Shown here in pieces: positions 1-44,512 of a stretch of 44,512 nucleotides of DNA. The stretch's first letter is position 1. Every line of letters starts with the position of its first letter. A model generated the notes under the pieces. That model worked only from the letters and a program-made list of their open reading frames with translations, had not been told where the DNA came from and searched no databases. The DNA is from Pigoraptor vietnamica. Lineage: Eukaryota; Opisthokonta; Filasterea. The position numbers and the translations under genes are program-made. The DNA is taken from the NCBI GenBank assembly GCA_943704525.1, contig CALSCQ010003158.1, forward strand, positions 1-44,512, in the 5' to 3' direction.

Positions 1-155
1 GGGGGGGGTAGGGGGGAGGGGCATGTTGCTTCAGAAGGGGTGGTGTTCTTGTGGGTTGGGCATCTTGGCGCTTGTGGTGCACGTTATGCATATGTTACGT
101 AAGGTCAATCCATGGAATGGGATGCTGACAGGGGCGCGCACGTGCGTGTGTGCAG

Positions 156-697
156 GTTCCGCCTTGACGATGGCCTGCAACTCGAATCAATTGCCGCGCT
201 GTGCCCACCGAACTTCACCGGCGCCGATTTGTATGCGCTGTGTTCGGATGCCATGCTCAGTGCGGTGCGGCGGCGCATCGCGATGGTCGAGTCGGGTGAG
301 GCGAAACTGCACGCGTGCTGTGCTGTGCAATGCCTCTTGTGTGCGAAAAAATAGTGCATTTCGCCAACTCCTTACTTCTTTTCTCATCTTTTTTCTGTGT
401 GAATCTGCGTGCATTGTTCTGGCGTGCCTGTCGCACTTGCACGCGTACGTAAAACTGTTTGTTGGCGTGTGCATAACGTATCGTTCCGTTTGCGTGCGCG
501 CAGGCACCGGCGCACAGGACGATCCCCTTGTCGTGTGTAGGGAGGATTTCGAGGCGGCTGTCGCGACTGTGCAGCCATCGGTCTCAATGGACGACCTGAA
601 GCGCTACGAGGCACTCCGCGCGCAGTTTTCCGCCAAGTCGGACGCGTCGGAAAAGGCCGTCGGAAAACGCAAGGGGAAGGGAAAGGGGAAGCAATGA
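156..697 (+). CDS. PEX6: Peroxisomal AAA ATPase PEX6-like, C-terminal end (5' partial)
   Basis: Two exons are visible, 156-295 and 504-697, joined in phase 1, with stop at 695-697. The first encodes FRLDDGLQLESIAALCPP followed by NFTGADLYALCSDAM, which matches the lid region after the second AAA module of PEX6. In that family this segment reads roughly K-F-x-L-D, then C-P-P-x-x-T-G-A-D-L-Y-x-L-C-S-D-A. The second exon gives the usual C-terminal helix (V-x-x-x-D-F-x-x-A, P-S-V-S-x-x-x-L-x-x-Y) and ends in a Lys/Gly-rich tail. PEX6 works with PEX1 as a double-ring ATPase that extracts the import receptor PEX5 from the peroxisome membrane. Walker motifs lie upstream of the window, so they cannot be checked. 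VCP/CDC48-type ATPases are the main alternative, but the C-P-P and L-C-S-D-A wording favours PEX6. Confidence 0.82.
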
Positions 698-800
698 AGA
701 AAGTTGACGACGGGGCTTGCAGTTGTTCTTGTGAAAGTAACACGGTGTAACTGCGCATTAACGAATGGAACACATGTTTCCGGCAAGCGCCCCTTTAACT

Positions 801-1093
801 TCACTCGTCATCGAACGAAAGCAAGCTCTTGTTCACGGGCTTCTTCGGCGCCGGCGCTGCACCGGACACCTTGCTGGTGGCTGAAGAACCCCCCGAACCG
901 CCCGCGGCGCCCTTCTTGGCTGTGGTCGCGACAGTGGACGCGGACGCTGTCTTTCGCTTCTTCTTTGGGCGGCGGAAAACGTGTCGGCCGTCGGCGTTTG
1001 CGGCGTCGTCGTCCTCTGTCAGAGGGCACAGTGGTCAAGAAGAATGTAGAGGAAGAAACTAGTGCGCCATGCTCCAATTATCCTACACACACG

Positions 1094-1155
<62 letters not shown>

Positions 1156-1178
1156 GCACGCACACGCACACACACACG

Positions 1179-1220
<42 letters not shown>

Positions 1221-1819
1221 AGCGCGCACACAAACGCAAAATCGCCTTCACTGCGAACGCTCCCAACATTACTACAAAACCCAGCCCACCTTCGTCCTCT
1301 TCTTCCGATTCGCTCTCGACATCCTCAGTCACCTGCGCAGGCGCTGCCGGTCCGACGTCTGCGCCCCCGTCTTCGCCACCCTCGCCCTCATCTGCCTTGC
1401 GTTTCTTTTTCCTCTTCTCAATCACAACGACAACGGGCTTTTCGTCGTCCCTCTCTTCCTCTGCGGCCGTTGCATTGCAGCACGCGTTGAGGATGTGTGC
1501 GAGCCCACCCGCACTGCCCGACGACGGTTCCTTCACCACACACAACGCTCGCCACATCGTGACTGCTACTAACAACACGGACACGCAACGCCTTGAAAAA
1601 CGGATAAACGGGCTCCCCAACGTCTTCCCTCCTCAAAGCGCGCTCACACGCACCGTCAGAGTCCGGCTGCGGGCGTCGCGGCGGTCGCTTTGCCTCCTCC
1701 TGTTTGGCGACAGTGCTCTGCAGCACCTTGAGAAAGTTCGGCGTGCTGCGAACGTACTCGAGGCCACCGCGCCTAATCTCGCGCTCGGCATCCTTCTCAG
1801 AGTACGGCGCGTCCGACAT
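801..1819 (-). CDS. DUF4604 / KIAA1143-like protein
   Basis: Three exons on the minus strand, 1819-1654, 1460-1290 and 1015-801, joined in phase 1 each time, give a frame-closed product of 183 residues. The N-terminal part has LEYVRSTPNFLKVLQ, the second exon has DDEKPVVVVIEK, and the third has ADGRHVFRRPKKKRK and ends NKSLLSFDDE. This order matches human KIAA1143: Y-V-x-x-x-E-P-x-F-L, then P-x-V-V-V-L-x-K, then D-G-R-x-x-x-R-K-P, then S-S-L-L-S-F-D. The family (DUF4604) is conserved, nuclear-looking and of unknown function. The second intron contains a long (GT)n tract on the sense strand. The many long open frames across that tract are repeat artefacts. Confidence 0.78.
1096..1230. repeat. 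(CA)n microsatellite in an intron
   Basis: About 130 bases of nearly pure CA with CACG interruptions lie in the second intron of the DUF4604 gene. Read on the gene's own strand it is (GT)n. Confidence 0.95.
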
Positions 1820-1924
1820 TTCCTCCGCCGCAGTGCGCTGGTGCGCCTTGGACCAACGTCTCGCCAGGGCGAAGTTTGATCGCGGCGTACCGATGGCAGT
1901 TGCGTGACGTCATGCTCGCGTGGT

Positions 1925-2860
1925 CACGTGAGACTGACCGGCTTGTTTCGGCCGGCTCGCTGTCGGCGGAGGTGATCGTCATTGCACGTTGTCCCTTACC
2001 TCGCGAACGCCGACATCTGCCGCCTCTGCAAAGTCAACAGGTTTCTGCGGCGGCTTCTCTCAAACGAGCGCCTCCTCTTTCTTTGGCCGCTGTACAGTCG
2101 TCGATTCCTTGCGGTTGCCGCGTTTCCGTAAGGAGGCCGGTGCGCGCCTCCCTCCCAGTCGAACGCCTCGTGCTGGCAGCTCACGACACATACCTCGAAG
2201 GCCGAACGCGTTATTGTCAAAAACATTGTGGTGTTTGCGAACGTGCACACGGCGGACCTTCGCAGGGTGTGCTATTAGTCCCCATCGGAGCTTCCCGAAA
2301 AAGCGGGCCGGTTGTCGGGTGTGCACACGACTGTTTGCTTGGACCGCCCATTCCCTTCGACCGCGCCGGTGTCTGCACCCCCGCTCCGTCGTTCTCAGTA
2401 CGGCAAGCCCCGACGGCAATGACATATCGGCGTTTGTCGGCGTCCATCGTCTCCAAATCGAACGTACTTGTCCCGCACTTGTCAGAATTGCGTCCGCGGC
2501 ATGCCGTTCTCGAGCGCCGAGGCGAACGCCTGAGGGACATCTCGAGCTCGTCGACTGACGCTCGCAGAGTCAATCTCATCGATTGTCCGCGCGTACCGCT
2601 TCTGCAGATTGCCGTGCTGCGGGGGTTGGTCAAGGTGGCAGTACTACGTGCGTCCAATCTGGTCCACACCCTCAACTTGAGCGGTCACTGCTAATGTGTC
2701 CGCACTTGGCCGGGTGCACACGCTCAACTTGGCCGATTGTGCGGAACTTGTCGACGTCTCCGCGCTTGGAGGGTCCACGACTTGAACATTTCGCGTTGTC
2801 ATCGAGTTACGGATGTGTCATTACTTGCGCGCGTGTGTGTTCTGCGTGCTGAATGCTGCG
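1925..2860 (+). pseudogene. Decayed F-box/LRR gene of the DVSALG family
   Basis: Pieces of an F-box/LRR protein appear in order but in different frames. Around 2000-2120 one frame reads ANADICRLCKVNRFLRRLL then LFLWPLYSRRFL, which resembles an F-box-like helix pair. Around 2195-2275 another frame reads VVFANVHTADLRR. Around 2640-2850 come repeat units VHTLNLSG, VSALGRVHTLNLADC and VDVSALGG, then after a frame change VHDLNISRCHRVTDVS. The order matches the intact minus-strand gene at 20331-21365. Several stops and frame changes separate the pieces, so no full product is possible. It is a host gene-family relic, not a virus-like element. A multi-exon gene is conceivable, but the splice signals do not rescue one frame. 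Confidence 0.6.
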
Positions 2861-3413
2861 GCGGAGTGATGGAATGGGCGTCACCTTTGCAAAAAAGCGT
2901 AACTGGAACTGCTGCCAGTTGTTGTAAATACAACCCCGTCTAAACAATTCGACGACAGAATGGCAGCGCGAATCTGGCGTGTTATTAATGGGCACCCAGT
3001 ACAAGGAAAAGAAAAAGAAAAAAAAAAGTGCCTCAACTCGTCGAAGACTGAAAGGAGACACAGAATATTGCCGCCGTCTTTTGTCACAGTTTTCCTCAGT
3101 TGGACACTCACTTGCCGCGTTACCCAGTTCGCACTATCCGGACATCGTGATGGTCATTTTCACACTTGCCCCTTTCTCGCACACGGAGCCGCACAGCTGT
3201 GGCCAATTACGCTCTCGCACATGAGAAATGCGCACATGTTTCACGCCACACGTTACTTGAAGCCCATCTCGCTCACCCCACAGGGCAACTCGCAATAATC
3301 CGTTGGTGCTCTCTGTATCGTTCAGTTCGCCCAGAACATTTTTTACGCAGTGTCTGTCGCAGTAACAGTTACCAGTACACTGAATCGGCGAGGCGGTCGT
3401 ACTTCTCGCAAGC
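2861..3413. other. Intergenic gap upstream of the amino acid transporter
   Basis: This 553-base gap lies between the decayed F-box/LRR gene and the transporter start. It holds an A-rich run near 3005-3030. I see no coding frame with plausible family motifs and no clear core promoter element. It probably contains the transporter promoter and 5' untranslated region. Confidence 0.5.
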
Positions 3414-3749
3414 ATGGAGCTCGGCAGCGTCAAGGCGGCGACGGGAACGTCCTCCTTCCCCTCCGTCTACACGCACGACAGCCACGACGACATCGCGCAC
3501 CATGAACTTCACCACGACTCGCACGACACGCGCCTGCTGCTGGGCACGGGACCCGCCGCATCTTCTGCGCCCGCGGAGAACAAGAACCACGAGGCCCACT
3601 ACACGTGCGCCGTGTCTGAGCACCCGCGAAGTGGGACGATCTTCACCAGCACTTTCAATCTCACGAACACTATCATCGGTGCGTAATGTCGCATGGGAGA
3701 CGCCTGTTGAGAACTGCGTGAGTTGCGCATTTCCGCACCCGTTGCGCCT

Positions 3750-3788
<39 letters not shown>

Positions 3789-5126
3789 TTGTCGTGTTCA
3801 GAATGCATGGAAACGCCTGTGATTTGACCCACTTTTTGATTAATGTCGCACTCGGAAGCGCAATCACTCACGCTTTCCCTGTCCCTTACGCCAGGCGCCG
3901 GCCTCCTCGCCCTTCCCTATGCATTCCGCGCTTCGGGTCTCGTCGTGGGCCTAATCCTAATCATCGCATCGTTCGTCATGACCAACTACTCGATCCGCCT
4001 TCTCGTCTCGTGCTCCAAGCACGTAGAGGAAAAGACCTACTCGAGCCTTTGCGAGGCGGCCCTCGGCAAGTGGGCGCTCGTGCTCGTCGACATTGCCATC
4101 GTCGTGTCCACGTTTGCAACGATGGTGGCCTACTTTGTGGTCGTCGGAGACGTCGTTTCGGCTCCCATTTCGTACTGGCTCGACGAAGGGTGCAGCTTCG
4201 TGGCCGACAGGCGCTTCCCGATGCTCCTCATGCTGTGCGTCGTCCTTCCTCTCGCCATGCTGCGCAAGATCAACGACCTCACGGCCGTGTCCGTCGTCGC
4301 CCTCGTCTCGATCACCTTCATGGTCCTCATGATTGTCGTCCGCGGCGCTCAGGCCATCCACGACTACCCCTTCGACGGCGACCTCTGCCGCAACGCCACC
4401 GCCGCGGCCGACGTGGGCAGCGGCTGCCTCCAGCTCGCCGTCGCCGACGGTCTCGGTGTGTTCAGGTCCATGTCCATTATGACGTTTGCGTTTGGCTGCC
4501 AGTTCAACGTCCTCGGGATTGCCGCCGAGCTGGAGCGCCCCACGCGCCAGCGCATCGTGCTCTTCATCGACCTCGGCGTCGGCGCTGCGCTCGTCCTCTA
4601 CTCGCTCATCGGCGTGTTTGGGTACATTGCGTTTCTCGACGACGTGCGCGGCAACGTCCTCCTGAACTTCAGCCCGTCGAACGTCGTCGCCGTCATCGGT
4701 CGCTTTGCGGAGGCCGTCGTCCTCCTCTCCAGCTACCCGATGATGTCGCTTCCGTGCACGCGCATCATTGAACGGTACGTTCTCCGCGGGCGACCCTTCT
4801 CGTGGAAGGTCCACGTGCCCATCGTGGCGTGCGCCGTCGGAGTGTCGTTTGCGATCGCGATGCTCGTACAGGACGTCTCGCTCGTATTTGGGGTTGCGGG
4901 CGCGACGGCGTCCACGCTGCTCGCGTACATTCTCCCGTCCGCGCTCTACCTCCGCTTCAAGCACGCCAAGAAGAGGAACGCGCGGCCGTATTTTGCGCTG
5001 AAGAATGTCTTTGCGATTCTCCTTTTCGGCGTTGGGATCGTGTTCTTCGTCGTCTCGACCGTCGTGACATTCATTCCGGACAAGTTGCTGCCCTCGGGCG
5101 ACCCCACGCGCATTGATTGCGCCTGA
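3414..5126 (+). CDS. AAAP-family amino acid transporter (AVT6/SLC38-like)
   Basis: Two exons, 3414-3678 and 3895-5126, join in phase 1 and give 498 residues. The join restores NTIIGAGLLALPYAFRASG, the hallmark first transmembrane helix of the amino acid/auxin permease family. About 88 His/Asp/Ser-rich residues precede it, a cytosolic tail typical of vacuolar AVT and SLC38 members. About eleven hydrophobic helices follow, including FAFGCQFNVLGIAAELERP, close to the family's F-x-C-x-x-x-x-x-x-x-x-E-L motif. The likely role is proton- or sodium-coupled movement of neutral amino acids across the vacuolar/lysosomal or plasma membrane; the substrate cannot be read from sequence. The intron carries a 36-base C run. 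A long open frame on the opposite strand is a shadow of the GC-rich codons. Confidence 0.93.
3751..3786. repeat. Poly-C run in an intron
   Basis: An uninterrupted run of 36 C sits in the single intron of the amino acid transporter, about 110 bases upstream of the acceptor. Its length may be uncertain in the assembly. Confidence 0.95.
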
Positions 5127-5471
5127 GCGTTGTGTTTTTCTATTGCTTACTTCTGCGTGCGTCTCTGTGGTGTGCTGGCTCAGTGTGTGGGTCAGCATAT
5201 GCGAATAACAAGCACTGGTTGCTGTTAACGAGGATTGGTCCTTGCGTTTCAATGCCTCCCTCCCCCTCCCTTCCCCCCAAGGCGTATAAAGCCGTGCGTG
5301 CTTCTATTGCCAGGTTACAGACCCTCGGTTCCTGGCACTGTATAACATCGCACGAGCGTGTGTTTGCGCACGCCATGACGCGAAAGCGACGCTTCCATGG
5401 TGCAGCCGCAGCGCACTCCCAGGTGTTAGGTGATCTCGTAACGTTAACATCCCGTAACATGGGCGCCCACG

Positions 5472-8081
5472 TCACGTGTCCAGCCAGAAGGTCGCGGGGA
5501 GTATCTCGGCCATGACTCGCCAGTGCAGCGCCGCGTCCTTCCACATGATATCTTCCACCGACACGTCGTTGTCTGCGCGCGGAAGGGCGGGCGTTTGGGT
5601 CAGCGACACAGCAACAAGCACAGCGCACGAGACGCTTGCATAAGGTCTGTTGGTGACGAGCCTGGACCTTGCCTGTTGCTCGGCGCAAAACACGCGCACA
5701 CAGCGTTGTACCCACCCTGCGTTGTTTCAAAGGGCAGCGGACGCAATCGCATCTTCGCCAGAGATCCGAGAACGTCTTCGCGCAAGACACTGCCGCCAAA
5801 TTCCTCACGGGACGGCGGGCGATATGTGATGGCGTCCGGACCCCCCGACGAACCATTCGTGGCGATGAAGACGAGGTTCACGATCGTGGCGTTGTTGTCG
5901 TGCTCGTCCGCGAGGACATCTACCGCGGAAAAGGTTCGTCGGAGCGTGCGATAGACAGCCCCCGCACGCGCAAAGCCCTCTGTACCCGTCGAGCACACGA
6001 AATTGTGCATACCTCAGTCGCGGAAGTCATGTCTGAGTTGAGGAAATAGAGCAGCAAACGCGAACAATAGAAAACAGACCCTGGCGTGGGCGTGTTTGAC
6101 GCTGTCTCTGCACAAGGGCGGATATGACTGCCATGGCACCGCACGGCTTCAGCAAGCGCGAAAGCGACTGGAAGAACGTGTGCGTGAACAGCGCGGTCGG
6201 CAGCGACCCTCCGCTGAAGACGTCGTGCACGAGATAGTCGTAGCAGCTATCGCACTTTGTCGCGTCGCTCGCAACCCACTCGAGCGCGTCCTGCACAAAC
6301 ACGCGCAAGTCGCCGTTGTTGCCGAAACCAAAGTAGCGACGCGCAAGGTCCACCACCGCGCCGTCGATTTCAACGACGTCCACGCGAGCACCCAAGCGAA
6401 GAAATGCCGACGCAGCGGTGCCTATCCCGAGCCCGCTGCGTGGGAGAGGGAACACAGACGCGATCAGTACACCTGTGCTTGAGACAAGGGCGCACGCATA
6501 CACTAACAAACATCTAGAAAATAAACTTTTTCGCGACGTTGCAAACACGCGAACAAGGCCAATCCAGAGTGCGACGCGATCACGTGACGCACGACTCACA
6601 CGAACAGCGCCCTCGGTTGCGGCCTGCCACTCGGAGCCGCAGCGGGTCGGCACCCCGGATGGACGAGGCGAACGGCCTCTTGGAGGTGGAAGGCGGTGAA
6701 CACCGACTCGCCCTCGATGCCGTGCGCTGTGTGCGTGCCACCAAGGACGGAGCGGCCGCAGCGCAGGATGCGTATGCGGTTGTCGCGGTCCTCGACGACA
6801 GAGAGGACGCCCGTTACGCCCTCGGTGCGCGCCAGAACGGCAAAACGGCCGGAATCAGCGACCTCGCCTGGCCCGTCCCTCTGACGGTGGCGGGGGAGAA
6901 ATTTGAATGGAACGTAAACCAGAGAAGCAAGCATGCACACACTGCACGCTCTCGATGTGCGTCTGCGCCAGGGCGCTACCCACCATTCCAAACAGCCGGC
7001 AGGACGGACACGCGCGCACTGATGCGTGTGCGAGGAGGAGCGATAGCCCCACAACACCCACAACCATCACCACAGCACGCACTGGGCGCCGTCCTCCGTC
7101 GGCCCACTGCCACGCGCCCGTCACGGACATCGCACACCCCGCTGAAAGGAGCGTGCAGCAGTGCGGAACGACCGAACCGACGCGAGCGAAGAGGCTCAAG
7201 ACGAGCCATGCGCCACACGCACCGCCGAGAACAGCCGCAAGAGGTTTTAAAGGCGTGGACAGAGCTGTATCCGACGCTGCGGCACTCGCGCGCACCCATT
7301 CTGCGACACCAACGGACAGCGCTATCGCCGCCGGTCCGAATAGAACGCACGCGGCTGTGCGCGCAGACACGTGTGGGTCGGAATCGTTGTCGTCGACGCG
7401 GCGCAGCACAAAGGAATTCGCAAAGTACGGCGCTGACGAGAGGAGCAGACCTGTGTTTTTGCGTCAGAGGGGCGTCAACGAGGCTTAACAGAAGCACTGA
7501 TGACGCGTGTATGTGTGAATTGCTCATAATGTTGCAGTCGCGCCGGCACGGCGTGCGCACTTCGCACTCACAAACAACGCACGGAATATCGCGTGAAGAC
7601 AAAATAAGACACTAACCAGCGGTTACGACGAGACCCGTCGCGACACTCGCCCTTGGGCGTAACCGCCACGCGATGGGCCATGTTACGGCCGCAATCGCAC
7701 GCCAGACGGGTGCGCACGACGCACAGCACGCGCCAAAAAACGGACGAAGCAGGCGACTGGCGGCATCATCCTTGCGATTAATCACGTCCATTAGCAAAGT
7801 ACTCATGCGAATGGAGCAAAGCAAAGTTTCCGCGCGCAAAATGTGCCAATTCCCACCAACGCCCACACGACTTCATATGAAAACGATGTGCGTTGCGCAA
7901 ACAAAAAGCCTCTCACCGCGAAGATGGCGGCCGCTGCCACTAAAAGGAGCGACGCGCACAGCACGCGCTTGTCACGCGTCGAAGCCGCGCTCTTCCGCAT
8001 GGCCTTCCAATGCGTCCACACACAGTCAGTGCATTCGCTCGTGTCAGCAGCTAATGCTTCGGACTCCAGAAAACGGCGCAA
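5472..8081 (-). CDS. Polytopic membrane protein fused to a spermidine-synthase-like domain
   Basis: Minus-strand exons whose phases close are (?-7617), 7450-6984, 6880-6600, 6435-6140, 6012-5716 and 5572-5472. A first exon begins at ATG 8081; its join to the exon ending at 7617 (perhaps an 86-base intron) is less certain. The N-terminal half has about six or seven hydrophobic segments, for example VLCASLLLVAAAAIFAV and LAAVLGGACGAWLVLSLFA. The C-terminal half has the spermidine/spermine synthase fold: TEGVTGVLSVVED, then HTAHGIEGESVF, a glycine-rich motif GLGIGTAASAF ending the strand at DVVEIDGAVVDLARRYF, then YLVHDVFSGGSLP. Such domains transfer an aminopropyl group, though relatives lacking the polyamine residues are methyltransferase-like and of unknown substrate. 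Bacteria have comparable membrane-spermidine synthase fusions. The catalytic domain probably faces the cytosol. Confidence 0.72.
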
Positions 8082-9052
8082 ACGCGACGAAGTTAGTTAC
8101 AAGGAAACTGAACTGCAGTGTCCCTTTGAATGTCCAGACCGCAGTCCAGACTGTCCGTGCACTGCACACCAACCACCGCCAACGTCAGTATGCCGCTGGA
8201 GGAACAACAGTATGCGGGACTCGGAGTAAGCACGCCCACATAAACGACCCCCAGTTCGGCAAATCTTCTCTCAGGCGTAAATTTCCGTTGGTTAGGCCGG
8301 AAAATTTTGTCGGTCGGCGCCGACGACGCATCAGCAAACGCACACGGGCCATGTGACACAACTGTGTCGCACACACAAACTGTAAAAATCTCACACACAC
8401 GCACAGACATCCCCGCAGGTACATGCACACGACCTGTCCGTGCATCTTGGCGAAGTGAGTGCGTGCGTGTGTTTGTGTGTGCCGAAGATGTGCGTTGGTT
8501 TAGAATTGCCGCCACGACTAACTGAGTGTGTGTGTTTGCCGCCGGCGCCGTGTCCGTAAGCGAATTGTAATTCCTTGTGTCCATAAGCGAGTGTAATTCC
8601 TTATGTATGCGTGCTTGTGTTTGTGAGCTCCCTACAGTGTTTGCAGCACGCGTTTGCTGTGTGTGGTAAACGTACCCGAGTTGAAATCTCCAGGGTCCCT
8701 CATCCGTCGTTCAGTCTCCCACGCACCGTGCGCGCACGGCGCCTATCCTCTATCATGGAAGCGAGAATGGGTGATTGTTTTTTTGTTGTTGTTGTTGGAC
8801 GCAGCGGCGGAGTGAATTCCCAGACGGCATCACTGGCACTGTGATTATCGCCGCATTACAAGCAGCAAGAGCATTCATTATGGCGCGTTTTTAGCCCGCT
8901 ACTCATCGTTCTCCCGACGCAGATTCAATCGTGTGTTTGTGAGTTGCGCCAGTGCTCGCCGCCTACGTTGGAGCCGTCCGGCTTGAAGGTCAAGCCGCCC
9001 CACGCAACCCTGCCGAGAAGCTCAGACCGCCGCGACCCGGAAGTCAGGGACT
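8082..9052. other. Intergenic region without a recognised gene
   Basis: This 970-base stretch lies between two minus-strand genes. It has scattered GT/CA-rich pieces around 8380-8540 and a (GTT)n run near 8780. The open frames present are short or repeat-driven, with no family motif. It should hold the promoter of the spermidine-synthase-like gene and the 3' end of the small membrane protein gene. Confidence 0.5.
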
Positions 9053-9385
9053 TCAGCTGAGCGGCGTAAGAACGTTGCGCTCAGCATCCATGGGAGTGTT
9101 GCCGGGAGTGTCGCTCTCACGGAATTCGCTCTTGTGGACGACGCTAGTTGGTTCGCGCGGGGTCTGCGAATGCTGGTTGTTGTTGTCGTCGGTGTTCGTG
9201 GGCTCGTCAGCGGATTTGGCGAGCCAGTCGCGACCTTGCATATCCACACCTGCGGCCATTCCGGCAACTTCAGGATGCGGCGCGAAGGTTGCGGAAGGTG
9301 CCCCTCCGAGGAGGATGCATAGCACGGCGGCGACGAGCGCGCCGACCGCGAAGATGAATTGATCGCGCTCGCAGGAGGACAGCAT
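9053..9385 (-). CDS. Small single-pass membrane protein, hypothetical
   Basis: An unspliced frame of 110 residues. Residues about 9-28 (QFIFAVGALVAAVLCILLGG) form one strong hydrophobic helix with a short charged N-terminus, as in a signal anchor or signal peptide. The rest is polar, rich in Asp, Asn, Thr and Pro, with no cysteine pattern or known motif, and looks disordered. I do not recognise the family. It could be longer if an unseen intron follows, since the stop comes soon after. Support is the hydrophobic segment, the start context and its position in an otherwise empty gap. Confidence 0.45.
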   Translation of the reverse strand: MLSSCERDQFIFAVGALVAAVLCILLGGAPSATFAPHPEVAGMAAGVDMQGRDWLAKSADEPTNTDDNNNQHSQTPREPTSVVHKSEFRESDTPGNTPMDAERNVLTPLS

Positions 9386-9744
9386 GTCTGCTCGGTTGAT
9401 GGTGTGTGAGAGACTTTCCTGTTTCAGCGGGTGTTCATGACATGAGCCTTAGAAGATAGAGCCGGAGAGATGGGGGAGAGCGTGTGTGTGTGTGCGGCCG
9501 GTGCGGCCAGTGAACGCAGGCCGCGGCGAAAGAAATAATCGAATTTTAGCTGACTGTCCAGACACACGTAATTTGTTTAATAATAGGTGCAAAATCTTCA
9601 CTCCACTGCAACCTGAAGCTTTCAGTGTAGAAAGGCTCGGCAGCAAGGCAACGACAAGCATGCGTGCTCCGTCAAAGGCGATTTGCGCAACGCAAAGACA
9701 GTAAACGATTTTGATGCGTATGGCTCGAGAGGTCAACGCCGGTT

Positions 9745-11410
9745 GCGCCCATGCTGCCGGCGATGAATGAGTCTCAGTGACAAGTCAGTTCTCAGGCCGG
9801 CGCCGGCGGGTTCTCCGTTGTCCGGCGCAAATGAGTTCTGCTGACTTCACTGTAAACTTACGCCCGCTGACTGCTGCTGACTTTTAATGCTGCAAATTTA
9901 CGCTGTAAAAGTTCTTGAGTGCTCGCGAGCCGTGCCTGGCATCGCTGACTCAGCAGAGGGAACGGCCAGTGCGCACCGGCGCACCGCTGTGCAAAGTCGC
10001 TCACGGCGCCGGGCTGGCCACTGACTCCAGCAGGCCTCGCGTTCGGCATAGGTTCTCACAATAGCGAGCCCGGCAGTCTCAGTGGCCCGTTTCCGCTGCG
10101 GAAGCACTGAAAGCACTGTTGTGGTAGAAAGCACTGTTGCGCCGTAGAAAGCACTGTTGCGGCCGGCAAAAGAATCGCCGTCCAGTCAAACTGACATTGA
10201 CAGCCATTGCCGAACTGGCTGCTGTTCGGGACGGTTTCTTTTTTTGTTGCCCGCCGTGTCCTCCCGGTAGTCGTACCCACACCGTCGCTCCCTTGTGCAC
10301 GCAGAACCGAGGGCTCCCGATTTGTGGTGGCGCATCAGTCGCGTCACGCTGCGAAGAAACTGACGCACACAGAAAGTTAACTAAAGACTGCAGGGACTGA
10401 ACACTAGATAAACAAGCGCTGCAGAATGGGAACAAGAGGCTGAGGAGGAAAGGCAGCGAGATGCAGTACTGCCGGTCCAGAAGCCGCCATGGCCGGTTGG
10501 AGCCCGGTCGCCGGCGTGCATGGAGTTTAGAGAGAACTGCCGGCGCCGTGGTCAGTGCCCCCTCCTCGACTGAGCCCACCTTACCGTGGGGCACGGCGTC
10601 AGCAAAGATGCGGGTAGCGGACGCATGCCGGCAGAAACACATCACGGACTGTGTCGCCGGCGACTGAACGAGCCGAGTGTCGCGCCGAATTGGAGAGACA
10701 TTCAAACGAATCAGAATACTTTAGGGCGCAGGCGTCCAAGAGCGGCGCTCCGTCACTCTGTACGTACGGCCACAAGCGTGGGTGAAAATCCTATGCCGTG
10801 AAACGATGATTGCGTTTTTTGTGCGTGTCAGTGCGCGTGCGTTTGGCACACATAGAGTGCCGCCTGTGATGGACGTACGACGCTGTGACAATGGGCGACA
10901 CACGTGCGCCAACTGATAGGGCACTGACAACCACACGCCGAAATGCCAACACCGGGGCAGGCCGGCCGGCTCCGTGAATTTGCCCGCCAGCCAGCCGAGT
11001 ATACTGAGAAAGAACCGCCCGGCTTTCCACTTCAGGCACTTCTTGCCCCCCCCCCCCCCCCCCCCCCCCCGCAGTCTCGCATGAAGAAAGAACGAACCGC
11101 TTTTCCATTTCTCTTCTTCACTTCTTCCCCATCCCTCCCCGCCCAACACCCCGCCGTGACCCGATGCAGCCGCGTCAGCGCCGGCCGGCATCAGCCAGTC
11201 GATCCAGTCAGCGGTGACTGCCGGCGCGGAATTCAGCTCTGCATCATCACCTCACCCGGCCACAGAATTGCCTTCCCCATCGAACAGCGCATGGTCGGGA
11301 TTTAAAGGTGCGGCGTGGGCACACTGCGCGCCTGCCGGCCGGAGTAAGGCTTAAATGGGTCGGCTCAGTAAAAAAGCCGGGGGGGCTAATAATACCGCCA
11401 GTGGAACTTA
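9745..11410. other. Non-coding block rich in CCGG and CAGT/ACTG words
   Basis: By eye about twenty CCGG-containing words (GCCGGC, GGCCGGCC, TGCCGGCG) and many CAGT, ACTG, CTGACT and TCAGT words crowd this stretch, while other gaps in the window show few. No frame has a recognisable domain. It includes a short triplicated word (AGAAAGCACTGTTG, 10107-10160) and a C run at 11046-11070. The texture is the same as in 21370-23380, where it arises by short insertions into a duplicated gene. I infer the same process here, but I found no parent copy of this block in the window. Confidence 0.55.
11046..11070. repeat. Poly-C run
   Basis: Twenty-five C in a row inside the word-biased non-coding block. 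Confidence 0.95.
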
Positions 11411-11465
11411 TGCATGACGTCACACCATGATGTCATGGTTCAGACAACACACACGCACTGGCACG

Positions 11466-11466
<1 letters not shown>

Positions 11467-11524
<58 letters not shown>

Positions 11525-11586
11525 CACTCACTCAGTCACTCACTCACTCACTCACTCATTCACTCATTCACTCACTCACACTCAAC
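11467..11586. repeat. (CA)n followed by (CTCA)n microsatellite
   Basis: About 54 bases of CA pass into about 60 bases of CTCA/TTCA tetranucleotides. The tract lies upstream of the RNA repair gene and marks the right edge of the word-biased block. Confidence 0.95.
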
Positions 11587-11746
11587 ACTGTGGCTACTAA
11601 TAAATGACCTCAGCTTGAGTTGGAGTTGCGAATAGCTTGAGAAAGTGTTGTGGTTTCTTTGTGTTTCCTGTTCGTGTGACACGGTTGCAAGTCAACGCCG
11701 AGTGCGAATTCAGTGTGTTTCGCTGCGGCATGCTTGGAGTGCGGCC

Positions 11747-14700
11747 ATGGCAGACGCACACGACACACCGCCACAGGCGGAAAAGACGACAAGAACAAAC
11801 TCGCGCCCCGCAAAGTCCGGTGTGTAGAGTGCGTCGTTCACTTCGCGTGTGTGTGCGGATGTTGTGCGTACTTCTCATGCATCCGTCGTTACACTGCAGC
11901 TGTAGCACCCGGTGATCTCTACATTTATGCTCGCGGATACATTGGCCTGTACGGCCCAAGCGTCGAAGCGGCTGCGGAGGGAGTCGTCCAGGGAGTCCCT
12001 CCGTCTGCCGTGCAGCGCCTGCATGCCGCACGTGGCACAGAGGGGTCCGACGCGTCCGCCGCCACGGCCGCGACCGACCCGCGGTGGGCTCACCACGTGA
12101 CGTTCGTCTCCAAACAGGAGCTGCAGGGCATTGCGCTCGTCACCGGCGAAGGGAGGGACGCTGTGGCGCAGCGCGTACTTGATCTCGCGGCGGCAAATTG
12201 TCCCGCGGAGTTCGTTTCCCTCGGACTGGGATCCGTGAGCGACACGGCAGCCGGGTCATCCGCCTACTATGCCGTGCTAGCGTGGCCTGCCGCACGCTGC
12301 CTCCGCCGCGCATTGAACCTCCCCACGGCCGACATGCACGTGACCGTCGGATTTGTCAAGCGGGACGTTCACGACGTCGCGAAGGGCGCTGCGACGCTGG
12401 TGCGCGCCGCCGAGAGTGGCTGGGGCGAGCGTCTTCGCCATGTGTGCGTGGCTGTGGAGGGCGTCATGCGTGCAAAGGCTGACGGGTGCCACGACGCGGC
12501 GATTTCCGCAGCAACCGATGTGCTCGATGCGTGGGATACTGCAATGTCGGTTGAGAACGACCAATCGACCCCTCCGTTTGCGGCGAGGCTGCTTTCCATG
12601 CGGGCAACGGCGCTGGGGGCCGTCGGTGCTGCGGACAGATCGCTCGCCGACGCCGACCGTGCCATTGCTCTCGACGCGAACTGTGCGTCTGCGCACGCGG
12701 TGCGCGGCGCTGCGCTCTTGAAGTCTCGCATGTACGGCGAGGCACTGGCGGCATTCCGTGACGCGGAGCGTATCGCCAGCACAGAGAGGGAGGGACCGCG
12801 CGCAGTAAGCGCAACCGAGGCGGCGTTTGTCCGCGCGGCCATCGTTCGCTGCGAGGGAAAGCTGGCGGGCTCGGATGCGAATGCTAGCGGTCATGTGAAC
12901 GACTTCAACGGGGTCGCTTCCGCTCCTTCCACCGCCACGTGCGACCCTCGCCAGCGCGTGCTCGTGACGCTCGGCGACGGGACGGCGGTGAAGATGCCGC
13001 GCAACTTCAGCTGGGTCGTCCCCGGTTGTCTCGCGGGCGTCAGCATCCCCAAGCGGGCCGAGCAAATACGCGCGCTCGAGAGCGAGGGCGTCCGCCTCGT
13101 GGTCACGTGCTTCGATAACCCTCTCCCTCGCGAGTGGTTCGAGGGAACCCGCGTGCGCAACCACTTTATCCACGTCGAGAATTACGGCGCACCGACCATC
13201 GATGAGCTTCACGCGTACATGCGCGAGGTTGAGCGCGCCATCGCAGCGAACGGCGCCGTCGTTGCTCACTGTGGCGGCGGGAAGGGCCGCGCCGGCACAC
13301 TCCTTGCCGCGTACATGATCAAGCACGGGCTCGAGCGTCCCTCCGGCACGCACGCGTACAGGCAGGCAGACTGGGCGATTCGCACGCTCCGGGACATGCG
13401 GCCGGGCAGCGTCGAGTCGACCGAACAAGAGAACGCACTGCGCGCTTTCTCAGACTCGCTCTGGCGTCGCCTGGCCGAAGAAGCCACATCGGACACCGAT
13501 GAAAACGGCGCTGTGGAGGAGGGTGCGGACTCTTTACCGACTTCTGCGTCCGCGTCGCTGAAGGGCAAGTCGCGCGCAGTTGACGACGGAGAAGAGGCCT
13601 CGCAGTCCCAAGCACCCGCGTTTTTGCGGTATCCGTCAACCCCCCACCTACCGTTTTCGCCGGCGGAGCTGAAAGAGGACGACGTTCGATACAAGGGTGG
13701 CGTGGACATGTTCGCCGGCGTCGAGGTCGTTGTAACGGAGAAACTGGACGGCGGCAACTGCTGCCTGAAGGGCGGGGAGGTGTTTGCGCGCACGCACTCG
13801 AAGCCGGCATCGCATCCTTGGTTTGGGCCGACCAAAGCGCTGTACGCGCAGTTCGCGCACATGGCCGAGTGCGAGGGCGTCGCTCTGTTTGGGGAGAACA
13901 TGACGGCCGTTCACAGCATACGGTGGGTGTTTGAGGTGGCGGGTGTGGGCGTGGAACGTGTGAGGCCGCACTTGTGCCTTGGGAGTAGTGACACGCACCT
14001 TTCTCGAGTGCAGATACGGTGCCTTAACGTCACCGTTTTATCTATTTGCCGTAAGAAACGAATCGACAGGAAAATGGGCGTCGTGGGATGAGGTGGAGGT
14101 GAGTCGCACATACGCGATTTGCTTTACATGCATGCGCACGCACGCACACACGCACACACACGTACACGCACACACCAAATGAGTAGTGCGATATCATCTC
14201 ACAACCCAACCGTGCGCAGCGCATTGCGGCGGCCATTGGGGTCCCGACTGTCCCCGTCGTCTTTCGCGGGGTCTTTCACTCGGCGTCAGAGATACAGCAG
14301 CTCATGGAGAGCCGCGCCACGCAGCCGTCAGTGCTCGCCGGTGGCAGTGACACCACACCAGAGGGCTTTGTGCTTCGCCTGGCAGGGTCGTTCGAGGACG
14401 CCGCATTTGAGCGCTCCGTCGCAAAATTCGTGCGCCAGAACCACATTCAGACGGACTCAACGTGGGCGGCGCGTTGGGAGCGTGCAGAGATCGCCGGTCA
14501 GGGCAAAATTGCGCCCGTGGGTAACGCGATTGAAAAGGTGGGTGTGGTGGATACCCCCGGATTCCAACGGTCACATGTGTCGTTTTGTTGAGTGCATGTG
14601 CGTGGGTTTACACACACGTTTGCGACGCCACCGTCTCATCAGCCCATTGCGCGCAGGGAAAGGGTCGCGCGCAGCCTGCAGTGGCACCGCCCACGCCAGC

Positions 14701-15367
14701 AACTGCGCACGTGCCTGCTCCCGTGGCTCAGTCGAAGGAGGGTCGTGTGGACGGTCGCGCAACGAAGCGACCCAATCTTCGCGGCGTCCCCAACCTCCTC
14801 GTCCTTGCAGGCCTCCCCGGCAGCGGCAAGAGCACCTTCTCGTCCACCCTCGCGGAGACATCGGGCGCGTGGACGCGCGTATGCAACGACGAGCTGCGTT
14901 CCAAGGCAGAGTGCGAGCGCATCGTGGGCCAGGCGAGAGGGGCACACGAGCGCGTCGTGGTCGACATGTGCAACGTGACGCCCGCTGACCGCCGCCAGTG
15001 GCTTGCGCTGTCGCCGCACGGATCGGACCCCAAGCGCACGGCCGTCGTCTACTTTGAGTGCCACGCCGCAGAGTGCGTGCGTCGCGTGCGTGGACGCCGA
15101 AACCACCCGACAATTCCGCACGGTCGCGGGGACAGAATTGTCGAGTCGTTTGCGAAGCGCGCGGTTGTGCCTATACCCGACGAAGGATTCGGCGCCATTC
15201 ACGTCGTGCGCAATGTGGACGACGCGGCGGCACTGCTCACGCGGCTCGGGGGCAACTCGAGCGTGTATCGCGAAACGGTACTCCGACTGTCGCAGGCGAC
15301 TGCGAACCCTTCAACCTCTAAGGATACGGACGATGGCGGTGCTGGCCCAAGTGCGGCGGATGAATAA
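11747..15367 (+). CDS. Five-domain RNA repair protein: 2H phosphoesterase, TPR, phosphatase, RNA ligase, polynucleotide kinase
   Basis: Five exons (11747-11819, 11900-13922, 14014-14098, 14220-14537, 14657-15367) close in frame to 1069 residues. Domains in order: a 2H phosphoesterase with paired H-V-T motifs (HHVTF near 90, MHVTVGF near 170), which would open 2',3'-cyclic phosphates; TPR-like helices near 195-350; a dual-specificity phosphatase with AHCGGGKGRAG (Cys near 482); an RNA ligase with YPSTPHLPFSP, the adenylation motif EKLDGG (Lys near 639), GENMTAVHSIRYGAL and EGFVLRL; and a P-loop kinase with GLPGSGKSTF near 885 and DMCNVTPADRRQWL. In RNA repair the esterase and kinase prepare the ends and the ligase joins them. 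The whole set resembles multi-enzyme RNA repair proteins and functionally parallels fungal tRNA ligase (ligase-kinase-CPDase), but order and ligase family differ. Splice joins restore conserved motifs, which supports the model. Confidence 0.86.
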
Positions 15368-15537
15368 GGGGAAGTGCACCGATCTGCGCGGCCACTTTTG
15401 ACTATGGAAGTTGGCGTAAGGCGAAATGAATTGTTTGTGTGGCTCGGATTTGCTTCAATAGAACGTTACGGCGATGCGAATGTACAACGCGGAGAGCGAG
15501 AGTGGGCTGGGTTCGATTGCTTGTGAATGTGTAATGT

Positions 15538-15540
<3 letters not shown>

Positions 15541-15569
<29 letters not shown>

Positions 15570-15630
15570 CATTTCTGTGCGCGTGCATGTGTGTGTGTGT
15601 GTGTGCGCGTGTGTGTGTGCGTGCGTGAGG
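15541..15630. repeat. (GT)n microsatellite
   Basis: GT repeats with GTGCGC interruptions lie between the convergent 3' ends of the RNA repair gene and the multi-pass membrane protein gene. The rest of that 270-base gap shows nothing else. Confidence 0.9.
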
Positions 15631-15638
15631 TGTGAGTG

Positions 15639-16820
15639 TTAAGCCCACATGATAATGTTTGACGATATGCACTGAAACAAGAGACACAGCGCAAAGAACC
15701 ACAAAAACGGTCGCTTGTCGTGTGACAGAGTCCCCTGAATGTGCCACCGCGTGAGGAATGCGAGCACCATCGCGAATACTGCAGGGAAAGTGTGGGGAAG
15801 AGAGATGTCGCATCAGCTCAAGTAATAGACGACGTGCCCATCGCATCCAGGAGGTGTTGTCAAGTGGAGAGAAACAAGAGTGTTACAAGACGTTCAACGC
15901 GAATGTCATGCACATGTGCGCCCACCACTAGGTAAAGGACAGTACACGAACAAGGCGCGCACACATGCGCATGCGTGCACGCATATACACATTCGTCATG
16001 GTGATACCCACAGACTACGTTGACGCCGAGCATGTAGAAGTACCGCGACTCGCGATAGCCACGCACGATCGAAAAAATGAACGTCAACTGCGAACGGTGT
16101 GAGATGTTACGGTTCAGTGCGACACATGCGACCCTTCCACAGAGTCACTCCAACCATGCGTAGCGTGCGAAAGGAGTTTAACATTAGTTCGTCTCTCCAT
16201 TGCACGAGGCAAACGCACACAGTATATGGACGCCCACCAATACGTTGAGGACGAGGACGGCCACGACGCCCCACACGATAAAGACCTATAGGAAAGGAGA
16301 GGGAGACGTGGATCAGCATAGATATCACAGGCTATTGTCCATCGACTCCACACAAGGAAAGAGAGAGGCGCGTGAATAATACGTTCAGAGATAACTTCAA
16401 GGTCGCCAAGATGATGTCATTGAACACGAAATAGCGGAATTCGCTCCGTCTTCTTTGCGTACGACGAAAGGCAGCACGCACCTGTTTGTCGGTCAGCGCG
16501 CGCTTGTACAGCGGCGTCCCGTCCACATCGCTCCCCCGTCTATACACAGGCTCGCCTTGCTTCGGTCCCGTGAGTGGTGTCGCCTCTTCCGACGCGTGCG
16601 GCCCGTGCATGAAGGGCGCCTCTTCGTCCGCGCCGTGTTGGTGTGATGTCGGCAGAGGGGGTGGCGTGGGCGCTCCGGGTGCCCGCCAGTTCGCATAGAA
16701 CGAGCGCTGCAGTTCGTTAGACTGACGATCGCGCACGTACGCCGGCGCAGGTGCCTCCACGGGCTTCTCGGGGTGAGCTTCGGCCATGTCTCCGTTCAAA
16801 AAAGACATAAGATTTCGCAA
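15639..16820 (-). CDS. Multi-pass membrane protein, family not recognised
   Basis: The first exon (16820-16383) encodes a polar Pro/Ala-rich N-terminus, then a basic stretch and SEFRYFVFNDIILATLKLSL. Exons 16285-16238 (VFIVWGVVAVLVLNVL) and 16087-16019 (LTFIFSIVRGYRESRYFYML) follow in phase 0 and add membrane helices. A further piece begins near 15927 (WWAHMCMTFALNVL). The last exon ends at 15639 and carries FAMVLAFLTRWHIQGTLSH, a second helix FLWFFALCLLFQCISS and a stop. The join between the last two pieces does not close in phase in my model, so one exon is missing or wrong. The start could also be the internal ATG at 16787. The protein has about five or six helices; no function can be assigned. 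Confidence 0.6.
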
Positions 16821-17183
16821 ACACTTCGAGATAATGTGGAGCCGTGATTAGTCCTTCAGAACGAAGATTGCCACGAGTGCGTGCAGTCTTCGTGCATACA
16901 CAACGAAAAAACGTGCCGCACACACAGAGGGAGTCCCTTGCCGCTATTGACTCCGTTCTTTAGCCGTGCAACTTCACACTAGCCAAACGACAGCGCTTCC
17001 GTCGTTTCGGTCATGTGATGACGGTCACCCGGACACCTGCGAACTCTGTCCGGACGCGCAACGTCCATCGCCTCATGCTGCCAGCGCCCTCGGTTCCTAA
17101 ACGTCTTCCAAAGTCATAAATAAGCACAAGGCACGACTGTTTCCCCTACATTGTGTGAATAGAAGATACGTGGCACAGCGGGA
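16821..17183. promoter_or_regulatory. Divergent intergenic region
   Basis: These 363 bases separate the divergent starts of the membrane protein gene (-) and the METTL21-like gene (+), so both promoters should lie here. I see no TATA-like element that I would trust. Confidence 0.4.
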
Positions 17184-17402
17184 ATGTCGGGACGGCGGCC
17201 TGCGTCGCCCTCTTCGAGCTCCGATGAGGCTGCGAGCGAATGGCCACTCGCGCGTCGCAACCGCTACGCCGACAGCAGCGAGAACGAGGACGAGTGCAGC
17301 GACGACGAGTTGGTTTTGGCGGCTGAAGGATCTCACGATCGGTACGTGCGTGCATGCGTGTGTGTGTGTGCGTGTGTGCGTGTGTGCGTGTGTGTGTGTG
17401 TG

Positions 17403-17443
<41 letters not shown>

Positions 17444-17717
17444 GTTATGCGTGGTGCGTGGTCTTTTGTGAGCAGGTGTGCGTACGTCCGTGGTTTAAGC
17501 CTGCGATAAGTCGCTCGTTCGATTGGATTGCGCAGCATCCGTCTCGGAGAGACCGTCACGCGAGTTGGGTATCGCTTTGAGTCAAACGCAGAAGACACCA
17601 TTCGCGTCGTCGAGAACAAAATGGCGGGAATTGCCTTTCAAACATGGCCGGCGGCGACAGCCATGTGCACATACTTGGAACGACACCCGGAAGCTGTAAG
17701 TTGGCGTGTGCGTGTTT

Positions 17718-17748
<31 letters not shown>

Positions 17749-18670
17749 TTGTGCGTGTGTGTGTGTGTGTGTGCGTGCGTGTGTGTTGTGTGTTCGTGCA
17801 TGTGTGTGTGTGTGTGCGTGCGCGCGGTGTGCGTGGTGTGAGTGTTGTGTGTCTGCGTATGCATGCCCTCATAAATAGGCCACATCCTTGTGTTACGCAC
17901 GCACACGCTGAACCCCTCTCACTCGCTTCCCGTTCACTTAAGCACACAATTCGCAGGTGCGTGGCAAAGTGACTCTTGAGCTCGGTGCGGGGACTGGTCT
18001 TGTGGGCATTATGGCGGCCAAACTCGGGGCGTCGCACTCCATTTTAACAGACCTTCCCTGTGCCCTCGATAACATGCGCGCAAATGTTGTTCAAAACATG
18101 CCCCTCTCGCCGTCGTGCGGCGCGTTGACAGCGGGCGAAATTGACGTTCGACCGCTTGCGTGGGGAGACGTGAAGGAACCACCGCCAAGGTGCGCTTTTG
18201 GGCATGCATCGCTTTGTGTGCAGAGTGTGTGGCTTATTGTGTGGCTCGTTTTTTTCTCGTCCCGTATTCGCAAGTTCGCGCGCTTTCACACTACGCCTCC
18301 GCACTCGCAGAACTCGGCATTTCACGCGAACGTTGCAGGACACAAAACAGCTTCCGTGCCAGCGTCGCATTCTCACTCTTCTTCACGCTCTCCGTACGCG
18401 TGCAGGTGCGATGTGGTGCTGGCGTCTGACGTCGTGTACTGGGAACACCTCTTCGAAATACTCTTGAGCACGCTCGTGTGGTTGGCGGAAGGCAACCCGG
18501 GGCTCGTCATCCTCATGTCGCACAAGCGAAGGCGAAAGCTCGAGGGACGCTTCTTCAAGCGACTGGCCAAGTTTTTCGACAAGGAGGCCGCTTACCACCA
18601 CCCCATCGAGGGATCGCGAAAGACGATCGCAGTCTACAAGATTGTGCGCCGCGGCGGAAAGATGCGTTAA
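17184..18670 (+). CDS. METTL21-like protein lysine methyltransferase
   Basis: Four exons (17184-17341, 17536-17695, 17957-18189, 18406-18670) close in frame to 271 residues. After an acidic, Ser-rich N-terminus come TWPAATAMCTYLERHPE and the SAM-binding motif VTLELGAGTGLVGIMAAKLG. The next acidic position falls in ILTDLPCALDNMRANV, and CDVVLASDVVYWEHLFE carries the D-x-V-Y signature of the seven-beta-strand METTL21/FAM86 group. Members of this group methylate lysines of chaperones, translation factors and other proteins; the substrate here is unknown. The first two introns carry long sense-strand (GT)n tracts just after the donor. EEF1A/N-lysine methyltransferases of the same fold are the closest alternatives. 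Confidence 0.86.
17354..17445. repeat. (GT)n microsatellite in METTL21-like intron 1
   Basis: A GT tract begins about ten bases after the splice donor. Confidence 0.93.
17705..17845. repeat. (GT)n microsatellite in METTL21-like intron 2
   Basis: An interrupted GT tract of about 140 bases again begins directly after the donor. Confidence 0.93.
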
Positions 18671-19161
18671 AGGTCGAAGCATTCATTTTCGGGCGTTCCG
18701 TTTATGATGAGAAAAACGGCGCCGGCTTCAGCTTTTGGACAAGGATAGGCTTTCGGTCAGACGGAGAGTGTGCAAAGCGACCAGACACACAGAGACAGTA
18801 AGATGAACCATAAAACCTCCCTGGTGACGGGTTCGAGTGACGCCGCCGCGCGAGTGAGACTGACCAAGCACACCTTGCGAGACAAGAATCGTTACATACT
18901 ACTGTAACGAGGCGGTGTGTGTGTCCATACAATACGCGAAAGATGTACACCGTTTCGGCGTACAGTCCATACATTATTGCCATAATCAACGCGACGGTTC
19001 GTGAATGGGCTATCTGCGTCCTGATTGGTCGAAAACACGGCGAAAGGTGCCATTGAATTGACAACGACGCGAAAAGTTCGCAAGATTGCACTCGCACACA
19101 CTACCCCCCACTCTCGGCGATAGCGAAGGACCTCTGGACTGTCAGAGTAACAGACGCCAAA
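18671..19161. other. Intergenic gap
   Basis: These 491 bases lie between two plus-strand genes. I see no coding frame with motifs. A T-arm-like word near 18836 is not accompanied by a tRNA cloverleaf. Confidence 0.5.
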
Positions 19162-20016
19162 ATGGGTGAGTGGCTTTTGCCCGGACACACGCAGCCACAG
19201 CACACACAGAGTAGTGGCATTGCTGACTTTAAAGCCTCTGCCACGCACGCCGGCGCTTGTTTTCAAGACAACGGACGCAACGTTAACGGGACTAGCGGCC
19301 CCTGCGACGACCCGGCGGTCAGCCGTGACTGTTGCTGCGCTCCGTGTTTGTTACACGGTTTCTTGGCGTGGGTCAGGCGGCGAGGGAGTATACGTATTAT
19401 TACTTCTTCGCAATGGCGTGAATATACGTTCTGTCTTCTTTGCTCTAATGGCCATTTACATGTCAGTACCGTATGCGGATGCATGTAATGTGTGCTTCGG
19501 AGGGTTATATGTATGGTCATTCTCCTCAGTGTACGAGTGGCCGACGCGTTACGTGACGGCTGAGTGAGAGTGCTGCACAATCTGATGCTCCATAGTCGTA
19601 CGCCGGCGGACGCAAATGTTGAAGCACGTTTAGTACGCGATAAGCTCGTATATCCGTGGGAAATAGACACACGGCATATTCTATATTCTGACCCTGCATT
19701 TGGACCGAAGCAGGTGGTTCGGGACATCGACACCGTCACTGCGCGTCTCAACGCTACTTTGGCCCAGGCCTCTGCCCGCGAACAAGTAGTGGTGTGTGAC
19801 TTGTTTTTGACACCGCTGCTTGCACCTATCCATCAATGTATGCCCTAATTTCCTCCTTATTTTTTAACCTTGCAGACTGGGATCGCTTGCCTCGACGCCA
19901 CTGCCATCTATTCCGAGGTGGCGCCGGACCCCGTCATCGCCGCTCTCGTCTCTGCGATTCTTGGAGGCCCAGCCACGTACGAGTGCACGATCTTCATGTC
20001 CGCCGGCGCCGCGTAG
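19162..20016 (+). CDS. Small spliced protein of unknown function
   Basis: A four-exon model closes in frame: 19162-19165, 19212-19343, 19571-19785 and 19876-20016, 163 residues, stop TAG. The first coding exon would be only ATGG before a GTGAGT donor. The product begins MVVALLTLKPLPRTPALVFK. Later parts read RHILYSDPAFGPKQVVRDID and, after the last join, TGIACLDATAIYSEVAPDP, ending in YECTIFMSAGAA. There is no signal peptide and no membrane helix of convincing length. I do not recognise the family. The last two exons are the best supported, because their join has a clean pyrimidine tract and both read as ordinary protein. The first two are inferred from phase. Confidence 0.5.
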
Positions 20017-20330
20017 TACAAAATCGCTAACGACTGGCACGTCGCACGACCCGGAACCGTACATATTTTGCGTGCGTGTGTATGTGCGCGTGTCCGTGAG
20101 TTCGTGCGCGTGCGCTTGCCCGTGACGCTACGTACGGGGACGTGTTCTCGTAGTGCGTGCGCGTCGTGAGGATGGGCGTCGGATGCCCTGTACATTGTGC
20201 GTTTTTGCGCGTGTCCAATGCAACTGGAATCTATGTCCTGGCAATGTGCGGGCAAATTCATTATAGGCGCAGCGGCCGGGCGAGATTCGATCATCGTTTG
20301 CACTTCCTCCGCCCATTCGGTCGCTCACAA
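20017..20330. other. Convergent intergenic gap
   Basis: These 314 bases separate the 3' ends of the small spliced gene and the F-box/LRR gene. I see nothing in them. Confidence 0.5.
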
Positions 20331-21365
20331 TTACACTTCCCACAACTGCCTCCAGTCACTGGCGTCGCCGAGCGTAGAGACGTCCGTTGTTGAAGTTCTC
20401 CCGAGGATGAGCGAGTGGACGCCGCCGAGTGTAGAGGCGTCGGACACTAAGCAGCCGACGAGGCTGAGCGTGTGGACGCCGCCGAGCGCAGAGACATCGC
20501 GAACGTTGCGGCACGCCGACAGCGAGAGCTTATGAACGCGGCCTAGCGCAGACACGTCGACCACGTTCGCACATCTCGCAAGAATAAGCGTATGAACGCC
20601 GCCGAGCGCCGAAACGTCGGACACCTCCCGGCACTCTCTGAGGATGAGCGTGTGGACGCGCCCGAGCGCGGAGACGTCGCGCACTTTGCAACACGCCGAC
20701 AGCGTGAGCTTGTGAACACCGCCGAGTGACGAGACGTCTACTACCCTTGCGCACCTCGCGAGGTTGAGCGTATGGACGGTGCCGAGTGCGGAAACGTCAA
20801 CGACCTCGAGACAGCTTTTAAGATTGAGCGTGTGCACGGTGCCGAGCGCGGAAACATCCCGAACACCGCGGCACCCGGTGAGTGTGAGCTTATGAACACG
20901 GCCAAGCGCCGAAACGTCCGACACACCCGCACACTTTGACAAATTGAGAGTGTGGACGCGACCGAGCATGGACACGTCGCGGACGTAATGACATTCGGCG
21001 AGAATGAGCTCGTGCACGCCGCCGAGCGAAGACACGTCCGACACGTCCGAGCGTCGGAGGTCCAGCGTGTGGACGTCGTGGAATACAGAGACGTAGTCGC
21101 ATTGGAACGCTCTCCCTACGCGCACGAGCACGCGATGGCGAGGGAGCGATGCCGTCAAGAGGTCGCGAAAGCCACTGTCTTCGTAGAACTTCAACAGGGA
21201 CGACTTTGCACGTAGCTTGTAGAGCCGGTCGCAACGAAACACACGGAGGAGGCGACTGCACGTGTGCGCGAGCGAACGCTTGTCGCGATGCGTGAGGTTC
21301 GGAGCGACGTGAAAGATGAAGGTCTCGTCTGGCAACGAGAGCAGCGAAAGCTTAAGGGAATCCAT
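20331..21365 (-). CDS. F-box-like protein with twelve DVSALG-type leucine-rich repeats
   Basis: A single uninterrupted exon of 344 residues. The N-terminus (LSLLSLPDETFIFHVAPNL, then DKRSLAHTCSRLLRVFRC) looks like an F-box helix bundle, the part that binds SKP1 in SCF ubiquitin ligases. From about residue 98 there are twelve repeats of about 20 residues, consensus VHTLxLxxCxxVxDVSALGx. The first and the last two are more divergent. Repeats alternate VHTLNL and VHKLTL types, as expected if pairs were duplicated. In F-box/LRR proteins the repeats form the substrate-binding arc. A truncated paralogue lies at 25485-25832 and a decayed one at 1925-2860. The gene is free of the CCGG/CAGT insertions that fill the DNA directly upstream of its start, which suggests it is still under selection. 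Confidence 0.82.
   Translation of the reverse strand: MDSLKLSLLSLPDETFIFHVAPNLTHRDKRSLAHTCSRLLRVFRCDRLYKLRAKSSLLKFYEDSGFRDLLTASLPRHRVLVRVGRAFQCDYVSVFHDVHTLDLRRSDVSDVSSLGGVHELILAECHYVRDVSMLGRVHTLNLSKCAGVSDVSALGRVHKLTLTGCRGVRDVSALGTVHTLNLKSCLEVVDVSALGTVHTLNLARCARVVDVSSLGGVHKLTLSACCKVRDVSALGRVHTLILRECREVSDVSALGGVHTLILARCANVVDVSALGRVHKLSLSACRNVRDVSALGGVHTLSLVGCLVSDASTLGGVHSLILGRTSTTDVSTLGDASDWRQLWEV
20395..21065. repeat. Tandem 60-base coding repeats
   Basis: About twelve 60-base units inside the F-box/LRR gene encode the 20-residue leucine-rich repeats. Neighbouring units differ at several positions, so the array is not a recent amplification. Confidence 0.85.
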
Positions 21366-21369
21366 CGCT

Positions 21370-23380
21370 CGCAGTCAGTTGACTGATGAAGCCGGCGAGA
21401 CACACACATAATCCCCCGCGACACAAGAATAGTCTTAGTGCAACAGAGAGAGGTACGCGCCGGCTCGGCTCGTTAAGATGGACGCGTCCACATCACTGAA
21501 CCATTGTTCTCGGCTCGGTTGCGGACGGCCGCCGCGGCGAGGTATCGCGAGCCGCCCGGCGTGCCGGCTAACCGAACTGACTGAGTTTAATTTGGAAGAC
21601 TGAGGCGGTGACCGACTGGCGCGGGCGTCTCAGTTTGATGGCAGGGAGAACGAATGCCGGGAAAAGGTCAGTGCGTATGTGTGTTGAAGACGGTAATGCA
21701 TGCTCTAAATACGACTACCAACTACACTGACGCGGCACTTACACCGGCGAAATTACGTAGCGGCTGCACCGGCCGGCTGCACCCTCTCGCCGTTCACAAC
21801 GCCGCCTGATCCGAGGGAGGCATAGAAAACGGCACCATCATACTTTTGTCAATGACTGTAACTGAACCACTTATGCTTCGCGCGCAGCCAAAGCCGAGTA
21901 TATTGCACCGCGGTGCCGCTTCGCGTGCCGGTCGACGGATTACCGGCTCCACGGCCGGCGGTACTGACGCCCCGGGCGCCGGCGGACTGACGACACGCAT
22001 GCCGGCCGCCGGCCGAGCCGACTGAACGCACCGGTCTCAGACGTCACCTCAGTCAGTCGACGCCAACCGCCTGTCCACATTCTAAGACTGATTCAGTTAC
22101 TGAGCTCGTCAGTTCAGTGTCCCTTGCCGCGATCGCTCGATCGTCTGACATTCGCCGCTCAGTACTAACATCGGCTTCACAGTGACGCACCGGCTGGGGG
22201 ACTGTCAATGAGCACGTATAGTACAGTAAGCCGCGTATTATTATGAACCAGTCTGATGAGATCATACCGTGCCTCAGACACCTCTCAGTTTAATCTGAGT
22301 GCCAGCACTGGCACGGTCGTTCGGGCACCGAAACGCCGACGCACTGTACTTGGAACCCTCCGGGCTTCGCATCCCCTTCAAACGTCGCCCAACGAGGCCG
22401 GGCCACGAGGCCAGTCTCGCCGGCACTGGGCAGTCGATCACTGGCAGTGCCGGCCGCACTTTGCAGCCGTACTGTACGACTGTTCGGCGGCGGGAGCGAG
22501 ACTGACTGACCGTGCTGTGGAGCCTCCTCCCACGACGCCCACGGCGGACAGTTCGGCGCAACCCGCGCTGGATCCCCCGGGGTCCGCGTCGGCTGCCAGT
22601 GGTCACTGCCGGTCCGCATCATTCAGTATAATTGTCAATGAACGGCCGGCGTTTACTACAGTAAGTAAACACAGTTCGCCGGGCGGGCGCGGAATCGCTG
22701 AGCACTTTGGCGGCATCAGGCCAAATAGCGGCGCCAGCCTCACCGGTCTCTGCCTTCTGACACGGCCGTCAGTGCTGATCCGTGAGCCGGCGTCAGCGTG
22801 GCCGGCTGTGACGCCGACCGTCACAATCAGCCGAATCATCGCCGTCGGTGACTGAGAAGTGCATTACTGAGATCGCACTGAGGTATGGCACGCGGCTGTG
22901 AATCTCAGATGGTCACAACCGGCACTGAACTGAATGGCGCCGGCACTGCCGCTCCGGTTGCCGCCGCGGGAGCCGTGAAAACTCCGTCCCAGCAAGGGCG
23001 CTATAAGCGCCCGCGGCGGTATTGTGTCTGGACGGATGCTGTCCGAGGGCTTTCACACTGGTCAAAGTTAACTATATAGCCCTCAATGCTTATAAGTAGA
23101 TTTGGGGTTGAAATTGTCTAAATACGTTACTTATTCACAGCCCTGTGACGAATAAAGGCTTCCACCTTCCATACTAAAATGATCATCCGAGTCTATTTTG
23201 CACTTTCCTGCCACGTGACTGGCTATGGCACTGCCTCGTCAGCGCCGCGCCCGCGTGACTGCACTCACTCTAATGGCAATTATGCGATTGCCGGCTCACT
23301 GGTTACAATTGCCAGAGAGTGGATTTCAGGACGGCGAGCCGAGTCCGGCAGTCCAACTGACAGGGCGACACGCCGGTGGC
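21370..23380. other. Insertion-riddled block rich in CCGG and CAGT/ACTG words
   Basis: This stretch runs from just upstream of the F-box/LRR start to the start of the TTL-family gene. From about 21565 to 22860 it is collinear with 26012-26830, but longer in every interval between shared words. The extra bases are dominated by CCGG and by CAGT/ACTG. Beyond 22900 the same texture continues to the TTL gene start, without a parent that I can see. A short frame at 22885-23079 has no supporting motif. Confidence 0.6.
21895..22860 (-). pseudogene. Insertion-scarred copy of the NTF2/SnoaL-like gene and its 3' flank
   Basis: Shared words occur in the same order as in the intact gene at 26384-26911. 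AGTATATTGCA is at 21897 and 26237, CGCTCGATCGT at 22134 and 26360, TAAGCCGCGTA at 22227 and 26442, TTCGGGCACCGAAAC at 22320 and 26495, and ACTTTGCA(A/G)CCGTAC at 22458 and 26601. From the first to the end of the last word the intact copy spans 379 bases and this one 576. The additions break every reading frame. Because the other copy encodes a sensible secreted protein, I read this as insertion here rather than loss there. Confidence 0.72.
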
Positions 23381-23384
23381 AAAG

Positions 23385-25412
23385 ATGCCGGCTTCACTCC
23401 GCTGGAAGCGAATCGCGAGATTCATCGTCCTTTCCGCTGTGGTCTCTCTGCTTCTATTTCAGTTTTTTCGCAGCAGACACGCGCCAGAGACTGCCAAGGG
23501 TCCTGGCGATCATAGTGTCACTGGCGCGGGGCAAGGCGCAGCGGCGGCAGGCAAAACCGCTCCGCAGAAACGGGACGTGGACGTCGCCGCGGGTGCGGGA
23601 TCGACGGCGGCGGTTGACCCTCGCAAGAGACCCGTCGTGCTCGTGCGCGGTGACCCCGCGTGGGCCAAAATGTATGGCCCGCGCTTCGGCCGCGCTGCAA
23701 GCACGGGGGGCCCGAACGCGCTGGACATTGTCTTCGACTGGCAACGCCCCAGCCTTTGGCCGCTCGAACGCGGCGCGAACCGCACCGTCGTGGGCATCAT
23801 CACCAAGTGCGTGTCTGCCGGCGATGACAGTTATGGCCACCAGCGGTGCATGCTCGCCAGCGACTACGCACGGCTGCCGCGCCACGTACGTGTCTCGGCG
23901 CTCCGGGGACTGTCGCCCGAGGTGCGCATAGGCAAACACCACTTGTGTGAGGTGTTCATGTCCGCCGTCGAGGGATTCGCGCCGTCCCACGTGGGCACTC
24001 CGCTGCCGCGCGAGTCCGTGCGTGACCTCGCGGACGCGCGCCAGTTTGCGTTCCCGTGCTATATCATGCCCCAGGAGCGCGAGAAGATGGCCCGCGTGGC
24101 GAGAGAGGCAAAAGGCGCGTGGCCCTTCACGCAGACGCAGCCGTGGATATTGAAAGCGGCGGCGATGCACAGTGGCCAGGGAATCCTGCCGGCCGACACG
24201 TATGCCCACATTCCCGATGGTAACGGCGTCGCCATGCCTCTCCTCCACCCGCCGTTCCTCGTCAACGGAGAAAAGACGGACATGCGAACGTACGTACTCA
24301 TCACGTCGATGACGCCGCTGCGCGCCTACGTCCACGACAAGGGGCTGATGCGACTGTCCGGCGACGCGTACAACCTCACCGCACCCGCCAGTTCGCTGCG
24401 GCAGACGCAAATGCTGACAAACGCGAAGGACAAGTACGCCATTCGCCCGAGCGAAGAGCTCAAGTGGACACTCGATCGACTGCGACAGTACATTGCGTCG
24501 GAGGGGTACGACGCCGACGCGGCGTTCTATCGCCTGAGGTCCGCCATCGGTCGCTTGCTCCTGTCATTCGAGGCTGCGCTGCACCGGCTGCCTGCGTTGC
24601 CGGACAACTCGCGCAGCTACGCACTGTTTGGGATGGACACCATTTTCAATGCGGACTTGGAGCCGAGGGTCATAGAGGTGCGTTTATCATCGGTTGCATG
24701 ATTGTGAGTGTGTGTGCATTTGCGTGTGCATGTGTCGCGTGCAGCGTGTTGCGTGTAACCGGCGCTGTGAAAGTCGCGATGCCGTGCTCTCCAGTGTGGC
24801 GCGAGAACCCCTCAGCACGACGGCCTTTGCAGGTGAACGCGAACTGTCGGATGGCATCCATGATTCCCATCGAAGAGGAGGTCATGGATTACATGGTGCA
24901 GGACCTCTTGCGCCTAGTTTACGGCGGCGACACGGACGAGTGCGTGCGAAACACACGACGGCGTCTCGTCTCCCTCGGCGTTGTGTTTGTCGGCGAGGAA
25001 GGCACGGCGCAGTGCGGGAAAGGCACTGATCGGGATTCGCTCTGCGTGGACAGCCAAGACCTCGAGCACTTGCAGCGCGGAGCGTACGTATCGTGCGGTG
25101 TAGAGCAGCGGGCTGTGCGTCACTCATAGTGCGCGCAACCGCGAGGACTTCACGTACGCAGTTGCCACGACCGAGTCTCACGCAGTGTGATCCTTCTCGA
25201 CCAGGTGCGAACGAGAGAGGTGTCGTCCAGATGGGGACCGGCCCTGCCTGTGGCGCTCCGCGTACCCGGCGCCCGACGGCGACAAGTTCGACGAGTTCGT
25301 GGAGCATCTCGCACGAAAACACGGCTCTGTTCCACGCACGACCTCCTGGCGCCTGCATGCGCTGGAAACGGAGTTGATGCGTGCGGAGGAGGAAGAGCGC
25401 AAGAAAAAATGA
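23385..25412 (+). CDS. Tubulin-tyrosine-ligase (TTL) family protein with N-terminal signal anchor
   Basis: Four exons (23385-24677, 24833-25083, 25130-25153, 25205-25412) close to 591 residues. ATG 23385 was chosen because MPASLRWKRIARFIVLSAVV gives a basic stretch followed by one hydrophobic helix; an ATG nine bases upstream is also in frame. TTL-domain marks are FTQTQPWILKAAAMHSGQGI, then HPPFLVNGEKTDMRTYVLIT, LRAYVHDKGLMRLSGDAYNL, and LFGMDTIFNADLEPRVIE spliced to VNANC, which carry the ATP-grasp D-x-R, K-G and metal-binding N-A-N positions. TTL-like enzymes ligate tyrosine, glutamate or glycine to proteins, usually tubulin. A type II membrane topology would put the enzyme in the secretory lumen, so tubulin may not be its substrate. 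The third exon is only 24 bases. The C-terminus is charged. Confidence 0.83.
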
Positions 25413-25484
25413 AAAGGACGCAATTTACGTAACACAGAGAGAGAGAGAGACCGTTATCGAGCTTGAATCCCATCGACTTTATCA

Positions 25485-25832
25485 TTACCCTCCCGAAGAA
25501 CTGACGTCCGACGCGTCCGACTGTCTGAGGTCCAGCGTGTGGACGTCGTGGAATGCAGAGATTCGGTCGCATTGAAACGCTCTCCCTCCGCGTACGAGCA
25601 GGCGGTGGCGAGGGAGCGATGCCGTCACGAGGTCGCGAAAGCCGCTGTCCTCGTAGAATTTTAACAGAGTCGACTTCGCCCGTAGCTTGTAGAGCCAGTC
25701 GCAATGAAAAACGCGGAGAAACCGGCTGCACGTATGTGCGAGCGAACGCTTGTCGCGATGCTGAGGTTCGGAGCGACGTGAAACATGAACGTCAACGTCT
25801 GGCAACGAGAGCAGCGAAAGAGAATCCATCAC
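25485..25832 (-). pseudogene. Truncated copy of the F-box/LRR gene
   Basis: It is closely similar to the N-terminal third of the gene at 20331-21365 (about 85% of residues by eye over KRSLAHTCSRFLRVFHCDWL and onward). It ends after the first repeat (HTLDLRQSDASDVSSSGG); all later repeats are missing. A one-base difference near the start shifts the first 25 residues relative to the full gene. It sits 72 bases from the 3' end of the TTL-family gene. Confidence 0.75.
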
Positions 25833-26383
25833 TCGCAGTTAAACACTGCGACTCCGTGGCGTGCCGCTTGGGTGACGCACAGTTTGCCACGCATAAAATA
25901 ATCCGGCACCACAAGAACACATGTGTGGAATAGTGTCATGGTGGCCGCGACAAACGAATTTGAACGACGCGTCACATTATTCTGTCTCGTTGCCGACGCT
26001 TAGCCATCGAACGGCTAACCGAATTTGAAGCATTGTTTGTACCACACGACGCGAGCAAGGCGGGGAGGTTAAATGGAAAAAGTGGGTGTGTGTTGTAGAT
26101 GGTCTCGTGCATACATTCCCCCGTTACTCACTCTCATGTACGGCCGCACGCACACGGAACGTCGCGGCACCTGTGTCAAAGGGATCGACATAAAACAACA
26201 CGAACAGTACGAAACACCTACTTCGTGCGCAACGTAAGTATATTGCAGTGACTCTGCGAGTCGATTACCTCCACGGCACGCCGACACGCACGCACAACGC
26301 ACGCCGCCTTCGACGCCATACAATCCACATACGACATTAGCTCGATTGTCCCTTGCGACCGCTCGATCGTTCGCGTTACATCT
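25833..26383. other. Flank shared with the upstream duplication
   Basis: This stretch has no gene. It matches the insertion-riddled flank at 21366-22170 in shared words such as CGGCTAACCGAA (26012 and 21565). It is the unexpanded version. Confidence 0.6.
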
Positions 26384-26911
26384 TCACGCGCACGACGGGC
26401 AGCACTTCTGGAGCTGAAGAAGGAGCACCGACATGTCGTAATAAGCCGCGTACGACGAGATGAGATACGCCTCGTTGACGGCAAACGTCAGAACTTCGGG
26501 CACCGAAACGACGCACTTGGAACCCTTCGCATCCCCCTCGAACGTCGACCCAACGAGGCACACGAGGGCCACGCTGTTCTCGTTCACGATCATCGACTGG
26601 ACTTTGCAACCGTACGACTGCAGCTTCGGGAGCGAGAAGAGGCCCTCCCACGCCGCCTGGATAGATGCGCGCCCAGTGATGGCCGCGCTCGAGCCCACGG
26701 GGTCCGTCTGCTGCCCATCGTCCGCATAGAGAGCAGCCACCGCGCTGGCATTGAGCGCCTTTGTGGCGGCCAACCACGCGTGCACAGTAGCCGTCACCTT
26801 GTCGCGATCAAAATCTTGCGGCGATTTGAGCGCGGCGCCGTGCGGGCACATGGCACGCGCCGACGCAAGGACGCATGCCGCGAGAAGGAGGACGAACGCC
26901 GCGCGCGCCAT
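26384..26911 (-). CDS. Secreted NTF2/SnoaL-like protein
   Basis: An unspliced frame. ATG 26911 is chosen because MARAAFVLLLAACVLASARA is a clear signal peptide; an upstream in-frame ATG at 26965 would put 18 polar residues before it. The mature part (175 residues with the leader) reads TVHAWLAATKALNASAVAAL then YADDGQQTDPVGS, GRASIQAAWEGLF and VNENSVALVCLVGSTFEG. This is the helix-plus-curved-sheet pattern of SnoaL-like polyketide cyclase or ketosteroid-isomerase-like NTF2-fold proteins. Five cysteines in the mature part, three near the C-terminus (CCPSCA), suggest disulphides. Function is unknown. A scarred copy lies at 21895-22860. Confidence 0.75.
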   Translation of the reverse strand: MARAAFVLLLAACVLASARAMCPHGAALKSPQDFDRDKVTATVHAWLAATKALNASAVAALYADDGQQTDPVGSSAAITGRASIQAAWEGLFSLPKLQSYGCKVQSMIVNENSVALVCLVGSTFEGDAKGSKCVVSVPEVLTFAVNEAYLISSYAAYYDMSVLLLQLQKCCPSCA

Positions 26912-27668
26912 CTTGCTCTCGCGTAAAATGCGGCACAAATGAGAAGGGAAGCAGCACACACTCAAGACGAAATGGCTTTTCGAATCGAAATCGGGGGACA
27001 GCTTGCAGCGTCAGTAGATGACGTCGTTGCGGCACTGCCTGTTTATGGAAGTTGATACCATCCGTATTGCCATTTTTAATCCTATTTACATTCCTAATAT
27101 GGGTTTACGGTAACATTATTTCCATAAAAGGCATAGATACACGACGTCGTGTGTGTATTTTTTGGGACGGAAAAATTTGCCGGAGAGTGCCGTTCAAAAT
27201 TTTGAACGGGGTGTGTGTGTGCACTTGCTGAAAGCTGTGTATTGTGGTCACCCTCTTCCCTGTGTGCTTTGCTGCGCATACCTCGCACACACATACACAC
27301 ACACACACACACATATACGCACACACATAGCACACACGCCTGCTGCAATAGCTACAGCACAAACACATTTGTCGGCTCTTCTTTTCGCGCGCAACTCGGC
27401 GTACAGTGCGTTGGACTCCGCGAACGTTGGGTCTCGTGGTCCTTGTCTCCTCTTTCTTTCCTTCGACAAGCGACGAAAATGCCGCCGAGCACAAAGTGGA
27501 TCTGCCGATGACACACTTCTGAGGTCTTTCACTCTTCTCTCTCTCTCTCTCCACTGAGTCGATGGGGGTTTAACCTCTATGACTGTCACGAACTGAGGTC
27601 TCTCGCTCTCCACTTCTCTGCGTAACGGAGGCCGTGCGCTGTGGGCGCTGCCTGCGGTTTCGCAGAGG
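26912..27668. promoter_or_regulatory. Divergent intergenic region
   Basis: This 757-base region lies between divergent starts (NTF2-like -, RasGEF +). It contains an AT-rich segment near 27050-27130, a (CA)n tract at 27289-27335 and, at 27534-27600, a (CT)n run followed by GAGTCGATGG, one copy of a dispersed motif. Promoters of both genes are expected here. Confidence 0.45.
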
Positions 27669-28664
27669 ATGATTTTCGACCAGGATGTCGTATCGAGCGA
27701 CGACGAAGAGCGCTTTGCCGAGGCATGTCCTTTCGCGCACTCGCGTGTGTGCGTGCATCGTTTTCCTTGTCTGCTGTCGACAAGCGAGGATTTAGTGTGG
27801 CTGCGATATTATGAGTCGAGTGGAGTCTCCTCTTCACAACGCCTGCGAATAGCCTGCTCACTGTCGCACTTTTGCGCACTCTCGCAGAGCCTTATCAAGG
27901 ATGATCGACCCCGTCGCAAATCCTCGGCCGCCTCCGCCGTCGCCGTACCCGTGGAGCGTTCGCGCACGTCGATCACGAGTGAGAACGGCGACTCCCTTCC
28001 GTCGGGGTTCTCAAACACGTCGTCCAATGGCACGATGAAGGCGGTCGCGGTTGGAGCGAACGAGCGCCTCAGCAAGAGCATGAATGACTCGCTGTTTGGT
28101 CCGTCGCCGGCTGCCGGGGTGTACGATCCCGTCGTCTTCAACATTCTCGAAGTGCCTCCGGAGCAGCTGTCGGTGGGTGGCTGTCTGCGTGCATATGGCC
28201 CCGAGACGAAGTTAAAGCCGATGCATTACAGGGTAGTGCTTTTATTCTCTGTTTCCGTGTCGTTTGTTGTTGGTTATCGATCGCGAGCATTCTTTACTCA
28301 CTCCCTTGTCACGCTGCTCGCTGTCGCAGGCTCAGCTGACGCATATCGATATGGACATTTTCCGACGGATATCGCGCAGCGAGCTCTCGGACTGCGGGTG
28401 GACGAAGAAGGACAAGGCCGTTGCGGCGCCAAACGTCGTCGCCCTTATTCGGAGGTTCAACATGGTGCGTGTGGGTTTTTGTAGTGGTCGGGGAGGAAGG
28501 GGGATGTGTGTGTATGGGGGGGGGGGGATTGGCAATTTCATTAGGGACGGCTGCTGTGTGCGGGGACGAGGTGTTGGCAATTTCATTAGGGACGTGTGTG
28601 TGTTACCGATTGGCTATGCTCGTGGGACGTTGCATGAGGCAGACAATTGCCATCTCATGCTTTG

Positions 28665-28729
<65 letters not shown>

Positions 28730-31037
28730 CTTAGTGTGGTGTGCGGTTCGAAAGTTGGCTGCGTTCGAGTACTGAAAGACCGCCCGTTACCTTGTCCAGA
28801 CGACGTTTTGGGTAACACACGAGATTCTTCAGCCGGTGCTCCTAAAAACGCGTGTTGAAGTGCTCGCTCACTTTATCCGCATTTGCAAAGTGAGTGCCGT
28901 TCCGCGCGTTACAATGTTGGCGTGCGCACGAATGAGTCGCTTTCTCTGCATACGCTCCGTCGATATCTAAAACACGCATATACACATGCGCATACACGCA
29001 CACACACGCTCGCATTCACATTCACACACACACACACACACACAATGTTTCAGGTGGTGTCGGCATTTGACCTCGTGCGTTTCTTCCACGTAGCAATTGC
29101 GAAGACTCGGAAACATCAACGGCCTTCAAGCTGTGCTGTCCGCACTTCAATCTGTCGCCGTGTTTCGATTGTCGAAGACGTGGGGGGTGAGTACAATTGG
29201 CGTCCATTGGCTTTGTGTGATGGGTTATGTGAAATTATGCGTGCGCGCATAGGGAGCATTTCCTTACTAGCATGCGTGTGCGGTACAGGCGCTTCCTAAA
29301 AAAGAGAGGGCCGCGTTCGATGAGTGCGTTGAGCTGATGTCGGAGGAAGCGAACCGTCAGAAGCTCCGCGAATATCTTAACGCGAAGGAACTGCCGTGCA
29401 TACCCTATCTCGGTGCGTGCGCGTGCTGCTGTCGTCATTGTGCACGTCCCTGCGTCTTGTATCGCACGTCTTGGTGTGTTGTAGTGTATGTGGGGGTCCG
29501 TCTGCCTTTCGTGCGCACGGGTGTGTCGTAGTGTACGTGCGGTTCCGTCTGCGCTTCGTGCGCCCGGTTGTATCGGGGGTTGTGTGGGTTTGCGGCCACC
29601 GTCCGCTTACCGTTTCCTCCGTCCGTCAGGCATGTATCTTACCGACATCGTATTCGTCACGACGGCGCATCCGGACCCAACGAACAGCGAGCGCATTTCG
29701 AAGGTGAGACTCTTTTTTGCACGTGGGCTTCTTGCGACTTTCATGCACGACATCTGAACGCCGAACGCGGCACCGCACCCTCTCTTCCTCCAGCTCTCGG
29801 ACGTCTTCTCGCACATTGAGCGGTTCCAGCAGTCGGACTACAGCGGCATTCCGCGCGTCGACTCGCTAATCGACTACCTGCAAACGTCGTCAAAGTACAT
29901 TGACGAACTGCAGACGTTTGTTGAGGATTCGAATTTCCGCCTCAGTCTGGAAAGGGAGCCGCGCGAAAGCACTGCTGCGCAGGCGACCGCCGCAAAGCCG
30001 CCAAAGTCTCCGGCGTCGCCACGCAAAATTAGCGCGTCCGAAATGCCCTCGTTTGCGCAGCCGGGCGTCCAGGGGCACCGGTGGGTTTGTACCTCTTGCT
30101 GTGGCGTGAGACTGGGTGCTATCATTTTGTTCTTGCGGGCCATTTGTTGTTGTATCCTCTGCGTGCTGCTCACTTTTCCCTTTGGCGGTCTTGCAGAGTG
30201 GCGGGGGTCAAATCGAGCCACCGGCGCGCGCAGTCTCTTGTGGAGCACACTCGCTTGGGCTCTGTGGTGCCGCCGCCAGTAGTGCGCGGCGACTCCGTGG
30301 CCTCGCTTCGGCCCGACGGCTCTCTTCCCACGCTTCCGCGGCAGAACCTTCTCGACGATTCGTACGACTCTGTTGCCGCGAATTCGCTGCTGTCGTCGTC
30401 CGGGAGCGGAATCACGCGCGACAGCAATTCGTCGCTCGCCATGTCGTCCAGCTCACTTGGTGGCAGCTCGTCGCTCCTCTCGACCCCCAACGCATCCACC
30501 GGCGCGCAGCTTCTCTCCCCAGGAATGTCGCCATCGTCGGCGCCGATTCGAATGCCCTCGTCGTCTACTGGCCTCTCGATCGCCGTAAGCGCACCCACGC
30601 CTCCCCAGTCGCAATCGCACCTCGCCGCTTCGAACTTGCTCACCGTCTTGCCGTCGGTCCCGCTCAAACGTTCCTTCCACGGGATGGGCGGAGACACGGC
30701 GTCTGCGGGCACGAGCCCCTCTGGAGCGCACTCGATGTCCCCGGGCCGCGACCGCCGCGTGTCCGTGTCATTTGAGTCGGCGATGGGGCTCAACTTGCTG
30801 CCGCCGGGGTCTGTCATCGCCAAGGAGGGCATTCTCAAGAAGAAGAACTGCGTGAGGGAGGGAAAGCGCGCGACGAACCGAAAGTGGCGCAAGTACTGGG
30901 TCGCACTGACGGGCGACAGCCTCGTCTTCTTCGCAAAGCGAAAGCGCGGTGCCAAGGACCGCTCAGGGGTGCGTGGCGCTGTGTTTGCTGACGCCGTGTT
31001 TCGACTCGACGCTAGTTTTTGTCCGCCTTGTTTGTTT

Positions 31038-31073
<36 letters not shown>

Positions 31074-31442
31074 TGGTATTTGTGTCTATTGAATAGTTGC
31101 TGAGATCCTTTCGTTTTGTTCCCGGTGCAGTTTGACCGCGCCCCCGTTGGCCGCATCCGCCTTGCTGGCGGCGTCGTGGGCGTCCCGACAGACAAAAAGA
31201 GCGGGCAGGAGAGCGTCTTTCAGCTCACAACGGCGGCGAACTCGGCGTTCAAATTTGAGACGCGTGACGTTGACGACATGCACCGATGGGTTGCGCTCAT
31301 CCACGACGCCATTCAGACGAGTGCTAAGGCACGTGTTTGGCGCCTATCTCGTGTGTGCGTGTTGACAGTGGCAGTGCAATTCGTGTCATTCATTCTCATG
31401 CCTTTCTTGTTTTGTACCAGCTGTGGTGTCTCGTTAACTGTG

Positions 31443-31492
<50 letters not shown>

Positions 31493-31609
31493 GTGTGTGT
31501 ACTGTTCGTGGCTTTCGAGTTGCTGCGTCCTTGCTGACGTTTGTGCCACTTTCCCAAACAGTTGCAGATGTCGGAGGATCTCATGCAGTTTGGCGATGCG
31601 GACTTTTAA
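27669..31609 (+). CDS. RasGEF-PH protein, RalGPS-like
   Basis: Eleven exons in my model: 27669-27746, 27888-28172, 28330-28464, 28800-28889, 29094-29186, 29289-29412, 29630-29703, 29794-30080, 30197-30968, 31131-31328, 31562-31609. All phases close (727 residues); exon 1 is least sure. The RasGEF domain begins at VYDPVVFNILEVPPEQLSAQ and continues through LTHIDMDIFRRISRSEL, WVTHEILQPVLLKTRVEVL, GNINGLQAVLSALQSVAVF, LPCIPYLGMYLTDIVF and RVDSLIDYLQTSSKYI. These are family landmarks (L-A-x-Q-L-T-x-I-D, N-x-x-S-V-x-R-L, P-x-I-P-Y-L-G-x-x-L-T-D). A Ser/Pro-rich linker and a PH domain (EGILKKKNC, then KWRKYWVALTGDSLVFF) follow. It should activate a Ras/Ral-type GTPase at a membrane. RasGEF followed by Pro-rich linker and PH is the layout of RALGPS. 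The last intron appears to be GC-AG. Confidence 0.87.
28531..28600. repeat. Short direct repeat in RasGEF intron 3
   Basis: The word GGCAATTTCATTAGGGACG occurs twice, at about 28531 and 28575, next to a G run. Confidence 0.8.
28670..28730. repeat. (GT)n microsatellite in RasGEF intron 3
   Basis: A pure GT tract of about 58 bases on the sense strand. Confidence 0.95.
31440..31497. repeat. (GT)n microsatellite in the last RasGEF intron
   Basis: A GT tract of about 55 bases. A shorter one lies at 31042-31070 in the preceding intron. Confidence 0.93.
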
Positions 31610-32048
31610 CGTCAATTGCGCTGCGTTCAATTTGCGCGCGTGCGTTTCGCTGGCATTGTTGCGGCGTATCGATTGCTTGCTGTCGTTTGTCACCCTTGCA
31701 GTCTTCTATTCCGCCACGCGCCGTTACGTCGTCTCACCGCCCTTGCTTCGATTGCGGCGTTCAGTGTTTTCTTTTTTTCCCATTCGTCTATTCCTAACTT
31801 TTTTTTTCGTCCCACTGTGTGGGCTGGGGCAGGCACCCCTAATATATCAACATCCCAATCCCATCGCTTTCTCCAAGGCCAATGCGTTTGTGACATTTTA
31901 CTTTCGCATGAATTGCCTGCCCGACATTTATTGGGGCGAGCGATTGTGGCACTTAATATGTCGCAGGGTGACACTCGCCTGTCAGTCCATTTTTTAAAAA
32001 CTTTTCGTGCCGTTTTTCTAATTTTCATTTAATCCACGACAGAGTGCC
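31610..32048. other. Convergent intergenic gap
   Basis: These 439 bases lie between two convergent 3' ends. They are pyrimidine-rich with T runs near 31770-31810. I see no gene. Confidence 0.5.
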
Positions 32049-35000
32049 TCATGAGGGCGTCGCACCGGTCGATGTGCCCGCTTGGCCGCCATTTTCATCC
32101 TCTCCAAATTCAGAGTACGAACTAAGGCGACTTTCCATTCGCGCGCGCCTTTCGTCGGCCTCTCTGGCGTTCAGCGACTGCTGCAGTGTCGACACGGTAT
32201 CCTCCAGCTCATAAATGCGCTTGGCCAGCATGCGCGCCGTCACCTGCACAGACGAAAGGTACGCCGAGCTTATTACATGCAACTTACTGTACAGCAGTAG
32301 TTAGTGCAATAATAACACGCTAACAGAAAACATAAGTATCGTGTTGAAACAGTGGAACTGACAACCGTCTCGGCGCAGCCGTATTAATAGGGGAAAAAAT
32401 TGTGAATAGAGAAAGAGCAAGTCAGCTCGGCTGTCGAGAGCCTCCTCAGCAGCACGTGATGGCGTTGTGCGCTGCGTTTGCTGCAAAGTACCTTTTGGTG
32501 GGCAAGTGCCTCCGTCTTGTCCTTAAGCTTCTCACCGAGTGTGTTCACGAGTTCTCGAAGGGCATCCCTGACACGTTCCAAAACAATCATATCAGCATCG
32601 CACACAGGCAATCGTAGCAAACAGTTGCAAAGAGATCGCAACATTTTGCATACTCAGAGTCAACAAGTCGAATACCTTCCAGCGCCTCCCGTCCCGCTCA
32701 GCAGCCGCGACGAATTTTTCCGCAGTTGTTCCTCAAACGCCTGCTTGTAAGCGTCCGCGGACACGAGCGCCTCTCTCAACGATTCCTCCAAAATCGAGTG
32801 TTCCTGTCGTAGTCGCCCGCACTCGCGATGCAAAGTCACATAATCGTCAAGGTCGGCCAACAGCGCTTGCTGCGTTGCCGTCGTCTGTGCGGGGCTCGAT
32901 GGCGGCGGGGACGTGGCCATCGCGGCCGATGCCGCAACTCCGGTTCGGTTCAAGAGCCGCGCCATGTCCAGCGCGAGGGAATCGGCGCGCTTTCGGTGTC
33001 GGTTGCGCTGTGCAGCGAGGCGGTCCAACTCAGCACGCGCCTCTGCAAGCTCCTGCTGAAGGGACGACACCTCCGTCGACGTGTTACCCGCAGCGGCCCT
33101 CGCCTGGTGACACGGAAGAGCCAGCGTCAACCATGTGGTCTTTACATTCGCAAACAGTGCCTTCCTTAGAGCAAATTGAACTGCCAGGAAAGATATCGCG
33201 TCATCCATTCCCCACCTTCTCGTACTCGTCGTGAGCTCGCTTCGTCGCACTCTCCATGGCAACCAGAGTGTCTTTTAGCTCGCGCACGCGATTTTCCTCC
33301 TCGCGGAGTTGCGCAAGGGCTTCGCGCTGGAGCGCCTCCGCTGCTTGTGCCCGTCGCTCGCTTTCGCCGGCCGAACGTTGCGCCTCGATGCGTCGCGCAT
33401 CCGTGTCCTCAATTCTGTCGACAATACAATACGAGAGATGTCGGATCAGCTGCAATCATAGACGTGTGTCCATCGACTCCACTTGACAATACGAGAGAGA
33501 CAATGATAACGAACAAGAACGGGCCACAGATGAAGAGCTCAGCGACTGGTTGTCACAAGAGCACGTCAAGCTGGCGATTAGGAGGGGCGCGCCGTTCTCC
33601 CACGGATGAAACAGGCGCCATAGCAATTCTGCCACCCCACCCCACTACACTTGCCCACGTGACCACTCACCGCTGCCACAATCGCTCCATTTCCCTCTGC
33701 GCGTCCGCAATTTGCGTCCTGCGCCAAACGGAAGATCAGACAGACACAAACGGCGAAGAATGCGCACGCATATCGCACGCGACATGAAAGGGGGGCGCAA
33801 GTGCCATCCAGTACAAGTATGGAACCGTCCATGCCCACAACGGACAGGGTGAGGGACTCAACGTAACAGCGCAATCGCATAGAACGCACGCTGGCGCACG
33901 CCGCACCTTGACAGTTCCACCTCGAGCGACAGCCGCGCATTTTCCTCCCTGAGCTGCGTAAGTTCCGACTCCTCGCCGCCTTCAATGTCGCCGTCCGATT
34001 GCTCGTCGTCTCCTTCGTCGGGTCGCGCGATGGACGTCACGATCGCGGCACCCGCGTGTGCGTGCGCGGAGTGCGCCTCTCCATTCGCTTTGAGGGCTTC
34101 CAGCTGCTCTTGCATGATGCGCACAGCGACCGTTTTGCTCTCGAGTTTGCTTCGCTCGACCTAGAGCACGACACGCAGGGAACAGGGCGATGAAACAATC
34201 AGAGGACTCCGAGGGAAAAGACACGAATTAGCGCATCGCCAAAACCAACGCCCATGACTAGGGTGCTCAAGGACAGTAAGCGGAAGCACGCGCAGTCGAT
34301 GCGAACGAAAGGCACAAACAGCCGCACACCTCCAGCTCGCCCCGCATCGCGTCAATTTCCGCGAGTGCGTGGAAGAGGCGCCCGACAAGCTCCCTTCTTG
34401 CCGATACCGCCGCCGCCGCATCTAGTGGCGCATCGGCGTCCACCGCCCCTTCGAGATTGAGGTCCGCCCGCAGCAGAAGCGACCGAATTTCCTGTGGGTG
34501 GCACAAAGGGCATCATGCAATGGCTCAAGCACGACCACACACACGCAAGCACAACCACACAGACGCACACAGGCAGAACAGTAAGCACGCACATAAGCAC
34601 AACCACACTCACGCACACAGGCACAACCACACACATGCACACCGAGGCGCGCAAGCAACCCGACACAAGACAACCGTTTAGACAAGCAGTGTAGCCAATG
34701 ACACATCACAAATGGAAAAAGAAAAAAAGAAAAAAAGAAAAAAACACACTGACACGAACGCGCACCTTGTCGCTCCACTCGAGCGCACTTGCGTGGCTGT
34801 CACCCGCCATTTCCCTTCGCATTTGCGCGAGTCGTTCGGCCAACCGCCCTTCGCCCTCGTGCAACAAATCCACAACACGCTCTGCGAACCTATCGACCCA
34901 CGAAACGCGCCGTTAGCTTCCGTCCTCACTCTCCAGCCACATCCAGAAACCGAGTCAGGTGCACGCAGGCATGTCTCTGTGACAGTCCGCAAAGTGACGC

Positions 35001-35813
35001 ACGCACTATCGTCCGTGTGAATTCGTCCGTGATCCAGGCATTCACAATGTTATCCTCCACATCAGTTCTACACGAAATCCTGCACGCGACATATGTCACG
35101 CACGGAACGTATGGGCACCCACTTGTTGGCGGCATCTTTCAGCAACCCCTGATAGTGGTGTGGATGCGCCGCTGCGCCGTCTGCAGACGCATCCGTTTCG
35201 GACTTTATGTGCAATCGCGCCTTCATGAGCCAGCCTGCCACGCGCTTGCCGTACTCGTGCGCCTTGTCCATGTGCGCACGACGCGCAGTTGCCGGCTGAA
35301 ACAGTGGCGCAATTTTGTTATTACGTATGGTGGCAACGGCAAACGTACGCGGAGGGCGCGGACATGAGCGTGATGCGGGGCCGTCGTATAATGCGCCAAA
35401 TTTGTGGGGTTCGTGTGCACATGACAGGTCGAATACAATTCCAATGACTACGCACCGATGGGGCCACAGGCGGCGCATTCGCGAGCGTGTGTGCGTCGCC
35501 ATCTGCGAAGCATGAAGACACAGTCAAACAAGAACCAAAACAGCAAGGGGTTCCAAAGTCAGGAAGAAGAAATTTTACGGGTCGAAATAGGAATCTCCAA
35601 ACCACTCACTCTTCTCCACCTACAATCAACAAATAAGTCGAAGCCTCCAGACGCCCATTCACTCTTCTCCACCACATCGCATAGAGCAATCTACGGTCAA
35701 CAATAGGTCGAAGCCCCCCACTCACTCTTCTCCACATCATCGGCCTGATCGTCAAAAGCGGCGTTTTGAATCTGCGCAATGCCCATGGGACCTTCGTCCC
35801 CTCCGCCCTCCAT
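32049..35813 (-). CDS. Multi-exon coiled-coil protein
   Basis: About twelve exons close in phase from ATG 35813 (MEGGGDEGPMGIAQIQNAAF) to the stop at 32049. Recognisable pieces in order are AHMDKAHEYGKRVAGWLMKA, VVDLLHEGEGRLAERLAQMR, RRELVGRLFHALAEIDAMRG, LESKTVAVRIMQEQLEALKA, LREENARLSLEVELSRTQIA, RREAQRS-type charged helices, LQQELAEARAELDRLAAQRN, DALRELVNTLGEKLKDKTEA and RMLAKRIYELEDTVSTLQQS. Heptad-like Leu spacing and Glu/Arg/Ala richness show long coiled coils broken by acidic or Ser-rich linkers. There is no motor, kinase or membrane segment, so a scaffold or cytoskeletal role is likely, but the family is not certain. The start is supported because exon 1 (35813-35726) joins the next exon (about 35509-35464) in phase 1. 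Intron 1 holds a triplicated copy of the exon 1 splice donor. Confidence 0.72.
35600..35740. repeat. Triplicated splice-donor segment in intron 1 of the coiled-coil gene
   Basis: On the minus strand the word GTGGAGAAGAGTGA(G/A)TGG occurs three times. The first copy, at about 35718-35735, is the real end of exon 1 plus donor. The others, near 35668 and 35605, are intronic. The first two are followed by similar CTTCGAC...TTGTTGA...GTAG sequence, so the units are tandem copies of about 50-70 bases that include exon end, donor and an acceptor-like GTAG. Confidence 0.8.
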
Positions 35814-36312
35814 GGCGAATGTGCGACCCTTGCTCACGCGCGCATCTCAGAAGAGGGAAATTCAAAGTAATCGAAGAGGGGTTTCGTTTAGAGCGGTGCT
35901 GATTTTCAGCGCCTTTGCTGTCGGTTTTTGCCGCAAGGTGGCCAGTGACCAGTCCGGATAATTGGTAACCATTGTGTCCGGACAGATCGAGAATTTTCCA
36001 AAAGCGGCCACTGCCAACTCAGCACGACGGCCAACCGCGTTGCAACACGCACACGCAAGCGAAAGGACTCATCACTCGGAAGCGCAATGCACTCTTCTCA
36101 CTCTATTCCACTCCCATCTTTCTCTCTTTCTGCATTTTCGCGTCCTGCATTGCTGCGGCTTCGAAAGTGAAAGTGGTGGGATTGTGCTCGGGGCCGTTGC
36201 CCCACACGTGAGTGCGAATAGCGGCATCCGCGTCAAGCGCGCCTCATATTTCGACGCAAATGTGAACTTTCTTTTGACGACGAGACGCGTACGGCAGTGG
36301 GAACATTCGACC
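35814..36312. promoter_or_regulatory. Divergent intergenic region
   Basis: About 500 bases separate the coiled-coil gene (-) and the glycosyltransferase gene (+). A plus-strand open frame runs through the right half in phase with the glycosyltransferase, but its residues look non-coding, so I start that gene at 36313. Confidence 0.45.
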
Positions 36313-39300
36313 ATGGGTTCGAATTGGACGGCCACGGGATGCGGCATCATGCCGTGTGTTAATGACACACCTACAGCCGCGGTCCCGCCGTCGCAGGCAC
36401 TTACCGTCGTGCTGTCGCCCGAAGAGCACTCGCTCGCGGGCATTTTCTCGAAAGTGCTTTTGGGGTCCATAGTGTTTCTCCTCGCGTGCTTTGCGTTCTG
36501 CGGTGTCGTGCGACCGCTGTGGACCGGCAGCGGCCTCTACTGTTACTCTGCGCAGCGGCGCGCGGAGCGCAAGCGGGCGCAGTCCAAATCGATGCCGGCA
36601 CTTCAGGCGACGTGCGCGTTCCTTCTGGCCGCCATCACCGCGGCCATTTGGGGCGCGAGTGTTGCACGCGGGGAGAGCTGGTGGACCGTGTTGAAGGACT
36701 GGACGCTCGACGGGACCGCGGATGCTCCCGGCGTGTCGACGTACATCGAGTTTAGCGCCTTCATGCTAATTCTCAACTGGGACGCAATCTTCCTCCTTCT
36801 CTTCACACTATTCGTGAGGTGGCCGTCGCAGAAGGACGCCGAGCAAGAGCTGCTTGAGGCGTCCGCAATGGCCGCGTCGCAGGAGCGCACGACCAACGGC
36901 GAAGGGATGCCGTGGGCCGCGCCGAAGTCTCAGCCTCAAGGGGCAGCGCCCACGCCGGCAGACCACGCACACGTGCACGTGGACGTCCCCAGCGATGCGG
37001 TGCGACGGAAAAAAGGACGCCCTGGGCACGCCTTCATCATCGCGTGTCACAACAGCAGCGAGAAGATCAGGGCGACGATTGAGAACATTCTGCGGCGGAG
37101 CGAGCCGTGGCAGGTGTTTGTCGCGGACAACGGGTCAACCCCGCGCGAAGTGGAAGCGACGGAGCGCGTATGTAAGGCACTGTCGATAGAGTACAACCGC
37201 GCTCATCCGGAGTACGAGGGGCTGCCGGTCAACTTTGGGTCCCTCCCAGAGGGCAGCAAGACGGTGAGTGCGGTGCCTCAAGCTAGGTTGCGCTTGGGGT
37301 CGCAGTGGACACATGTTGTTAACGTGAAGTCGTCGTTGCAAATGCACAACGCGTAGCAAGTGTCGTCCACGCACACCGCCGTGGTCGTCGCGTGAGCACG
37401 TGGGCATCCCCAATATCTGCCAGCGTGTCTGATTGCTGCACGCGTGCGCGCATGTGTCGCATGATCAGCATTAAGACACAGTGGCCCGGCTGAACCCTTC
37501 GCCATTTGTGTTTCAGGTGGCGCAGTTCTCGACGGCCTTCAACCTGCGCTTCTTCCCCAAGAAAATCGCCTACGTCACCATGATCGATGACGACACGATT
37601 GTGCCAGAGGCATGGTGCGAGGACGTCATCGCGGCGTACTTCGCGGACCCGGCCGTCGCCTGCATCGCCTACCCACTCTGCGCGCTCAACCGCAACGCGT
37701 GCGCCCTCCCGTGCTTTCAAGACATCGAATATCGCATGGCCGGGTTCAGCCGGTACGTCGCGTCTCGCTTCGGGACGGCGCTGTTCGCGAGCGGCGCGTT
37801 CAACACGTGGAGGCTGGAGATCATCGTCGACATTCTCTTTCGTCACGACACGATGCACCACGGCGACGATTTGCAGCAGGTATGTACATTGTGGATGAGC
37901 GAGCGAGCGAGCGTGTGTGTGCGTGTGCGTGTGCGTGTGCGTGTGCGTGTGCGTGTGCGTGCGCGCGATCCGGCCTGTGTCGGCGGTGCACATGTAAACC
38001 GGCCCCACTGACGCTCGCGTTCGCAGGGCCTCATCCTCCACTCGCTTGCCGGCCGCAAATGGGTGCTCAATCCCTCGAGGCGCCACCCGAAGGCCGGCTA
38101 CAAGGTCGCGTGCGCCGCCGAGGTCGTCGTCGGCACCGACGTGCCCTTCTGCTGGATGCATCCGCGCGATCTCGTCCCCGACTTTCTCAAGAAGCACGTG
38201 TCGTGGGGCCCGTGCGAGTGCGGCGAGCCGTCGCTGTTTCTGCAGCGCGGCAAGGGGTGGGATGTAAGCCGACAGCGCTTCCTCCTCAAGTACCTCCGGA
38301 TGATCGTGCGCGTCAAGGCGATTCGCTCGTGGCGAACCTTTTGGGCGCGCGTGCTGGCCATCCAAGACGTCGTTCTCATCGTCAACGACTGGGCCGCGCT
38401 CGCGTACGGCATCCTCATACTCGCGTCGTACAGCAACCGCCTCTTCTTCGCGCAGGGTCTTATCGTGTCGTGGGCCTTCCACGCGCTCACGTCGTTCGTG
38501 TTTGACGCCCTCGTGCTTCGACGAAGCGGCGCGGCCGCACCGCCCGAGGCGCTCGTGCTGTTCACGATGCTCTACAAGGTCCCCCTCCTGCTCTTTGTAC
38601 GGACGTACGGCATGTTCTTCAACATTCTCTACTACGCCGTCTTCGTCCGCAACAAGGCGCGCATAGAGAAGCGGTACAGGGGACAGGCGCCCTTCAAGAA
38701 GATGGTCAGCACGGCGTACCTGCGTCCGCCCACGAAGGACGAGACGGGCGAGGACGACGGCGACGTCATTGTCGATCCAGACCGCCTCGCCCGCATCATC
38801 GAGGCGCACGCGCACGACGTCCCCGTCTCCGTGCACCTCGACTTTCTCCAGCGCAAGGCGACACGCCTGGACAGAGAACTCCGGGCGGCCGCCTACGTGT
38901 ATTACGCGCTCAGCAAGGTGCGCGGGCGCGTGGAGCACAACATGGACGATGCCGCAGGCGATTGGGCGCTTCCGAGAGAGCCCGAAATGCCCGAGGACTT
39001 TGCGGACGACGTCGAGGAGCAGGACGTCGAGTTTGAGCCGCCGCGACTGCAGCGGAGGTTTTCCAGCGTGCTTCGTCTCGACAAGGCCGGACACGCGAAG
39101 GAGAAGGCGGAGCTGCCCAAGACCGCCGTGCTTGATCTCCTAGCGCAAACGGCTGTGGATGAAGGGATGAGCTCCAATTCCATGCCTTCGCTCCCCGGTC
39201 CGCCGTCGCGGTGGGCGAGTGCGGGGTCGCTCGCGCACTCGGAGGCGTCGCTGTCGCCGTCCGGACATCGGCCCTCGGACGAGCACCGCCGGAAGAATTC

Positions 39301-39820
39301 CATCGTGGCGCGGCTCAAGACGGCGTCGTTCACCGAGCAGGATGCCATGCGCGCGATCGAGAAGTTCATAGACGAAAGCGTCCGGACAATTGAGGAGGAA
39401 ACCGCGGCCGAACTCCGCGCGGCGGCGACCGAGACGGAGAGGGAGCTCGTGCGAAACGAACTCGTCCGCAAGCGCTCCGAATTGGACCGCTTTGCCAACG
39501 GCAGCATGCGCCTGGTGCGACAGTACAGCCGCCGACAACCTATTCCTCTCGCGGTCGACGGCGAAGGCGCGTCGTCCACTACAGGAACAGAGGCGGGTCC
39601 CGTCCCGTCCATTCTCGTAACAGAAAGCGACTTGGTCGCTGGAAGCATCGAAGGGCCGTTTAACGCCGGACATGCGTTGGGCGCGAATGGAGAGCGGCTG
39701 AACACAGTCACAATGGCGTCTGAAGCGAACGGAAGGGCGGTCAACGACGGCGCAATCGCGGAGGTGCCCAGATTGGCCGCGGGGAACGACGTCGCTATCG
39801 AGATGACCAAAATGGCGTGA
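36313..39820 (+). CDS. Membrane-bound family 2 glycosyltransferase
   Basis: Three exons (36313-37263, 37517-37879, 38027-39820) close to 1035 residues. Three N-terminal helices (LGSIVFLLACFAFCGVV, then ATCAFLLAAITAAIWGAS, then FMLILNWDAIFLLLFTLFV) precede the GT-A domain: HAFIIACHNSSEKIRATIEN and WQVFVADNGSTP. The metal-binding D-D-D is in YVTMIDDDTIVPEAWCED (near 341). The catalytic-type D-D is in HHGDDLQQ, split by the second intron, and QRGKGW stands where processive enzymes carry Q-x-x-R-W. Further helices follow (VVLIVNDWAALAYGILILAS and others). This is the plan of chitin-, cellulose- or hyaluronan-synthase-like enzymes that polymerise a UDP-sugar and export the chain. A polar C-terminal tail of about 350 residues includes a charged helix. 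The product is unknown. The opposite strand has a very long shadow frame. Confidence 0.85.
37915..37966. repeat. (GTGTGC)n repeat in a glycosyltransferase intron
   Basis: About eight hexamers of GTGTGC lie in the second intron, shortly after the donor. Confidence 0.9.
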
Positions 39821-40093
39821 GCAGGGTTGTCCTCGGCGCACGAGTTATCGCAGTGGGCGAAAACAGAATTTTAAGAAAGAAAAGTGAAGCAAAATGTGTT
39901 CGTCTACGACAGCAATGCAGTTGAACGCGGCAAAGTACCTTCCAAAAGTATCAACGGCGTGTGTGAATGCTTATATTCGTGTGCGTGTGCGCGAGAGACC
40001 TCCTATTCGGTGTAATGTCATATATTCGTGCTTGTGCGCGAGTGTGGTATAATGTGCAACTATGCGTGCATGCGTGTGCGGGAGCGAGTCCGC

Positions 40094-43000
40094 CTATTCG
40101 GGCGACCCGTTCTCGCCGTTGAGCACGTTGTCTTCCGACCCAGACCCAGCGTTTCCGCGATGCATGCGATAGCTCCGAAAGAGATTGGCGCCGTGCACGA
40201 GCCGCTGTTTCCACCGCGTCGATCGCGACATGCTCGTGGCCGCCGAGGACTCGCCCGACGGCGACGTCGTAGGGGCCGACGCCGGTATGTCGTCGTCGTT
40301 CTCAAGGCGCTGCTGGTTGAAGACCATCGACAGCTCCGTGTCAAAGTGGCCGAGCGCAAACTGCGGGCGCGTGTTCCAGTCGTACGGGCGGAAACGCACG
40401 ATCGACGACTGCGACGACTGAGGGTCCGCGACAAGCCGCAGCAACGAACGACGCTTCTCGCCGGTGACGAGGCGACACACGCAGCGGAGTGCATCGAGCC
40501 GCTGCGGGCCGAAGTCGGCGGCGAACCACTCGCACACCTTGGGTAGGGTGACCGTGCGCCTGTCCGCGGACACTTCCACGGACTCCTCCAAAAACGCCGA
40601 GGACGCCACCGCCAGCTGCGACTCGAGACCCTCCGGGGTGAAAACCCACACGCGGGAGGGGCTCGAGTACGTGCCCGTGTTGAGGACAAAGTTGACGAGC
40701 GGTTCGGCGACCGAGATGGCCATGTACCTGCGATGAGACAGAAGCATTAGAAGGAGTGCACGGAATACGAAAAGGACAGTGCTCTCACACGCCAAACGAC
40801 ATACACCAACGGACATGCAGACACACATGCACGCACACACAACAAGCACTAGACACGTATGGCCACCCACTTCCGAGGGTCCGTCCCAGAGAACTTTTGC
40901 GGCACGAAAAACTGCGTGAGAAAAGCCGCCGGGCGCGACAGCGGCGCGCGTATGACGCAGTGCTCAATCTCCGCGGCGGAGAGGGGCTGTCCCGCAATCT
41001 CGTACGCAATCTCGTGGAAGAAGGAGCGCCGGCGCGTCACGGAAATCTGCTGGTGGTCCATCACCAGGAACGCGTGCGCAACGAGCCCGTGGAACACGTT
41101 GAGGAAGAAGGCAAGCGCCTCCGTGTGCGACAGCCCGGCAACCCGCACCGTCTGCAGGCACGTGACCAGCTCGAGGTGGTCGCGCAGGCGCCCGCAGAAG
41201 CGCTTTGTCGACATGCGCGCGCCCGGGGCCACGTGACCAAAGTCACGGTGCAGTGCGAGGGACGACACGAGGATTTCGCGCGCCAGTTGGCACGGGTGCA
41301 TCTCGTCGAACCGACCCCAGCGGATTCGGCGCGCGTTCAGCACGACGCGCTTCGGCGGCTCGCCCTGGCGGTTCGACGGCGTCGGCAGAAACTGAGGCAA
41401 CGCGTACAGGCCCGCGGGGAACTCGCCGTCGACGTCGTGCGGCGCGCACAGCTGCGCAAGGCCCGTGTTGCCGCGCGCTTGCGGGAGGGCGTCGGACGAT
41501 TTGCGCTGCGGCTGAAGGAGCGAATGCGAGGGAAGCGAGACGCCAAATGTGACGGCCTCTTCGACGATGGCGCGCTCGGCAGCGCGTGAGATGGCGTCCA
41601 CCCACGCGCGCCCCTCTTCGGCGGTGGCGCACTGAAAGTGGTGCACTTGGAAGGGCGTCTCGACCTCAAAGAAGAAGCCGTCGGGAAAGGGGCGCTGGTC
41701 CATCACGCACACGCGCGTCACCTGCGCACATGACGTGTGGGTGAGCTATCTGGACAGCGAAAAACTCCGCTCACGAAAACTACGCCAGCTTTGCACGTGT
41801 GTTTGGGTTCATGCAGTGTGGGCAGGCCATCGTGTACATGGTGGCGCAACACAGACGCACCTCTCGCAACAGAATGTCGCGTGCTCCCTTCTTGTTCCGC
41901 CACGCATGCAGCCGCAGCACGCGCACAGTGAGCACCGCCCACTCGTCCCGCCACGCCGTCCTCAGCCGCGCGCGACACAACAGCCCCTCCTTGATGGTGG
42001 CCCCGACCTCCGCGGCGGCGGGAAGGGACGTTAGAGAACCAGACACCGCGACGCCCGACGTCTGCAGGGCCGACGCGCCAGAGACGGGGGGCGTGGCAGT
42101 CCCCGACAGCGCGTTTGTCGTGGTCGTCGCAGGCGCGACCGCAGACGAGCTTCCGACAGCTATGCCGGCGATGGCACTGATATTGGGGAGAAGCCCGCTC
42201 GAAAGATAACCGCGCCGGTCCTGCGCCGACACGGTTCGCGACGCACTCGCCGCCGCAGCATCGGGCTGAAGGAACACATCGAGCACACGGCAGCGCCGCA
42301 CCACGCTGTCCTGCGAGAGCGACACGAGATAGTGTTCGAGGGATGCGCGCAAAGCCTCGACGTTTGCGGTGCGTCGGACGTCCCACACGCGCTTCGGTGG
42401 AGGGCCAATGCCTGCCTGCGTGCGCTGCGACCCAAACGGCATGTAGCTGCTGACATAGTTGTAAATTCCGCCACCACCCGAGTTGCCGGAGGCCCTCTCG
42501 TACGCCGGCGACGCCGACCCGCCCGCACTCTGTGCCGACGCGAGCTGTCGGTACGTGCGATCGAGAACGGAGAAGTCATCCAGCTGCATGTAGCGCACCC
42601 ACTGCGACTGCCCGCACTGCACGCGCACGACAAACGCGGCGCGCCTCTTCCCGCCGACGACCCTCTCTATCCACGCTGGAATAGCAATCGTGTCGACGGT
42701 GAGCTCTGCATCCGGGCGGGCGCCCGAGGCCCCCTTCTCCGACGGTTTCCGCTGCAGCGACACGGACATGCCGTCGTTCGAATCCCCCGCTCGTCCCCCA
42801 GAGCGCGAGTGCTCCGCAAGTGAGTCGCGCGCGCGCACCTGCGACGGCGAAGCGCCGCCGTTCCGAGTGGGCGTGCCTGGGGTCGCTTGCCCCTTGTCAC
42901 TCTTTTCTTTCGCGGGCGTCGAGAGTGGCGAGAAATCGACAGCGTTGGAGGAAGGGGCCATTACGCGCTCCTCCGCCCTCCTGCGCGCACTAATAAGCTC

Positions 43001-44155
43001 GAAGAAGAGCGACGAAATGGCCACGACGGCGGCGGTCGCGTGGCCGGCGATCCCGGTGAGCCTCATGTGGGCCAGCACAACCCACAGGGCGATCCCAAGC
43101 GCATACAAGAGGGCGCGCTGTGTGATGTCCGAGAGCAGCGGTTCGCGCCCCGTCCCACTGAGCACTGTCTGCGTCGAGGCGTCGCGAACTGCGCGAAGTG
43201 GCACAATGGGCGCTGAGGAAGCGCGCACGTGCCTCCCAACGCTCAAGCGCGGGGCCGATGGCGAGGCGTACGGACTCGTGCGTTCTGTTTCTCGCGGGGA
43301 CGCGCTGTCCGATGCGCTGTAGTGCGGCGCAAGTTCCTCGTCCTCGGTGTACCCGTCGTCCACAGTCTCCTGCGCCGTGTCGCCCGCATTCCCGTCGTCC
43401 ATCTCCTCGTCATAGCCGCTCTCGAGTATCACGCTACCAATGACGCTCTTGCTGATCTTGCGGCGGCCCTGCTTGTGCTTGGGAACACCCGGCGAGTCGA
43501 TCCCCGCGATGTCCCCCTCGGGCGCGAGGCTGGCCAGTTCGGGATCAAAGTAGTCCTCGTCGTCAGAACCGGAGGGCGACTCTGCGGGGCGTCAGAGGCG
43601 CGTGTCACTATGCTACACGCACGCAATGGCAAGACGGAATTCTCAAACAATGCACTACCGTTCCTTGGGCTGAGAACGCGCGCCGCGGGAGAACATCGTT
43701 GGGTAGAAAAGGGCAAGTCACACATACCTTGCTGTGCGGCGGCTGCGTCTTCTTGCGCTTTCTCGCTCGACACCGGCTCAACAGACTCAGCCGCAAGGGG
43801 CGGTGGCGTCGCAGAGAGCGCGACCGGAGAGAGCGGCGCACCCGCACGCAGACGGCGATCATGTTCCGCAAATGTGCCGGACGCGAGGGCCTCTTCGATA
43901 AAGACGAGGTCGAGCGTGCGTCCCTGCGCCGTGTTCTTGTCGTAGCTCTTGAGCGAGTACTTCTCGACGTGCGTTACAAAGGGCACCCAGGTGGGAAGGT
44001 TGAGGTTGCCTGCGACAGAGGCCGGTTGAGCCATTGCGGGGCATTGTGGAGGACGACTGTCGTCGCAGCAAGAATGAGACAATTGGAACGGGAGTCACGC
44101 AAATCCAAGGCTTTTCTCGGCGCGCAGACAGCGAGTGAAAGGGGTCTGTAACACG

Positions 44156-44191
<36 letters not shown>

Positions 44192-44512
44192 TCTCTCTCT
44201 CTCTCGCTCCACCCTTACCGAGTCGATGAGGGTTCATCCCCTGCAACTGCCTACTGAACTGCGGCCTCTTCCCACCTTGCTGCTCAAAGTATGTCCAGTG
44301 GGGATTGTCGTCGTGCACTCGGTACGCGCACTCTTCCGTCAGGGACAGCTTGCCCTCGAACGTCACGTTACGGTTCGATATGTTCATGCACCGCCTGTTG
44401 TAATCAATGACGGTTGTCTGAAGGAACGTAAAGTCGTAGAGGTTGATGGCACGGCGGAATGGTACTTCCAGATCTTCTTGAGATTGGCAAGGGAGATGGT
44501 CTCGCGCCCGGC
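40094..44512 (-). CDS. PRELI/MSF1 - membrane helices - PX - PH - DUF547 protein (5' partial)
   Basis: Minus-strand exons 44512-44276 (partial), 44009-43728, 43581-41861, 41721-40871 and about 40727-40094 close in frame to about 1240 visible residues. The first two exons give LSLTEECAYRVHDDNPHWTY, then FEQQG, then VEKYSLKSYDKNTAQGRTLD, matching the C-terminal half of PRELI/MSF1 phospholipid-transfer domains (E-x-C-x-Y-x-x-H-x-x-N-P-x-W-T-x-x-E-Q; E-K-x-x-x-x-x-x-x-N-x-x-x-G-R). Exon three adds an acidic linker, two close hydrophobic segments (LYALGIALWVVLAHM; GHATAAVVAISSLFFELIS), a PX domain (VRYMQLDDFSVLDRTYRQL) and the start of a PH domain (IKEGLLCRARLRTAWRDEWA). Exons four and five finish PH and carry DUF547 (HPCQLAREILVSSL, SHTEALAFFLNVFHGLVAHA, EPLVNFVLNTGTYSSPSRVW). 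PX and PH bind phosphoinositides, PRELI moves phosphatidic acid or phosphatidylserine; DUF547 function is unknown. Confidence 0.75.
44155..44212. repeat. (CT)n-(CA)n-(CT)n microsatellite
   Basis: The tract lies in the intron after the PRELI exon and is followed by GAGTCGATG, a copy of the dispersed motif also seen next to (CT)n at 27534. Confidence 0.9.

Follow-up and report, generated by a model that had tools for sequence, protein, structure and literature searches.

Several described processes add short tracts to DNA. Microsatellite slippage can lengthen repeats whatever their unit; the N-additions of Pol X family polymerases place a few bases at joints; and transposon excision leaves footprints, which for Tc1/mariner elements comprise a TA target and a constant 3-base core and for hAT elements include an 8-base target duplication. 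One account of hAT (Ac/Ds) footprints describes inverted repeats of the form X-N-X', centred on one base, with palindromic arms and a target duplication; the palindromic P-nucleotides have as their centre the complement of the base adjoining the element (PMC5873905). Pol theta end joining, as set out in PMC4912351, makes random, snap-back and in-trans additions, giving short inserts at DNA ends, and its in-cis templated extension gives complementary sequence.

The window studied here is a contig of 44,512 nucleotides from Pigoraptor vietnamica (C1304 of an assembly of 32.5 Mb and 1395 contigs, which was searched). It contains stretches, termed islands below, with many short inserts in which base i+2 tends to be the complement of base i. 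The few bases added at joints recall Pol X N-additions, and a Pol lambda homologue is encoded; we know of no report of such additions being complementary at offset two. Period-4 runs recall microsatellite slippage, but the repeat families that obey the offset-two rule lead the others and the bases complement their flank. Islands share short inserts and complementarity with Pol theta end joining, whereas their complementarity is found at offset two only and tracts copied from nearby are not above control, unlike the modes set out in that source (PMC4912351). X-N-X' triplets likewise recur as in the Ac/Ds footprints described in PMC5873905, yet clear palindromic arms are lacking. The original prediction held that no described process seeds CCGG and CAGT words in this way, and searches of an open-access library returned no description of one.

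A lengthened copy and its parent segment

Coordinates are collected in Table 1. The copy and its parent were aligned by pair HMM (21321-22960 against 25791-26960). The two segments are collinear, as had been proposed, with landmarks reproduced to within a few bases (for example 21567/26014 and 22320/26495), and the copy measures 1535 bases against 1079 in the parent. Under strict flanks, requiring at least 4 of 5 identical bases on either side of a gap, 36 gaps were copy-only (197 bases) and 8 parent-only (41 bases); looser flanks gave 89 and 32, respectively, in this one paralogue pair. Gaps therefore run both ways but mostly lengthen the copy, in agreement with the unequal distribution that had been anticipated. 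The 36 strict inserts are 1-8, 11, 17 or 20 bases long. All four insertions quoted in the original prediction were recovered, at 21944, 22344, 22359 and 22470.

Table 1 Features of the window, with positions counted from its first base.
Feature	Position	Strand	Remarks
Insertion island	~21366-23400	n/a	lag-2 complement 0.372 (21366-23384); thresholded segment 21351-23550
Swollen, decayed copy, part of larger island	21366-22900	n/a	counterpart of 25833-26911
Parent segment, unaffected	25833-26911	n/a	lag-2 complement 0.219
Parent ORF, 175 aa, open	26384-26911	-	SnoaL_2 match, E 5e-10 (Pfam scan)
Insertion CAGTCAG	22050-22056	n/a	offset-two rule obeyed by 8 of 9 triplets
Insertion GCC	22335-22337	n/a	placeable in 3 equivalent ways
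Insertion CTGTA	22344-22348	n/a	copy/parent alignment
Insertion TCCGGGC	22359-22365	n/a	copy/parent alignment
Insertion TACTG	22470-22474	n/a	alternative reading TA -> TACTGTA
LRR-repeat ORF, island border, spared	20331-21365	-	sub-threshold LRR match (Pfam scan)
LRR gene fragment, truncated, beside parent	25485-25823	-	one internal TAA
Tubulin-tyrosine-ligase-like ORF, other island border	23385-24701	+	PF03133, E 4.6e-28
Second, weaker island	~9600-11440	n/a	lag-2 complement 0.312 vs 0.252±0.010; words 68 vs 25.7 shuffled

The parent retains its open SnoaL_2 frame, while the ORF list holds no minus-strand ORF of at least 150 aa in the copy, making lengthening of the copy the likely direction of change. 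The anomaly is also confined to the copy, and the earlier choice of insertion over deletion is upheld. As to its extent, the block 21366-22900 holds, but the anomaly continues beyond it to ~23400-23550.

Against 300 dinucleotide shuffles per segment, CCGG, ACTG and CAGT together occur 78 times in the copy (22.0±4.3 shuffled, z 13.2), 10 times in the parent (12.8 shuffled) and 8 times in the neighbouring ORF at 20331-21350 (12.1 shuffled). The words thus exceed a shuffled background in the copy and not in the parent.

Two further sets of paralogues were considered as second test pairs and rejected: the island part of the tandem paralogues at L006 was not alignable, and the SnoaL paralogues gave a 19-residue match only. 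Separately, the SnoaL-like gene shares a 152-base stretch of its 3' end (26292-26443) with C1232:6017-6168 at 98% identity, a recent and isolated duplication.

The offset-two complement rule

A description by words alone was dropped in favour of a broader rule that includes the words as one case, measured as the fraction of positions i whose base is complemented by the base at i+2 (the lag-2 complement). This fraction is 0.378 in the copy against 0.257±0.012 when shuffled; outside islands it stands at 0.231, and six islands give 0.312, 0.372, 0.408, 0.378, 0.310 and 0.292. A larger set of 26.5 kb comprises 28 segments chosen by the rule itself; 24 of its source loci were picked by word pattern, and 8 of these 24 yielded no segment. 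The set therefore describes islands and gives no frequency. In this set the lag-2 complement stands at 1.453x expectation, with the remaining lags to 40 at 0.94-1.04x. For identity the values are 0.89 (lag 2) and 1.15 (lag 4), which a chained offset-two rule implies.

In five pooled islands the complement is preferred in 16 of 16 dinucleotide contexts, which count both strands and so amount to 8 independent ones; in GA and GT the preference is slight. When the three words were masked, all eight triplet classes remained above both coding and non-coding DNA outside islands in the rule-selected set. Per kb, islands contain fewer AATT-family words than the AT-rich non-coding set does (x0.39-0.58), and a rise is seen only in composition-corrected triplets. 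No codon phase of the lag-2 signal was found in the islands tested. In the weaker window island the lag-2 fraction is 0.232 once the three words are masked, and contexts made of A/T alone show no rise (0.187, n=300). The case for a general rule consequently depends on the stronger islands.

The leading tetranucleotide families at run lengths 4-6 are ACTG, CCGG and AATT, the very families in which base i+2 complements base i. AATT leaves the top list at longer runs, and at 8-10 bases AATC joins ACTG and CCGG (3-5 cases). Chance ACTG, CCGG and AATT seeds might have grown by tetranucleotide slippage, and period-4 runs such as ACTGACTG, together with a slight preference for even-length runs in the 26.5 kb set, are in keeping with this. 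It is nevertheless a very unlikely account: the lead of the rule-obeying families speaks against it, and slippage leaves the complementarity of the added bases to their flank unexplained.

The lengths of rule-obeying runs are informative. In weak islands isolated pairs number 579 against 617.6 expected, whereas runs of three (65 against 32.9), four (hexamers XYX'Y'XY, 51 against 9.6) and five (14 against 2.0) are all in excess; windows binned at 0.32-0.36 repeat the pattern, with 859 isolated pairs against 925.8 expected and 61 runs of four against 16.2. Enrichment of runs of four without that of isolated pairs disfavours single triplets from hairpins and favours extension over several bases. 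Unlike the hexamer excess, strict insert lengths show no peak at four, although nested insertions may mask one.

Selection could also concentrate short words. Islands would then be regulatory DNA rich in motifs such as TCAGT, GCCGGC and TGTCAATG, in which motif-making inserts were retained. Both window islands do sit upstream of gene starts, and ACTGA and GCCGGC are more frequent than even a second-order model predicts. The octamer TGTCAATG, which does not obey the offset-two rule, has 13 occurrences in the 26.5 kb of islands against 11 in the 258 kb sampled elsewhere. The copy, however, contains a decayed gene, the rule crosses insert edges, and the excess spans all eight triplet classes in the masked, rule-selected set, with tens of words per kb; we consider selection unlikely. 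Sites of TGTCAATG include 21847, 22203 and 22633 in the window and 943 and 1002 of locus L124; the excess of this octamer outside the rule also counts against the end-joining reading given below.

Inserted bases and their flanks

Triplets lying wholly within inserts obeyed the rule in 216 of 432 cases, compared with 209 of 768 lying wholly in matched sequence and a fraction of 0.216 in the parent. Restricting the count to strict events gave 128 of 269, against 0.266 with random inserts. The rule also continues across insert edges: its fraction there was 0.420 for the 33 events of at least 2 bases but 0.284 for inserts relocated to other sites, and none of 300 relocated sets reached the real value. 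Where placement was unambiguous, 23 of 44 pairs at edges obeyed the rule, as did 31 of 57 inside inserts.

Copies were simulated, four per model, and passed through the same alignment pipeline as the real one. At edges the rule fraction was 0.526-0.560 for flank-seeded inserts, 0.299-0.359 for unseeded rule-obeying inserts and 0.204-0.297 for random inserts, with the real copy at 0.415. Inner pairs gave 0.606-0.706, 0.533-0.647 and 0.184-0.303, respectively (real 0.562). The whole-copy signal at a growth of 1.35-1.41 was 0.375-0.412 when seeded and 0.321-0.326 when unseeded, and is 0.378 at 1.42 in reality. The real edge value falls between seeded and unseeded simulations, so that seeding is partial or blurred; in our reading the inserts depend on their flank, with fidelity imperfect or the alignment blurred.

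The models also separated by the growth at which a simulated copy attains the observed signal (the real growth is 1.42). Flank-seeded runs required 1.39 and steps of four, two and one bases 1.33, 1.40 and 1.52, as against 2.27 for unseeded four-base words and 5.05 for unseeded X-N-X'. With the parent as the start, the values were 1.34 for flank-seeded runs, 1.30 for the four-base step, 2.60 (range 1.31-6.00) for the two-base step, 2.17 for unseeded runs and 6.00, the simulation maximum, for unseeded words; the one-base step and unseeded X-N-X' belong only to the run not started from the parent. Unseeded models thus do poorly, and the values do not single out one size for the elementary step.

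Copying from the neighbourhood was assessed by the longest word shared within 60 bases, averaged over the 21 inserts of at least 4 bases. Means were 4.14 direct (3.93 control) and 3.81 inverted (3.96 control) for the parent flank, and 4.57 direct (4.68 control) and 4.86 inverted (4.42 control) for the copy flank. Tracts copied from up to 60 bases away were therefore not clearly above control in these 21 inserts. The CCGG/CAGT excess itself is confirmed, and with further islands in the window and on other contigs it is not local.

These data bear on the origin first proposed for the inserts, a scar-leaving mobile or repair process with CCGG and CAGT as its cores. Fixed cores of a mobile element find no support: the inserted bases depend on their flanks, which argues against them, further rule-obeying triplets are raised too, and strict insert lengths span 1-20. 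Of the two options, a repair process is the likelier. The accompanying claim of flanking microduplications stands in part. An excess exists but is weak, with 23 of 36 strict insertions sliding by at least 1 base against 16.6 expected for random inserts, and 9 sliding by at least 2 against ~6. The slide is 0 in 13 insertions, 1 in 14, 2 in 5, 3 in 3 and 4 in 1; with 4 as the longest among the 36, a target duplication of 8 bases is absent.

Excision scars of DNA transposons, whether hAT-like hairpin P-nucleotides or Tc1/mariner TA-CTG-TA, might still have accumulated in intergenic DNA. The hAT scars described in PMC5873905 are indeed inverted repeats around a single base, and two insertions can be matched to the Tc1/mariner form by eye, at 22470 (Table 1) and at 22224, where TACAGTA results. 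These two are the only ones of the 36 to resemble it, and 13 of the 36 are without any flanking duplication. No clear extension of palindromic arms was seen (0.243/0.241, 0.292/0.277, 0.268/0.258, 0.312/0.290 and 0.240/0.252). Together with the lack of isolated X-N-X' triplets in excess in weak islands where runs of four are enriched, and with the dependence of inserts on their flanks, this renders transposon scars quite unlikely.

The reading we consider best, with confidence about evenly divided for and against it, is end joining in non-coding DNA in which the added bases are complementary at offset two. Breaks and their joining are inferred. Non-coding stretches of ~0.4-2 kb would be broken and rejoined repeatedly, gaining a few bases each time. 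Before joining, a strand end would be extended such that each added base, far more often than by chance but not always, complements the base two positions back; an end ...XY would gain X', Y', X, Y, and the flank would decide whether fragments of (ACTG)n, (CCGG)n or (AATT)n result. An island would then represent many nested events, eroded by substitutions. In principle the rule would follow if a strand end met an identical partner, paired with it by the last base and gained one base at each encounter; no evidence for this scheme emerged.

The genome encodes a Pol lambda homologue (best chain 7m0e, E 1.4e-88), and a gene piece of a Pol theta homologue lies on C833 (8ef9, E 1.9e-58). Both are candidates for the synthesis, their presence proving no role. 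We know of no polymerase geometry that produces the offset-two rule. A more specific version of the end-joining reading, which we put forward tentatively, is that at broken ends the penultimate base of the same or an identical partner strand may dictate each added base, and that germline non-coding DNA carries offset-two self-complementary filler, swelling unconstrained DNA by ~40%. If real, this would be a rule of insert making unlike the palindromic, nearby-copied, mobile-element-scar and slippage kinds tested; it would suggest that a repair polymerase uses a templating geometry so far unrecognised, and would indicate one route by which intergenic DNA grows. As a one-line statistic, the lag-2 complement lends itself to scans of any genome.

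Extent of the islands and the neighbouring genes

Word counts per 500 bases show the second window island at 9500-11500 as well as islands on sampled contigs; within the former, 9651-10225 alone passed a stricter threshold. A composite pattern has 77 occurrences, and the same pattern reversed has 17. Islands occurred in 5 of 20 contig starts picked by number and occupied 6,100 of 192,500 bases, or 3.2%, a figure that uses contig starts alone. High lag-2 complement values are nearly absent from windows read as coding, 3.4% of 528 of which exceed 0.30 compared with 29% of 82 non-coding windows. At 400 bases, 1.3% of 2307 windows here have an observed/expected ratio above 1.45, as opposed to 0 of 7043 in 732 kb of viral DNA, a control itself selected by a related pattern.

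An artefact of assembly or amplification in hard-to-read stretches has some appeal, complementing without reversal being an odd operation for a cell and runs of N being present on the sampled contigs. Artefacts would not be expected to nearly spare windows read as coding, to leave neighbouring ORFs open, to recur under one rule on many contigs or to be missing from the viral control, and we hold this explanation to be improbable. The contigs C1015 and C868 were considered as haplotypes and set aside, only their first 264 bases being common within the first 6 kb; these (L107 1-264 and L108 1-264) are 96% identical, after which the contigs diverge.

As the copy at 21366-22900 covers a duplicated segment, the insertions might instead reflect a defence against duplicated DNA, akin to repeat-induced mutation but inserting bases. 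The island, however, extends past the duplicated part. Moreover, a DNA search of the genome, which strongly altered relatives could escape, returned for the islands at 9500-11440 and L015 2900-4900 a single 66-base match (81%) to one of them and otherwise no second copy. Such a defence seems highly improbable. A search for phage DNA resembling an island gave no match.

The ORF bordering the island on its left had been named F-box/LRR and described as free of insertions. In the Pfam scan the LRR match is sub-threshold and an F-box was not returned. Its word count is consistent with the second claim, but the pair HMM revealed one 6-base difference, an in-frame CTTAAG (21351-21356) near the start of the ORF that is missing from the fragment beside the parent. 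That fragment belongs to an 87% DNA match between 25504-25839 and 21034-21375. The LRR ORF family has at least 195 matches in the genome, a few of them with internal stops; viral relatives of the protein were sought and none confirmed.

On the other border, the tubulin-tyrosine-ligase-like ORF has a lag-2 complement of 0.260, equal to its shuffles, and a protein search returned one distant match (33% identity). An intron-like break is visible by eye in this gene. Elsewhere in the window, the ORF 12334-14091 combines a phosphatase domain (PTP-SAK, E 2.5e-39) with a downstream match to RNA ligase (E 3.7e-07). Actin-family genes are present in the assembly, and a 5.8S rRNA search gave 0 matches. 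Long GT/AC microsatellites are common outside islands (for example 1085-1220, 11460-11525, 15540-15625, 17350-17440 and 28665-28725).
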